Shown: positions 1 through 51,740 of the stretch, piece by piece
Layout of the letters: each line of letters opens with the position of its first letter
Position numbering within the stretch: position 1 is the stretch's first letter
Virus record (IMG/VR): IMGVR_UViG_3300050821_006825
Span: 1-51,740 of that record
Direction: 5' to 3' (one strand)
From: a virus
Length of the DNA stretch: 51,740 nt
Notes under the pieces: model-generated
Told to the model about the DNA's origin: nothing
Seen by the model: the letters and a program-made list of their open reading frames with translations, nothing else
Database searches by the model: none
Program-made: the position numbers and the translations under genes

Positions 1-500
1 AGGGCATCACCGGGTTCACCAAGGTGCGCGATCTTAGGACTCCGACCCAGAAGAACGAAGATGCTGGCGAAGGACTCATGGTCATCGAACAGACCAGGGG
101 TGGAGAAATCCGCTGCCGTCACGCAATCTCGCTCGACACGGGCCATGGTGCGTCTCGCTCTGAGGTATCGGTGGTCCGTGCCAAGTTCCTCATGGTTGAA
201 TCCGTCAAAGAAACGCTTGAAAACCAGATCATCGGTCGGATCATCGCAGACGGTAACTCGCCGATCATCGTGCGCTCTGCCATCGTTGGTGTGTTGAGCG
301 CTCTCCAGTCAGCGGGTGACCTTGTGGACTTCGCAACGCCTGTGGTGCAGATCGCTTCGCTCGAACCGACCACGATCACCGCAAGCTTCTCGTACCGCCC
401 GGCGTTCACCCTCAACTACATCGATGTCGTATTCGCTCTCGACCTATCGAGCCAGACCGTCACGGTTGTCGAAAATTCACAGAACGAAACGCTTGGGTAA
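1..500 (+). CDS. Tail sheath protein, C-terminal part (truncated by window edge)
   Basis: The reading frame is open from base 3, so the gene begins before the window. The visible part is about 165 residues. It has the C-terminal pattern of contractile tail sheath proteins: an 'ISLDTG' stretch, 'SVVRAKFLMVES', then 'IIGRIIADGNSP', and near the end 'FSYRPAFTLNYIDVVFALD' as a final beta-rich segment. Sheath subunits stack around the tail tube and contract to drive it through the host envelope. The tail tube gene follows after 6 bases, the usual order. This is the main evidence for a myovirus-type particle. Family identity comes from motif memory; no search was run. Confidence 0.85.
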   Translation, partial: GITGFTKVRDLRTPTQKNEDAGEGLMVIEQTRGGEIRCRHAISLDTGHGASRSEVSVVRAKFLMVESVKETLENQIIGRIIADGNSPIIVRSAIVGVLSALQSAGDLVDFATPVVQIASLEPTTITASFSYRPAFTLNYIDVVFALDLSSQTVTVVENSQNETLG

Positions 501-506
501 TAGGCG

Positions 507-1178
507 ATGGCATCCGCAGATCCGACATTCACTTCCAGAGTCCGCGTAGGTGGTTCCGGCTTTACGATCTTCACGTTCGGAGGTCAGCCGATTACCTTCT
601 GCCAGCAAGTCTCTTACACATCCCCACAGCCGGTCGGTGGAGGCATGTCAGCCATCCAGCCTTTGGATGAGCCCTACCCGATCGAGATCATCACTCCGGC
701 TGCCGCTGGACCTGGACAGCTTGTCCTCAATATGTTCGAGCTATTTGGTAGTGGCGGAACAGCATCGAAGGTCTGGGACCGACTGGGACTAAGCCTGGGG
801 GCAAAGAATGGACCGTTCGGTTCGGAAACCCCTGAAAACCAGAGCACCAACTTCAAACTCACCGGGCCAAACAACGGCGGTATCTTCATGGGCGCGGTCG
901 ATATCGTGGACATCTTCATCCGTCAGGCCCAGGCTTCACCGGCCCAGACTCAAATCACCAAGATCATCCGTCCGCTTGGGGCATCGGGACCACCGGGTTC
1001 TCCGATCACCCCGTACACGGAGGAGTACCACGGGTGCGTCATCACCAACGTCCAGGACGGCGAGCAGATTGCTATCGGCACCATGGAAGTGCTCAAGCAA
1101 ATCACAGTGAACTTCCGCTACGTAACACGTAACGGTAACCCATCGCTCGCATTCAAGGTCCGCGACAACCCGCTGTAA
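507..1178 (+). CDS. Tail tube protein
   Basis: A 223-residue protein directly after the sheath gene. In contractile phages the next gene normally encodes the tube subunit that forms the inner channel. The protein is beta-rich and glycine/proline-rich with few charged helices, as expected for a tube fold: an N-terminal 'FTIFTFGGQPITF', central 'DIVDIFIRQAQ', and a C-terminal strand 'QITVNFRYVTRNGNP'. The start is the ATG 6 bases after the sheath stop. No signature motif was recognised, so the call rests mainly on position and size. Confidence 0.65.
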   Translation: MASADPTFTSRVRVGGSGFTIFTFGGQPITFCQQVSYTSPQPVGGGMSAIQPLDEPYPIEIITPAAAGPGQLVLNMFELFGSGGTASKVWDRLGLSLGAKNGPFGSETPENQSTNFKLTGPNNGGIFMGAVDIVDIFIRQAQASPAQTQITKIIRPLGASGPPGSPITPYTEEYHGCVITNVQDGEQIAIGTMEVLKQITVNFRYVTRNGNPSLAFKVRDNPL

Positions 1179-1183
1179 GTTAG

Positions 1184-1196
1184 TCAAGGCCCTTGA
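1184..1196. repeat. Inverted repeat TCAAGG-C-CCTTGA between tube and chaperone genes
   Basis: A 6-bp perfect inverted repeat with a 1-bp centre lies in the 38-bp gap between the tube gene and the chaperone ribosome binding site. A near-identical repeat (TCAAGG-CC-CCTTGA) occurs at 21955-21968. It could be a protein-binding dyad. As RNA the loop would be too small for the full stem. No U-tract follows, so it is not a classical terminator. Confidence 0.5.
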
Positions 1197-1216
1197 GAGG
1201 GCAAACAGGAGGAACA

Positions 1217-1750
1217 ATGGCAGATCAGATAGCACCCCTAGAGAGCGAGCAGGTCGATCCCTTTTCACTCTTCTCAGAACAGATTCGAATCCCCGTGCGT
1301 GGGCTCGCCTTCATCGGGCACATCGAAAAGGATGTCGAGTTCTGCGGACACACCTTCACCCTACGCACTCTCTACCCCTCAGAGAAGGCGGCAGTCTCTC
1401 TCGTTGTCCAGCCATGGCGTGGCTCGATCTCCGAGGGTGAGGTCTGGGCTAACGCCCAAGTCGCCCTCAGTCTCACGACCGTGGATGGGGATGGCGACTT
1501 CTGCAAAGCGACTGGACCGGATCTCAATGACTTCGCCAAAGCGCGTCTCAACTATGTGCAGAAGTGGTACCAGCCCACGCTCTCCTATCTCTACGCCCGG
1601 TACCTTGAGCTAGAGCAAGAGGCGCTTAGCGGAATTCGAGAACTACAGGATTTCTCAGAGAGGAACCGGGTCCCTTCGCAGCCCTTGCCCGATTCCTTGA
1701 CCGTGCAGGATACTTTGGGCGCACCGATCGCTTCGGATATCCAGCCCTAA
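1217..1750 (+). CDS. Tail assembly chaperone, upstream frame (gpG-like)
   Basis: A 177-residue protein between the tail tube and tape measure genes, where tail assembly chaperones are encoded. The start is ATG 1217 because a strong ribosome binding site AGGAGG (1207-1212) lies 4 bases upstream; an in-frame ATG at 1193 lacks one. The protein starts MADQIAPLES and has a helical middle ('LNDFAKARLNYVQKWYQPTLSYLYARY'). A second frame stays open under its 3' end from 1630 and continues to 2004. This is the arrangement of chaperones made in short and frameshifted long forms that coat the tape measure protein. The function is inferred from position and overlap. Confidence 0.7.
   Translation: MADQIAPLESEQVDPFSLFSEQIRIPVRGLAFIGHIEKDVEFCGHTFTLRTLYPSEKAAVSLVVQPWRGSISEGEVWANAQVALSLTTVDGDGDFCKATGPDLNDFAKARLNYVQKWYQPTLSYLYARYLELEQEALSGIRELQDFSERNRVPSQPLPDSLTVQDTLGAPIASDIQP
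1630..1750 (+). other. Probable programmed -1 frameshift window
   Basis: The frame of the downstream ORF (1774-2004) is open back to a TAG at 1627-1629, overlapping the chaperone by about 120 bases in the -1 frame. Read through, it gives a protein-like sequence (FLDRAGYFGRTD, then GYPALNDFQAELV) that joins smoothly to the downstream ORF. No perfect X XXY YYZ heptamer is present in the zero frame. The nearest candidates are T-TTC-TCA near 1651-1657 and C-CCT-TCG near 1672-1678, so the slip site is unresolved. Confidence 0.5.
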
Positions 1751-1773
1751 ACGACTTTCAGGCTGAGCTTGTC

Positions 1774-2004
1774 ATGTGTCTGCATGACGAGGAAAATCGA
1801 ATCGAGCGGGACAATGATCAGGTCGATCTTGAACGGTCGATGTTCATCTCCAACCCGGAGATGTGGAAGGAGCTATACGGCAAAGACTTGGTGTCCGAGG
1901 GACCAGGCGTTGTCATCCGCAACCCGGTCACGGAGGAGGACTTCGAGGAGATGATCCGCGAATGGGAGAGCGACGGCTACGCACCCGCCCCCGAGATGGG
2001 CTAG
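1774..2004 (+). CDS. Tail assembly chaperone, downstream frame (gpT-like extension)
   Basis: A 76-residue acidic ORF from ATG 1774, in the -1 frame relative to the preceding chaperone. There is no ribosome binding site before this ATG, and the frame is open well upstream of it, so it is most likely expressed as the C-terminal extension of a frameshifted chaperone. Visible features are an acidic segment ('CLHDEENRIERDNDQVDLE') and a short acidic helix near the end ('EEDFEEMIREWESDG'). Separate initiation at 1774 cannot be excluded. Confidence 0.6.
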   Translation: MCLHDEENRIERDNDQVDLERSMFISNPEMWKELYGKDLVSEGPGVVIRNPVTEEDFEEMIREWESDGYAPAPEMG

Positions 2005-2270
2005 ACGGGGATGGCGTGCGTTTCGTTGCAGCGAGCACAGGAGGCCCAGCGAGCGCGTCTGCGCAGTCCGCAGGTCAAGCACTGGTATTCCGCCGCAGGA
2101 TGCACCACATGCGTCTGACGCCACGGCACAGGGCCGCTAGCGGCAGCTTCGCCACGAGCGCGACGCCTGCGCTTGGAGCGGGAGTCCATCACGAAGCAGT
2201 AGCACCAGCCATAGACCAAGAAGCACGCCAGTGGAGCGCCGAAGATGAAGAACATGATCGCGTGAGCCAT
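2001..2270 (-). CDS. Small membrane protein with zinc ribbon (moron-like), antisense to tail operon
   Basis: An 89-residue leftward ORF fills the only gap in the rightward tail operon, between the chaperone and tape measure genes. Residues 4-27 form a hydrophobic segment followed by an SRSKRRRRAR basic run, typical of a single-pass membrane anchor with a cytoplasmic tail. Residues about 65-82 hold CLTC-N10-CARC, a zinc ribbon. A good promoter ends 6 bases before its ATG (2277-2305), so the transcript should be leaderless. An independently promoted small gene inserted against the direction of a late operon fits the 'moron' pattern. Its function is unknown; host-surface or superinfection effects are speculation. 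Confidence 0.65.
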   Translation of the reverse strand: MAHAIMFFIFGAPLACFLVYGWCYCFVMDSRSKRRRRARGEAAASGPVPWRQTHVVHPAAEYQCLTCGLRRRARWASCARCNETHAIPV

Positions 2271-2276
2271 GCCTAT

Positions 2277-2305
2277 AGCATATCATGTAGCGTAAGCTAC
2301 GTCAA
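2277..2305 (-). promoter_or_regulatory. Leftward promoter for the 2001-2270 gene
   Basis: Reading leftward: -35 TTGACG at 2305-2300, a 17-bp spacer, -10 TATGCT at 2282-2277, then 6 bases to the ATG at 2270. Spacing is ideal for a primary sigma factor. The start point would fall at or beside the A of the start codon, giving a leaderless mRNA. Confidence 0.65.
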
Positions 2306-2351
2306 GGCCATCGACTCTAGCGGAATAGGGCCAAACGCAGAGTAATAATCG

Positions 2352-4649
2352 ATGGCTACCGCAGACGATATCGATCCCGCACAGGCGTCCCGCCGCGCCA
2401 ACGATCAGTTGCGCGTTGCCATCTCGCAGCTTGACGAACACATTCAAGCTCTGACGGCTCCGACGATGGAGTTGGCGCTGTCCCAGAGGAAACGAGTTGC
2501 CGAGACAGGGCTCGAAGAGCTTGAACCATCTGCGCTCATGCGCAAATTCATCTCGCAGGCTGGACCGGGAGCTACGATTGGCACGAGTGAGCCCGGCCAG
2601 CTAAACCCAGACGCCTCCGTGTCGGACGCGGCGATGAAAGAAGGCTGGGAACGATTCTTCAGCGGCAAGGGAGGTTCGCCGGGCGCTCCAGGAATGCCGC
2701 CCGGCATGGCTCCGGGTGCTGGTAGCGCTATCGCGGGCAAAACGAACGTCGAAGCTGAAAGGATCGCAGCCCAAGGGTTCACGATCCCCCAGTTCGGTGA
2801 CTGGCAGCTTGACTCCCTCCTCCGCATGGCGGCGCATACGTCTGGACAGATGGCGATGCACAAGTACAAGTCCCAGGCCGAAGGTGAATTCGAAGAAACC
2901 GGATCGGCCATGAGCCCTGAAGAATGGCAGAAAAGCCAGGGCAGATTCGCATCAAGCAACCTAGCTCAGAAATTCGAAACGGGCGCATCGCGTGTCGCCG
3001 AAGCCAGCTTGATCCACAAAAAGATCCTCTCGCCTCTGCTCGACATTGGGTTTGGTGCATCTAACGCGGGCGCATCCCTGGGTTACTCACCACAGGGTGA
3101 AGGTCTGGGCGGAGGGTTCCTTGGCGCTAGCCACTACTTCGGTATCCCCAACCCGCTCGCGGCTATCACATCACCGGCTGGTAGGCAGGGTCTAGGCACG
3201 GTCGTCAACGCGGCCGAAGCAGCCATCGGGGGATCAGGGATCAGTCTCGGGGAAGCCAACTCGCTACGTTCGGCGCTGGGATCGCAGGGATGGTCCAACC
3301 AGCGCAGTGGTGGCATGCTAGGACTCACCACGGGCGGCGAACAGGAGACGTTGGCGTTGGCTCTGGAACCGCTGATGAAGAAAGGGTTCAAAAACCCCGA
3401 GGTACTTGCTGAATTCACGAGTTCTCTCAAGCTAGGGACTGGCAACATCGGCGAACTGACACAGGGCATCGAACAGCTTGCTGAAACCGCCAAGATGACC
3501 CACCAGACGCTTGAAGCCGAAGCTGTCAAAGCGCAAGAGTTCATGGCTAAAACAGTCCAGGGTGGATCGACCATGATTCACGGCCTGAATGCCTATGGCG
3601 AAATCGCCAAGGTCACCAAAATGAATCCGCTCCTCGTGCAGGGGATCAACGAAGGTCAGTTCGGTCAGATCCAGGCGCTTCAGAAAGGCATCATGCCTTG
3701 GGAGGTCCAAGGTATGTCGGGCAACGCTGCCTCGCTCAACGCTTGGGAAACCGTCAAGAAAGTCGCGGGCTACGTACCGAAGCAAAGTGATACGCGCAAC
3801 TACAACAAAGTCACAGGAAAATGGGAAGTCACCGAGAGCGCCGCTGAAAAGGAAGGCGCTTACATTCACATGCTCGAACCGAGCATCACGGCAGAACAGG
3901 CCAAACGGCTGAAAGAAATCGGGCCAAAGCTCGAAGCTGTCCAAGGGGGATTCGGTGAGGCGAACGCGGTCCAGCAGCATCGCTACGCCATGGAACAGGC
4001 CAACGAGAAGAGTAAGGACGGCGCATCGCTCCTCAAGGCGCGTAACGAATGGTCAGCTTCACAGACCCGTGTCAACGAACTCAAAGACAAGATGTCCAAG
4101 ATGCCGAGCGGCGATCTCTTCAGTTCACAAGAATCCAAGTACGGAGATGTCAGAGGCGAACTGGAAGAAGAGGAAGAACGCTTGCGACAGCGCCACTCTA
4201 CCTACACAAACGCAATGGCTCAGGCGTCCAAGGCGGGCAAGCTCAGTGGGTCCCAGCAGGGTCTACTTCGTAGTGAACTCGAAGGACCGAAAGGCTTGTA
4301 TGCGACAGCTTCCGCAGCCGGGATCAGCCCGGAGGAACTTGCCAAGATCAAGAAGGAGGGTGTCACGCACCAGGCCGGTGATATCTACAAAGCGCTCGAA
4401 AAGCTCAACAAGGTCAGCATCGAAAAACAAAATGAAGAAAACGCCAAAATCGAACTGTCTGGTCCTGCGAAGGCATTCTTCAAGCTCAAGTTCCCGGCTG
4501 CCGCTGCCAAGTCTGAAGCTAACGAAGGTGGTGTTGCGCTATCGAGCAAGGCTGCTTCGCCGAATTCGGCAGGCGAAACGGCTTCTGAGCAGTCGGTCAT
4601 GAGACAAGCGGAACAGGCATCGCGCGCTGAACCAGTCACTACGGAATAG
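2352..4649 (+). CDS. Tape measure protein
   Basis: A 765-residue protein directly downstream of the tail chaperones, the standard position for the tape measure, which sets tail length. It is mostly helical and low in cysteine. It has an early Gly/Pro/Ala-rich linker ('GGSPGAPGMPPGMAPGAG') and a coiled-coil-like stretch around residues 540-620 rich in Glu, Lys, Gln and Ala. No obvious transmembrane segments or lysozyme domain were seen. At roughly 0.15 nm per residue the length implies a tail of about 115 nm. There is no clear ribosome binding site. It starts at ATG 2352 just past the antisense gene. Confidence 0.75.
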   Translation: MATADDIDPAQASRRANDQLRVAISQLDEHIQALTAPTMELALSQRKRVAETGLEELEPSALMRKFISQAGPGATIGTSEPGQLNPDASVSDAAMKEGWERFFSGKGGSPGAPGMPPGMAPGAGSAIAGKTNVEAERIAAQGFTIPQFGDWQLDSLLRMAAHTSGQMAMHKYKSQAEGEFEETGSAMSPEEWQKSQGRFASSNLAQKFETGASRVAEASLIHKKILSPLLDIGFGASNAGASLGYSPQGEGLGGGFLGASHYFGIPNPLAAITSPAGRQGLGTVVNAAEAAIGGSGISLGEANSLRSALGSQGWSNQRSGGMLGLTTGGEQETLALALEPLMKKGFKNPEVLAEFTSSLKLGTGNIGELTQGIEQLAETAKMTHQTLEAEAVKAQEFMAKTVQGGSTMIHGLNAYGEIAKVTKMNPLLVQGINEGQFGQIQALQKGIMPWEVQGMSGNAASLNAWETVKKVAGYVPKQSDTRNYNKVTGKWEVTESAAEKEGAYIHMLEPSITAEQAKRLKEIGPKLEAVQGGFGEANAVQQHRYAMEQANEKSKDGASLLKARNEWSASQTRVNELKDKMSKMPSGDLFSSQESKYGDVRGELEEEEERLRQRHSTYTNAMAQASKAGKLSGSQQGLLRSELEGPKGLYATASAAGISPEELAKIKKEGVTHQAGDIYKALEKLNKVSIEKQNEENAKIELSGPAKAFFKLKFPAAAAKSEANEGGVALSSKAASPNSAGETASEQSVMRQAEQASRAEPVTTE

Positions 4650-4651
4650 TC

Positions 4652-5425
4652 ATGTCAGCTACACAATTGCTCTTTCATCACGAACTAGTCAACGGAGGAG
4701 AACCACTCGTCGTCACTACCGGCGCGGATGAAATCGGATGGGCGTACGCGCTCAACGTCGCCGAATTCCCCACGTACGGAGGCGAAGTGGTTCAGATCTT
4801 GAGCGTGTACATCGATGACCTCACTATCGAAGGTACGGCTCGGCAGTACTCTGACGTGGAGGAAATCTACGAATTCTTCATGCAGTACTTCGCCATCGCC
4901 ACGCAAGGGAGCACCGCTGCTAGCGCAGACAAATACTCCCAGGTCCCGATGATCATGGAGTACGCACATCGCGGATGGCGTTTCGAAATCCAGCCGCTTG
5001 AGGCTCCGGGATTCACATACGCAACGGAAACGGTTGCGCCCAAATGGCAGATCAAGGCTCACATGGTGGATAAGACGCCCGATGTCAGCAAGCTCCAAGA
5101 CTTGATCGTCCAAGAACTCATCACCAAAGAACAGTTCTCACTCAAAGGGACCATCTCCCCCGAGTCCGGCGACCCAGCACAGAATCCATTCATCGCCCCC
5201 GGTACCTTCCTTGGCGACAAGTTCGTGGAATCGACAGCAAAGCAGGCGGCGGAAGGTGTCACCAAGATCGGGGACTACTACAACTCGTTGCTGCCATCGT
5301 ACTTGAACGACACATTCTTCCAGGCTGAGACGGCCGTTGGAGCTAAGCCAAACTTCGGCAACGAAGGCGCGGGCGAAACCGTCAAGACAACGCTACCTGG
5401 ATCTAAGGTAAAGAGCAACCACTAA
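4652..5425 (+). CDS. Minor tail / baseplate protein
   Basis: A 257-residue protein starting 3 bases after the tape measure stop. Between the tape measure and hub genes, phages encode proteins that attach the tube to the baseplate. The N-terminal half reads as mixed strand/helix ('GGEVVQILSVYIDDLTIEG', then 'VEEIYEFFMQYFAIATQ'). The C-terminus is disordered-looking and Gly/Thr/Lys-rich. The following protein has the same length and a similar order of segments (a TLxIxG-like strand, then an aromatic helix), so the two may be distant paralogues. The exact role is unknown. Confidence 0.5.
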   Translation: MSATQLLFHHELVNGGEPLVVTTGADEIGWAYALNVAEFPTYGGEVVQILSVYIDDLTIEGTARQYSDVEEIYEFFMQYFAIATQGSTAASADKYSQVPMIMEYAHRGWRFEIQPLEAPGFTYATETVAPKWQIKAHMVDKTPDVSKLQDLIVQELITKEQFSLKGTISPESGDPAQNPFIAPGTFLGDKFVESTAKQAAEGVTKIGDYYNSLLPSYLNDTFFQAETAVGAKPNFGNEGAGETVKTTLPGSKVKSNH

Positions 5426-6198
5426 TGGGCGAATTCAACACCAGCACATTGCCCATCTACGTGCCTACCTCTTGGGCAGGGGTCGTCCCTGAGACGGAAC
5501 AGGCGTACGATATCCGCGCTGCTCGCATCAGCGAAGCTCGACGCACCGCTGCCTTCGCACAGGCCAACGGTGCGCTGTCCGACGGACTCTCCAAGGTGCT
5601 CTTCTTTGTCTCCGAACTAACCCTCAATATCGGGATCAGTGGAAACACTTCGCAAGGTCGATATACACGAGACTTCTACGCCCACAACATCGTACTTCCG
5701 TCGCTGACGGTGAAGGCACAATGCCTCGACCAGGGGGATTACGGAGTACTCGTGGAGTTCATCCACCAGGCGCAGAAGAAGGCTGTGGGTAACGCAGCCA
5801 ACAACACCACCCAACTTGAAATCAACGGCGGGGGTATCAAAGTCAACCGAGCGATCATGAAGGGTCCACACAAACGCACCTGCGCGCAGGGGTTTGTTCC
5901 TCGCATCGAACGCAAGTACAAAAAGGGTGAATACGCCCCCCTCTTCAGCTTCAACTTCGTGATCGCGCAATCGTTCGCTGGCATCTACGAGGACGTGGCA
6001 GCCAGCGTGTTCGAAAACGAACAGTCTAGTTGGGTGAGCATCCTTGAAGGTCTGACGACTCCATACCAGCCGACCTACAAGAAGCAGGAAACCGCTGCCA
6101 ACTCTAAGCCGAAATCACAGCCGACGCAGCCTTCCACGCCGCCCGAAGAACCGAAGGCTGAACTGGTACAGCAGCTACCGGGAGGAGGTCCCTTCTAA
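5425..6198 (+). CDS. Minor tail / baseplate protein
   Basis: A 257-residue protein whose ATG overlaps the upstream TAA (TAATG), implying translational coupling. The core has 'LTLNIGISGNTSQGRYTRDF', then 'LTVKAQCLDQGDYGVLVEF', resembling the layout of the preceding protein. The last about 45 residues are a low-complexity Pro/Gln/Lys/Ser tail. It is probably a tail-terminal or baseplate adaptor. No family signature was recognised. Confidence 0.5.
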   Translation: MGEFNTSTLPIYVPTSWAGVVPETEQAYDIRAARISEARRTAAFAQANGALSDGLSKVLFFVSELTLNIGISGNTSQGRYTRDFYAHNIVLPSLTVKAQCLDQGDYGVLVEFIHQAQKKAVGNAANNTTQLEINGGGIKVNRAIMKGPHKRTCAQGFVPRIERKYKKGEYAPLFSFNFVIAQSFAGIYEDVAASVFENEQSSWVSILEGLTTPYQPTYKKQETAANSKPKSQPTQPSTPPEEPKAELVQQLPGGGPF

Positions 6199-6734
6199 TG
6201 GCACAGCGTCTCCAAACTTGCCTTGGTCCGTGCGGTCGAGAACTACCCTTGGACGAATTTTGGGTAAACCGATATTCTCCTGACGGTCGCCTCAAACGAT
6301 GCAAAGACTGCGTAAACGAAAAACGGCGAGGTCCCGAAGCCATACCTCGCGGTATGCGTCGCGCTGGGGATATGCGTAATTGTTCTCAATGCCGTGATCT
6401 TTTGCCTGAACAGATTTTCATAGAGCAAGGTCAGGGTCGCAAGGGACAGAGTTGGGTTTGCCCCAACTGTCTACCACGGTATACAAAAAACATGTGGTAT
6501 CGACGTGAATATGGTATTACCTACGATCAATTTATAGCACTTTGGATCAGCCAAGGAGAACGATGTGCCGTATGTCGAAAACCCACCGATACGCCCTCTC
6601 TTGATCATTGTCATGCCACAAACCATATCAGGGGTATCCTTTGTCCTGAGTGCAATATGGCTGCCGGATTGCTACAAGACGATGTAGAGCGCATTGAAGC
6701 TCTCGCTAGCTATATTGGGGGTGATGGCTCGTGA
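6198..6734 (+). CDS. Endonuclease VII-type HNH nuclease (probable mobile gene)
   Basis: A 178-residue protein with the recombination endonuclease VII fold signature near its C-terminus: 'ERCAVCRK' (first CxxC), 'LDHCHAT' (catalytic DHCH), 'RGILCPECNMAAGLLQDD' (second CxxC and helix). The N-terminal half has two more CxxC pairs ('CLGPC' and 'CKDC', then 'CSQC' and 'CPNC'), probable zinc fingers. It lies inside the tail operon with TAATG and GTGA overlaps on both sides. Its DNA is visibly more AT-rich than its neighbours, consistent with a free-standing homing endonuclease that arrived later. It could instead act as a structure-specific nuclease. Confidence 0.8.
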   Translation: MAQRLQTCLGPCGRELPLDEFWVNRYSPDGRLKRCKDCVNEKRRGPEAIPRGMRRAGDMRNCSQCRDLLPEQIFIEQGQGRKGQSWVCPNCLPRYTKNMWYRREYGITYDQFIALWISQGERCAVCRKPTDTPSLDHCHATNHIRGILCPECNMAAGLLQDDVERIEALASYIGGDGS

Positions 6735-9586
6735 GCCAGCGTTTGGTCTACAGCCCTAAGTGTTACGCATATATCAAGAACACGCGCGAAGAAATCATGG
6801 ACATCTCCGACTATGTGGTCGGAGGGGAAATCAGCCGCTTGATCAACCAGGTATCGACGGCCAAGCTCACACTCCGTAACCCGGATCGTATCTTCACGCG
6901 CCCTGGCGAAGTGGCGTTCCATCCACAGGACCCCATCACCATCTTCCTAGAGCGTACCCCTGGGCACCCTGTGCAGGTCTTCACGGGCTTCCTGGACAAG
7001 ACCCCTTACTACCAGATGCGCCCTGGTCCGATCACGCTCGAAGCATCCTGCACGCTCAAGAAGCTTCTCTACACCTGGTACCAGCTTGCACAGCCGTACA
7101 CGCTTAGCCTGCTCGAACACTTCGGGTGGAACCCAACCAAGGGTTCTGAAGGTGAGGTCATTGGTCCTACTGAAGGCGGTGTCGAAGGTGGACAGGGTAC
7201 CGAACTGGCAGACAAATGGGTCGCTAAGGCTGGGCAGGAAGGATTCAAGAACAGCCCGAACGGCGTTCCCTTCGGTGTCGAAAAAGGTGGACAGTACGCC
7301 ACCAACGATGGCTCATTCGCAAACCTACTGTGGGCGATTCTCTTCTTCATCGGCGACTGGCAGGATGAGAAGATCTGGATCGAGAACGTCCCGGCGTCAG
7401 TTCCCAAGCTGATCAACAAGCTCTGGAACGACTTCGAACAGAACGACAAAAAAGCGCAGGAAGAGATCAACCTGTTCTGGGCCGCAGCGATCGGCGTTAG
7501 CTCACACGGCAAAGGCGGAGGACCAGGCGGAGGCGAAGGTAAAAACCAGGCCACCGGCAACCTGACCAACGTCAAGGAAGTCGTTGAAACGATGACCGAA
7601 ATCGCCAACAAGAACAACGTGCCACCGGAATTCGTCATCGGCACATCGCTCAGTGAGTGCGGATTCAACCAGAGCGAGATCACATCCTTCAACTCAGCCA
7701 AAGCTACGGGCTGGTTCCAGTTCACATCTGACGAACCATACCCTGGCATCAAAGTCAACTACCCCGAAGATGCGCGCGACACAGGGAAGGCCACGGAAGC
7801 CTTCTGCAAGGCAGCAGTCATGCGCGCGGTCGAAAACCCCAACCTGAAGATCGAAGGCAACTGGGAAGAATGGGCAACCACGACGCAGCAGCCGGGCAAG
7901 GAAGCCTACAAGGAAGACTGGGCCACCAACATCGCCAAGGCTAAGCGCCTGATCTCTCAGTACCCAGTGGGCAAGAAGAAAGAAACCGAAGAAAACCCTG
8001 AAGAAACGCAGCGCAACTCCAAGGAAACCAAAGGCAAGGGCGGCAGCGGTCAGAGGACACGAGAAGAAGTCATGATCTCGCGTGCATCTGAAATCAGCAA
8101 CAAGAACTATCCGTACTCGTTCGGTGGAGGACACCCGCATGTTGGTACGCCGAGCATGGGTACTGAAACAGAGACGGGTGGGGCTCTCGTCAATGGCTTC
8201 GACTGCTCGGGCTCTGTGCTCGCCGTGCTGGCCGCTGGAGGCTTCGTACCTACAGGCTCATCATTTGGCACGTCAGGGGAAATGGGCCACGTCTACGGGC
8301 ACATCGGTGAACCGGGTCCTGGCCCGAAGGGCAAAGGCATCACGATCTATTGGAACGCTCAGCACGAGTGGATGACCATCAACGGCCGCTACTTCAGCAC
8401 CGGATGGAACAAGAACCCGAACGGCGGCGCTGGATGGGGAGGCGAAAACGAAAGTGAATGGCCGTCGGCTAGCGGTTCGTACGAATCGATGCACCTGTCG
8501 GCTAAACAGCTAGAAGAACCATACACGGGAGAACCGCCTCCGTCACTCGCAGGTACGGAAGGGGAAACCGAAGGCAAGGAAGGCGTGGGATCTCCTACCG
8601 GGTCGATTCTAAGCCAAGCTACGGCTGCCGCATTCGCTTCGAACATCAGCTTGCCGGGCGCTATCGAACGAGCCGAGGCACAGATCTTTGGAGGCCAGAA
8701 GGCGCTCATGAACTCGCAGAAACTCATGAACTTCGTACAGCAGGTTTGCCAAGCTTCACTGCGCAGTTTCCAGTCCCTACCGAATGGAGACTTCTACGCC
8801 TTCTACCCGGACTACTTCGGTGAATTCGGCCACCACGACGCCTACTGGTTGATCTACGACATCGAGGTACTTGAAGGCGGCATCGATCTCAGCGACGACA
8901 ACCTAGTCACGCACGTCTTCTCTCTCGGTAACCCTATCTACCCGGCCAGCCCGACAAGCAACCCGTTGGTGATCGAGCAGAAGGCCGGGGTCATGACGAT
9001 CTTCGAAGCGATGGACTCCGAAGGCATTCTCTACAACACCGAACAGGAAGCAATCGACCAGAAGCGACCGGGCGTGTCGTCACTCATGAACAGCAAGGAG
9101 GCCGTGGAATTCCTCCGGCGCTATGGTCCGCGAGTGCTCAAGGAGGAATACCCACTAGTAACTAGTACAATCTATGAGTGCCTGTTGGCATACCAGCAGT
9201 TCCTACTTGGGTGGTCACGCCAGTTCATTACACCATTTACCTTCACATTCATGCCCGAGCTATTCCCAGGCGGCAAGGTCGGGTTCCCTGAGCACGGCAT
9301 TCAGATGTTCATCGAATCTGTCACCCACACCTGGGACACCACCAATGGCTATCAGACCGTGGCACAACTGACCGCCCCGTCGGTGCTTCAGCCAAACGCA
9401 CAGACTCCGGTGGTCGGTGGACAGACACTCCCGCCGAACATGGTGGATGCGTTGATCGAGCCGCTACGTGACGAAACCAAGAAGAAAGCCACCGCTCCGA
9501 AACAGCGCCCGGCACTCCCAACCAAGACGAACAAACACCAACTCCGACTACCGACAGGACAGAATCTCCATGAAGCAGGTTTCTAA
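6731..9586 (+). CDS. Baseplate hub protein with transglycosylase-like and NlpC/P60-like domains
   Basis: A 951-residue protein, GTG start overlapping the upstream TGA. Residues 1-120 and the last ~250 resemble hub (gpD/gp27-like) sheets ('ITIFLERTPGHPVQVFTGFLDK'). Residues ~280-410 resemble a lytic transglycosylase, with probable catalytic Glu309 in 'SLSECGFNQ' followed by 'ATGWFQF'. Residues ~450-600 resemble NlpC/P60 peptidases: 'YSFGGGH', then 'FDCSGSVLAVLAAGG' with Cys492, then His545 in 'QHEWM'. Low-complexity Gly/Glu/Lys linkers separate the domains. The hub would deliver both sugar-backbone and peptide cleavage of peptidoglycan at the tail tip. The domain calls come from motifs. Confidence 0.8.
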   Translation: MSQRLVYSPKCYAYIKNTREEIMDISDYVVGGEISRLINQVSTAKLTLRNPDRIFTRPGEVAFHPQDPITIFLERTPGHPVQVFTGFLDKTPYYQMRPGPITLEASCTLKKLLYTWYQLAQPYTLSLLEHFGWNPTKGSEGEVIGPTEGGVEGGQGTELADKWVAKAGQEGFKNSPNGVPFGVEKGGQYATNDGSFANLLWAILFFIGDWQDEKIWIENVPASVPKLINKLWNDFEQNDKKAQEEINLFWAAAIGVSSHGKGGGPGGGEGKNQATGNLTNVKEVVETMTEIANKNNVPPEFVIGTSLSECGFNQSEITSFNSAKATGWFQFTSDEPYPGIKVNYPEDARDTGKATEAFCKAAVMRAVENPNLKIEGNWEEWATTTQQPGKEAYKEDWATNIAKAKRLISQYPVGKKKETEENPEETQRNSKETKGKGGSGQRTREEVMISRASEISNKNYPYSFGGGHPHVGTPSMGTETETGGALVNGFDCSGSVLAVLAAGGFVPTGSSFGTSGEMGHVYGHIGEPGPGPKGKGITIYWNAQHEWMTINGRYFSTGWNKNPNGGAGWGGENESEWPSASGSYESMHLSAKQLEEPYTGEPPPSLAGTEGETEGKEGVGSPTGSILSQATAAAFASNISLPGAIERAEAQIFGGQKALMNSQKLMNFVQQVCQASLRSFQSLPNGDFYAFYPDYFGEFGHHDAYWLIYDIEVLEGGIDLSDDNLVTHVFSLGNPIYPASPTSNPLVIEQKAGVMTIFEAMDSEGILYNTEQEAIDQKRPGVSSLMNSKEAVEFLRRYGPRVLKEEYPLVTSTIYECLLAYQQFLLGWSRQFITPFTFTFMPELFPGGKVGFPEHGIQMFIESVTHTWDTTNGYQTVAQLTAPSVLQPNAQTPVVGGQTLPPNMVDALIEPLRDETKKKATAPKQRPALPTKTNKHQLRLPTGQNLHEAGF

Positions 9587-10237
9587 ATGCTAAGCGATCA
9601 CGTCAACATGAACTTGAAACGAGGAGTCAAGATCCTCACCTGTGACCCCTCCAAGCGACTCATCGAAGCGGAAACCCGCAACGGCGAGGTCATCACCGTC
9701 AACGCCTACGCATACACGCCTATGTTCCGCTGGCCCATCCCTGGCGAAAAGTGGATGGTCAAGGAAGAAAACGGGTCCTGGTACCTGGACGGTATTTACG
9801 AGCCGCAGGGCACCGAAGGCAGCGAGGTACAGGCAGAACCCGGCGACGCAGTAATCAGTTCATCCAGCGGACGCCTACTGCTCAACCAAGAAGGCAAACT
9901 CACACAGATCAAGAACGAATCTCAGCTTTCCGTCACGGGATATCGAGAAATCCCCGGATCTAAAGGAAAAACGCTAGGCACATACGAAATCAAACCGACA
10001 GAAAACGCTCGATTCATCCTGTGCATCTTCACCATCAGCAGCGCTGAAAACTTCGGCACCATGACGGTAGCTGGGAATGAGATCGCCATCACCGAACGAT
10101 CAGGTTCCGTCGGCCTCAACTACCGAACCACGCTAACCATCGTGCTGCCTCCTGGCGTACCTTGCACAATCAAAGGCAGCAACCCTTCCTTCGTTAGCAT
10201 CAACTCCTTGTGGGAAAGCATAAGCGGCGAATCTTGA
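9587..10237 (+). CDS. Baseplate spike-like / hub-associated protein
   Basis: A 216-residue protein starting at the base after the hub stop codon. The N-terminal ~80 residues look like an OB-fold strand series ('RLIEAETRNGEVITVNAY', then 'GEKWMVKEENGSWYLDG'), as in baseplate spike or gpV-type proteins next to the hub gene. The C-terminal half is a second beta-rich domain. Its role as spike or adaptor is inferred from position (hub, then spike, gp25 and J) and this pattern. Confidence 0.5.
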   Translation: MLSDHVNMNLKRGVKILTCDPSKRLIEAETRNGEVITVNAYAYTPMFRWPIPGEKWMVKEENGSWYLDGIYEPQGTEGSEVQAEPGDAVISSSSGRLLLNQEGKLTQIKNESQLSVTGYREIPGSKGKTLGTYEIKPTENARFILCIFTISSAENFGTMTVAGNEIAITERSGSVGLNYRTTLTIVLPPGVPCTIKGSNPSFVSINSLWESISGES

Positions 10238-10268
10238 TCACAGATCATCTCTGATAGGTAATAGACGG

Positions 10269-10721
10269 ATGAGCTTTTCACTTGAACTCAAAAATGGCGA
10301 TCTAGGGCTAAGCGGGACCTCACTCGGTACCGTGGTGAATGCAGCCAAGCTACAGCAGGATCTCACTTGCGCCATCCTTACGCCACTTGGGTTCGAGGAA
10401 CTTCATCCTGAATTCGGATCGATCCTAGAGGAAGACCTGATCAACCCAGAAACCACCGTCATCGGTACTAGGAACTTCGAACACGCCGCTGCCGTTGTGC
10501 GCTCCGAGCTACTGCGCCTCTGCCAGAACTACCAGGCGCAGCAGATCGCACGCAACGAAGACGACGCAATCAAATTCGGCAAGCCGACTCTTACACCTGG
10601 AGAGGTTCTGTTGCGCGTGGTCAACGTCAACTTCGTAGCCGCTGAAGATCACCTACTCTGCACCCTAACGCTTGAAATCGGCAACGACACTATCGAAGTC
10701 AGCATCCCAGTGAGCACCTAA
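10269..10721 (+). CDS. gp25/gpW-like baseplate wedge protein
   Basis: A 150-residue protein with the gp25-like pattern: an N-terminal segment, 'KLQQDLTCAILTPLGFEELHPEFGS', and a helix beginning 'VVRSELLRLCQNYQ'. gp25-like proteins form the wedge core and nucleate sheath assembly. Length and position directly before the J-like gene are typical. The TAA overlaps the next ATG. Confidence 0.8.
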   Translation: MSFSLELKNGDLGLSGTSLGTVVNAAKLQQDLTCAILTPLGFEELHPEFGSILEEDLINPETTVIGTRNFEHAAAVVRSELLRLCQNYQAQQIARNEDDAIKFGKPTLTPGEVLLRVVNVNFVAAEDHLLCTLTLEIGNDTIEVSIPVST

Positions 10722-13402
10722 TGCCCGTCCTAACTCAAACCCAAATTGCAGAACAGATGGTTGCGCAGATCCGGCTACTCAAGCCGACGATCTCCGCTGA
10801 AGTTGGAACCCCCGAGCGCTTGATCTTCGACACCGTATCGGGAGCCATCGCTGAAAACTCCATCGACCTCGTTGGCCTCGAAGAAGCCCTCAACGTCGAT
10901 AGTAAGTTCGGAGCCAACCTCACCAACTTCATGTCGCTCTTTGGCTTCGAACGCCAGCAGGCCACTGTCGCTACCGGCTTCGTGAAGTTCCAGCGCAACA
11001 CGCCTGCGACCGCCAACATCGTAATACCATCCGGGGTCATCCTCAAGTCGCACATCTCGACGGCAACGGATGGCATCCTTCCCGAATTCGTCACGACCTC
11101 GACCGTCACGTTGCATGTTGGAGAAACTGAAACAGGGCTCGTCCCGATCCAGGCTAAATCTCCTGGGTCGATCGGCAACGTACCAGCGGAAGCGGTCACG
11201 ATCATGTCGTTTGCTCCCGTGCTCGGCATCACATCCGTGACGAACCCGGCGGCTACGACTGGAGGCACAGATCAGGAAGACGACAACAGCCTGAAGACAC
11301 GCTTCAAGAACACAGTCTTCCGTAACCTCGCCGGTACCGAAGATCAGTTCCTAGCGCTGTGCGTGGCTACCGCCTTCAGCACCAAGGCCAATGTCATTGG
11401 TCCGATCTCCAAATACCAGGAGTACATTCAGGTTCCGGTCGGCGACGACCAGACATCCTATCCGTTCGGCGGAGGAGAAGCCTACTTCGGTTACCCGTAT
11501 CCGGTCATGGTACGTGGGTCTGGTGCAAACACCAGCGATATCGTCACGATCCCGTCCACCATCGGTATCAAAGTAGGCGATCCTGTCGAGGTCTTCAAAT
11601 CAGAAGACAGCCCGACCCTTGCGTCATCCGGCACCGTGACTTCTATCAAATCCCCGACGGAAATCGTCATCTCCAAACCTCTAGCTAGCGCAGTCGAAGA
11701 AGGCTGGGTGTTCGTGGGTGAATGGAAACCGTACTACGAAACTCTCGTCAACAAGTGGACGACGGCTCTATCAACCAACCCGTTCGCAAAGGAAATCTGG
11801 AAAGGACTACCTGTCTTCGTCTCCGACATCACGTCTGGGGTCAGCAAATTCTTCTTCCGCGAAGGCGTAGACTTCAACTTCAACTACCCGCCGCTTCTCC
11901 AGGGCGATACGTTGCGCGCCATGATCGATGGCGTAGGACTAGACCCACGCTCGAACATCACAGGCAAAAACCAGCCGAACGTCACCTTCATCAACGTGTA
12001 CCTGGGAGCCGAAGAAGCCATCAAGGCTTTGTCGCCGAATGACGTAGTGCTCTTCGAATACGCCTACACATCATCGGCTTCACGTAACAGCATCCTGCAC
12101 AACGTCACGAACGCCGTAGACGTTTACATTGATGGCACCAACGAACAGTCAACGTCCACGATCTTCACAGCCCCGCTGGCAGGCAACTCGCAGGCATTCG
12201 TGGATGACCCGACGAGCATGTACTACTACGAGAACTACCGCCGTGACGGTGAACCCACGAAGCGACCGCTTGAAGGCAACATCCTCACGTCTCTCTTCTC
12301 GCAGCCGGTGCTTGGTATCCCTGCTCAGATCACGATCGGCAGCAGCAAATACTACCGTGGAGTTCACTACTGGCTCGTGCATGACGTGTCTGGCTATGGA
12401 GGCACCATCCGAGCCCGTGACGGCATCGAGTGGAGCGCTACTATCCCGGCGGATCTTGGAGGACCAGAAGAAGGTGTACCGACCAAAGCGAAACCAGAGC
12501 CCGACTACACAGGCGTCAAGTTCAGCGAACGTGAAAGTCCGGAAACGATCGAAGTCGAACCGTACTTCTACGACCAGAACATCGAAGACCTACAGGCTGC
12601 GCTTGAGGCAAGCCGACAGGTAACCACAGACGTGCTAGCCCACAAGGCTCATGTCCGTTACTTCAAGCTCGATATCACCGTTGTCTATGCACCACAAGCT
12701 ACGCCGTCAACAGTCAACAACGCGATCCATGAAGCGATCGAAAAATTCTTCGCCGACCAATTCTTCGGCAGCGTCATCCGGCTCTCCGATCTGCTCGCGC
12801 AGATCCACAACGTAGCCGGTGTCCAGAATGTACGTTGGTCCAACGATGTTCCGAATGACCCAGACCTCATTCGCGTCTGGCAGACAGACATCAACGGCCT
12901 ACCGCTAGAGGGTGTCTTCTTGGATCGTGTCCGCTGGGGTATCGGGGGCGAAAAAGAGATCCAAGCTCTGTACGTGGTAGGTCACCCTGAACGGGGATCA
13001 TACCAACTCGTCTACGGCACTGGCGAAGCTGAAAAAACCGAAGAAATCATCCCGATCGAAGAAGGAACGACTGCCGCGATCCTTGAGGAACGGATCAACA
13101 AAGTCTTGGGTGCAGCGACCGTCGTGGTCAGTGAAGATGAGCGGTCATTCACGGGCGTCACGGAACCGATCAGGTCATTCCGAATCGAATACCAGGCCGC
13201 TGGCAAACAGACATTGCCGACCGTCTTCTACCCGCCGGTTCCGAAAGACAAACCATTCGCTGGCGGGGAATACACATTCGATTCTGATTTCTTCCTGCGC
13301 GACGATGAGTTGCCCGCTCTACCGACGGGAACGCAGGAAGGAGATACCTTGCCTGGCTTGATCATCAAGTCACGAGCACAGAACGTGTGGGAGAAGGCGT
13401 AA
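10721..13402 (+). CDS. Baseplate J-like wedge protein
   Basis: An 893-residue protein. The N-terminal ~250 residues carry baseplate J/gp47 features: 'GTPERLIFDTVSGAIAE', 'PSGVILKSHIST', 'GLVPIQAKSPGSIGNVPAE' and 'TGGTDQEDDNSLKTRFKNTVFRN'. A large central insertion (~residues 260-640) of strand-rich sequence makes it longer than the usual 350-500 residue J protein. The C-terminal part ('IEKFFADQFFGSVIRLSDLLAQI') again matches J-type wedges. It follows the gp25-like gene with a TAATG overlap. It links the baseplate core to the fibres. Confidence 0.85.
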   Translation: MPVLTQTQIAEQMVAQIRLLKPTISAEVGTPERLIFDTVSGAIAENSIDLVGLEEALNVDSKFGANLTNFMSLFGFERQQATVATGFVKFQRNTPATANIVIPSGVILKSHISTATDGILPEFVTTSTVTLHVGETETGLVPIQAKSPGSIGNVPAEAVTIMSFAPVLGITSVTNPAATTGGTDQEDDNSLKTRFKNTVFRNLAGTEDQFLALCVATAFSTKANVIGPISKYQEYIQVPVGDDQTSYPFGGGEAYFGYPYPVMVRGSGANTSDIVTIPSTIGIKVGDPVEVFKSEDSPTLASSGTVTSIKSPTEIVISKPLASAVEEGWVFVGEWKPYYETLVNKWTTALSTNPFAKEIWKGLPVFVSDITSGVSKFFFREGVDFNFNYPPLLQGDTLRAMIDGVGLDPRSNITGKNQPNVTFINVYLGAEEAIKALSPNDVVLFEYAYTSSASRNSILHNVTNAVDVYIDGTNEQSTSTIFTAPLAGNSQAFVDDPTSMYYYENYRRDGEPTKRPLEGNILTSLFSQPVLGIPAQITIGSSKYYRGVHYWLVHDVSGYGGTIRARDGIEWSATIPADLGGPEEGVPTKAKPEPDYTGVKFSERESPETIEVEPYFYDQNIEDLQAALEASRQVTTDVLAHKAHVRYFKLDITVVYAPQATPSTVNNAIHEAIEKFFADQFFGSVIRLSDLLAQIHNVAGVQNVRWSNDVPNDPDLIRVWQTDINGLPLEGVFLDRVRWGIGGEKEIQALYVVGHPERGSYQLVYGTGEAEKTEEIIPIEEGTTAAILEERINKVLGAATVVVSEDERSFTGVTEPIRSFRIEYQAAGKQTLPTVFYPPVPKDKPFAGGEYTFDSDFFLRDDELPALPTGTQEGDTLPGLIIKSRAQNVWEKA

Positions 13403-15366
13403 TGGCCGCTGAACCTCTAGGAACAACGGTCGAAACTCCCGACATCACGACCGTCATCAACCAGCAGGTCTTCATCGAGCCGTTGGGCGGACCCAAACAT
13501 CCGGTCAGCTATCTCGAAGCTTTCCCTGAAACCCTGTACAACAAGTCGCTGGACTCGAACCTGGTGGCACTCATGTACACGCTCCTGGGTCCGGCCGGGG
13601 TAGGTACTCTGAAGCAGAACTTCCTTGAGGCTCGACTGGCCATCGAAGCCAACGGGCTACGCACCACCGAACTGGATGCCTTCTATGCAGAACCCTTCGC
13701 CTTCGCGCGCTTGGCTTCTGAGACATACACGGACGACACCGAAGGACTGCTCAGCAATCAACAGTGGGAGCAGATCCAAGAATCTGACACGTCGTACAAG
13801 AACCGCGCCATCAACTACCTCAAGGCAGTGCGCGCGGGCGGTACGGTGCTCGGGCTCACCCTGGCAGCCAAGTCCGCACTCGACAAAGCGGTGGAAATCG
13901 TGGAGAACTACCACGCGCTCTACGATGGCTTCTCCGATGACCCGTTGGGCCTTGAGCTAATCGGCCTGACCAAATCGACAGAGGAGGCCATCCTGCTTCC
14001 CAGGCAGGAACACCCTCAGAGCGCTCAGCAGACGATCTCTATTGAGGAAGGCAACGCAATCGCGGGCACATTCAAGCTCACGATGCCGCTCGGGCCTGGA
14101 CACAAGGGTGAAGAAATCCAGAACACCACCACGACCCCGGCGTTGGATTTCGACATTGACTTCGAAGAACTGACGCTTGCCCTTGAAGCCCTTCCGGTGA
14201 TCGGATCACGCAATGTGTCGGTCACAGGGGGTCCCTTTCCCGGTAACCCTCTGGTGATCAGTTTCACCAACGAACTGGCGGACAAGCCGATGCCGCAGTT
14301 CCTCATCACACAGAATTCCCTAGCCGACAACGAAAGCCACTTGATCGAGATCGAAGTCACAGTTGATCAGGTCGGCGTGAGCGCAGACGGAGAGGAAGCC
14401 GTCATCCCAACCGAAGACTGGTACTTCGCTCAGGTAGCCATCGACAACATCAAGCCTGTCACTACTATCCTCACCCCCGGCAAAGCTCCTGGGCTAACCA
14501 AGCGACAGATCCCAAACGCTACCTTCGCTGACTCAGAATTCGTTGAAGTCCTGAGGTACGTGACAGGTAAGCGCGGGTTGCCTTGGCCTCCGGTAAGCTC
14601 GACTACCTGGATCGAACCGGGCGTAGAGAATGAGGCTCCGCTAGCCATCAACGGCCAGCACGCCAACTACATCAACTTCCACAACATCGCAGCGGCAGTC
14701 GCGTACACAGAAGATGGCGCGGAACATCTCAACGAACTCGAACATTACAAAGACGAACACATTGGCGCATTCTCCGCCGAACAGCAGGCCCAGTACCCCT
14801 TCTTGTCTACGTTCAAAAACCCGCGCGAGGAATTCAAAGCCATCGACGCTGCGGTGAATCCGCCGGAACCGTTGACCACCAAGGTAGGACCCGAACCGCT
14901 GGTGAACTCAATCTACCCAGATATCTACCAGAACCTTGCCCAGATCCCTGGAGCCCCGTCTGAAACTGCACCTTTCTGGTCATCACTGGAGCGACTAGAG
15001 GGATCGGACTTCCTGGAGATCGACTTTGGAGCCGTTCAGGCAGTCAACTTCATCTCATTCGAATCGTCACAGAAGCCTTTCTCGATCGCAGTCAGCTACG
15101 ACCTGCTCGATGATGCCCCAAACCGCAAGTTCATCCCGGTGACACTCGCCAATGAACGCGAAGCATCATCCACACAGAGCACATCCTACGAAGCCAAGAA
15201 TGTCAACCAGTGGTCACTCATCACTATGCACGTCGGCACATCTCTCAACGCGATGATCTACACGCGCTTCATCAGGTTCGAGTTCACCCGTCCCGAAAAA
15301 GGCTTGACGTTCCCTTACAGCGCTGAGGTTCGCAATCTGCGCATCGGTCGCAACGTAGCTCCATAA
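13402..15366 (+). CDS. Baseplate / tail protein (gpI-like position)
   Basis: A 654-residue protein. ATG 13402 overlaps the J-gene TAA and is preferred over an in-frame ATG at 13387 that would overlap more. It occupies the place of gpI-type tail proteins after J. The N-terminal ~200 residues are mainly helical ('SLDSNLVALMYTLLGPAG'). The rest is beta-rich with a discoidin-like C-terminus ('SDFLEIDFGAVQAVNFISFE', then 'RFIRFEFTRP'), a fold that often binds carbohydrate. It may therefore connect baseplate and fibres or contact the host surface. Confidence 0.55.
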   Translation: MAAEPLGTTVETPDITTVINQQVFIEPLGGPKHPVSYLEAFPETLYNKSLDSNLVALMYTLLGPAGVGTLKQNFLEARLAIEANGLRTTELDAFYAEPFAFARLASETYTDDTEGLLSNQQWEQIQESDTSYKNRAINYLKAVRAGGTVLGLTLAAKSALDKAVEIVENYHALYDGFSDDPLGLELIGLTKSTEEAILLPRQEHPQSAQQTISIEEGNAIAGTFKLTMPLGPGHKGEEIQNTTTTPALDFDIDFEELTLALEALPVIGSRNVSVTGGPFPGNPLVISFTNELADKPMPQFLITQNSLADNESHLIEIEVTVDQVGVSADGEEAVIPTEDWYFAQVAIDNIKPVTTILTPGKAPGLTKRQIPNATFADSEFVEVLRYVTGKRGLPWPPVSSTTWIEPGVENEAPLAINGQHANYINFHNIAAAVAYTEDGAEHLNELEHYKDEHIGAFSAEQQAQYPFLSTFKNPREEFKAIDAAVNPPEPLTTKVGPEPLVNSIYPDIYQNLAQIPGAPSETAPFWSSLERLEGSDFLEIDFGAVQAVNFISFESSQKPFSIAVSYDLLDDAPNRKFIPVTLANEREASSTQSTSYEAKNVNQWSLITMHVGTSLNAMIYTRFIRFEFTRPEKGLTFPYSAEVRNLRIGRNVAP

Positions 15367-15387
15367 GGGACTTCGGCATGGTAATGG

Positions 15388-17769
15388 ATGATGGCAAACA
15401 TTTGTGCCGAATACAGTGGAGTTGTAATCGATCAGAACGTCGTTACGGGGTCAATTGCTCCGGGCGGTAGCTTCTACTACCAGGAGTTTCGTCTCCCAGA
15501 AGACTACCTGCGCGGAGTCAAACCAAGCCAGACGCGCTTTCCCGGAATCTCAGGCTTCCAACTCCTCGCCGCCGTGGAGAAAGGGGCTGCCGCGACCGCC
15601 TCGTTCAACTACACAATCGAACAGCATAACTTCGGCAACTCCGCCTGGGAGGTTCTTGCCAAAGGCACCGTGACCGGCGCACAGGCCGAAGGGGAACGGG
15701 TCTGGATGGACGCGATCTTGGAGCAGGAAATCCCGATCGATGAAAGCATGACCACGAACGTATCGGAGCTACGCATCGGCATCCAGATCATCTCCGGCAT
15801 CGAAAAGATCTACTACGCGCAACCTAACCCGCTGCCGGGGTTCGTAGAAGCCCTCCAGAGCAACGGGAAGGCCCTTCTCGCACCACCCGCGTCGTTCGCC
15901 TTCCGCCTGCTCGGGTTGGTCGCAGACGCCGGTACGGACTTCCTGGGCGATCCCTACCGCTCGGTCGCTATCCACTCCAGTGCGCAGGCTCCAGTCGGCT
16001 CTAACACCAACTCGGGATTCTGGCTCTCCGCTCCGCAGCCATCCAAGTTCGCGGTGACCAGCCACTACTCAGATCTACGCACCTTCCCGTCTACGCCGAT
16101 CTATGGCGTCATCAACACGATCCTCGATCCGAGCTTTGAGTACGACGTAGTAGGCAAAGAGCCATTTGGGTGGCAGGCACGACCCAACTTCGAAGGCCCT
16201 GTCGAAACCCCAGCCCAACCGGCCAAAGAAATCGTTGCGGGTAAAGAAGGAGAAGCGAGCTTCAAAGCGCGACAGAAGCTACTCGCAGATCTCTCATTCG
16301 GCACGACAGAATCCCTTGCCACCATCAAGGTGATCAACTCTATTGAAGCTGAGCGTGGCCTCAACAGCCTGGAAATCAACACCGTAGCGCACATACCCTT
16401 CAGGTACCATGAAACCGAAGGGGCATACACTCAGGTGGACGTAGGGCTCGCCAAGCCAATCACCTTCTCGGTCTGGGTGCGCAGTAATGAAGGTAAATTC
16501 CCGGTGGTGCTGGAAATTGGTGACGCGATCGTAGGCAAAGCCGAAGAAGTGGTCACTATTGGCACCGAATGGCAGCGCTTCTCTGTCACCCTCACTCCGA
16601 TCGAAAGCGGCACCACCAACGTCACCGTGCGCACCGTAGCCAACGAGACGCACGCTCGCACCTTCTACATCGATGCCGCCATGACCAACGCAGGTACCGT
16701 GGCTGCTGAATACATCGACGGCGACAGCCCAAGCGTCAAATGGGAAAACCAGAGGGGTCGATCTGGATCAATCGAATTGACCGAACCCAAACTCACAGAC
16801 GAACCAGTTGTGATCGACAGCATCATCGTAGATCCCATGACACCGGGCGTCGCCTTCAACGTCTACTACACCAACGACCTGACTGGATCTGAAGAAGGCG
16901 GTGAAATGACCGAAGAAGAGTGGGAGCAGAAGCTTTGGGTACACGTCCCGCAGTCCTACGTCACGTCTGTCAAGACGACCTACGTGCTACCGGAACCGAT
17001 CACAGCCAAGTTCATCAAGATCGAGTTTAGCCACCTTCAGGCAAAACCGTACGAACCTGGCGACTACCAGAAGCCAACCACGTACAAACTATTCCCGGAC
17101 TGGGTAGCTACCCCTTTCTTGGCCGAAATATCTCTCCCCGCTTTCACATCTAAGCGAGTGGGCGTTGTATACGATGCACTCGAACTGGGATACAAGCCGC
17201 TGATCGAAGATCTGATCCAAGGACCGTCCTCGCCGGAACACCCTACTCCTACACCTTCTATCGCTCCGCCTGCGTCCAACCGTGTCGATCCTGAAACCCT
17301 GCGCCGCATCGAAACTACCCTCAATACGTACCTCAAGCCTCCGGCGGCTCGGGCAGATCCGCTCACGCTCCTGGGAGTGCGTGCAGCCACTAACGCCAAC
17401 AACGCGCCAAGCTACCCGGTTGAGGGAGAACCCGAATTCCGGGGCAACCCGTCGATCGCCGTGTCAGGTCTGGATCGACAGGCGGTTGTGCTCGATGAAT
17501 CCACCCCCGTCATGTTCTTCTGGGTCACCTGCCGTCACGAATACAAGGAACTCAACGCCCTCTTTGAAAACGATCGTGCGTACTTCGCAGGACTCAAAGA
17601 ACTAGCATTCCTGCGCAGCCAGTTCTCGGTCGCAGCGGACACGGGGCTGTACGTTGAGGCCGGGACGGACGATACGAATACCGAACTCAATGACTTCAAT
17701 GTTGAAACCTTCCCAGTCGAAAACAATGGTATTGTCTACGGAGAAGAAAGTGTCTGGTTCACCTACTAA
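15388..17769 (+). CDS. Tail fibre / adhesin-like protein with carbohydrate-binding-like domain
   Basis: A 793-residue beta-rich protein. Around residues 310-440 it resembles a CBM4/9-type jelly roll: 'ITFSVWVRSNEG', 'WQRFSVTLTPIESG', 'TFYIDAAMTNAG'. A discoidin-like strand series follows near residues 480-560 ('AKFIKIEFSHL'). The C-terminus ends with strand-rich sequence. It starts at ATG 15388 or the adjacent ATG 15391; no strong ribosome binding site decides. It ends TAATG into the next fibre gene. A host-surface glycan-binding role is likely. Confidence 0.6.
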   Translation: MMANICAEYSGVVIDQNVVTGSIAPGGSFYYQEFRLPEDYLRGVKPSQTRFPGISGFQLLAAVEKGAAATASFNYTIEQHNFGNSAWEVLAKGTVTGAQAEGERVWMDAILEQEIPIDESMTTNVSELRIGIQIISGIEKIYYAQPNPLPGFVEALQSNGKALLAPPASFAFRLLGLVADAGTDFLGDPYRSVAIHSSAQAPVGSNTNSGFWLSAPQPSKFAVTSHYSDLRTFPSTPIYGVINTILDPSFEYDVVGKEPFGWQARPNFEGPVETPAQPAKEIVAGKEGEASFKARQKLLADLSFGTTESLATIKVINSIEAERGLNSLEINTVAHIPFRYHETEGAYTQVDVGLAKPITFSVWVRSNEGKFPVVLEIGDAIVGKAEEVVTIGTEWQRFSVTLTPIESGTTNVTVRTVANETHARTFYIDAAMTNAGTVAAEYIDGDSPSVKWENQRGRSGSIELTEPKLTDEPVVIDSIIVDPMTPGVAFNVYYTNDLTGSEEGGEMTEEEWEQKLWVHVPQSYVTSVKTTYVLPEPITAKFIKIEFSHLQAKPYEPGDYQKPTTYKLFPDWVATPFLAEISLPAFTSKRVGVVYDALELGYKPLIEDLIQGPSSPEHPTPTPSIAPPASNRVDPETLRRIETTLNTYLKPPAARADPLTLLGVRAATNANNAPSYPVEGEPEFRGNPSIAVSGLDRQAVVLDESTPVMFFWVTCRHEYKELNALFENDRAYFAGLKELAFLRSQFSVAADTGLYVEAGTDDTNTELNDFNVETFPVENNGIVYGEESVWFTY

Positions 17770-20294
17770 TGCTTGAACGCGAACGATCAAACGTTCCTCT
17801 CACAGAGGAGTTTACGGAGCGTGCGTGGATGTACTACGACTCCTACGAAACTGAAACCAAAGAACAGTTGGCGTTTCAGCGACACGTTGACCTGCGCACA
17901 TTCATGTCATTCTCAGGTGAGGGATGGACCGTAGGCACCTTTGGTGATCTAGCTATCACCGGCCACTACCCGGCTATCGCCATCGAAGCATCAGGTGTTA
18001 CCGAATCGGAATCAGTGACTCCGAATCATCCAGTTGATCTACTAACAGGATTCTCAGACGACGACTACTTCACCTTCGCGCTTCCGAAATTCCCCTTGGA
18101 AGACATCAACATTGCACAGAGCAGGATCGAAATCACATCTGACCCACAGGGACATTGCTCGAACACCAAACTAACCGCCACTGTGGCACTGGCGGAAAGC
18201 ACGAAAGCAATCGCCGAAGGCGATAGCCAATTTATCGTCTCACGATCGGTGCTGGAACAGAATGAAATCGACCTTGGAGCTATCACGGGAGTGCGGCTCA
18301 AGATCGTCTGTGAATCAGGCAAAACGGGCACCGTCTATGTCATGGGCATGAAGCTCATTCTCGCCCCGATAGAAGGCCATCCTGGTTGGGTCGTATCCAC
18401 CGTGGACTTCGACAACTGGAACGGCCTCTTGCGCAAGCCTACGCCTCTCAACGGCGACATCACAGACGGCCCAGTGCTTGACCAAGGCATCATGTGGAAG
18501 GCTGATCTACTACCTGGCTACAACGACCCACGCCCTGTCGATACAGAGTTCGGCGTAGTGGTCAGTCCAGGCTCACAGACCCTCCAGAATGAAGTCACCC
18601 TCTATATGCGCGAGGAGCCTTTGATCTTCCAGACACAGCTTGATCTCATCGGCGTCACGCAGTCACAGCTAGACGGACATCCACAGCCGGATCTCGGAAC
18701 CGAAGAGTTCGTCCCTCGCACGCTGCGTGAATTCGACGGACAGCCGATGTCACGCTTCGACCACCTTGAGCAGATGAAAGATCTGGAGCGCCTGCCGGTA
18801 GCCAACCCCGTGGAGCAAAGCTGGATCACCTTCACGCTCAAATGGGGCGAAGGGAAAACGAAGCTCATCATGACCAACTCGGTACTGCCGGGCTACGTGT
18901 TCCCCAAAGTACCGATGATGGAGACGGGTGCTGAATATCTCATGGTGTGCTCACTCGAAGACTCAGGCGCGCGTGTGCGCATCTTCGCGTTGAACAAAGA
19001 CAAGTCGGTGGTGCAAGAACCGCTCTTCGACTCTACCCTCATCGAAGACGATGGAGTCTTCCGCCGTCGCCAAGGCCGCGTCGGGTGGAAAGCTCTGCTC
19101 GCAGACAACGATGCCTACGTACACTCGATCCGTCCGCGCAGTGTCGTGTTCGCCGAATACAAGTCCGCTCCTCTCGTGAGCCTCACGCCCGTAGATGGCG
19201 CTCAGTTGTTCGCCAACTTCACCGGCAACGAAGAACTCTGGAATCAGGGCTTCGATATCACTCCTAGCACTTCCAAAGGCGTTGTGCTGACGCGCGACAA
19301 GTCGCGTACTCTCAGCGGCGAAAGCTTCCGGGTCGATACGAATGGAATAGAAAATGTAGGCATTCAGACCGACCTTATGAGTTTGACAGATTTGTCACAA
19401 CTGCAAATTCAATTTAGCATTTGGTTTGCAGGCGAATCTAGAAACATCGGTAACAAACTTGTAATTCGTCCAAGAAGTTACGAAGAACTAGAAAAACTTG
19501 GGAAACCAACATATAGCGCTCTTGAATCTTTGTATGAAAATTACGAAGATATTGAAGCCCTGATCGAAATCACAGAAGAAATTATGGAGAGCAATATCGT
19601 AGCCCAGCTAGAAAGCGATCAGGGTACTATATTGCCTCTTGGAATGCCTGCACTAGAAACCAATCAGTGGCAGGAAATCATTTTGCGTATTCCACAAGAT
19701 GAGATTATACAAAGTGGATTTTGGAGACTTCAAATTTTGCAACCCACCAATATACCATCTAGTTGGTGGATTGATCAAGTATCTATTTTTGAGCGCACGG
19801 TACAATGGAGCGCCCGTTCGGTTGTAAGCGATGCATGGAATAGCAATTATGCTCCGTGGACTGATTTTCGTGATATTGTAAATGTCAACCGTAAGGGTGT
19901 CCTGATTTCCCCCAGGGGGAAGAATTTGCAGCTAAGAGCGCGCGCTAAGCGCCAAAATGCTTCTATCAAGACTCCAAAGATCATTCCTCGTTACGCAAAG
20001 TTGGGTCGTCTCGTATGGCCAGAGGAACGATTGACAGATAAGACGGCACCAACGGCAGCCTTTTCAATAGAAGCGCTTTCATCGCATCTATTTGAATTCA
20101 AAGACGAATCGATTGAAGGTACAGGGGCCATTGTCTTGCGTGAGTGGAACTTCGGCGATGGTAGCTCCTCAACTGGAAACCAACTCATTACAGAACACAA
20201 TTATTCACTCAAAGGAACTTATTATGTAACACTCGTAACGACCGATCGCAACGGTCTACGTAATCAAGCTACCCACTCCGTGGAGATCTTCTAA
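17769..20294 (+). CDS. Tail fibre protein with C-terminal PKD domain and foreign-looking 3' module
   Basis: An 841-residue beta-rich protein, ATG overlapping the upstream TAA. The last ~80 residues form a PKD-type Ig-like domain ('EWNFGDGSSS', 'HNYSLKGTYYVTLVTTDRNG'). From about base 19340 to the end the DNA becomes clearly more AT-rich and uses different codons from the first 1.5 kb, although the frame is continuous. This suggests the C-terminal ~315 residues, likely the host-contact end, were exchanged recently with another phage. Receptor binding is inferred. Confidence 0.65.
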   Translation: MLERERSNVPLTEEFTERAWMYYDSYETETKEQLAFQRHVDLRTFMSFSGEGWTVGTFGDLAITGHYPAIAIEASGVTESESVTPNHPVDLLTGFSDDDYFTFALPKFPLEDINIAQSRIEITSDPQGHCSNTKLTATVALAESTKAIAEGDSQFIVSRSVLEQNEIDLGAITGVRLKIVCESGKTGTVYVMGMKLILAPIEGHPGWVVSTVDFDNWNGLLRKPTPLNGDITDGPVLDQGIMWKADLLPGYNDPRPVDTEFGVVVSPGSQTLQNEVTLYMREEPLIFQTQLDLIGVTQSQLDGHPQPDLGTEEFVPRTLREFDGQPMSRFDHLEQMKDLERLPVANPVEQSWITFTLKWGEGKTKLIMTNSVLPGYVFPKVPMMETGAEYLMVCSLEDSGARVRIFALNKDKSVVQEPLFDSTLIEDDGVFRRRQGRVGWKALLADNDAYVHSIRPRSVVFAEYKSAPLVSLTPVDGAQLFANFTGNEELWNQGFDITPSTSKGVVLTRDKSRTLSGESFRVDTNGIENVGIQTDLMSLTDLSQLQIQFSIWFAGESRNIGNKLVIRPRSYEELEKLGKPTYSALESLYENYEDIEALIEITEEIMESNIVAQLESDQGTILPLGMPALETNQWQEIILRIPQDEIIQSGFWRLQILQPTNIPSSWWIDQVSIFERTVQWSARSVVSDAWNSNYAPWTDFRDIVNVNRKGVLISPRGKNLQLRARAKRQNASIKTPKIIPRYAKLGRLVWPEERLTDKTAPTAAFSIEALSSHLFEFKDESIEGTGAIVLREWNFGDGSSSTGNQLITEHNYSLKGTYYVTLVTTDRNGLRNQATHSVEIF

Positions 20295-21148
20295 TGTCCA
20301 TCTTGCAAGAACCGCCTTCCCCGCCGCTCTCAGTCATCTGTGACTTTTTCTTCGAACAAACCGGACCTCCGGGCACCGCCATCTACGACGGTGACATTTA
20401 CCCCTACCCGCCACTGCCAAGTGACAAAGGCAGCGATGCTCGATACGCATGGGGCACCACCCCGGTCTTCCTGGCGGTCGAATTCTTCGGTACCGCCCAT
20501 GTCGTAGAAGGTAAAACTCAGTCGCACGTCATTCCTCCACCAGGAGTTTCGATCCTGGAGTACTTCTGGGACTTCGGTGACGGTCACACAGGACACGGCC
20601 CTATCGTCACGCACACCTACGAGGTTCCAGACCCCACCACGTCGATCAGCCTGACAGTACTCGACTCCTTGGGGCGAGAGTTCTCTACCTCCAAGGCGCT
20701 CAGCCTCCTGGTCGTAGACTTTGGCTACGCCTACACGCGCATCCGTGGACAGAATACCGAAACGCCTCCGAAACGACAGGAAGTCGAAGGTTCCGGCGAC
20801 TTTGCATTGAGCGTCGAGGGCAAACCATCAAGGGTGTGGATCGCTCGTGGAGGCAAACCTGTCCGCGAAGAGACAGAGAAAGCCGTCTCAAGTGATCGAG
20901 CGACTGTCACAACACACTTCTTCCGCTCCGCTACCGAGACAGTCCTGTCGAGTGACGCCCCTGTGCGTACACGCGAACTTTATCGTCATACCACCGATAC
21001 ATCATTGACCACAGATGCCAACAAACGCAACACGCAGCGCTTCGCCCGCGTGGCCGATACGGCAGTCTCAAGTGACGCGAGACCGACTTGGCGTTACCGA
21101 CGACTCCTTGAAGCCACTCTTGAATTGCCCGGAAAATCGCCACACTAA
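20294..21148 (+). CDS. PKD-domain tail protein with C-terminal ~21-residue repeats
   Basis: A 284-residue protein, TAATG-coupled to the previous gene. Residues ~65-145 form a PKD domain ('FWDFGDGHTGHGP', 'HTYEVPDP', 'SISLTVLDSLGREF'). The last ~85 residues contain four degenerate ~21-residue repeats centred on V-S-S-D / L-S-S-D / L-T-T-D / V-S-S-D, each followed by Arg and aromatic residues. Such repeats suggest a trimeric or extended fibre segment. The base composition returns to that of the main operon. It is likely a fibre accessory or adaptor. Confidence 0.6.
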   Translation: MSILQEPPSPPLSVICDFFFEQTGPPGTAIYDGDIYPYPPLPSDKGSDARYAWGTTPVFLAVEFFGTAHVVEGKTQSHVIPPPGVSILEYFWDFGDGHTGHGPIVTHTYEVPDPTTSISLTVLDSLGREFSTSKALSLLVVDFGYAYTRIRGQNTETPPKRQEVEGSGDFALSVEGKPSRVWIARGGKPVREETEKAVSSDRATVTTHFFRSATETVLSSDAPVRTRELYRHTTDTSLTTDANKRNTQRFARVADTAVSSDARPTWRYRRLLEATLELPGKSPH

Positions 21149-21189
21149 TTGATTCTTTGAAAAACTTATCTATCTAGGAGATAATTACT

Positions 21190-21855
21190 ATGGCAACAGG
21201 AACAACACGACGCACATCACTCAATACATTTTTCAAAGAGGCACTTCTTTGGCCCAAGATCACTGACCCCGATACCCTGTCTGCTGATCTACATGCCATG
21301 GCGGTTGCCTTGGAAAACGATGCAGAAACGTTTCAGGTAAAAATTTTTACAGAGCGACCAGAAGCAAAATTGCGTGGTCGTTTTTGTTACATCGAAGAAG
21401 GGTTTGAGAAAGGACTCTACTGGGACACGGGTACTGAATGGGTTTTGCTTATTGGTTCCGAAGTCGCCCATCTAAATGTAACAGAAACGCTTTCGTTGCC
21501 AATTGAATCTATTACAAACGCTGATCTTCATAAAGAATCGATCACAGACACGAAGATAATAGCGGGGAAAGCGTTGATAGACACGGAAAATACCTATGTT
21601 GTCGGTGGTGAAGTTGTAGGCACCGAATACGAACCCAGTGCAACACGTATGACCTTTGTTGCGCTTTGGGCGACCATAGGAGTCTTGGATTCTATGGCCG
21701 TCTTTGTCGGGGGTGAGGAAATCGGTGAATTCCATAATTCGTCAGGAACTAACTCTGGCATATATAGCTACAGCTTTCTATGTCCGCCTAAACTCAAGTG
21801 GAAGGTTACTGGCGCGGGGATCACATTTCTGAAATCTAAGTATTTTATACTCTAG
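21190..21855 (+). CDS. Short tail fibre / receptor-binding candidate
   Basis: A 221-residue protein, last gene of the rightward operon. A ribosome binding site AGGAGA (21176-21181) lies 8 bases before the ATG. The DNA is AT-rich like the 3' module of the 17769 gene. The N-terminus is helical. A central repeat-like stretch ('LPIESITNADLHKESITDTKI') resembles the stem region of phage fibres, and the C-terminal ~90 residues form a beta-rich head. Its terminal position and atypical composition fit a swappable host-range protein. No family was recognised. Confidence 0.5.
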   Translation: MATGTTRRTSLNTFFKEALLWPKITDPDTLSADLHAMAVALENDAETFQVKIFTERPEAKLRGRFCYIEEGFEKGLYWDTGTEWVLLIGSEVAHLNVTETLSLPIESITNADLHKESITDTKIIAGKALIDTENTYVVGGEVVGTEYEPSATRMTFVALWATIGVLDSMAVFVGGEEIGEFHNSSGTNSGIYSYSFLCPPKLKWKVTGAGITFLKSKYFIL

Positions 21856-21874
21856 AGAAGCGGTGGCCTAACCG

Positions 21875-21902
21875 TATCCTATCCTATCCTATCCTATCCT
21901 AT
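21875..21902. repeat. (TATCC)5 pentanucleotide repeat between convergent operons
   Basis: Five perfect TATCC units followed by TAT lie in the 99-bp gap between the converging operons. The rest of the gap is AT-rich (21915-21950) with no gene. A short CGGT...ACCG hairpin (21860-21874) precedes the repeat. No strong terminator with a T-tract is seen in either direction. Short tandem repeats like this can vary in copy number. Confidence 0.9.
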
Positions 21903-21954
21903 GCCGCACCCGTCTATATTACTGTAATAATTCTATCAAAAGCTATAACGAAAG

Positions 21955-21968
21955 TCAAGGCCCCTTGA
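21955..21968. terminator. Inverted repeat at end of leftward operon (possible terminator)
   Basis: TCAAGG-CC-CCTTGA overlaps the last codons and stop of the leftward helicase gene. Leftward, it is followed by a moderately T-rich stretch (CTTTCGTTATAGCTTTTG). It could end the leftward operon, though the tract is weak. It is nearly the same dyad as at 1184-1196, so a protein-binding role is an alternative. Confidence 0.35.
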
Positions 21969-23916
21969 GGATCTGGATCAAATCGTCTCGTGTCATCTTG
22001 CTACTGATAGAATTCTCAGCGGCTTTCCCATCGAAGAGCATTTCATGAAACCCCCGCTTTTGATAGATAATCTCTTGCTTTCGCTCCTCGACGCTGTTTG
22101 CCATGATCAGATCGTACCACCAGGTGGTATCTAGCTCAGAATCAACTCGATTGTTGCGTCCTTGACGCTGGCGCTTACGGGTCCATGTCCAGGGGAGATT
22201 GTAATTGATACCCACAGCAGCCTCAGGAAGATCGATCGAGTCGGACCCCTTGTCGGACGATAGAAATACTTGTATGTCAGAGTCGGCACGAAACTGATCC
22301 TTGGCTGCCTGTCGCTGTTTGTCTGTGCCTGTGTATGAGACATAGGTGACTCCCCACTCATCAAGCTTACGGCACACTGGCTCAAAACCGTATGAAGCCC
22401 ACGTCATATAGATCAGGGCTTTGTCGTCCGGGTGTTTCTCCGTGAGGATTTCCCTGAGTGTTTCGAACTTGGTGTGCCGGTCGTCGGTCGGGAGACGTTT
22501 GAGAGTTTCCACGAGGCGCACGGCGATCTCGGAGCCCTTGACCATCCGGGGCATCTCATCTTCGTCTTCCACTTCCGATAGGACTTTCTGGAACTCCTTG
22601 TGGTTTTCCGCAGATTGGGCGATCATCGACGGTGCATCGCAAATCATCTGCATCACCTGAATGAGTGCCAGTACGTTGAATTCTTCGGACTCCGATTCCT
22701 CTTCGAGGATCTTCACTGCATTGCTGGCAAGCATGTCGTAGACGGCGCGGTCGCGTGGGTCCCAGTCGATGAGGAGAGGGTCTTCTACGATTTCTGGGAA
22801 GAGCTTGGCGATCTCAGGGTCAGCTAGGCTCGCGCGGTGAGTCATGAACTCGATCTTCCCCTCTAGCCTGTCGAGTCTACCCCACCGTTCAGGCTTATGC
22901 GAGACGGGATTACGGTTGATGACATAATCGGCATCGAACTGAGTTACTGATCCGAGCAGGAGGGGATCGAGGAGGCGCACGCAGTTGAACAGACCTTCAG
23001 GTGAGTTCTCGATAGGGGTAGCGGATAGCTCCCACTGCCGCAACCACTTGGGGCGAGGGGTAGGGAGGCCCTTGCGTGGCTGGAACGTCCGCCAGAGGCA
23101 CTTCTGCACCGTCTCGTAGACCTGCGTGGTGCGGTTGCTGAGCCGCGTAGGCATCTCATCCCAGAACGCCAGGCAGTCGCGGTCTTCCATCATCCACTTG
23201 AACATCTCATCGTCCTGACGAAAGCCCTCGTAGTTGGTGATGATGATCGGTTTGCGTTTGTCGTCTAGCGCCTCTGACACTTCCTCGTATACTCGGTCAC
23301 GTTTCTTCGGTGTACCTTCGATGACGAACGAGTCAGAGTCCGAGAGGGCCTTGATCTTTCGCTGCGTATCGATCTTGTTGTTCTTCTTGACGACCACGAA
23401 GGCTAGGTCGTACGGGTGGCCATGTTCCTGGTGCCACTTCAGCGCGGCGGCGATGAATCCCGTCTTACCCGTCCCGGTGTCCCAGACGACAAGCCCCGCG
23501 TTGATCGATTCATCGCGCACGAGCTTGTTGAAGCCTTCGATCTGCCACGGAAACATCCCGTGGATGGTGTTGTCGAGAGTGGAGTTGAGAGAGAACGGTG
23601 GAGGGTCCCGTAGGCGCGCATACGCCTCCAGCACATCTTCCGGCGGATCTGTGAAGACCACCTTGTAGCCACCCTCCGCAGCGAACGACAAGAACTTCTC
23701 CAGTTTGGCCGGGGAGACGGTGCGGTAGTGACCTACGATCTCCTCGAAGTCAAAGAACCAGTCGGGCCAGAGGGCACCGACCTCCCAGCGACCCTTGAAC
23801 TCATCACTCTCGGACAAGAACAGCCACTCCTCCTGGGAAGATCGAGGGGTGCCCTCGATCTCGTCAAGCAGTTGCTCGGAGAGTAGCTGATAGCGGGTTG
23901 TCTTGGTCTGGGTCAC
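21955..23916 (-). CDS. Superfamily 2 (SNF2-like) helicase
   Basis: A 653-residue protein. Motif I is 'VVWDTGTGKTGFIAAAL', a DEAH-like box is 'CLAFWDEMPTRL', motif III is 'WELSATPIEN', and motif VI is 'RQRQGRNNRVDSE'. The second RecA-like lobe has 'DKALIYMTWASYGFEPVC', then 'VFLSSDKGSDSIDLPEA'. This is the full set of SNF2/SF2 DNA-dependent ATPases, which remodel DNA or replication forks. The start is taken as GTG 23916. It overlaps the small upstream ORF by 53 bases, so a later start is possible. It is the last gene of the leftward operon. Confidence 0.85.
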   Translation of the reverse strand: MTQTKTTRYQLLSEQLLDEIEGTPRSSQEEWLFLSESDEFKGRWEVGALWPDWFFDFEEIVGHYRTVSPAKLEKFLSFAAEGGYKVVFTDPPEDVLEAYARLRDPPPFSLNSTLDNTIHGMFPWQIEGFNKLVRDESINAGLVVWDTGTGKTGFIAAALKWHQEHGHPYDLAFVVVKKNNKIDTQRKIKALSDSDSFVIEGTPKKRDRVYEEVSEALDDKRKPIIITNYEGFRQDDEMFKWMMEDRDCLAFWDEMPTRLSNRTTQVYETVQKCLWRTFQPRKGLPTPRPKWLRQWELSATPIENSPEGLFNCVRLLDPLLLGSVTQFDADYVINRNPVSHKPERWGRLDRLEGKIEFMTHRASLADPEIAKLFPEIVEDPLLIDWDPRDRAVYDMLASNAVKILEEESESEEFNVLALIQVMQMICDAPSMIAQSAENHKEFQKVLSEVEDEDEMPRMVKGSEIAVRLVETLKRLPTDDRHTKFETLREILTEKHPDDKALIYMTWASYGFEPVCRKLDEWGVTYVSYTGTDKQRQAAKDQFRADSDIQVFLSSDKGSDSIDLPEAAVGINYNLPWTWTRKRQRQGRNNRVDSELDTTWWYDLIMANSVEERKQEIIYQKRGFHEMLFDGKAAENSISSKMTRDDLIQILKGP

Positions 23917-24040
23917 GGACAGGAACCGGCATATCCTTGGGTATCCAGGGACACGTCTTGATTTGGACTCCTCCCCAGTCTACCAGCTTGATGATATGCC
24001 AAGTGCCGCAGTGCTCGCACTTATCGAATTCATGCTGCAT
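23864..24040 (-). CDS. Small zinc-ribbon-like protein
   Basis: A 58-residue ORF, too short for most gene callers. Its ATG (24040) is preceded by an excellent ribosome binding site, AAGGAGGT, and overlaps the stop of the upstream gene by 11 bases. It begins MQHEFDKCEHCGTWHIIK and has a further Cys about 20 residues on ('KTCPW'), so a partial metal-binding knuckle is plausible. Its 3' part overlaps the helicase start. Function unknown. Confidence 0.55.
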   Translation of the reverse strand: MQHEFDKCEHCGTWHIIKLVDWGGVQIKTCPWIPKDMPVPVRDPDQDNPLSATLRATA

Positions 24041-24818
24041 CGACTACCTCCTTGACCGCCGCTGGGGCTAGCTCAAGGGGAGCCCCTGCGAGCGCTTGGC
24101 GGTCGTCTCGGATGATGATGCCTTCCATGGCGAACTCAACATCGTCCATGTTGCGGATACGTTCTGCCTCGGCCACGATCTGCTTGATCATCTCGACTGA
24201 GCAGACGTTTTCGATCGCGCGCACGAAGGTACGTAGGGCAATCTCGTTCTCCTCAGCGCGGGTGTTGGAGGCGTCGCTGTTTAGTTCATTCAGAAGCTTG
24301 ATGATCTGAATGAGATCCTTGGGTTCGACTGTCGAGACGCCTTTGAGGACATCATCGAACCCTTTGGCGACTAGTACCTTCAAGATCCCTCGGTCGGTTT
24401 TGGCTCCGAGAGATCCCTCCTCTACGTTCTGCTGAAGGTTGCGCGCCTCCTCCTCAAGCTCCTCGCGGATCGCCATGCGCTGGAGATCCATGTGTTCCTT
24501 GAAGTGACCGGAGATCGAGCGCCGGTCGATTTTCTTCCCGTTCTCGTCGGCAGGGATCTGCTTGGCGATGCGTTCGTAGGAATGACCTTTTACTAGGTGT
24601 TCCTCAATGAACTCCCGGTAAGGACTTTGGCATACATGGCAGCGAGGCTCGAAGATGACAGGAGGAGCAGCCTGACGCTCGCGCTCGGCGATCTCGGCCC
24701 GATCCCCTTCCTCCCATCGTTTTTTGAGGTCGGTCCCGGAGCGTTTGTCCATGATGCGTTTGCGCTTCATGCGCTCCGCATCTGATACCCCGAGTTCTTG
24801 TGCTTCGATCTCATCCAT
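24030..24818 (-). CDS. Zinc/HTH DNA-binding protein (terminase small subunit-like)
   Basis: A 262-residue protein. Residues ~60-110 contain 'CHVCQSPYREFIEEHLVKG', then 'SYERIAKQIP' and 'RRSISGHFKEHM': a CxxC pair, a helix-turn-helix and two His residues. This pattern is common in actinophage small DNA-binding proteins, including putative terminase small subunits. The remainder is charged and helical. No terminase large subunit is in the window, so packaging is only one option. It could be a regulator of the replication operon. Confidence 0.5.
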   Translation of the reverse strand: MDEIEAQELGVSDAERMKRKRIMDKRSGTDLKKRWEEGDRAEIAERERQAAPPVIFEPRCHVCQSPYREFIEEHLVKGHSYERIAKQIPADENGKKIDRRSISGHFKEHMDLQRMAIREELEEEARNLQQNVEEGSLGAKTDRGILKVLVAKGFDDVLKGVSTVEPKDLIQIIKLLNELNSDASNTRAEENEIALRTFVRAIENVCSVEMIKQIVAEAERIRNMDDVEFAMEGIIIRDDRQALAGAPLELAPAAVKEVVDAA

Positions 24819-24820
24819 GG

Positions 24821-25015
24821 CTAACCAAGTGGTCGGTGCATGTTCACTACGCTGGCGTGGCTGCTTACCTCACGCTCCAGCGATTCGATGCGCTGGATAG
24901 CGTTTAGGAGATTGACCGCAATGAGGTCATTCGGATAATGCAGCACATGCTCTTCGAGCTTTTCTTGTGGAGTCGGTGCCGTTAGGTCTATGTAGCCAAA
25001 AGCACCTGCGCTCAT
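24821..25015 (-). CDS. Hypothetical small helical protein
   Basis: A 64-residue protein. ATG overlaps the TGA of the previous gene (ATGA). The middle is a predicted amphipathic helix ('LIAVNLLNAIQRIESLEREV') that could form a short coiled coil. It has no recognised family. The tight overlap with both neighbours supports it as a real gene in the leftward operon. Confidence 0.6.
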   Translation of the reverse strand: MSAGAFGYIDLTAPTPQEKLEEHVLHYPNDLIAVNLLNAIQRIESLEREVSSHASVVNMHRPLG

Positions 25016-25248
25016 CGGGGCTCAACACCCCACGGCTGTTCATCCAGGACACGATCGTGATCCAGGCGCACCCAATCGACATGGCAGTCATTCACAATGC
25101 CATCGTAGTCCACGTTTGCTTTTTTGCAGGCACGGTCGCCGACCAACTGGCCGATGCGCAGTGTGCTCGGATGCTCGCCGCCCTCGTCTCTGATCAAATC
25201 GGCCCAGCCGACGACCGTTGATCCCTTCAATATGTCATACGTAGCCAT
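25012..25248 (-). CDS. Hypothetical protein
   Basis: A 78-residue protein. ATG 25248 is chosen because GAAAGGA lies 8 bases upstream; an in-frame ATG 21 bases earlier has no such site. It begins MATYDILKGSTVVGWADLI and is rich in Asp and Val. No family was recognised. The stop overlaps the next start. Confidence 0.6.
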   Translation of the reverse strand: MATYDILKGSTVVGWADLIRDEGGEHPSTLRIGQLVGDRACKKANVDYDGIVNDCHVDWVRLDHDRVLDEQPWGVEPR

Positions 25249-25265
25249 CTGCTGTGTCCTTTCGT

Positions 25266-25358
25266 TCAATTTAGCAACTTTTTATAGGATCGAATCGGAT
25301 GAAGAATTATTTGTTTCCAAGTAACCCCACCCGCTTCGATAAATTCTTGCTTGGTCAC
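25266..25358 (-). CDS. Possible 30-residue peptide
   Basis: GTG 25358 overlaps the TGA of the HNH gene (GTGA). The frame runs 30 codons to a TGA just before the ribosome binding site of the next gene. It begins MTKQEFIEAGG, and its AT-rich codons match the HNH gene. The overlap style matches real gene junctions in this operon, but the ORF is short and has no independent support. Confidence 0.35.
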   Translation of the reverse strand: MTKQEFIEAGGVTWKQIILHPIRSYKKLLN

Positions 25359-25879
25359 CCTTCAACCTCCTGATATTTGTAATGACTATCGCGTTCTTCT
25401 GGAGTTTCCGCTTTCAATTCTAGCACTCGCTCCGGAGACAAAATCGTATGCTCAAGAAAATGGCAGTTCGCGCATAGCAAATCGCACTTATCAAGCTCGG
25501 GGATGATAGTTGTATCCCATGGATACTTACGTGGCATCGAAAGCTCCTTAGACGTAACATTGAAAAACTTTTGTTCCGGATCGCGATGATGGAACTGGAG
25601 AGCCGATGGATGATCAAAGCCGCAGCGTATACACTTACCGCCCAAATATTCAACGCCCTTGATCTTTTTGCGCATTTGGTATTCTAGAATGTATTTTTGC
25701 TTTGCCTCTTTGTTGGCATAGTAATGCATCTTAGCCTTAGCCCGCGCATGCTCAGAGTTTTCTTTTGCATATTTGCGATCTAGCTTACGCTTCTTATGCC
25801 TGCGCTCTGGGTGCGCTGGATCATTCATATATCGTCGTTGCGCTTCCGCATGTTCCTGCTTTATATTAGATGATGCCAT
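25355..25879 (-). CDS. HNH endonuclease, probable free-standing homing endonuclease
   Basis: A 174-residue protein. The N-terminal ~80 residues are strongly basic and helical (DNA-binding arm). The HNH core is 'GGKCIRCGFDHPSALQFHHRDP', then 'KCDLLCANCHFLEH', with paired CxxC zinc ligands and HH catalytic residues. The DNA is AT-rich compared with neighbours. It has its own promoter (TATAAT 6 bases before ATG). Its 5' end overlaps the 3' end of the upstream gene, whose C-terminus looks altered. These are signs of a mobile gene dropped into the operon. Confidence 0.8.
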   Translation of the reverse strand: MASSNIKQEHAEAQRRYMNDPAHPERRHKKRKLDRKYAKENSEHARAKAKMHYYANKEAKQKYILEYQMRKKIKGVEYLGGKCIRCGFDHPSALQFHHRDPEQKFFNVTSKELSMPRKYPWDTTIIPELDKCDLLCANCHFLEHTILSPERVLELKAETPEERDSHYKYQEVEG

Positions 25880-26490
25880 GTGTGTATTATAACCCAGATC
25901 AGCGGTAGAAAATCAAGGACTCTATAGTAGCTCGCGCCGTTCTTGGATCTCTGGTCTTTGGTGTTGATCTTGCGCCCCTCGGGATGTGACCTGTTGTACA
26001 TGCCCTGAGTCGGGCGTCCCTTGCGATCCATGGTGAAGGCTGGGTCCGGGGTGCCAGCCTCAACGTAGATCTCTCGACGTTTACGGTTGTATAGGTGGCT
26101 CTCGAACAGGATCGGATTCGGACCCCGGATGTCGCGGCGCTGCCCCTCACCCTGGAACCATCGATGCCCTTTCTCGCACTTGAGTTCGGGGAAGTCGAGA
26201 TACAATTGATTGCCCTCGTCGTCAAGTAGCGGCTCTCCGTCTCCAGTAAACTGAGGGACAGACTCGATCATCCCCGTCTCTTCACCGTAAGGCAAGAAGT
26301 CCCCACGTTTGTCTTTCTCTTTGCACCTGCGGCAAAGCTCCCGGTTTGAATCCTCGCGCAGGAGCTTGTCAGCGAAAGCAATTAGCTCTTCGGAGTTGTA
26401 CTTCCCATCCGGATTGAACTCTGCCTCGGCCTCATCCTCTAGGAGAAGATCCTCGTCCTCCTCGTAATCGTCGCTTTTCATATCACTCAT
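25861..26490 (-). CDS. Zinc-binding hypothetical protein with altered C-terminus
   Basis: A 209-residue protein. ATG 26490 overlaps the upstream stop (ATGAGTGA); an earlier TTG at 26499 is less likely. The N-terminus is highly acidic. Two Cys pairs ('[13 protein letters not shown]' and '[12 protein letters not shown]') suggest a split zinc ribbon. The last ~20 residues ('[19 protein letters not shown]') are hydrophobic and unlike the rest. They are encoded by the promoter and start of the inserted HNH gene, so the original C-terminus was probably lost or replaced. Function unknown. Confidence 0.6.
25886..25916 (-). promoter_or_regulatory. Leftward promoter of the HNH gene
   Basis: Reading leftward: -35-like TTGATT (25916-25911), a 19-bp spacer, a perfect TATAAT (25891-25886), then 6 bases to the ATG at 25879. 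The predicted transcript is leaderless. The spacer is slightly long but the -10 is consensus. Confidence 0.55.
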
Positions 26491-27016
26491 ATCTATCAAT
26501 CAGTTCGTGAGCCCAAGCTAGCTTATCCTCGACGCGCTGCCCAGCAGGATGGGACGATGACCAAAGCTCAAGATTCTCAATGCAATTATCCGTTTTGACT
26601 CCGTTTTTGTAATGAACCGTCTCATCTGAGAACAGTCTGCGTCCAAGTTTCTTCTCCATAGCCAAACGATGCGTAGATGTACGCCTATTATTGACGCTGA
26701 TGACATGATAACCGTGTACATCAATCGATCCCGACCCGTTTGGTGCTTGTGCTCGTATGGGGATATCGGCCATGACATCCCCGTGTTTCTGAAGGCGCGC
26801 ATAGTGAGTCCGGCACAATCCCTTAGCCACGTGCGGACGATCACATGAAAGAACGCTACACATGAGGTGACGGCGCGGGACTTGAATTGGCTCATCTGCG
26901 CGCACATCTCCGTAGCGACGAAGCCGCTCGTAATGAGTCTCGCATAGACCCTTCTTACGTGCAATTCGTGTACAAGCGGATACATTACACTCAGTCTTTT
27001 TGATCTTTGTATTCAT
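26483..27016 (-). CDS. HNH endonuclease with N-terminal zinc knuckles (homing type)
   Basis: A 177-residue protein. Two N-terminal repeats of the pattern C-x4-C-x-R/P-...-KGLC-x2-HY ('[19 protein letters not shown]', '[18 protein letters not shown]') are small zinc knuckles. They are followed by an HNH_3 core: '[13 protein letters not shown]', '[20 protein letters not shown]'. The expected second His in HH is Tyr here (VHYKNG). The C-terminus is nearly the same as that of the HNH protein at 31019-31438 ('SHPAGQR...DK.AWA'), so the two are paralogues. It overlaps the upstream gene by 26 bases. Probably a mobile nuclease. Confidence 0.8.
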
Positions 27017-27395
27017 CTGCGAAATATCTCTTTGCTAGTTGGATACATCCTGCCTCTACATATTGACCAACAGATACCGTAGTAATTCCCATGTGTTTTG
27101 CAACATCCTTTTGCTTTTCGTCCAAAATCACGTTGTAGAAGATGGCCTCTCGCTTGCGCGGAGCCAACTCTTTCAGCCCGTCATAGAGATCCCAAAAGGA
27201 GATCGAGACTTCCTCTTTGTGCTTCCTGCTACCGTCCTCGTTGTAGATCCAGTAGCCATAGTCGATGACGTGCAGACGCCCGTCCTGGTTCACTAGTTCC
27301 CGGTACTCGGTATAGTGTCTCAGTACCTCACGAAGCACCCGATGCAGTGGAATCGGTGCCGTTGGCTTGTTCGTCTTTTTCGTTGTTACTGCCAT
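26991..27395 (-). CDS. Sigma-70 region 4-like transcription factor
   Basis: A 134-residue protein. Residues ~80-125 match sigma region 4: '[18 protein letters not shown]', '[21 protein letters not shown]', '[10 protein letters not shown]', that is, the last two helices of a helix-turn-helix that reads -35 boxes. No region 2 is visible, so it is either a partial sigma-like regulator or an adaptor that redirects host RNA polymerase. The ATG directly follows the TGA of the LAGLIDADG gene. It might act on the phage promoters described here, but that is only inference. Confidence 0.6.
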
Positions 27396-27794
27396 TCACT
27401 TATACTCCCGCGTGGCTTTTAGGTCATCCCGCAATGCTGCGAGTTGTGCTTGATGACCTCTTCCCGTGAGACGTGCAGCCTGTCGCCAGATAGCAAAGTC
27501 CGCCGCCTTCTTTGCCCGCAACGGGTATTTGTCCAGAAGATCAGATAGAGCGCGACAATCCTGTCGGCTGTTGACATTCCAGTTGACTTGAGGATTACCC
27601 TTTAGACCGTTGTAAGGGTAAGTGGTGATCGTACCTATACCTGTCTTGCGACGGATACGCTCTATGATCGATTTCTCATCAGCACGCACCTTGACCGAAA
27701 ATCTAGGTGTGTAGTAGCCTCCGTTGGAGACTATCTGGAAGCAGCCCTCACCGTCAATGAAGCCCGCCAACCAATGTCCAAAATCGTTTTCCAT
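27396..27794 (-). CDS. LAGLIDADG homing endonuclease (single motif)
   Basis: A 132-residue protein with one LAGLIDADG motif at its start ('HWLAGFIDGEGCFQI'), then 'PRFSVKVRADEKSII' and 'GIGTI', the standard layout of single-motif enzymes that act as dimers. It lies free-standing between the RuvC-like and sigma-like genes. It has no intron or intein features around it that I can see. The upstream gap (27795-27806) has no ribosome binding site. A TAATTT box 9 bases before the ATG may be its -10. Confidence 0.85.
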   Translation of the reverse strand: MENDFGHWLAGFIDGEGCFQIVSNGGYYTPRFSVKVRADEKSIIERIRRKTGIGTITTYPYNGLKGNPQVNWNVNSRQDCRALSDLLDKYPLRAKKAADFAIWRQAARLTGRGHQAQLAALRDDLKATREYK

Positions 27795-27806
27795 AGTTCA
27801 CACAAA

Positions 27807-28361
27807 TTACACTTTCCCTTCAGTATAACAGACAGTGTAACAGCCGCAAAACCACAGACCAATTGCAAGGGCATCTGACTCCTCAAATACCTGCTTACCC
27901 TTAGTCTTTAGGCGCGGCTCCAACTCGGGGAAGTAAGAGAGTACACCGTTGCGCACCTGAGGTTTCGTCACTTTCACATCTTTCTTGCGCAGCGCCATTT
28001 TGGATTGCACTGTGCGCGCCGACACCTGCTCCACTTTCACTCCATAGGACAGGGCAATTGTGTGCAGCACGGTGATCTGCACGTTCACCAAGTACAACTG
28101 ATCCATGATCTCCGGGCCACGAGAGGGTACTGTCTCAGAGATCAACACACTAGGTTTGTACTCCTCCATCAGATCGAATGCCTCTTCGATCCAGTGCTCT
28201 GTCAGTTCCATTCGGTAGTCCTGGAACGCCTGCTTGGGTAGGCGAGGGTGATGTACCACGCCGGAGGCCACGTACGTGGCTTGACCATCTGTGCCGGGGA
28301 TGCCGAGAACAGCCCATCCGGCCCGCGTGGCACCGGGGTCTATTGCCAGCACATTGGTCAC
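27807..28361 (-). CDS. RuvC-like Holliday junction resolvase
   Basis: A 184-residue protein, GTG start overlapping the upstream TGA. RNase H-fold catalytic acidic residues are visible: 'VLAIDPGATRAGWAV' (first Asp), 'VLISETVPSRGP' (Glu), and 'EESDALAIGLW' (final Asp pair region). Length matches RuvC (about 170 residues). It would resolve recombination junctions and trim branched DNA before packaging. It is next to RecB-like, Hjc-like and RecA genes. Confidence 0.8.
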   Translation of the reverse strand: MTNVLAIDPGATRAGWAVLGIPGTDGQATYVASGVVHHPRLPKQAFQDYRMELTEHWIEEAFDLMEEYKPSVLISETVPSRGPEIMDQLYLVNVQITVLHTIALSYGVKVEQVSARTVQSKMALRKKDVKVTKPQVRNGVLSYFPELEPRLKTKGKQVFEESDALAIGLWFCGCYTVCYTEGKV

Positions 28362-29155
28362 GTCGATATAGGTCCCGCCAGTAGGTGATCTAGCTCAAAC
28401 ATATCGTCGTCTGCCTGGGTAGGTACATCACCGGCATCGAGACATGCGCTGACAAATTCCCACTTCTCGTAGATGGTATCGATCAACGGCTGGTTGCGCT
28501 CGTAAAGGAACTCCTTGAATTCACCTGTGTCCTTGTTGATCGGCAAGATGATCGCCTGCGCCTGGTCAAAGAGGTCCATGTAGATGTTGATCTGACACTC
28601 ATACTTAGCGTTGAAGCGCTCGGGAATTCTCTGTTGCGCAAAGCTGTTGGCGTTCATGGTCTTGTAGTCCACAATGCCAGTCCAGCCGGGAGCTTCCAGC
28701 GGAGCCACATCACCCGAGCCTGCCACAGCGTGGAAGGGAGCAGGCTTCCAGTCACCTGCCGACAGACCTGCCTCGGTGATTTCTACCTTGGCGACTTCCT
28801 TGCCTCCCCAGCTACGCAGGACGCGACGCTCGATGGCCTCCGGGGTGCAGAACTCCAGCTTGTGCAGCGTAATGTACTGGAGCCACTGATGCCAGAAGTG
28901 ACCGACCTGGAATGTCTTGCGCAAGGACCCGGAAATCGCCTCACGTTCGTCGTGTGGCCCGGTAGCTATCTCATATAGCTCCGTCGCGGGCGGCATGCAG
29001 TGACCGGACGGGTGCCAGTACAGGTCATGTTCCTTTTCGGTGTAGACGAACTGCCAATCATCTTCAAAAGTGGCAATCGCCTTCTCCAAGAAGGGCACAT
29101 ACTTGTACTTCTTGCCCAGGTTTTTGGTGACCTGACCTTTATCAAGCTTGAGCAT
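28358..29155 (-). CDS. RecB/Cas4-family PD-(D/E)XK exonuclease
   Basis: A 265-residue protein. ATG 29155 overlaps the upstream stop by 14 bases. Nuclease motifs are in order: 'GHFWHQWLQ' (His), 'GSGDVAPL' (Asp), 'GIVDYKTMNANS' (D-Y-K of the catalytic core), and 'YECQINIYMDLF' (Q-x3-Y). This is the signature of RecB-like nucleases that process DNA ends for recombination. Neighbours are RecA and two resolvase-like genes, forming a recombination cassette. Confidence 0.8.
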   Translation of the reverse strand: MLKLDKGQVTKNLGKKYKYVPFLEKAIATFEDDWQFVYTEKEHDLYWHPSGHCMPPATELYEIATGPHDEREAISGSLRKTFQVGHFWHQWLQYITLHKLEFCTPEAIERRVLRSWGGKEVAKVEITEAGLSAGDWKPAPFHAVAGSGDVAPLEAPGWTGIVDYKTMNANSFAQQRIPERFNAKYECQINIYMDLFDQAQAIILPINKDTGEFKEFLYERNQPLIDTIYEKWEFVSACLDAGDVPTQADDDMFELDHLLAGPIST

Positions 29156-29516
29156 CGAGAATCCCTTTGGCTTGGGCGAGTTGGGCATGCGCGTCGTCAG
29201 CTACGCGACGCACGATCAGGTCAACGAAGCCATCCACGTCGGCCAGGATGCTCTCCGGGGCGTAATAGCGCAGCGCAAGCGCAGGCTCACGTCCCTCTGC
29301 GTATGCCTCGACGGCGATCTTCTCGAACTCTTTGAGGACTTTGGGTCTGCTCTCAGCCATCGTGGCCTTGCACTCTATCAAGGCCGTCGGACATCTAACG
29401 TCGCCGTAGTCGTGTGCTGCCCCTCCCGACGAAGGCGAGCGGGCTCCGCCGTAGGCACGGGCAATAGCCTCCTCATGGTCCACCGAGAGGCGCTTACTCG
29501 TCCCCCGACGTGCCAT
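29142..29516 (-). CDS. PD-(D/E)XK nuclease, Hjc-like resolvase candidate
   Basis: A 124-residue protein. ATG 29516 overlaps the RecA stop by 23 bases and is preferred to the upstream ATG 29567, which would overlap more. The core 'AHDYGDVRCPTALIECKAT' has the D-x-n-E-x-K arrangement of small resolvases, preceded by 'GGARSPSSGGA', like the Hjc loop. Small size and position next to RecA fit junction resolution. A role as another small nuclease is possible. Confidence 0.65.
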   Translation of the reverse strand: MARRGTSKRLSVDHEEAIARAYGGARSPSSGGAAHDYGDVRCPTALIECKATMAESRPKVLKEFEKIAVEAYAEGREPALALRYYAPESILADVDGFVDLIVRRVADDAHAQLAQAKGILDAQA

Positions 29517-30606
29517 CGTCGCCCCCGCTCTCGTCGGACGGGGGACCAGACTTCTCCTGAGCTTCAAGCTCCTGACGGACCATTACTTTCATCACGTCAT
29601 CGCGCACAGACTCCATCGCCTCGGGCTCCTTGGCAAAGAATTTGCGCGCCTTAGCGACGCCCTGGATTTTGCCTTTGGGGAACACCGGGTGTTCGAGCCA
29701 TGACCCCTGTGATTTGAAGACGCCTGTGACCTTGGCCACTTTCACATAGTCACCTACCTGGTCGATACCAATCAGGTTTTCGAAGTCGGGATGTTCGACC
29801 GTGTAGAAGTCAAACTCGGCGGACTTGCCAAGAAGATGTGACACCTTGCTCGGCTTCTTGAAGGTACACTTCAGTTCGCGCCCAGCCAGTACGTCCTCAC
29901 CGTCTATCTTGACCTGGTATTTCTTGCCACCAGGCTTGACCTGGATACGCACCCATGCGTGGTGCTTCAGGGCCTCTCCACCAGGTGACTCGTAGAAGGT
30001 GTTGCCGTTTGCGGACCCAGCTTGACGTTGCTGGTTGATAACCATGATCCCCTTGTTGGCCTTGTACACGCGGGGCATGATGTCGTTGAGCCCAGACGTG
30101 ACCTCGCCAGAGATACCGTACGCCTTGGGCCTGCCGCCCTCTTTCTGACTTGACTCGTTGCCCATCGCGCCGAGCGAGTCCATACCGATGAAGTCGATGT
30201 CGGTGTTGAACGTCAGATCGCGCATCATGTCGAATGCCTCCTGCGCATTTTCCGGACGCAGGATGAGGAGGAAGTCGGGGTCAAGCCCAAGCTTGGCTGC
30301 CCACTTCTTGTCGAAGATAGGCTCCGTCGCAATCAACGCCGCGAGCTTTTCTTCCTTCTGCACGTTGGCAAGCGTCCCGTAGAGGAGAGCACTGCTCTTG
30401 CCTAGCCCGTTGGCTCCAAAGACCTCAACCAGACCACCGTAGATAACACCGCCGGTACCGAGCTTGTAGTCCAGCATGAGGGAGCCGGTGGACACGGCGT
30501 TGAAAACGTAGTGCTCGCTCCCGAAGGCGGCGGAGCGTGGGCCGTAGTTCCTGATGGCGCTCGCCTTCATTGCGTCGAGCTTTTTGCGTTGTGCTTGTTT
30601 GCTCAT
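29494..30606 (-). CDS. recA: RecA-like recombinase
   Basis: A 370-residue protein. Walker A is 'VFGANGLGKSSALLYG' and Walker B is 'IDFIGMDSLGAMGN'. Loop residues follow ('GRPKAYGISGEVTSGLN', then 'GIMVINQQRQAGS', which matches the conserved QxR region). The C-terminal ~30 residues are acidic, as in RecA. Sequence is diverged from bacterial RecA, as for phage RecA/UvsX proteins. It would pair homologous DNA in recombination-dependent replication. Its start follows the previous stop by 1 base. Confidence 0.85.
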   Translation of the reverse strand: MSKQAQRKKLDAMKASAIRNYGPRSAAFGSEHYVFNAVSTGSLMLDYKLGTGGVIYGGLVEVFGANGLGKSSALLYGTLANVQKEEKLAALIATEPIFDKKWAAKLGLDPDFLLILRPENAQEAFDMMRDLTFNTDIDFIGMDSLGAMGNESSQKEGGRPKAYGISGEVTSGLNDIMPRVYKANKGIMVINQQRQAGSANGNTFYESPGGEALKHHAWVRIQVKPGGKKYQVKIDGEDVLAGRELKCTFKKPSKVSHLLGKSAEFDFYTVEHPDFENLIGIDQVGDYVKVAKVTGVFKSQGSWLEHPVFPKGKIQGVAKARKFFAKEPEAMESVRDDVMKVMVRQELEAQEKSGPPSDESGGDDGTSGDE

Positions 30607-30607
30607 T

Positions 30608-30808
30608 TCAGTCTCTTTTTTCGGGCTTCAAGATATGCCGGAGCGCATAATGTTCTTCGTAGCGTCGAAGTGCCCGTCCACGAATGCGACCGACAAACCG
30701 CTTACCACAGTGGCATTGAGCGTATGGCACTCCACACCAGAACATGAACGGCAACGGAATCGCTGGAACCCATTCACCTCGCGCGTTTTGTTGTTGACAA
30801 TCGCTCAT
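30608..30808 (-). CDS. Small Cys-rich hypothetical protein
   Basis: A 66-residue protein, ATG overlapping the upstream TGA. It contains Cys at 'DCQQQ', 'WCGV' and 'QCHCGKRF', then a basic helix with two His ('RYEEHYALRH'). The C-x-C-G plus H-x4-H spacing could form a zinc finger. No family recognised. Confidence 0.55.
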   Translation of the reverse strand: MSDCQQQNARGEWVPAIPLPFMFWCGVPYAQCHCGKRFVGRIRGRALRRYEEHYALRHILKPEKRD

Positions 30809-31026
30809 TTTCGCGCATCCAAAGCGTCCGTTTGGGCCATTTCAATCCAACCCTTGATATGCCTTAGTTCAGTCTGCACTGGATCGCTGTGATCGTAACG
30901 ACCCACCCCATTACAATCGTCACCAAGATCATAGGCACGACGGATGAAATCCACAGCCTTCAATCCATTGATCTTTAGTGGCAGTCTCGCCTCTGTTGCT
31001 AGTAGTCCGTTAGGTTTGTCACTCAT
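30805..31026 (-). CDS. Hypothetical protein
   Basis: A 73-residue protein. ATG 31026 overlaps the HNH stop (ATGAGTGA) and is preferred over ATG 31050. A TGCTATACT promoter-like element lies at 31071-31063 inside the HNH gene, so this gene and recA may have a secondary promoter. The sequence 'ARLPLKINGLKAVDFIRRAYDLGDDC' suggests a compact mixed fold. Function unknown. Confidence 0.6.
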   Translation of the reverse strand: MSDKPNGLLATEARLPLKINGLKAVDFIRRAYDLGDDCNGVGRYDHSDPVQTELRHIKGWIEMAQTDALDARK

Positions 31027-31438
31027 TACAATCCAATCTCTCTGGAGCATACAAGTATAGCATCTCTTCAGCCCAAGCTACCTTGTCGCTAATACGCTGT
31101 CCAGCAGGGTGCGATGTGTTCCATAGCTCAAGGTTATCAATTCGATTATCTGTTTTGACGCCATTTTTGTGATGTACCTCCTCAGACCGTAGTAGAGGGC
31201 GACCGATATGTTGAGCCATGATAACTCGATGTTCGCCTACTTTCTTTCCGTTGATCGTGATCGCCCGGTAGCCCTCTTTGGTAATAGTACCGGGAATGCG
31301 ACGTTCACCCTTGCGTCGTAGCGGCGTTATCTCTTTGTAGAGTTTCCACTGATAATAGTGACCTTTACAGTATCCCTTAGCTAGTGTCGGGAGATCGCAG
31401 TTAGGCGCTTGGCATATGTCTGATTGTCGTTTTCTCAT
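31019..31438 (-). CDS. HNH endonuclease with N-terminal zinc knuckle (homing type)
   Basis: A 139-residue protein. One N-terminal knuckle ('ICQAPNCDLPTLAKGYCKGHY') is followed by an HNH_3 core with intact HH ('HRVIMAQHIGRPL', '[20 protein letters not shown]'). It is a paralogue of the protein at 26483-27016, with an almost identical C-terminal 'SHPAGQR..DKVAWAEE' segment. It sits immediately downstream of dnaE, a frequent homing endonuclease location. Confidence 0.8.
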   Translation of the reverse strand: MRKRQSDICQAPNCDLPTLAKGYCKGHYYQWKLYKEITPLRRKGERRIPGTITKEGYRAITINGKKVGEHRVIMAQHIGRPLLRSEEVHHKNGVKTDNRIDNLELWNTSHPAGQRISDKVAWAEEMLYLYAPERLDCNE

Positions 31439-31461
31439 CCCCCGTTATATCTACGATCTCG

Positions 31462-34400
31462 TCAGGTAAGAATCTTGCCTGTCTCAAAGTGATAACCCTC
31501 GCCGCGTCTCTCGGATGGAGGGGACTGCCGTACCGTGAAGATGCCGACGTTGTGTGGCTTGAAGAGAAACTTGTTGGATGGCCACTTGTTAGAGAAGCAG
31601 GCGAATGACAACTCGTGCCTGCCGCACTCTATCGTGATAATGCCCATCGCCTTTCCAGTGGCTTTGACCTTTGTTGGCTTGACGTTCGTAATGATACCAG
31701 GTAGGCGGTAGTCCCTGTACCTCTTAGACATCGGGACCTCCTCACCGTCGTCTTCGTACTCCCACTCAATGGCGTGCTCTGGGTCGGCTTCTTTATCTTC
31801 CCACGAGAGCACCGCAGCATCCCATGAGTCGCACTGCTCAAGAGTCTCCTCATGCTCGGCCAGGATTTCCTCGGTGTTGTCGGTGAGGATCACGCTCAGT
31901 AGCTCAAGCTCGCATTTCTGCTTGGTCTTGAGATCCACAGCGGTTTCTTCCAGGTCATCCCAGGCTCCGGCTGCGTGGATCAGCGAGAGCTTTTTCTCAT
32001 TGAGCATCTGTTTCGGTGACTTCCAGTCCGCCGGATACGGAGTGCCCTCTGCCAACGCCTGTTTCTTGCCCGCCAGCGCGATGTCGTTGTAGCACTGCAA
32101 CATCTCCTCGAATGCCTCAGGAGTTTCGATCTCGAATTTCTCCTCGTCGCGCAACGTGACCAAGTACTCTCCGCTCGTGCCAACGCCCTTGACATCCCCG
32201 AACCCGAAGTAGATATTGCCATCATGCACGTCTACCTGAGCCTGCGAGTACCGGATGTCAGGCGGTAGTACCTTGATCCCAGCACGCCTAGCCTCTTTGA
32301 TGTATTCGGGTGTCAGTTCAGCACGCTTTTGCTTGTCCACGGTGCGAATGCAGGCGATGTAGAACTCCTGTGGCCCGTGGTACTTGGCGTACAGGCAGCG
32401 GAACCCAATGATCGCGTAAGCGACCGCGTGGGACTTGTTGAAGGAGTAGCTAGCGAACCCTTCAATGCTCTTCCACACTTCAGTCGCGGACTCCTTGGTG
32501 AATCCTTTCTCGATCGCGGTCGTGAGGAAGCCCTTTTCATCCCACTCATTGAATCCATCGAAGATTTCGCTCAGCTTCTCCGGATGCTTCTTGCCCAGGA
32601 TCTTTCGCACGGCATCCGCGTCGCCTAGCGAGTACCCAAGGGCACCCATGAACCTGATGATCTGCTCCTGGTACACGAAGAGTCCGTATGTCGGTTTGAG
32701 GATCTGTTCCAGCATCGGGTGCGGATAGGTGATCTCACTGCGCCCCTCCATGCGGGCTATGTAACGATTCGGCACACCATCTCGCTGCGGGCCAGGTCGG
32801 TTCAACGAACCCAAGACTGCTAGCTCCTCAATGGAGCGTGGTTTCAGTTTTTCGGCGAGTTTCTTGCCCGATGGTGTCTCGACCTGGAAGACGCCGGAGA
32901 CAAACCCTTCCTCTAGTAGGTCCCACATCTCCTCGGGGTGGTCCTGAAGGTCGAGGCCCGACCACTCAGTCTCGACGCCTTTGGCCTTCATGAGTTTGTC
33001 CCACTCGGCTAGCGTGTCGAGCGTCTTGAGCCCCAGGACATCAAGCTTGAGGAGCATGCGCTTCTCGACCGTGGACATGGGGAACTGCGTAGCCGGGATG
33101 CCATCCTTGCCTCCGCGACGGTAAGCGGGAGCGTAGTCAGATAGATCGATGTCTGCGACCACGATACCCGATGCGTGGATACCGTAGTTGCTGTTACGGG
33201 AGCAGGCGTGTTCACACATCTCCACGAACTTGGTACGTTTCCCTTGAACAACCGAGTCCTTGCCGCTCTCGATCCACTCTTGGATTTCTTCGCCTACTTT
33301 GTCACCCTCGGGGTTCATCTCCGTGGAGCTATTGACATAGATCACCTTGTCAGGCTCGAACTCAGGGCTCCAACCGATCTGTTCGTGGCCGTGGATTTCG
33401 ATGTCCTTGGTCTGCTTGACGATCTTCTTCAGTTGCTCCATTTCCACATGATCGATCTCGCATGCCATCGCTAGCTTCTCGATGACAGCCACAGGCTTCA
33501 TGCGAGTGATGGTGCCGATGGAGCACACGCGCTCATAGCCGATGCGGTCGATCAGGTAGTCAAGGATCTCGCCGCGTCGTGACTTGGCGAAGTCAGTGTC
33601 GATGTCGGGGAAGCCGTCGGTGCGCCCCTTGTTCCAGAAGCGCTCGAAGTACAAGTCGTAGTGCAGGGGGTCCACGTCGGTGATACCGAGCGCATAGGCC
33701 ACGATCGCACCGGCAGACGACCCTCGCCCAGGGCCGACATTGATCCCTTCCATTTTGCAGAACTGGATCACGTCCCATGCCAGGAGGAAGTAGTGCTCCA
33801 GGTGGTCCTCCATGAGGACTTCCATCTCATGGATGGCTTTCTCCACGGCCTCTACCTCGTGCTCCGTTCCGGCGTAGATCCGTTCGATGCCTTCCGACAC
33901 GAGCCGTGTGAAGAGCGTGGCTACGTCCTCTCCTGGGTCATCGAGCCACGGGCAGTCGCCCGGCACGAAGAGGGGCATGTGCGCTTTACCTACGTCTGGC
34001 AGGTGGGCGTCAGCGGCTTCGCCGATCTCGTACGTGTTGGCGATAGCCTCATCGACCACAGACTCAGGCAGGTAGCCAAGATTCTCGCGTACGGTCTTCT
34101 CATCCTTGATGCACAGGGCTCCGGGCGGGTGCCACATCTTGCGATCCTCGACCGGGGTGTAGATCGACTGTCGCGTCTGCGCAGCGATGTACATATCGTG
34201 CTCCTCGTACTGATCCGGGCGGGCATAGTGACCGTCGTCCCCGTACGTGATCTTGACACCCCGCTCTTGCGCAGCATCCACGACAAGTTCGTTGATGAGG
34301 CGCGGAGTAACAACCACATCCTCATCATCCTCTGAGTCTGAGTCGCGCCACTCGACATCGCCGGGGTACGTGGTGATCTCCATGCGGAAGTTGTCGCCCA

Positions 34401-34797
34401 GGTTGTCGAGGTACCAATTGAGCATCGTGCTATCGCCTTTGAGCAGACCTTGTGGCACAAGCCCCAGCGGGCACGCCGACGTAAAGATGATCCCCTCCTT
34501 GTACTTCACGATGTCATCGTTGGTGACTCGCCCAACGTGATGGAAGTGATCCCGATCGGAGGTTGCGTTAGTCAGTCGCCAGAGGTTGCGCAGACCTTCA
34601 TCGGTCATGGCCAGGGCGATTAGGTGCGCCTGGTCACGCTCGTTTTTCTTGAGGTCATCGAATTTCACCCCGTGGTATAGCTCCGCCCCGAACACAGGGT
34701 TGAGGCCACGGCTGCGCATGGCTTTGTCGAACTCGATGTGGCCCGCGACTACCCCGTGATCGGTCAGCCCGCAAAACGGGCACTTGATCTCAAGCAT
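31462..34797 (-). CDS. dnaE: DNA polymerase III alpha subunit (C-family replicative polymerase)
   Basis: 1111 residues from ATG 34797. The PHP domain begins abruptly at 'CGLTDHGVVAGHIEF', lacking the usual first strand with its His-x-His motif. The polymerase core has 'VGPGRGSSAGAIVAYALG' and the catalytic triad in 'FPDIDTDF' (Asp398, Asp400, Asp402), then 'YSFNKSHAVAYAI' in the fingers. A C-terminal OB-like region follows. The missing N-terminus is encoded just upstream in the same frame (from ATG 34875) but is broken by a TGA at 34839-34837. The enzyme would be made by reinitiation, readthrough or splicing. It is the phage replicative polymerase. Confidence 0.9.
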   Translation of the reverse strand: MLEIKCPFCGLTDHGVVAGHIEFDKAMRSRGLNPVFGAELYHGVKFDDLKKNERDQAHLIALAMTDEGLRNLWRLTNATSDRDHFHHVGRVTNDDIVKYKEGIIFTSACPLGLVPQGLLKGDSTMLNWYLDNLGDNFRMEITTYPGDVEWRDSDSEDDEDVVVTPRLINELVVDAAQERGVKITYGDDGHYARPDQYEEHDMYIAAQTRQSIYTPVEDRKMWHPPGALCIKDEKTVRENLGYLPESVVDEAIANTYEIGEAADAHLPDVGKAHMPLFVPGDCPWLDDPGEDVATLFTRLVSEGIERIYAGTEHEVEAVEKAIHEMEVLMEDHLEHYFLLAWDVIQFCKMEGINVGPGRGSSAGAIVAYALGITDVDPLHYDLYFERFWNKGRTDGFPDIDTDFAKSRRGEILDYLIDRIGYERVCSIGTITRMKPVAVIEKLAMACEIDHVEMEQLKKIVKQTKDIEIHGHEQIGWSPEFEPDKVIYVNSSTEMNPEGDKVGEEIQEWIESGKDSVVQGKRTKFVEMCEHACSRNSNYGIHASGIVVADIDLSDYAPAYRRGGKDGIPATQFPMSTVEKRMLLKLDVLGLKTLDTLAEWDKLMKAKGVETEWSGLDLQDHPEEMWDLLEEGFVSGVFQVETPSGKKLAEKLKPRSIEELAVLGSLNRPGPQRDGVPNRYIARMEGRSEITYPHPMLEQILKPTYGLFVYQEQIIRFMGALGYSLGDADAVRKILGKKHPEKLSEIFDGFNEWDEKGFLTTAIEKGFTKESATEVWKSIEGFASYSFNKSHAVAYAIIGFRCLYAKYHGPQEFYIACIRTVDKQKRAELTPEYIKEARRAGIKVLPPDIRYSQAQVDVHDGNIYFGFGDVKGVGTSGEYLVTLRDEEKFEIETPEAFEEMLQCYNDIALAGKKQALAEGTPYPADWKSPKQMLNEKKLSLIHAAGAWDDLEETAVDLKTKQKCELELLSVILTDNTEEILAEHEETLEQCDSWDAAVLSWEDKEADPEHAIEWEYEDDGEEVPMSKRYRDYRLPGIITNVKPTKVKATGKAMGIITIECGRHELSFACFSNKWPSNKFLFKPHNVGIFTVRQSPPSERRGEGYHFETGKILT

Positions 34798-34875
34798 GCG
34801 CTCCGCGATCTCATCAACCGTGGACCAGCCGTCGAGTCAAAGGGACGAGTACTCGCTATGAACGTGGAGTGACAT
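34798..34875 (-). other. dnaE N-terminal segment with in-frame TGA
   Basis: Read leftward from ATG 34875 in the dnaE frame, the DNA encodes MSLHVHSEYSSL, TGA, LDGWSTVDEIAER and then dnaE. This is exactly the conserved start of DnaE PHP domains, with a 2-codon insertion (TTTGAC-like) that includes the stop. The TGA is followed by C, the leakiest context. It overlaps the last six codons of the endonuclease gene upstream. Two more copies of the HSEYSSL coding stretch lie at 35758-35781 and 35574-35596. Confidence 0.75.
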
Positions 34876-35545
34876 CGCCCCTGATCACCCCCTCACACAA
34901 AGCAACAAACTCTGCTATGTGGCCCTTTGTGGGTCTTTGATCGATGACGTAGAGAGGGTGACCATAGATATCTTGGAAGAGCTTCCTCTTCTCTGCCTTA
35001 CCGGGCTTATCCCAACCTGTGATCTCCACGTAGATATCCTTGCCATTGAGACGAATGTCTGGGCAGTAGGTTCCTTGACCATCCAGGTCAAATCTAATCG
35101 CCTCATACTCAAACTCTACGTTAGCAGCTTTGAGAGCAAGCAGGTAGTCTCGCTCCCACGTTGAGCGTACCCAGAACCCAAGATCCTCTACAAACTGGCC
35201 GTGGCCCCAACCTCGGTAGTTGGTAGGAGTGCGACCATAGAAAGGGTTGCTCGTCGGGTCTTTAGCGTACCGATCCTTTTGAGCTTGAGATATGATCGCC
35301 TTTTGCTTATCGGTCATTGGATCACGCGGGCGATCTTGCGCCAAACATGACTTAGAGCAATACTTTCGCCATGTCGCGTGGCTCGGAACTACTTCGAAAG
35401 TGTTGCTGCATTCTTTGCGAGCGCATTCCAATACAATCTTCTGTACCCGTGGCTTATCCAGCCAACGCAAATGCAAAGCAAGCCCGGCACCTGATTTGAA
35501 GGTATGTCCACAATGATCGCAGGTCTTTGGATTTTGTTTTCTCAT
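34856..35545 (-). CDS. PD-(D/E)XK / Vsr-like homing endonuclease candidate
   Basis: About 229 residues from ATG 35545 (a GTG at 35593 would extend it by 16). The N-terminus has zinc-finger pairs: 'CDHCGHTF' with later His, and 'CARKECSNTF' with 'KYCSKSC'. The C-terminal ~110 residues look like a nuclease: 'STWERDYLLAL', 'TYCPDIRL', 'IYVEITGW', resembling the E...D...E-x-T/K core of Vsr-type homing enzymes. It lies between repeated copies of the dnaE start, suggesting mobility at that target. The nuclease family is inferred from motif shape. Confidence 0.65.
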   Translation of the reverse strand: MRKQNPKTCDHCGHTFKSGAGLALHLRWLDKPRVQKIVLECARKECSNTFEVVPSHATWRKYCSKSCLAQDRPRDPMTDKQKAIISQAQKDRYAKDPTSNPFYGRTPTNYRGWGHGQFVEDLGFWVRSTWERDYLLALKAANVEFEYEAIRFDLDGQGTYCPDIRLNGKDIYVEITGWDKPGKAEKRKLFQDIYGHPLYVIDQRPTKGHIAEFVALCEGVIRGDVTPRS

Positions 35546-35592
35546 AACTATTAGATTACAGAACTTGACAGTATTCCAGCGAAGAATACTCA

Positions 35593-35796
35593 CTATCTAT
35601 CCTGAGGGATCACTACAAACGTGCGTCGGGGATAAACACAACCATTCGCTTTATCGTTGGTCGTTGGATATCGACATTTGGGAAACTCAATCACATCTCC
35701 GTCGCCTGTAAAGCTGATCCCATGCACGGGACACTCATGGGCTGTCCATTTACGTTGATCGAGAGAGGAGTACTCGCTATGTACGTGAAGACTCAT
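35593..35796 (-). CDS. Short ORF starting with the dnaE N-terminal sequence
   Basis: 67 residues. It begins MSLHVHSEYSSLD, the conserved first PHP strand of DnaE. After residue 13 it changes to an unrelated Cys-containing sequence ('AHECPVHG', 'FPKCRYP', 'GCVYP'), possibly a zinc-binding unit. The upstream gene's stop lies inside its codons 5-6, the same overlap seen at 34875. It is best read as the original 5' end of dnaE cut by an insertion, or as a first exon. Whether the 67-residue product is made is unknown. Confidence 0.55.
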   Translation of the reverse strand: MSLHVHSEYSSLDQRKWTAHECPVHGISFTGDGDVIEFPKCRYPTTNDKANGCVYPRRTFVVIPQDR

Positions 35797-35995
35797 AGTC
35801 TATCCAATCACTCCAGTAGGGGTTGAGGCGATTAGCCCAGTGCATCAGCGCAAATTTCTGAAGAACGTGGATAGCAGGGATTCCCTCGTTGACGAAGTTG
35901 TGAGGGTTGCCGTCATAGAGATCACGAATAGCATCCATGACCTCTACCGTTGCGTCTATGACGCGCTGCTCCTTAGGTGTTAGCTGTGAGTCCAT
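35777..35995 (-). CDS. Hypothetical protein
   Basis: A 72-residue protein overlapping the RNase H gene by 23 bases and the next ORF by 20 bases. It is helical ('EQRVIDATVEVMDAIRDLYDG') with an aromatic C-terminal part ('MHWANRLNPYWSDWIDYES'). No family recognised. The overlaps support it as part of the leftward operon. Confidence 0.6.
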   Translation of the reverse strand: MDSQLTPKEQRVIDATVEVMDAIRDLYDGNPHNFVNEGIPAIHVLQKFALMHWANRLNPYWSDWIDYESSRT

Positions 35996-36410
35996 TCTTC
36001 CTTGCGTTGCCTGCTAGCTCATCGACTAGCTGATTGTAGTGGCTTTCGTGGTGGCCCTTGACCCACACGAACTCAACGTACTTGTGCTGCTCGATAGCAT
36101 CATCGATCTCGAACCACAGATCCTCGTTCTTTTTGCGTGCCCGCTGGCGGTCCATCGCCCCCAACCCAACGTACTCGCTGTCGCTGTAGACAAGGACATT
36201 GCACGGGCCAAGAGTCTCGACCAAATGGTTCAAGCCCTCGACCCATGCCTGCATCTCCATGCGATTATTCGTCGTGTCAGGGACATAGCCGGAGCCAATC
36301 TCCTCACCGCCGAAGCAATCAATGGCGACCCATGCCCATCCACCGGAGCCGTCCTTGTAGTAGGACGACCCATCGGTGAATAGAGCAATGCCTTTCTGCG
36401 GATCAAGCAC
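35973..36410 (-). CDS. rnhA: Ribonuclease H
   Basis: A 145-residue protein, GTG start. All type 1 RNase H motifs are present: 'LFTDGSS' (Asp13), 'NNRMEMQAW' (Glu), 'VLVYSDSEYV' (Asp), 'FVWVKGHHESHYNQLVDELA' (His loop and final Asp). Length matches the family (about 150). It would remove RNA primers laid down by the primase gene nearby. Confidence 0.9.
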   Translation of the reverse strand: MLDPQKGIALFTDGSSYYKDGSGGWAWVAIDCFGGEEIGSGYVPDTTNNRMEMQAWVEGLNHLVETLGPCNVLVYSDSEYVGLGAMDRQRARKKNEDLWFEIDDAIEQHKYVEFVWVKGHHESHYNQLVDELAGNARKNGLTANT

Positions 36411-36415
36411 GCGCG

Positions 36416-37501
36416 TTACTTCCGCGCTGCTGCTCTCTCGGCTGCCTTTTTGCGCAACTCCGCCATGCGAGACTCAGGAGTCTGTTTGGTCGAAGATGCT
36501 TTTTTCGCAGCTTTGCGAGCAGGTTTTACCTCCTCGGTCGGCTCCGGGTCAGACGCGGGCTCGTTCGGCTCATCCCCATCGGTATCAGCCTCCGGCTCCG
36601 CCTCTTTCGCTTTCGTCGTACGACGCGAAGCAGCGCGGCTCCTCGGAGGGTCTTTGTCCTTCTTGTTGTTTTTCTTTTTCTTGTTGCCGAACTTGTCCAT
36701 CGACTCCGTGACGCCACCAAGCAACTCCTGGTAACGCTCGTCATCGATCAACTCCTCTTCGCGGAGGTCGAGGAGCTTTTTGCCGATAGCAAGAGCCGCA
36801 TCCTCCGCAGACAGATCCTCGATCTCGTCCAAGAGAGGAGTCAACTCATCGCCCAGGTAGCTGATGCCGTCGATGTACCCGACGAGGTTGGACAGATCGA
36901 TCGGCAGTTCGTCGTAACCGACAAGCTGGTAGGTCGTGGTCTTGTCCTTGCCAATGCGGGTAATCTTCAGCGCCGTCGCGGTGACCGGAGCCTCGTTGGC
37001 ATCGTAGTTGCTGATCTGGTTGAAGAAGTTGTTCGGGCTCTGGGCTACGTACCCGATAGCCGGAGCGGTCACTTCTTCTGTCTCGCCAGTAGCCTCGCCG
37101 TCATCATCAAAGATGCGACGCTCGTACTCGATCGTCTTGACCTCGAAGCCACGCGGCTTGCGACGTTTGTTCACGATCTCCACGACCGGCTCTAGCTCGA
37201 CCGCGATAGCGACGTTGGTTTTGCGCACGGTGGCATCCCAATCGTCCACGAATCCGTCGCCGCGCTCTCCGAAGAACGGGTCGGTCTTCGACACAGTTTC
37301 CTGGAAGAAGCCACTGTCCGTCGGAATGTACTGGATCATGTCGAAGAGCGGCATGTCCTCTACCTCATTGAGGAAGAGAATATAGTGCTCCTCTTGGTCA
37401 TCCTTCCAGTAGATCGACGGAAGGAAGGGGCGGAACTCACCGCCGTCGGACGATTTAGCTGCGTCCTGGATTGCTGCGGAACCTCTGCGAATTTCAGACA
37501 T
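36416..37501 (-). CDS. Putative single-stranded DNA-binding protein
   Basis: A 361-residue protein with a ribosome binding site AAAGGAG upstream. The N-terminal ~200 residues are strand-rich ('RPFLPSIYWKDDQEEHYILFLN'), like phage gp32-type OB-fold proteins. An acidic helical region follows. Then comes a long disordered Lys/Arg/Glu/Ala-rich tail (residues ~270-361), with alternating acidic and basic runs. Position among primase, RNase H and polymerase genes fits ssDNA binding. It has its own TGCTACACT promoter and a palindrome in the leader (37521-37532), suggesting strong, perhaps self-regulated expression. Confidence 0.5.
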   Translation of the reverse strand: MSEIRRGSAAIQDAAKSSDGGEFRPFLPSIYWKDDQEEHYILFLNEVEDMPLFDMIQYIPTDSGFFQETVSKTDPFFGERGDGFVDDWDATVRKTNVAIAVELEPVVEIVNKRRKPRGFEVKTIEYERRIFDDDGEATGETEEVTAPAIGYVAQSPNNFFNQISNYDANEAPVTATALKITRIGKDKTTTYQLVGYDELPIDLSNLVGYIDGISYLGDELTPLLDEIEDLSAEDAALAIGKKLLDLREEELIDDERYQELLGGVTESMDKFGNKKKKNNKKDKDPPRSRAASRRTTKAKEAEPEADTDGDEPNEPASDPEPTEEVKPARKAAKKASSTKQTPESRMAELRKKAAERAAARK

Positions 37502-37520
37502 CTAGTCTTTCTCCTTTGGC

Positions 37521-37559
37521 CGGGCATGCCCGATTGCCGTTGTCGTTGTGAGTGTAGCA
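37521..37559 (-). promoter_or_regulatory. Promoter and leader palindrome of the putative SSB gene
   Basis: Reading leftward, the extended -10 TGCTACACT (37559-37551) matches the shared phage motif. No good -35 is seen. The leader of about 40 nt contains a perfect 12-bp palindrome CGGGCATGCCCG (37521-37532), then AAAGGAG and the ATG at 37501. The palindrome could be an operator or an RNA hairpin that modulates translation. Confidence 0.55.
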
Positions 37560-37582
37560 GGGTCCTTCTGGACCGAACTAGA

Positions 37583-37735
37583 TTACTCTGATGGAGAGTC
37601 TAGCACTCGCCTACGCTCAGCCTCAGTGAGGTCTTGGGCGTTGGTCTTGCCTAGACGACGAAGCTCCGTACCAATGCGCTCGTGATCCTCGGGGGATAGA
37701 ACCTCCGCTTTCTCGACCGACTGGTACTTCGTCAT
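37583..37735 (-). CDS. Small hypothetical protein (50 residues)
   Basis: This short ORF fills the gap between the primase and the SSB promoter. It begins MTKYQSVEKAEVLSPEDHER and is charged and helical. A GGTGATGGGA stretch before the ATG can serve as a ribosome binding site. It has ordinary phage codon use and spacing to the primase stop (19 bases). No family recognised. Confidence 0.6.
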   Translation of the reverse strand: MTKYQSVEKAEVLSPEDHERIGTELRRLGKTNAQDLTEAERRRVLDSPSE

Positions 37736-37754
37736 TCCCATCACCTATTAGCTC

Positions 37755-38855
37755 TCAGAAGATCCCGAAAACATCGTCCTCTATGGCCGTTTCCAAGTGG
37801 TCGTACAGGTTGCCCACAGGATCATCGGTTTTCATGTAGTCACCCAGATCTGCTCCCTCGCCTAGCTCTACGGGCTTCAGCACAGTCACGTCGATGTAGC
37901 GCTCCAGGTAGGCTCGCCCGACGGTGACGAACTTGGTACCGGGCTCGTCATTATCGGGTGCCAGGATCACCCCATCCTGGAAGCGACGCAGTAGACGTAG
38001 CTGTCCCTCCGTGATCCCCGATCCGAAGGCACAGACGGCTGGGATTTTCATGCTTTCGAGGAAGCCCACGGTCGGGCCAGACTCCACCACTACTACCCGA
38101 TTAGCGGGATGTTTGATCGCGCGATCGTAGTTGTAGATGGTCTGCGTTTTGGGGAAGTCGCTGGTGTTTGTGTACTTGGGGAGCCACTTAGGCGTACCTT
38201 TGCCGTGGTTGAGCCAGCGATGTTGCCAGCCAACCAGTCGGCCCTCCCAGAAGTGTGGGAAGACAATGCACGGCCCGAAGTAGTCTTCGGCGATCTTCTC
38301 GCCGCCCCGGATGGGAGCTACCTTCTTGTGGTTCGCGCCGTAGCAGAGACGATACGCCTGCTGGATCTCTTCGGAGATACCGCGTTCCTCGTACCAGGAG
38401 ATAGGGTTGCCGTCCAGGTCGAGCGCATGGTAGGCCGGGTCGAACTGTTTCAGAACGTGCTCGTTGAAGTAGGGCATCCTGTCACCCTTCTTCTCCGCGT
38501 AGTCATCGAGCAGTTTCATGAAGTCATCCACGAACTCGGTATCCGTGCGCGTGTCACCGTGAGCGAACTGGTGTAGCCACTCGGTCGCTGTCTCTTCGTC
38601 GGAGTGACAGAACTCCATCGCTAGCGATAGCAATGTGCCACCGCCGCACACGAAGCAGTGATAGACACGCTTCTCCCGGTTGATCGCAAACTTCCCGGTC
38701 GTGTCGCCGTGCTTGTGCAGGCTCCAGAGGTCAGGGCAGTAACCTACGTCCTCGCCTGCGCGGTGTTCGAGCGGTTCAAAGTTGATCGCCTCCTCGAAAG
38801 CATCGAGGTCGATAGCGTCTACGAAGTCCTTGTACTCCAGTTTATGCCTACTCAT
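37755..38855 (-). CDS. DnaG-type DNA primase
   Basis: A 366-residue protein. The N-terminal zinc domain has 'GYCPDLWSLHKHGD', then 'VYHCFVCGGG' (Cys, His, CxxC). The Toprim core has 'RVVVVESGPTVGFLES' (catalytic Glu), and 'GVILAPDNDEPGT' (D-x-D). No helicase domain is fused; the helicase is the neighbouring 39122 gene. It is shorter than bacterial DnaG (about 600), as for many phage primases. The ATG overlaps the upstream TAG. Confidence 0.85.
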   Translation of the reverse strand: MSRHKLEYKDFVDAIDLDAFEEAINFEPLEHRAGEDVGYCPDLWSLHKHGDTTGKFAINREKRVYHCFVCGGGTLLSLAMEFCHSDEETATEWLHQFAHGDTRTDTEFVDDFMKLLDDYAEKKGDRMPYFNEHVLKQFDPAYHALDLDGNPISWYEERGISEEIQQAYRLCYGANHKKVAPIRGGEKIAEDYFGPCIVFPHFWEGRLVGWQHRWLNHGKGTPKWLPKYTNTSDFPKTQTIYNYDRAIKHPANRVVVVESGPTVGFLESMKIPAVCAFGSGITEGQLRLLRRFQDGVILAPDNDEPGTKFVTVGRAYLERYIDVTVLKPVELGEGADLGDYMKTDDPVGNLYDHLETAIEDDVFGIF

Positions 38856-39129
38856 CGTCGTCCTCTCCTTCTTGCATGCGTTTCACATGGCGTTCCCATG
38901 CTCGCTTTTCTTCGATTTCCTCCTCATCCATCTCTTTCTCCAGGAAGTCTAGACACGCCATGTGAAACCACCGGCTGAGCGGAGCGTCACCCTCGATCAA
39001 CATACAGGTGTCGTCGGGAGGATTACCACACGGGCACGGCCCGACCTCCTCAGGATCATCTAGCCAGCTAGGGATAGGAGATGGGTCTTCCACCGCTCTC
39101 TTGCGCCGTGTGATCCTGACCTCACTCAT
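38848..39129 (-). CDS. Zinc-finger-like small protein
   Basis: A 93-residue protein between helicase and primase genes, overlapping both (ATGAGTGA and ATGAGTAG junctions). It contains 'CPCGNPPDDTCMLIEGD' and 'WFHMACLDF', a C-x-C...C...H-x2-C set like a RING/PHD-type zinc site. The C-terminal third is a charged helix. Its position suggests a primosome accessory, but no homologue was recognised. Confidence 0.6.
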   Translation of the reverse strand: MSEVRITRRKRAVEDPSPIPSWLDDPEEVGPCPCGNPPDDTCMLIEGDAPLSRWFHMACLDFLEKEMDEEEIEEKRAWERHVKRMQEGEDDDE

Positions 39130-40339
39130 CGTCCTCCACCACTCCGACGATCTCGAAGTTGCAGCGGCGCGTCAGATCCACTTCGACTTCCCAGTTGCAG
39201 AAGTCATGGTTACGGCTGATGAGGGTGCCCACTTCCAAACGCTTGGACTTGCGCATCTCCTTGCTGGCCCACAGGCCGAGCGCGAGCGTAGCTGTCTCCT
39301 CGATAGCGGACGAGCCCTTGAGTTGCTGCACCGACGGCATTTTGTCTGCGTTCATGACCGAACGGTTGAACTGATGGGCGAAGCAGATGTGGTCCGTCAG
39401 GTTGCGGGAGCGGTCAAGTACCTCCCAGTACTTGCCGGTTTCGTTCCAGGCACCCAGCGACTTACCACCTACCTCTACGTACTGAAGCTGATCCACCCAG
39501 ATCGATCCTGCCCCGGCGTCTTGAGCCTGTCCGATTAGATCATCCACCGAGCGTTCTCCCTGCGGAGGCTGAACGATCTTGTAGACACCCATTTCATCCA
39601 TGTCTTTAGCAACCTGTTTCATCATCTTTTGCTCGTCGCGCGTGATGGTGTTGTGGATGTACTTGTGCCACGGGATGTCCGAGATCATGCAGATCAAGCG
39701 CATGTTGGTTTCCTCGGCGGGAAGCTCCAGCGGGTAGAGCCAGGGGTAAGTCCCCTGGAAGATGTTTTCGATGACACCCTTGACCATGAACCAAGACTTC
39801 CAAGTCTTCGGGGGACCGGCGTACACAGTGATGCCTCGCTGGCCGTAGAAGTAGTCATCCAGGGTCTTGAATCCCAGGCTCGGGCCGGGTCCTTTAGTTG
39901 CCTTGTCCAGATAACCCTTGAGGGTGCGATCGACATCTCCCGTGCCGTACATTTCGCCGCGTCGGGCTAGCAGTTCGGTTAGCTCCTTGCCCTGCTGAAG
40001 GAGGAGTTTCGGAATGCTGGTCGGGTCCTCCTTGAAGCGCTCGCCGATGACACGTAGGGCCTTGCGCCCTCCGTTCTTCATGTAGCGCTCGCGCATGGTG
40101 TCGATCACGTAGCCGATGGCAGTCTCCGGCTCCGTGAAATCGATTTCGAACTCCTCATCCAAGACGGCCTCTGTCGCAACCTCCTCGTGGTCGCGGTAGT
40201 ATTGGTCCGCCCACTGGTAGATCGCGCGTACCGAGTCGTCCTCGATTAGCTCATCGCGGAATTTTTCCCCGCGCAGAACAACCCAAGCCTCCGGGTCTGG
40301 CAGATGACTAAGTAGCTCTATGTCCGGATCAACAGCCAT
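39122..40339 (-). CDS. DnaB-like replicative helicase
   Basis: A 405-residue protein. The N-terminal ~110 residues resemble the DnaB helical domain. The RecA-like core follows: 'PSLGFKTLDDYFYGQRGITVYAG', a Walker A variant 'GPPKTWKSWF' in which Trp replaces the usual last Gly, Walker B 'AGSIWVDQLQYVE', and 'HICFAHQFNR'. The last ~60 residues are strand-rich. It would unwind DNA for the phage polymerase and primase. A TGCTACGAT promoter ends 10 bases before its ATG. Confidence 0.75.
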   Translation of the reverse strand: MAVDPDIELLSHLPDPEAWVVLRGEKFRDELIEDDSVRAIYQWADQYYRDHEEVATEAVLDEEFEIDFTEPETAIGYVIDTMRERYMKNGGRKALRVIGERFKEDPTSIPKLLLQQGKELTELLARRGEMYGTGDVDRTLKGYLDKATKGPGPSLGFKTLDDYFYGQRGITVYAGPPKTWKSWFMVKGVIENIFQGTYPWLYPLELPAEETNMRLICMISDIPWHKYIHNTITRDEQKMMKQVAKDMDEMGVYKIVQPPQGERSVDDLIGQAQDAGAGSIWVDQLQYVEVGGKSLGAWNETGKYWEVLDRSRNLTDHICFAHQFNRSVMNADKMPSVQQLKGSSAIEETATLALGLWASKEMRKSKRLEVGTLISRNHDFCNWEVEVDLTRRCNFEIVGVVEDDE

Positions 40340-40349
40340 GGCGACCCTG

Positions 40350-40358
40350 ATCGTAGCA
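40350..40358 (-). promoter_or_regulatory. Extended -10 promoter of the DnaB-like gene
   Basis: TGCTACGAT read leftward (40358-40350), 10 bases before ATG 40339. It matches the shared extended -10 motif TGCTAYNNT. No clear -35 is present. The predicted leader is only a few bases. Confidence 0.45.
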
Positions 40359-40360
40359 GG

Positions 40361-40942
40361 TCACGTTGAGATCGGTTGCTCGCCGTAGGGGTAGTTATCC
40401 CAAGAGGTAAAAGCGTGATCGACCTCCGACTCTTCAGCGATCGAGGCGAGCGCAGCGTCTTCCAACGGACGTAGTTTTTCACTAGAGAACATCGGCAACC
40501 GACGCAACTCATTGTCTGGCCCGAACCCGTACGAGCCCATGCGAATCAACGGTGGGGAGTAGGCATGGATCGACACGGTAGGGATAGTGCCGGTGTGCTT
40601 GACGTTATGGATGTCATTGGGACCCAGACGGATGATATCACCCGCCCCATACACCACTCCGTGCGGACGTATGCCTCCTTCGCCGACGTGACGCAGGCGC
40701 TCCTCCTCTACCCAACCAGACACCACCTTGACGGCTACTGCCGAACCATCATGGTCATGGAATCCAGTCTCGTGGTTCTCCATCCAGCAGATTAGCCAGG
40801 AGTTGAAGTCCTCCGTCCAATCAAGCTCTACGTAGATGCGTTCGTTCGGATGATGCCTGACCAAGCTCCGCCATCGGTCCTCATCGAGAGCCAGATCCTT
40901 GACATATTGCTCTAGTTCATGGCTCGACAGGTGCATCGGCAT
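40361..40942 (-). CDS. Cysteine dioxygenase-like cupin
   Basis: A 193-residue protein. ATG 40942 has AGGAG 5 bases upstream; ATG 40957 does not. The cupin core has 'TGFHDHDGSAVAVKVVSG' with metal ligands His62 and His64, and 'DIHNVKHTG' with His112. It is followed by 'VSIHAYSPPL', in which Tyr128 matches the catalytic Tyr of cysteine dioxygenases. The family oxidises cysteine (or related thiols) to the sulfinic acid with Fe(II). The ligands and Tyr are all present, so activity is plausible. Finding it between replication genes in a phage is unusual. Substrate is unknown. Confidence 0.8.
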   Translation of the reverse strand: MPMHLSSHELEQYVKDLALDEDRWRSLVRHHPNERIYVELDWTEDFNSWLICWMENHETGFHDHDGSAVAVKVVSGWVEEERLRHVGEGGIRPHGVVYGAGDIIRLGPNDIHNVKHTGTIPTVSIHAYSPPLIRMGSYGFGPDNELRRLPMFSSEKLRPLEDAALASIAEESEVDHAFTSWDNYPYGEQPIST

Positions 40943-41459
40943 CCGTCTCCTCACCAAGGTCTACAAAACTCAACCTCGCGCGTGTATAACCAGGCTCCTT
41001 GTCATCACCCTCATCGATAGCCTCAGCCTCGATGCGCACATGGGCCTCACCGTATGCCTCCGAGCCCCAGCGTTTCTCTTCTTGCTGCCACCACTCGGGT
41101 GAAAGTCTCTCTGGAGACTCCTCGGCACGCGGCTCTTTGTATCCCTCCACGCGCTTGAACCCCAAGTAGGAGGCGCTAGCATCACCTTGCATACCGTAGC
41201 GCTCAAGTAGTGCGTTGGCCTTGGAGATCTGGGGGTCGGCTGTTCCGATGGTGGCAAGCACCCGTTGGTAGTCGCGGATCAAGTTGAGCGCGTCCTGTAG
41301 ATCCCGCAAGACCTTCTCTCGTTCGGTGCTGCTCAGGAGCTTAGCCTGATCCTCGATCGTCTTGCCTAGCTCACCCGCTTCCTCGCGCCACTGGTGCTCA
41401 GCGTGACCCCATTGGTCAAGAACCTCCTGATGCCGTTTCTTACTGACTATCAACCACAT
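40917..41459 (-). CDS. Hypothetical coiled-coil protein
   Basis: A 180-residue protein. The N-terminal ~90 residues are a charged helix with heptad-like spacing ('REEAGELGKTIEDQAKLLSS', 'VLRDLQDALNLIRDYQRVL'), likely a coiled coil. The C-terminal part is acidic. Its 3' end overlaps the cupin gene by 26 bases. No family recognised. Confidence 0.55.
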   Translation of the reverse strand: MWLIVSKKRHQEVLDQWGHAEHQWREEAGELGKTIEDQAKLLSSTEREKVLRDLQDALNLIRDYQRVLATIGTADPQISKANALLERYGMQGDASASYLGFKRVEGYKEPRAEESPERLSPEWWQQEEKRWGSEAYGEAHVRIEAEAIDEGDDKEPGYTRARLSFVDLGEETDADAPVEP

Positions 41460-41467
41460 GATGCCTC

Positions 41468-42262
41468 CTAGATGATCGGGCGGACTTCGCCATTTTCTGC
41501 AAGTTCCTTGTTGACATTCCAGATCCCCGCCTTGCGCGTGTCATTACCGGCTACTTCGATCGACTGCTCTTTGGCAGCGAGCAACGAGTAGGTGCGCGGG
41601 TAGATCTCGTCAAGCTCTTTGGGTGTGAGGTTGGTGGTCAGGATGGTGACTTTGTTGTAGTTGCTCCTGTACCTGATTAGTTCCTCGAACTTCTCTGCGA
41701 AGAGAACGCGCTGTGCCTCCGACACCGGGCGGGCGATCTCGTCTAGGATCAGCACGTTGCAATCGCGCAGCCGATCCTCCTCGTCTTTGCGTGCCTCGTA
41801 CGACAACTCGTACGTGTTGACGACGTTGCGGAAGTAAACGTAGTAGACGGATTCGCCGCGTTTGACTAGCTCGCGGGCCATGAAGCACGCAAGGAAAGTC
41901 TTGCCGGTACCTTGGGTCTTGGAGTAGAAGCCCATCCCCATGCCGTGTTTGCGGAAGTTCACCCACTTGTCCAGGTACGCTTGAGCAGCGGCCAAGGCAT
42001 TCTCATCGCCGTAGTAGTTGTCGAGCCCCAGGTTCATATACTCCTGCGGGATGTGGGCAAGCAGGTAGTGGCGGAACAACGCCTCTTGTTCTTCGCAGTT
42101 ACAAGGATGGTCCTCATCCAGGTAGTAGTAGGTGCTCTCTCCCCACTCGGTGATGCCAGGGGAGACTTCGGTAGCTTTGGCTCCGCAGGTTGGGCATTCA
42201 CCCGACCGGGTAGGAGACGCTTTGATCAGTTGCTCAACTTCATCAAACTGCCGGTTGGTCAT
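41468..42262 (-). CDS. DnaC-like helicase loader ATPase
   Basis: About 264 residues from ATG 42262 (20-base overlap with the upstream gene). An ATG at 42319, with an AAGG upstream, would add 19 residues but overlap by 77 bases. The N-terminus has a zinc site ('CPTCGAKA', 'HPCNCEEQ'). The AAA core follows: Walker A 'SKTQGTGKTFLACFMA', Walker B 'CNVLILDEIARP', sensor 1 'KVTILTTNLTP'. This is the DnaC/IstB type that loads replicative helicase, encoded near the DnaB-like gene. Confidence 0.8.
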   Translation of the reverse strand: MTNRQFDEVEQLIKASPTRSGECPTCGAKATEVSPGITEWGESTYYYLDEDHPCNCEEQEALFRHYLLAHIPQEYMNLGLDNYYGDENALAAAQAYLDKWVNFRKHGMGMGFYSKTQGTGKTFLACFMARELVKRGESVYYVYFRNVVNTYELSYEARKDEEDRLRDCNVLILDEIARPVSEAQRVLFAEKFEELIRYRSNYNKVTILTTNLTPKELDEIYPRTYSLLAAKEQSIEVAGNDTRKAGIWNVNKELAENGEVRPII

Positions 42263-42890
42263 CCACGGCAGCGATCTCGGCCTTCCAGGCTTCGACTGTT
42301 TTGATGGCGGTGAGGGCATCCTGAACCTTTTTCTTGGTAGTACCTGTAAGAGGGGTGAGGGGGCGGAAGTATCCCGCCAAGATTTCAGGCAGCTTCTCGT
42401 TGACAGCTACGTCATAAGAGCGGCCCTTCTCGGCAAGCACCTTGCTCGTGTACGGAAGGAAGAATAGCAGGTCGTGTGTGGCGATTAGTGAATGGACGAC
42501 GCCAAGCGTTTCCATCGCCACGCGGCCCTGCATCTGGACCGTCTGGTCAGATTTGAGAGCGAGGTCTGAGTTGACACGCAGACCTGTGTACAGCACAGTT
42601 TCGTAGAGGGTCCCGACTGTGATCAGCGTGTGACATCCTGCCTTTTCTGCCTCTTGTTCTCGTGTCCAGCGCTCGAATAGGATCTGGAGGTTCTGCGGAT
42701 AGGTGGCGAAGATGTCGAAGGCGTAGCCAGTGCGCTTGATGAGGCTATCCATATAGCCATCCACGACCTTGACCGGCTGGAGGACTGGCGGGCTACCTCG
42801 CTCTTTGCGCACCGCCGTGGCTAGGGCTTTGGCAAAGGCGCTCTTCCCCGAACCGGGCGCTCCAAGAATCCCTATGCGTAGCTCGGTCAT
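42243..42890 (-). CDS. P-loop NTPase / kinase-like protein
   Basis: A 215-residue protein with a Walker A at its start ('IGILGAPGSGKSAFAKALA') and a likely Walker B/lid region ('LLFFLPYTSKV'). The size and single P-loop resemble nucleotide or AAA-family small kinases. A TGCTACGAT motif at 42946-42938 may be its promoter; a GGAGAGC site precedes the ATG. Substrate unknown. Confidence 0.6.
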   Translation of the reverse strand: MTELRIGILGAPGSGKSAFAKALATAVRKERGSPPVLQPVKVVDGYMDSLIKRTGYAFDIFATYPQNLQILFERWTREQEAEKAGCHTLITVGTLYETVLYTGLRVNSDLALKSDQTVQMQGRVAMETLGVVHSLIATHDLLFFLPYTSKVLAEKGRSYDVAVNEKLPEILAGYFRPLTPLTGTTKKKVQDALTAIKTVEAWKAEIAAVDDQPAV

Positions 42891-43177
42891 TGCTTTGCTC
42901 TCCAGTTATTCTCTGCTTCGATCTGCTCTATTAGTGTCATCGTAGCATGCACTAGGTTGGCACGGCGACGATTGATACGACCAAGCTCGTAAGCCTTGTC
43001 CGCAATCGCACGGATATCTGCACACCCAAGCTTGCGGTCCCCTGAGGGGTCCCGTGGGATATCGACCAGTCCTCGATCATCCCAGCCTCGGAGAGTGACC
43101 GGAGACTTTCCAAGCAATCGTCCCAGGTCTGAGATCGTGAAAGTGAATCTCCAATTGACTCGGGTAGTCGTGCGCAT
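42887..43177 (-). CDS. MerR-like helix-turn-helix DNA-binding protein
   Basis: A 96-residue protein. 'FTISDLGRLLGKSPVTLRGW', then 'GLVDIPRDPSGDRKL' and 'CADIRAIADKAYELGRI' match the MerR-type winged helix (recognition helix plus R-x-Y/L wing). It lacks an effector domain, so it is likely a small regulator or excisionase-like factor. It is placed early in the leftward operon, near the divergent promoter region, so it could regulate it. Confidence 0.7.
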   Translation of the reverse strand: MRTTTRVNWRFTFTISDLGRLLGKSPVTLRGWDDRGLVDIPRDPSGDRKLGCADIRAIADKAYELGRINRRRANLVHATMTLIEQIEAENNWRAKQ

Positions 43178-43729
43178 CTAGGCATCCAACTCATCCGGCT
43201 TCGCTTTGCGAGGAGCATCTAGTTTGACCGTCATCGGGCCAGGGACAAAGTACTCCTGCATCGCGGCCAGATCTTTGTTGGAGATCTCCTCCATGTCCTT
43301 GAGTACACGTACGCGCTGAACTTTGGACACACTGATGCGCTTCCAAAGATCAGGGTCCTCCTCCTTCAACCGCTCGTTGTCCAGAGATGGCCCAGCCTGA
43401 GAGACGTTGCGCCGGTAGACATTGCCGTCGTCGTGATTCACATAGACGAACTTTTTGAAGGACGGATCTTCCTCGATGATGTACGTGTGCTCCTTCGACC
43501 CTGGATCGACCACACGCCAGCCGGGATGGAACTGTTTGACGTACGCCTCGGGCTCCACATCCTCTGGGACCGTGATGGTCTGGCGAGCAAGAGTCTCGCT
43601 GCTTAGGATTTGCTCATCGACCGCCTCGAAGAATTTGGCGCGACAGTCCTTGAGCTTTTTCTCTAGCTCCTTGGATGACTTGTGTGTGCTACCAAGATCT
43701 TTGGTGATTTGACTTAGGTCGTGGCTCAT
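43178..43729 (-). CDS. Hypothetical protein
   Basis: A 183-residue protein. The N-terminal ~45 residues form a charged helix ('SSKELEKKLKDCRAKFFEAV'). The middle is a strand-rich domain ('GWRVVDPGSKEHTYIIEEDP', 'KKFVYVNHDDGNVYRRNVS'). The stop directly abuts the MerR-like start. No family recognised. Confidence 0.6.
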   Translation of the reverse strand: MSHDLSQITKDLGSTHKSSKELEKKLKDCRAKFFEAVDEQILSSETLARQTITVPEDVEPEAYVKQFHPGWRVVDPGSKEHTYIIEEDPSFKKFVYVNHDDGNVYRRNVSQAGPSLDNERLKEEDPDLWKRISVSKVQRVRVLKDMEEISNKDLAAMQEYFVPGPMTVKLDAPRKAKPDELDA

Positions 43730-43742
43730 CTAGCTCATCATA

Positions 43743-44054
43743 TCACTCGAACTCGGCCTCGCCTTTTGTCTCTCCTCCGCAACGAGGACAGATATGGTTG
43801 CGCCGTTGATCTCGGGTCTGCTTCTCCGGACCCTCGACAGAGGTCCACCGACACAGAGATTCGAAAGCCTCCTCTTGGTGATGGCAATGTCCTCGATGGA
43901 TGAATGACATACATTCGCAAGCCAGATCATCGACCTCATCGTCAGGCCAAGGCACCAACACACGGTACTCCTTGCCCTGTTCGGTAGCGGAAGGCACGTA
44001 CATCTCGAACCATGGCTCTGCCGAGAGGCATCGCTGAGTCATGACAATGGACAT
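43743..44054 (-). CDS. SWIM-type zinc-finger protein
   Basis: About 103 residues from ATG 44054; a TTG at 44084 would add ten. 'LACECMSFIHRGHCHHQEEA' has the SWIM pattern C-x-C-x(n)-C-x-H. A second zinc knuckle is near the end ('HICPRCGGE'). It is the first gene of the leftward operon. A TGATAGACT box lies 8 bases before the ATG (44070-44062), allowing a leaderless transcript. SWIM fingers bind DNA or proteins, often with recombinases. The role here is unknown. Confidence 0.65.
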   Translation of the reverse strand: MSIVMTQRCLSAEPWFEMYVPSATEQGKEYRVLVPWPDDEVDDLACECMSFIHRGHCHHQEEAFESLCRWTSVEGPEKQTRDQRRNHICPRCGGETKGEAEFE

Positions 44055-44209
44055 CGACGGCAAGTCTATCACGGCAGGTAGCAACTTGGCCTCGCGCGTG
44101 GTTTGGGCATTCTGCGTGCCTAACAGGCCCAGGTATGTACCGAAGTACTTAGTGTGTGCCTGTGTTCAGTGTTCCAGGGGACAGGTAACACTAAATAAAA
44201 AGCTTTTCG

Positions 44210-44257
44210 CCCGCGCGAGCGCGCGAGTATACCATCCTTCAACGCGACCTTGAAGGG
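44210..44257. promoter_or_regulatory. Divergent control region: leftward promoter with inverted repeat
   Basis: The 305-bp gap 44055-44359 has no gene. It holds a leftward extended -10 TGGTATACT (44234-44226), with a weak -35 TTCAAG 17 bases upstream. The -35 side is overlapped by an inverted repeat CCTTCAA-N7-TTGAAGG (44236-44256), and a third copy of ATCCTTCA follows. Downstream of the leftward start lie a CG-rich dyad (CGCGCG-AG-CGCGCG, 44213-44226) and an AAAAAGCTTTT palindrome (near 44198), which could form an attenuator. The rightward promoter for 44360 was not clear. Confidence 0.5.
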
Positions 44258-44359
44258 CTGAGATCCTTCACTCACGTCAGCAACCCAGCCTGCCACTGTC
44301 TGATATCGTGGGGCGGACAGTAACCTGCACGAACAACGAACGCAAAGAGATAGGACGAT

Positions 44360-46099
44360 ATGGAGGCAGCGACACTACCCGCACCAGCGGGTCTTGATTT
44401 TGAAGAGGACACATCCGACAGCGACATCCTCGGCAACCGCGACGAAGAGATGGGACCCTGGGCACTACTCCAGTACATGGATAAGTACTCTTGGAAGGAC
44501 GAGGACGAAGAGCCGATCGAGGTCTGGCCTGACACCGCATATCGCGTCGTGCGCCATGTACTGGGGGCACTCAACTACACCGACAAGGACCCCGAGTTTC
44601 AAGCACTGGTCAAAATGATCGTGCAACGCAAGTTCATCCCCGGCGGTCGCTACCTAGCCTCTTCTGGTCGCACCATTCACCAGACCAACAACTGTTTTCT
44701 CTTCCGCTGCGAGGATTCGCGCGAGGGATGGGCTGACCTGGTTCACAAGGCAATCATGTCGCTCTCATCTGGAGGCGGCATCGGATCTGTCTACTCGGAC
44801 GTGCGTCCCTACGGCACACTGATCCAGAAGACCGGCGGGTTCGCCACAGGACCCCTCTCACCGGCCAAGATGGTCAACGAGATCGCTCGGCACGTCATGC
44901 AGGGAGGCCACAGACGCTCCGCGATCTGGGCTGGACTGCATTGGAACCACAAGGATATCTTCAAATGGATCGAGGCCAAGGACTGGTCCCCGGAGATCGT
45001 CACTGCTAAGGAAGCAGCGGTGGCGCAGGGAGGGGAAGCACCCGCGCCTCTCGACATGACTAACATCTCCGTCATCTTGGACGACGATTTCTTCGCGGCC
45101 TTCGATGATGTGAGTCACGAGCAGCATATGTTGGCGCAGGATGTCTACTACAAGACCTGCGAGCACATGGTTGCCACGGGTGAGCCAGGATTCAGCATCG
45201 ATGTTGGTGATAACGTCAAGGAGAACTTGCGAAACGCTTGCACTGAGATCACATCGGAGGATGACTCCGACGTATGTAACCTCGGCTCGATCAACATGGC
45301 TCGCATCGAGAGCCGCGAGGAGTTCGCTGAAGTAGTCCGCCTAGCTACCCTCTTCCTGATCGCCGGTACCGTCTACTCGGACGTGCCGTACGAGAAGGTC
45401 AAGGAGATCCGTGCCAAGAACCGTCGCCTCGGGCTTGGGCTCATGGGGTTGCACGAGTGGCTTCTTGTGCGTGGCTACCGCTATGAAATGGTGGATGAGC
45501 TACGCGAATGGCTTGATGAGTATGCCTTGTCAACGTCCATTGCTGCCAAATGGGCAGACAAGCACAAGCTCAGTCACCCGGTCAAGACAAGGGCGATTGC
45601 TCCGAACGGCACGATCGGCATCATCGGGGAGACAACGACCTCGGCTGAGCCAATCTTCTGCGTGGCCTACAAGCGTCGCTTCCTCGATAGCACGGATGGC
45701 AAGTGGAAGTATCAGTACGTCATCGACCCGACCGCTCATCGTCTCATCGAAAGCGGAGTGAATCCCGATGACGTGGAGGATGCCTACGCGCTCAGCTACA
45801 ACGTCGAGCGTCGCATCAAATTCCAAGCTGACCTACAGGAGTACGTGGACCACGGCATCGCATCCACCATCAACTTGCCGTACCCGATCACCGATCCGCA
45901 TGAGGCGTACGACTTCGCGCAGACTCTTTACCAGTACCTCCCGCGCCTGCGTGGTGTGACCTGTTACCCGAATGGTGCTCGTGCAGGCCAGCCTCTTGAA
46001 GGCGTGCCTTACGAGGCGGCGCTAGGGCAGACTGGAGTTACCTTCGAGGAGGACGCGGCTCGCACCGCACAATGTCGATCGGGAGCGTGCGGCGTCTAA
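44360..46099 (+). CDS. nrdJ: Class II (B12-dependent) ribonucleotide reductase
   Basis: A 579-residue protein. 'FIPGGRYLASSGR', then 'NNCFLFRCEDSREGWADL', 'SGGGIGSVYSDVRP' and 'RNACTEITSEDDSDVCNLGS' carry the catalytic N-x-C-x-E and paired Cys. The end has a 'CRSGACGV' pair for re-reduction. No small subunit gene is adjacent, as expected for adenosylcobalamin-dependent enzymes. It supplies dNTPs independently of oxygen. It starts at ATG 44360 with AGATAGGA upstream. It is first in the rightward nrdJ-RNA ligase operon. Confidence 0.85.
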   Translation: MEAATLPAPAGLDFEEDTSDSDILGNRDEEMGPWALLQYMDKYSWKDEDEEPIEVWPDTAYRVVRHVLGALNYTDKDPEFQALVKMIVQRKFIPGGRYLASSGRTIHQTNNCFLFRCEDSREGWADLVHKAIMSLSSGGGIGSVYSDVRPYGTLIQKTGGFATGPLSPAKMVNEIARHVMQGGHRRSAIWAGLHWNHKDIFKWIEAKDWSPEIVTAKEAAVAQGGEAPAPLDMTNISVILDDDFFAAFDDVSHEQHMLAQDVYYKTCEHMVATGEPGFSIDVGDNVKENLRNACTEITSEDDSDVCNLGSINMARIESREEFAEVVRLATLFLIAGTVYSDVPYEKVKEIRAKNRRLGLGLMGLHEWLLVRGYRYEMVDELREWLDEYALSTSIAAKWADKHKLSHPVKTRAIAPNGTIGIIGETTTSAEPIFCVAYKRRFLDSTDGKWKYQYVIDPTAHRLIESGVNPDDVEDAYALSYNVERRIKFQADLQEYVDHGIASTINLPYPITDPHEAYDFAQTLYQYLPRLRGVTCYPNGARAGQPLEGVPYEAALGQTGVTFEEDAARTAQCRSGACGV

Positions 46100-46103
46100 C
46101 TCA

Positions 46104-46112
46104 TGCTACACT
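46104..46112 (+). promoter_or_regulatory. Extended -10 promoter before the 46120 gene
   Basis: TGCTACACT (46104-46112), 7 bases before ATG 46120. It matches the shared motif and predicts a leaderless mRNA. No convincing -35 is seen. Confidence 0.5.
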
Positions 46113-46119
46113 GCGCAGC

Positions 46120-46281
46120 ATGAAGAAGACGGTTAGCTCTGCCCCAAAGAAAGACAAGACGACAGAGCGTGAACATCACGATTACCATCCTGCGTATCGT
46201 CGTCTCCCGCCGGGGCGTCCGCTAGCCGAGTGCAAGCCGATCGATCATCCGCGTGGAAAGGACGGAGCATGGGGCAAATAG
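46120..46281 (+). CDS. Small basic hypothetical protein
   Basis: 53 residues from ATG 46120, the only start compatible with the promoter at 46104-46112. It is rich in Lys, His and Pro ('KKDKTTEREHHDYHPAYRR', 'RLPPGRPL'). It is likely to be flexible and nucleic-acid-binding, though no motif is recognised. Its 3' end overlaps the next gene by 13 bases. Confidence 0.55.
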   Translation: MKKTVSSAPKKDKTTEREHHDYHPAYRRLPPGRPLAECKPIDHPRGKDGAWGK

Positions 46282-46511
46282 ACGAGTTGAAGTACGAGGC
46301 CAAGCTGTACGAGCTTGAGAACGGGCGATGGAACTACTACGTCACCGTCGCTTTCCGCATGGCGCAAGGCTGGAGTCAGACTCTTCGAGTCGGCGACGGC
46401 TCCGCCGACTCAGAGGGCGAGGCCCTTGCCGCAGCGCAAGAGAAGGCCACCGTGGATCGCCGAGAGCGTGCGGAGAAGCAGGCTTCCCAGAAGACCGTTG
46501 CCCTCAAGTAG
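46269..46511 (+). CDS. Small hypothetical protein
   Basis: 80 residues. ATG 46269 has GGACGGAG just upstream and overlaps the previous stop. Three strands ('DELKYEAKLYELENG', 'WNYYVTVAFRMAQGW', 'TLRVGDGSADS') and a C-terminal helix suggest a small alpha/beta fold such as a dsRBD- or DUF-like unit. No family recognised. Confidence 0.6.
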   Translation: MGQIDELKYEAKLYELENGRWNYYVTVAFRMAQGWSQTLRVGDGSADSEGEALAAAQEKATVDRRERAEKQASQKTVALK

Positions 46512-46526
46512 CGACCTTGCTATAGT
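46498..46526 (+). promoter_or_regulatory. Promoter of the 46534 gene
   Basis: -35 TTGCCC (46498-46503), a 17-bp spacer, then TGC-TATAGT with -10 at 46521-46526. The ATG follows 7 bases after the -10, so the transcript should be leaderless. The promoter lies over the 3' end of the previous gene. Confidence 0.65.
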
Positions 46527-46533
46527 ACCGTCC

Positions 46534-47034
46534 ATGGAAGCTACCCCGGCCCAACAGGCTGTCAAAACCAAGGTCGAAGCCGCGCGTCAAGCTCTGCGCC
46601 AAGTGTACGGCTTGCACCCAGGAGAGATGTCGGAGATTGAGAAAGGCTTGGTCCAGGCCGTGGCCATTCTGATCCAAGCCGTCGAGGCTGGTGTCTCTGA
46701 GCCACCGCACATTTCGACGTTCGCCGTGACGACCGATGAGACACGAGCCTTGGAGGAGATCTACGCCAGCATCCAGGGCGGTACGCCTGCGCCACAGACG
46801 GCATCCAGGTTCACGATCTCATTCCCGGACGTGGACTTGACCTTGGAGGACATCTGGCCCAACGGAGATGCACCGGAGAGCCCCACGCCAGAGGATGTGA
46901 TCGAGGTCATGAAGGAGACGGAGTACGCGCACCCGATGACAGTCACATCCGCATGGAGACTGATCGACACACTGTACGTCCGACATTGTGCGGACATGAA
47001 CGGCGACATGGAGGTAGAGTGGGATGGAACGTGA
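46534..47034 (+). CDS. Hypothetical protein, leaderless
   Basis: 166 residues. ATG 46534 is set by the promoter ending 7 bases upstream. The N-terminal ~65 residues are helical ('AARQALRQVYGLHPGEMSEI'). The rest is mixed, with 'TRALEEIYASIQGG' and a C-terminal helix. The tail overlaps the RNA ligase by 11 bases. No family recognised. Confidence 0.6.
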   Translation: MEATPAQQAVKTKVEAARQALRQVYGLHPGEMSEIEKGLVQAVAILIQAVEAGVSEPPHISTFAVTTDETRALEEIYASIQGGTPAPQTASRFTISFPDVDLTLEDIWPNGDAPESPTPEDVIEVMKETEYAHPMTVTSAWRLIDTLYVRHCADMNGDMEVEWDGT

Positions 47035-47746
47035 GCAGATCATGCTAGGCGCGGACGCGATTGTGCAGATCCCAGAGAACGCTTTCATTCCGGAGGCACC
47101 CTTCACTGCCTTCCCAAAGATCAGCCGCCTCTTTCGGCCTGTCATCATCACCGAGAAGATCGACGGCACGAACGCAGCCGTAGTGGTGAGCGAGGTCGCT
47201 CCCTATAACTACGGTGACGAGGAGGTCGTTGGACCTGGTATTGTCATCAACACGAACGGGCACAAGATGGACGGATGGCAGCCGGTTTATGTGTACGCGC
47301 AGAGTCGCAAGCGTGTCATCTCTCCCGAGAACGACAACGACAACTTCGGGTTCGCCACATGGGTTCGTGACCATGCTCGTGAGCTTGCGGTAGGGCTCGG
47401 CCCTGGCGTTCACTTCGGCGAGTGGTGGGGCGCAGGCATCCAGCGCAAATACGGACTGGACGAGAAGCGTTTCAGTCTCTTCAATGTGGAGCGATGGAAC
47501 GGCGAGTACAATGATAACGGCACGCGCCGTCCGGATTGCTGTCATGTCGTTCCGGTTCTCGCAGAACTGGAGGAGTTCGATACGGATGCGATCAGAAGTG
47601 CGCTCTTGGTACTGAGCACGTTCGGATCGGTCGCCGCTCCTGAGTTCATGGACCCGGAGGGGATCGTTACTTACCACAAGCACAGCAACTCCCTCTTCAA
47701 GACGACCATCAAGGACGACGAGAAGGGCAAGGAACAGGGAGCGTGA
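47024..47746 (+). CDS. RNA ligase (Rnl2-like)
   Basis: A 240-residue protein. Nucleotidyltransferase motifs are in order: I 'ITEKIDGTNAAVVV' (adenylated Lys45), III 'HFGEWWGAGIQRKYG', IV 'DPEGIVTYHK', V 'NSLFKTTIKDD'. Length fits small Rnl2-type ligases that seal nicked RNA. It is immediately upstream of the tRNA array, so repair of tRNAs cut by host anticodon nucleases is a reasonable role. No polynucleotide kinase gene was seen in the window. An alternative start is ATG 47042. Confidence 0.8.
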   Translation: MEREQIMLGADAIVQIPENAFIPEAPFTAFPKISRLFRPVIITEKIDGTNAAVVVSEVAPYNYGDEEVVGPGIVINTNGHKMDGWQPVYVYAQSRKRVISPENDNDNFGFATWVRDHARELAVGLGPGVHFGEWWGAGIQRKYGLDEKRFSLFNVERWNGEYNDNGTRRPDCCHVVPVLAELEEFDTDAIRSALLVLSTFGSVAAPEFMDPEGIVTYHKHSNSLFKTTIKDDEKGKEQGA

Positions 47747-47766
47747 AAATCTTTTCGCCGGACCCC

Positions 47767-47796
47767 TTGAAACTTAGCTCCCTCCGTTGCTACAAT
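47767..47796 (+). promoter_or_regulatory. Main promoter of the tRNA array
   Basis: -35 TTGAAA (47767-47772), an 18-bp spacer, and an extended -10 TGC-TACAAT with the hexamer at 47791-47796. It is the closest to consensus in the window. The transcript would start near 47803, upstream of a structured leader and the tRNA genes. Confidence 0.75.
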
Positions 47797-47800
47797 ACGT

Positions 47801-47948
47801 GAGATGATGTATCTCCCTAAGCAGAACGAAGACCTGGGACACGGCAAAGCCGTGAGCTAAGCCCCTACGAAGCCAATCACAGGCCGAGTTAGGGGGCTCC
47901 GAAAGATCGGGGCTCTTCTTGTTTCAGGGATGTGCTATCATGACATAC
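47801..47948 (+). ncRNA. Structured leader RNA upstream of the tRNAs (candidate)
   Basis: No ORF is supported here. Hairpins visible are GAGAT-N5-ATCTC (47801-47815), CACGGC-AAA-GCCGTG (near 47840-47854), AGCCCCTA pairing with TAGGGGGCT across about 20 nt, and GGCTCCGA-AAGA-TCGGGGCT (near 47896-47915). The third and fourth share the TAGGGGGCT strand, so they exclude each other, as in attenuators. A second extended -10 (TGCTATCAT, 47933-47941) lies just before tRNA-Arg. It could be a regulatory leader or a separate small RNA. Confidence 0.4.
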
Positions 47949-48021
47949 GCCTCATAAGCCAAGCGGAAAAGGCAGCGCCCTTCTAAGGCGCAACAGCCGG
48001 GTTCGACTCCCGGATGGGGCT
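47949..48021 (+). tRNA. tRNA-Arg (anticodon TCT)
   Basis: The acceptor stem GCCTCAT/ATGGGGC has 7 pairs with one G-U. The anticodon loop CTTCTAA (anticodon 47982-47984) sits on stem GCGCC/GGCGC. The T-arm CCGGG-TTCGACT-CCCGG is standard. No CCA is encoded. It reads the rare AGA codon. Confidence 0.95.
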
Positions 48022-48022
48022 C

Positions 48023-48052
48023 TAGACAAACTACGAAAGCATCTGCTATAGT
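48023..48052 (+). promoter_or_regulatory. Internal promoter of the tRNA array
   Basis: -35 TAGACA (48023-48028), an 18-bp spacer, extended -10 TGC-TATAGT (hexamer 48047-48052). It lies directly after tRNA-Arg and matches the shared motif. Confidence 0.55.
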
Positions 48053-48059
48053 AGCTGTC

Positions 48060-48216
48060 GAACGGCACAGAAGGCACCGTACATACTCAACGCCTCCACA
48101 TCAGGGCAAACCCCTAGAGTGCAGCGGTACCCATACCGCATGGTCCCGAAACGAGTAAGGTCGTGGGATCAAGTTGCTCGTCGGATCGCGCCCGGAATCT
48201 AGGACCTGATGATCAT
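48060..48216 (+). ncRNA. Structured spacer without a recognisable tRNA
   Basis: About 157 nt between the internal promoter and tRNA-Tyr. It contains a perfect hairpin GCGGTA-CCCA-TACCGC (48124-48139), ACGA-N6-TCGT, and AGGG-N5-CCCT. No T-loop consensus is present, so a tRNA was not called. No ORF is supported. It could be a small RNA or a decayed tRNA. Confidence 0.3.
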
Positions 48217-48301
48217 GCGTGTCAGCCAACTATTGGTTTGTTGGAACGGGCTGTAACCCCGTGGCCTCTGGCAGTGGTAGGTTCGATTCCTACGGCACGC
48301 A
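48217..48301 (+). tRNA. tRNA-Tyr (anticodon GTA)
   Basis: The acceptor GCGTGTC/GGCACGC pairs fully. The anticodon loop CTGTAAC (anticodon 48253-48255) is on stem ACGGG/CCCGT. It has a long variable arm, as usual for tRNA-Tyr. The T-arm is GTAGG-TTCGATT-CCTAC. No CCA is encoded. Confidence 0.95.
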
Positions 48302-48356
48302 CTCAGTTTCGGAAAAATTTGCCTCGCGTGCATGCGGGGTTTAGCATAAACACCAT

Positions 48357-48439
48357 GCGCTGGTGATGGAATGGCAGACATGCTGGCTTGAGGAGTCAGT
48401 GGGCTTCGGCCCGTGTGGGTTCGACTCCCACTCAGCGTA
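48357..48439 (+). tRNA. tRNA-Leu (anticodon GAG)
   Basis: The acceptor GCGCTGG/TCAGCGT has wobble pairs at both ends. The anticodon loop is TTGAGGA (anticodon 48390-48392). The class II variable arm is GGGC-TTCG-GCCC. The T-arm is GTGGG-TTCGACT-CCCAC. No CCA is encoded. Confidence 0.93.
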
Positions 48440-48524
48440 TCCAGTAAGAAGTTCGGTTGTGAGCGGGAGATAGCTACTCGCAAGAGAAACCGCCCGTGGG
48501 TACTGGTACCGCGACGGGTAGCAT

Positions 48525-48608
48525 GCGGCTCTGTTGGAATGGTAGACATGCCAGGCTTAGAACCTGGTGCTCGTTTAGAGCGTGTGGGTTCGAATCCCAC
48601 GGGCCGCA
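48525..48608 (+). tRNA. tRNA-Leu (anticodon TAG)
   Basis: The acceptor is GCGGCTC/GGGCCGC. The anticodon loop CTTAGAA (anticodon 48558-48560) is on stem CCAGG/CCTGG. It has a long variable arm and T-arm GTGGG-TTCGAAT-CCCAC. It is followed by a small CCGGG-N5-CCCGG hairpin (48612-48626). Confidence 0.95.
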
Positions 48609-48657
48609 CTCCGGGCATGACCCCGGTAAATCACATCGCGTAAATATCACGAGCAGT

Positions 48658-48720
48658 ACCCCAGGGTAATCGTGAGCGTGGAGCCGAATGGCTTTGAAGC
48701 GTTTACGCTCTGCCCTGGGT
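48658..48720 (+). ncRNA. Self-complementary spacer element
   Basis: 63 nt closed by ACCC(C)AGGG/CCCTGGGT (8 pairs, one bulge). Inside is GAGCGT/ACGCTC (48674-48679 with 48705-48710), and within that AGCC-GAAT-GGCT (48682-48693). The nested stems have mostly GC pairs. No tRNA features. It is a candidate processing signal or small RNA. Confidence 0.45.
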
Positions 48721-48731
48721 ATCAATCCGTT

Positions 48732-48803
48732 GGGGGACTAGTGCTAACGGGAACACACCTGTTTTGCAAGCAGGAATTAGGGGTTCGATTCCCCTGTCCT
48801 CCA
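48732..48803 (+). tRNA. tRNA-Ala (anticodon TGC)
   Basis: The acceptor is GGGGGAC/GTCCTCC with one G-U. The anticodon loop TTTGCAA (anticodon 48765-48767) is on stem CCTGT/GCAGG. The T-arm is AGGGG-TTCGATT-CCCCT. The G3-U70 pair, the alanine identity element, is present. No CCA is encoded. Confidence 0.95.
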
Positions 48804-48829
48804 CTACCCATCCAATCAAGGAGGGTCTA

Positions 48830-49366
48830 TTGGGATACAGACACCACGAGCCTCTTCTAGAGGTTTTGGAGCACCTACTACGAGAGCAGAGGAAACTAGT
48901 GGCAAACACCGCAGCACTAACGGCAGCAGTTGCCGATAATGAGGCCGCAGTCGCGGCCAACACGACCGCCGTTGAGGCAGCGGTCGCAGCAATCACGAGT
49001 GACGCCGATCAGGCTGCGGTAGACGCGGCAACGACGGCTGTCCAGACCAACACGCAGCAGGTTGAGTCCAACACAACGGCACTCAACAACGCTGTAACTC
49101 CGCCGGTCGCACCGACCGTCACCGGAGTGAGCCCGACCAGCGGCACGGCTGCTGGCGGAACTGCGGTCACGGTGTCGGGTACTGCCCTCACCGGAGCAAC
49201 CGCAGTCACCTTTGGCTCAGCGGAGGCAACGAACGTCGTTGTCGTCTCAGAGACAGAGGTCACTGTCGATTCACCGGCAGGCACAGACGGAACTTCGGTA
49301 GATGTGACCGTTACCACTCCAAACGGGACGAGCCCGGCGAGTGCAACGTTCACCTACTCGGAATAA
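48830..49366 (+). CDS. Coiled-coil plus IPT/TIG Ig-like domain protein inside the tRNA array
   Basis: 178 residues from TTG 48830, chosen because AAGGAGGG (48818-48825) lies 4 bases upstream; the ATG at 48764 falls inside tRNA-Ala. Residues ~5-95 are Ala/Thr/Val/Asn-rich heptads ('AAVAANTTAVEAAVAAITSD', 'QTNTQQVESNTTALNNAV'), likely a trimeric coiled coil. Residues ~95-178 form an IPT/TIG domain ('PTVTGVSPTSGTAAGGTAV', 'GATAVTFGSAEA', 'VTTPNGTSPASATFTY'). Such domains decorate capsids or fibres and bind surfaces. Placement between tRNA genes is unusual. Confidence 0.8.
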   Translation: MGYRHHEPLLEVLEHLLREQRKLVANTAALTAAVADNEAAVAANTTAVEAAVAAITSDADQAAVDAATTAVQTNTQQVESNTTALNNAVTPPVAPTVTGVSPTSGTAAGGTAVTVSGTALTGATAVTFGSAEATNVVVVSETEVTVDSPAGTDGTSVDVTVTTPNGTSPASATFTYSE

Positions 49367-49375
49367 GTAGGACCC

Positions 49376-49423
49376 GGAGAGGCAACTCTCCGCATGCGCC
49401 CTCAGCTTCGGCTTGTGGGCGCA
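49376..49423 (+). terminator. Tandem hairpins after the IPT gene
   Basis: GGAGAG-GCAA-CTCTCC (49376-49391) and TGCGCCC...GGGCGCA (49395-49401 with 49417-49423), the latter with an inner AGC-TTCG-GCT. No T-tract follows, so they are more likely mRNA-end or tRNA-processing structures than intrinsic terminators. A similar GAG-GCAACT-CTC hairpin is at 51390-51405. Confidence 0.4.
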
Positions 49424-49426
49424 CCA

Positions 49427-49501
49427 CGGGATGTGGTGTAGTCTGGTCAACATAGCCGCCTTGGACGCGGGCGATCGTCGGTTCGAATCCGGCCATCCCG
49501 A
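49427..49501 (+). tRNA. tRNA-Pro (anticodon TGG)
   Basis: The acceptor CGGGATG/CATCCCG is perfect, with C1-G72. The anticodon loop is CTTGGAC (anticodon 49462-49464). The stem GCCGC/GCGGG has a G-G mismatch at its base. The T-arm is GTCGG-TTCGAAT-CCGGC. Confidence 0.9.
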
Positions 49502-49556
49502 CTTAGCTTGTACGACTCACGCGGCAGTACACCGTACGGTTTACGCAAGCTAGCAT

Positions 49557-49652
49557 GCGCCTGTAGCTCAGTGGTCAACGTACACTTTCGGGTGTACAAA
49601 GAGCAGCGGCCTTTCAAACCGCAGGTCCGGAGTTCGATTCTCCGTAGGCGCA
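49557..49652 (+). tRNA. tRNA-Glu (anticodon TTC) with hairpin insertion in the D-loop
   Basis: The acceptor is GCGCCTG/TAGGCGC and the T-arm CGGAG-TTCGATT-CTCCG. The anticodon loop is CTTTCAA (anticodon 49613-49615). The D-stem GCTC/GAGC is normal, but the loop after AGTGGT has about 25 extra bases holding a perfect hairpin GTACAC-N6-GTGTAC (49580-49597). The total length is 96 nt. The anticodon stem has a C-A mismatch at its top. It may be functional, spliced or a target of a mobile element. Confidence 0.8.
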
Positions 49653-49719
49653 CTACCGGAAATCCCATCTAGAGGGACGTATCCAACGGGACTCATGACC
49701 CGGCGGACATCAGAAGTAA

Positions 49720-49778
49720 CAAGCCCCGGATGCGTTGCGCACGGCCACCAGGCCGGAGGCGGATTCTGAAAGGGCTTG
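49720..49778 (+). ncRNA. Self-complementary spacer element, tRNA-like layout
   Basis: 59 nt closed by a perfect 7-bp stem CAAGCCC/GGGCTTG. Inside are TGCG-TTG-CGCA and GGCC-ACCA-GGCC hairpins. The 7-bp closing stem recalls a tRNA acceptor stem, but no T-loop is present. Confidence 0.4.
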
Positions 49779-49799
49779 TGTACCTGGTGCGGTGATCTA

Positions 49800-49873
49800 C
49801 AGGGTATGGCTCAGCTTGGTAGAGCGCTCCCCTCGGACGGGAGAGGTCGGAGGTTCAAATCCTCCTACCCTGA
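49800..49873 (+). tRNA. tRNA-Pro (anticodon CGG)
   Basis: The acceptor CAGGGTA/TACCCTG is perfect. The anticodon loop CTCGGAC (anticodon 49834-49836) is on stem CTCCC/GGGAG. The T-arm is GGAGG-TTCAAAT-CCTCC. This is the second proline tRNA of the array. Confidence 0.95.
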
Positions 49874-49883
49874 TCGATGGCTC

Positions 49884-49981
49884 GATAGGTTCCCTATCAC
49901 CTGAGCCTCGTGGTATTGATAGGGTGGTGCTCGGGGTGAGATCTTCACCGTGCCGTTTGCCGGAACGTAAAACCGGCGCAC
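49884..49981 (+). ncRNA. Hairpin-rich spacer with GCCGG-loop-CCGGC element
   Basis: It contains GATAGG-TTC-CCTATC (49884-49898), TCACCTGAGC pairing with GCTCGGGGTGA (one bulge), and GCCGG-AACGTAAAA-CCGGC with GTGC/GCAC outside, ending right at the next tRNA. The last hairpin recurs at 51488-51504 as GCCGG-ACGTAAA-CCGGC. Confidence 0.4.
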
Positions 49982-50053
49982 GCCTACATAGTGCAAGTGG
50001 AATCATACTTCCTTGGTACGGAAGGGTCCCGAGTTCGATTCTCGGTGTAGGCT
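49982..50053 (+). tRNA. tRNA-Thr (anticodon GGT)
   Basis: The acceptor GCCTACA/TGTAGGC is perfect. The anticodon loop TTGGTAC (anticodon 50015-50017) is on stem CTTCC/GGAAG. The T-arm is CCGAG-TTCGATT-CTCGG. The D-stem is weak (3 pairs). Confidence 0.95.
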
Positions 50054-50056
50054 TAG

Positions 50057-50178
50057 GCGAGATACGGTTGCAACCGTCTCGTCATGGGTAGAAGGTGTTA
50101 GAGGCTAATTCAGGCCGCGCTCTAACCGCCCAGGCATCTGAATCCTGAAATAGATGATGCTAGCCCTTCGGGGCACCC
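50057..50178 (+). ncRNA. Hairpin-rich spacer
   Basis: It holds CGAG(AT)ACGGTT-GC-AACCGTCTCG (50058-50081), GTTAGAG/CTCTAAC (7 pairs, near 50098-50127), CATCT/AGATG and AGCCC-TTCG-GGGC. No ORF and no T-loop. The first hairpin begins 5 bases after tRNA-Thr and could be a 3' processing signal. Confidence 0.4.
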
Positions 50179-50250
50179 GCCCGCTAGGTGTTTGTGGTGG
50201 CACACTTCACTCGTAATGAAGAAGAGGGAGTTCGAATCTCCCAGTGGGCT
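50179..50250 (+). tRNA. tRNA-Thr (anticodon CGT)
   Basis: The acceptor is GCCCGCT/AGTGGGC with one G-U. The anticodon loop CTCGTAA (anticodon 50212-50214) is on stem CTTCA/TGAAG. The T-arm is GGGAG-TTCGAAT-CTCCC. Second threonine tRNA. Confidence 0.95.
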
Positions 50251-50253
50251 TGT

Positions 50254-50312
50254 ACCGGACGAGGAGCAGTCGGGGAGTTGATCACCCCGCGAGTACTCCG
50301 TCTGACTCCGGT
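50254..50312 (+). ncRNA. Self-complementary spacer element
   Basis: 59 nt closed by ACCGGA/TCCGGT. Inside are GGAG/CTCC and CGGGG-N9-CCCCG, nested like a long interrupted hairpin. No tRNA features. The length equals the 49720-49778 element. Confidence 0.4.
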
Positions 50313-50315
50313 CTT

Positions 50316-50384
50316 GGGGTGAAGGTCATGGTGACCAAGCGGATTCCAAACCCGCAGGCGAGGGTTCAATTCCTTCTCGCCCCG
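50316..50384 (+). tRNA. tRNA-Trp (anticodon CCA), reduced D-arm
   Basis: The acceptor is GGGGTGA/TCGCCCC and the discriminator is G. The anticodon loop is TTCCAAA (anticodon 50346-50348), with an A-C mismatch at the stem top. The T-arm is GAGGG-TTCAATT-CCTTC. The D-arm is very short (GGTC-ATGGT-GACC, loop of 5), so the tRNA is only 69 nt. Confidence 0.9.
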
Positions 50385-50390
50385 CTAGCA

Positions 50391-50475
50391 GAGACGCAGG
50401 TCCGAACCCTGCCAGGCGATAGACTGTCGCTTGTGGACTAACTAAGTCGCTGCCCCTCTTGGCCGGTTTCGTCTC
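50391..50475 (+). ncRNA. Cloverleaf-like spacer element (not a canonical tRNA)
   Basis: 85 nt closed by GAGACG/CGTCTC. Inside are three hairpins: CAGG-TCCGAAC-CCTG (7-nt loop), GCGAT-N4-GTCGC (one unpaired base on the 3' side), and GACT-N5-AGTC. This four-helix layout resembles a cloverleaf, yet there is no T-loop consensus next to the 3' stem. After it, 50495-50520 has CTACAGG-N8-CCTGTAG. It could be a decayed tRNA or a separate RNA. Confidence 0.35.
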
Positions 50476-50552
50476 GGTCATCTACAGGATTCATGGCCTG
50501 TAGCAATGCTGCCCGTGGTTGGATGGATAGACTCTCCCACTCGCGGGCCTTT

Positions 50553-50626
50553 GGGTCCTTAGCTCAGTTGGTTAGAGCGCTGCCCTGTCACGGCAGAGGT
50601 CGCCGGTTCGAGTCCGGTAGGTCCCG
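50553..50626 (+). tRNA. tRNA-Asp (anticodon GTC)
   Basis: The acceptor GGGTCCT/AGGTCCC has a T-T mismatch at its fourth pair. The anticodon loop CTGTCAC (anticodon 50587-50589) is on stem CTGCC/GGCAG. The T-arm is GCCGG-TTCGAGT-CCGGT. The discriminator G fits aspartate identity. Confidence 0.95.
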
Positions 50627-50640
50627 CTTGCAGCACACAT

Positions 50641-50712
50641 GCACTCGTACGGTTAGTGGTAGACCAGGAGGCTTTTACCCTCAAAGCTGGGGTTCGATTC
50701 CCCACGGGTGTA
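50641..50712 (+). tRNA. tRNA-Lys (anticodon TTT)
   Basis: The acceptor is GCACTCG/CGGGTGT with wobble pairs. The anticodon loop CTTTTAC (anticodon 50674-50676) is on a stem with one mismatch at its base. The T-arm is TGGGG-TTCGATT-CCCCA. Confidence 0.92.
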
Positions 50713-50889
50713 CTAGACGTGGTGATCGTCTAGGTAGGTGTAGGCCCTCGTGAGGGTTGAACCTCGTAAACTCACCACCGCCCGGTACCCTAGACCGGCA
50801 AAGCCATGCTAGGGCATGGCACGACAATAGGACCAGAGGGGTTCGGCCTTTAGGTGTCGCTTCGTCTCATTGGTTCGGCGGTTAGTCAT
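50713..50889 (+). ncRNA. Long structured spacer with possible pseudoknot
   Basis: 177 nt with no ORF. CTAGACG-TGGTGAT-CGTCTAG (50713-50733) has a loop that is complementary to TCACCA (50772-50777), allowing a pseudoknot. Further hairpins are CCCTC-GT-GAGGG, CCGG-N9-CCGG and GCCATGC-N4-GCATGGC. It is the most structured spacer of the array. Confidence 0.4.
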
Positions 50890-50962
50890 AGTCCCTTAGC
50901 TCATTGGGAGAGCGGTGGGTTTACACCCCGCGTCTGACTGGGTTCGATTCCCAGAGGGACTA
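50890..50962 (+). tRNA. tRNA-Val (anticodon TAC)
   Basis: The acceptor AGTCCCT/AGGGACT is perfect, beginning with A1-T72. The anticodon loop TTTACAC (anticodon 50922-50924) is on stem GTGGG/CCCGC. The T-arm is CTGGG-TTCGATT-CCCAG. Confidence 0.95.
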
Positions 50963-50964
50963 CT

Positions 50965-51004
50965 AGCGGCAGGGGGTTTTTCCTTCCTTTCTGACCCTGC
51001 CGCT
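50965..51004 (+). ncRNA. Perfect 10-bp hairpin between the two Val tRNAs
   Basis: AGCGGCAGGG (50965-50974) pairs with CCCTGCCGCT (50995-51004) around a 20-nt pyrimidine-rich loop. It almost fills the 46-nt spacer. It is a likely RNase III-type substrate or processing signal. Confidence 0.6.
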
Positions 51005-51008
51005 TCTC

Positions 51009-51080
51009 GGACGACTAGCTCAATGGGAGAGCGCCGCTTTGACAGGGCGGAGGTACGGGGCTCGATACCCCGGTCGTCCA
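51009..51080 (+). tRNA. tRNA-Val (anticodon GAC)
   Basis: The acceptor GGACGAC/GTCGTCC is perfect. The anticodon loop TTGACAG (anticodon 51041-51043) is on stem CCGCT/GGCGG. The T-arm CGGGG-CTCGATA-CCCCG is unusual in having C instead of T at the first loop position (T54). Confidence 0.93.
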
Positions 51081-51197
51081 CTAGCAGCCCCACACCAGGG
51101 TCAAGTGCAGGGGGTGGTGAACCCCAAGCCGCTGCTTTCTATCCTTCAAATTAGGGGGTGGTCCATTTCGTAGCACAACAGTCAGTCGAGTAACGTC

Positions 51198-51229
51198 GGC
51201 GGGTGGAGTGCTATCTAGCTCCACCCGCC
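51198..51229 (+). ncRNA. Perfect 11-bp hairpin downstream of the last clear tRNA
   Basis: GGCGGGTGGAG (51198-51208) pairs perfectly with CTCCACCCGCC (51219-51229) with a 10-nt loop. Stable enough to stop or pause RNA polymerase, but no T-tract follows. The stretch 51081-51197 before it shows no gene. Confidence 0.6.
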
Positions 51230-51233
51230 TATC

Positions 51234-51415
51234 ATGGGCCTCACAGGCATCGATCTGGTGAGATTCGGAAGTGGTCATGCAGCGGTCGTCACACCTACCT
51301 GACACAAGCCATAATTGGCACTGATGACACCCTCGCTATCCCGGCGAGCTTCCAGGATGGTTCTACCATTTCTGGCGGGCTCTCGGCACGCGAGGCAACT
51401 CTCGCTCTGGTCTAA
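51234..51415 (+). pseudogene. Possible decayed short coding sequence (two frames)
   Basis: ATG 51234 opens 22 codons beginning MGLTGIDLVRFGSGHAAVV, ending at TGA 51300. In the -1 frame, protein-like sequence continues to 51415 ('AIIGTDDTLAIPASFQDG', 'LSAREATLALV'). Together they look like one small gene broken by a frameshift, but no slippery site or ribosome binding site supports expression. A GCGAG-N6-CTCGC hairpin (51390-51405) lies in it. Confidence 0.25.
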
Positions 51416-51464
51416 TCACCCGAGCCGGGTACGAGCACGCCTGTGAACAGAAAGTGCTTTGGTA

Positions 51465-51597
51465 GCACCCCGCGAACGCAGTACGTTGCCGGACGTAAAC
51501 CGGCTGGTGGAGACGGGCCGAGAAGCCTGTCCTCAAGCTGCTAGAAGTGACGCTTTGCGTACATCGGAGACGTGGGTTCGAATCCCACGGGGTCCAC
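51465..51597 (+). tRNA. Degenerate tRNA / tRNA-like sequence
   Basis: The 3' end is perfect tRNA: T-arm GTGGG-TTCGAAT-CCCAC and 3' acceptor strand GGGGTCC plus A (to 51597). No 5' acceptor strand exists at normal distance. The best partner is GCACCCC at 51465-51471 (6 of 7 pairs), 133 nt upstream.  A GCCGG-ACGTAAA-CCGGC hairpin at 51488-51504 lies where an anticodon arm would, but lacks T33. It is either decayed or carries a large insertion. Confidence 0.35.
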
Positions 51598-51608
51598 TCA
51601 GTATGATG

Positions 51609-51617
51609 TGCTATACT
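51609..51617 (+). promoter_or_regulatory. Extended -10 promoter before the tandem repeats
   Basis: TGCTATACT matches the shared motif. No -35 is evident. The start point would fall about 7 bases on, just before the repeat array at 51627. Confidence 0.45.
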
Positions 51618-51626
51618 GGAGAGTAG

Positions 51627-51740
51627 TTGACCAAGGTCGTTGACCAAGGTCGTTGACCAAGGTCGTTGACCAAGGTCGTTGACCAAGGTCGTTGACCAAG
51701 GTCGTTGACAAAGGTCGTTGACCAAGGTCGTTGACCAAGG
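51627..51740. repeat. 13-bp tandem repeats TTGACCAAGGTCG (at least 8.7 copies)
   Basis: Eight full units and a partial ninth start at 51627, 51640, 51653, 51666, 51679, 51692, 51705, 51718 and 51731. All are identical except one C-to-A change at 51710, which creates TTGACA. Each unit holds a GACC-AA-GGTC dyad. The array continues past the window. Iteron, operator array or partition site are options. Confidence 0.95.

Follow-up and report, generated by a model that had tools for sequence, protein, structure and literature searches.

A mobile endonuclease cassette has very probably inserted into dnaE, the gene of the polymerase III alpha subunit, between codons 12 and 13 in this phage. The cassette would consist of a stretch that we call segment B, a degenerate copy of the dnaE start (copy 2), an endonuclease gene and a recoded dnaE start (copy 3), the last of which would refound dnaE at the right edge of the insert while no longer matching the presumed cleavage target. 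The point of insertion, the recoding, the endonuclease domains and a chain of overlapping ORFs were observed directly in the window, by which we mean the whole 51,740-nt stretch of viral DNA that was analysed, and the empty site in related contigs; the endonuclease probably drove the insertion and targets the codon 12/13 site, and DnaE may now be translated from copy 3. A preliminary description of the same DNA had offered three explanations, namely insertion by an element that brings a new 5′ end with it, an undescribed intron or readthrough of a TGA codon. The replacement-end element is strongly supported, by seven empty sites, the synonymous changes in copy 3 and an endonuclease stop codon that lies inside copy 3, while the intron is not.

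The start of dnaE is found three times in the window (Table 1). When scored by BLOSUM against MSLHVHSEYSSLD, copy 1 (35796) reached 67, copy 3 (34875) 57 and copy 2 (35612) 36. As the next-best place in the window scored 23 and the maximum in 20 simulated windows was 32, even the weak copy 2 lies beyond chance. The same three copies were returned as one family by an independent repeat finder, and the likeness of copy 2 spans the whole dnaE start, beyond DSEYSSLE alone. All three thus stand, with scores far above chance, where the preliminary description had placed them, and two further details that it had claimed can be read from the sequence: copy 3 is followed in the dnaE frame by two extra codons, one of them TGA (the seam is TCC CTT TGA CTC GAC GGC TGG), and the stop of the upstream ORF falls within the H-S codons of the first and last copies, as a TAG in CATAGC. 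In copy 2, the TAG closing a 67-aa ORF overlaps the GTG of the endonuclease ORF. The frame from copy 1 leaves dnaE after MSLHVHSEYSSLD and runs for 54 further codons to the TAG at 35593, and the dnaE start, the 67-aa ORF, the endonuclease and copy 3 form a series of overlapping ORFs. Copy 3 reads MSLHVHSEYSSL-TGA-LDGWSTVDEIAERMLEIK, that is, TGA and then LDGWSTVDEIAER after the copy itself, followed by the remainder of a normal polymerase III alpha subunit.

Table 1 Features of the dnaE region and related elements, with positions in the window.
Feature	Positions	Strand	Remarks
RNase H-like gene, upstream of dnaE	36410-35973	minus	
72-aa ORF after the RNase H-like gene	35995-35777	minus	TAG stop overlaps copy 1 (ATG 35796)
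Copy 1, dnaE codons 1-13 (MSLHVHSEYSSLD)	35758-35796	minus	The phage's own start, intact
67-aa ORF beginning at copy 1	35796-35593	minus	Reads on instead of DnaE
Segment B (145 nt), separating copy 1 from copy 2	35613-35757	minus	No stop in the dnaE frame (QRKWTAHECPVHG...); rich in Cys and His
Copy 2, degenerate dnaE start (*SLRIDSEYSSLE)	35574-35612	minus	Contains AGGA, a TAG stop and the GTG where the endonuclease ORF starts
Endonuclease ORF, 245 aa	34856-35593	minus	GTG start in copy 2, TAG stop inside copy 3
Copy 3, recoded dnaE codons 1-12	34840-34875	minus	ATG at 34875, in frame with dnaE
CTT TGA CTC (Leu-stop-Leu), candidate stop-hop site	34834-34842	minus	
Rest of dnaE from Leu12/Asp13	31462-34836	minus	PHP, polymerase and finger domains intact
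Phage tRNA-Leu, anticodon GAG	48356-48443	plus	Can decode CUU as well as CUC; candidate tRNA for a hop

Among viral contigs, seven distinct relatives each carry a single uninterrupted MSLHVHSE[YF]S[SA]LDGW(S). The empty site seen in 7/7 of these contigs places the insertion point at codons 12/13 and speaks against a natural dnaE start at MLEIKCPF, which the preliminary description had named as evidence that would refute it. The first 146 residues of DnaE have matches in 790 phage records, 766 of them over at least 80% of the length, so phage DnaE normally includes this N-terminal segment; among GTDB genomes, no dnaE relatives were confirmed. The insert measures about 927 nt and has CTCGA at each edge (35763-35759 and 34836-34832), a pair that could be a 5-nt target duplication from the repair of a staggered cut, or just the Leu-Asp codons on both sides. 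The cassette is present in one assembled genome only, its ends as given here are deduced from one junction, and the seven related records do not have the endonuclease at any other place.

Compared over 36 nt with L002-L004, the three nearest relatives, copy 1 has 4-7 nt differences and copy 3 has 7-9. The Ser2 codon tells the native from the carried copies most clearly: copy 1 shares AGY with every relative, whereas copies 2 and 3 have TCN. Eight of the 36 nt distinguish copy 3 from copy 1 with no amino-acid change, an outcome reached by one in 400,000 random sets of eight changes, and because all eight differences are synonymous copy 3 has been selected as protein-coding dnaE sequence. In copy 2, 8 of 12 residues are kept despite 17 nt differences (4 in 200,000 random trials). 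This retention exceeds what random trials give, so copy 2 descends from a coding copy, and it was altered later, where the ribosome site and the start of the endonuclease ORF now lie. The TCN codon that copies 2 and 3 share at Ser2 fits an arrival of copy 2, the endonuclease and copy 3 together from elsewhere. We infer that segment B arrived as a single block with copy 2, the endonuclease and copy 3, and that the native start, copy 1, was interrupted only recently.

The gene within the insert, put forward earlier as a putative endonuclease gene, proved to have the makeup of a homing endonuclease of the PD-(D/E)xK, EndoI-like kind with NUMOD3, combining DNA-binding motifs with a nuclease domain: it encodes a zinc finger, a second Cys cluster, a NUMOD3-like motif and a T7-EndoI-like PD-(D/E)xK domain. 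Homologues suggest that its core begins at the ATG at 35545. PHROG resolvase and endonuclease families match approximately residues 135-216 of the window protein (E 1.6e-8 and 4.2e-8), and gp38 of HCTV-5, a protein of 241 aa whose gene adjoins thymidylate synthase and whose NUMOD3 motif scores above the Pfam cut-off, matches residues 90-217 (E 2e-5). The window endonuclease had no match above the cut-off in Pfam, and its NUMOD3 assignment is based on alignment to HCTV-5 gp38 and to the entry L027, in which repeated NUMOD3-like motifs run into the same VRSTWER...YCPD...IEVKG nuclease region. Kuja_0500 of a Vibrio phage, which matches Phage_endo_I below the Pfam cut-off, has weak similarity to the window protein (E 3), yet its zinc-finger and nuclease positions align. 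In total, relatives of the endonuclease were found at 19 viral loci. The catalytic set is incomplete, as the PD-(D/E)xK lysine, present in all 13 relatives aligned, is replaced by Thr in the window protein (EITG here versus ExKG in 13/13). The resident copy may therefore be inactive, as would be expected once an element has filled its site. A single-sequence AlphaFold model of the endonuclease had a pLDDT of 43, too low to be of use.

That the insert of 927 nt splices itself out as an intron, so that copy 1 (...SSL) is joined to DGWSTV, is highly improbable. Such splicing would yield a normal DnaE, and introns often house endonucleases, but a covariance-model search for the undescribed intron of the preliminary description gave no group I or II catalytic core: a permissive Rfam scan of 34600-36000 returned nothing at E<=10, whereas the T4 td intron, placed in a piece of equal length as positive control, scored E 1.8e-8. 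Only about 20 nt separate the end of the ORF from the dnaE frame, which leaves little room for a 3′ core. Group I introns have a U at the end of the 5′ exon and a G at the end of the intron, and no junction that restores the sequence offers both; nor would there be a reason for a recoded exon copy inside an intron to be synonymous. An intein, which would have to be read in one frame with the host gene on either side, was also considered and rejected, the frame being broken by stops at 35595-35593, 34858-34856 and 34839-34837.

Translation from copy 3 would meet the TGA at the seam, an ordinary stop codon in this phage (17 of 38 genes). We consider it almost an even prospect that the TGA is passed in some form, hop and readthrough taken together. 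In a hop, peptidyl-tRNA-Leu would move from CUU to CUC over UGA, restoring the exact wild-type DnaE; the alternative passage would be UGA readthrough. CTT TGA CTC has the composition of a translational bypass site, with a take-off codon, an adjacent stop and a landing codon for the same tRNA. This Leu-stop-Leu match is partly built in, because both Leu codons derive from codon 12, and as it arises from joining two versions of that codon it is weak evidence for hopping. No RNA structure near the TGA that might stimulate passage folded better than shuffles (z -0.35 and -0.82); the whole insert folded somewhat better than its shuffles (z -1.58), which we do not consider meaningful. It is doubtful at best that the cassette is the phage counterpart of T4 mobA/gene 60, with its target protected by recoding and by a 6-nt insert whose in-frame stop is hopped, and equally doubtful, within the same reading, that tRNA-Leu GAG hops at CUU UGA CUC to give exact wild-type DnaE. 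An RF2-like +1 frameshift at CTTTGAC was rejected, as the +1 frame gives a short out-of-frame tail and no possible DnaE. A search of other viral contigs for YSxL-TGA-LDGW produced two matches, both by chance and in a frame full of stops.

After the same insertion, readthrough by the phage or host tRNA-Trp or another near-cognate tRNA would give a DnaE with two additional residues (SSL-x-L-DGW), not the neatest product when compared with the exact wild-type sequence of a hop. UGA followed by C is a leaky context and the phage encodes a tRNA-Trp CCA, but the two residues would stand directly ahead of a conserved Asp, at a spacing that is invariant in all relatives, and no stimulatory structure was found near the TGA, so that we regard this route as distinctly unlikely. 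Possible, although still unlikely, is that copy 3 serves as a 12-codon leader ending at the TGA and that DnaE restarts at Met25 (34797), where the plain dnaE ORF begins. Met25 is the only in-frame ATG, GTG or TTG soon past the TGA (39 nt downstream), GGAG stands 3 nt upstream of it, and reinitiation across some 40 nt happens in operons. However, that GGAG-ATG spacing is short, Met25 is internal in all relatives, and the synonymous-only divergence of copy 3 shows that its amino-acid sequence mattered. A restart would also lose the first PHP strand, and with it two His and one Asp that belong to the conserved PHP site. In an alignment with bacterial polymerase III, these residues of codons 1-13 fall on conserved PHP positions, so losing them should be costly; Taq entry 3e0d has Asn at the aligned position of the Asp, presumably because this metal ligand was mutated there. 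Finally, the insertion may simply have disabled or crippled dnaE in one genome, be it in a dying lineage, in a mixed population or under complementation. We judge this unlikely: the stop does interrupt an essential-looking gene from one metagenomic assembly, and an endonuclease without its usual lysine suggests decay, but past the insert 1,111 codons of dnaE are still open, the frame of copy 3 is preserved and sequencing errors do not typically insert 6 nt in frame. Synonymous and nonsynonymous changes on the dnaE branches number 84/39 in the window lineage and 65/28 in L002, and since this reveals no relaxed selection, dnaE is in use or was until very recently.

Judged by analogy, the closest working parallel to the inserted cassette is the mORF of fungal mitochondria, of which the dnaE cassette would be the mirror image at the gene start. 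The mORFs form gene hybrids in Allomyces atp6 and in Glomus atp6, atp9, cox2 and nad3, placing an endonuclease gene in a conserved gene together with a gene end that is diverged in DNA and conserved in protein, and the native end resembles that of relatives while the carried end does not (PMC3630166). The dnaE starts show the same pattern, with a carried end conserved as protein and diverged as DNA and a native end like that of relatives. The mORFs replace the 3′ end in mitochondria, whereas the dnaE cassette replaces a 5′ end in a phage, and it has a nuclease of another family, an extra degenerate copy and a stop at the seam. The T4 mobA/gene 60 cassette, with its 50-nt translational bypass (PMC5009743, PMC3014915), likewise has a phage homing-type endonuclease beside an insert in an essential replication gene, and a stop right after the take-off codon with a landing codon for the same tRNA. 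In dnaE, in contrast, the gap is 6 nt, in frame and without stimulators found, the start is duplicated where the T4 gene is split, and the bypass is a candidate only. Free-standing homing endonucleases of the seg/mob type are similarly intronless, share the strand of the conserved gene that they adjoin and overlap their neighbours, but are mostly found between genes, while the dnaE endonuclease lies inside one and brings a replacement start (PMC2988022). Synthetic stop hops share the matched codons around a stop, with nine nucleotides giving one amino acid; a 2016 review describes them in constructs only and says that no natural in-frame case is known (PMC5009743).

We found no phage dnaE case of this kind in the literature. 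Endonuclease elements with a replacement end are known from fungal mitochondria, with the 3′ end in the cases found, and a phage element that gives a replicative polymerase gene a new 5′ end broadens their range to viruses and to gene starts, where access for the ribosome must be rebuilt too. If DnaE is made by a hop over the TGA, an event so far seen in constructs alone would have a natural example, the first in-frame stop hop in nature known to us, and endonuclease invasion would be tied to ribosomal bypass for a second time, T4 gene 60 being the earlier instance.

Segment B may be what is left of a previous insertion into this codon; we found no close relatives of it, the only match being a weak, Rieske-like one in its Cys/His residues. 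The space between the RNase H-like gene and dnaE (35777-35995, minus strand), also compared in L002, L003, L010 and L012, holds different small ORFs or none in nearly every relative, a pattern of gene content suggesting a hot spot of gain and loss. Directly downstream of dnaE lies an HNH_3 endonuclease gene (31019-31438, minus strand), which the close relative L002 lacks there, so that dnaE has a lineage-specific endonuclease gene on either side. The GC content is 55%, and no TTA occurs among the 13,825 codons of 38 genes, which include 1,076 Leu codons; TTA is similarly absent in phages of Streptomyces-like hosts. An array of 14 tRNA genes ends in a predicted phage tmRNA (51236-51597, plus strand), whose tag, GTDDTLAIPASFQDGSTISGGLSAREATLALV, is unusually long.
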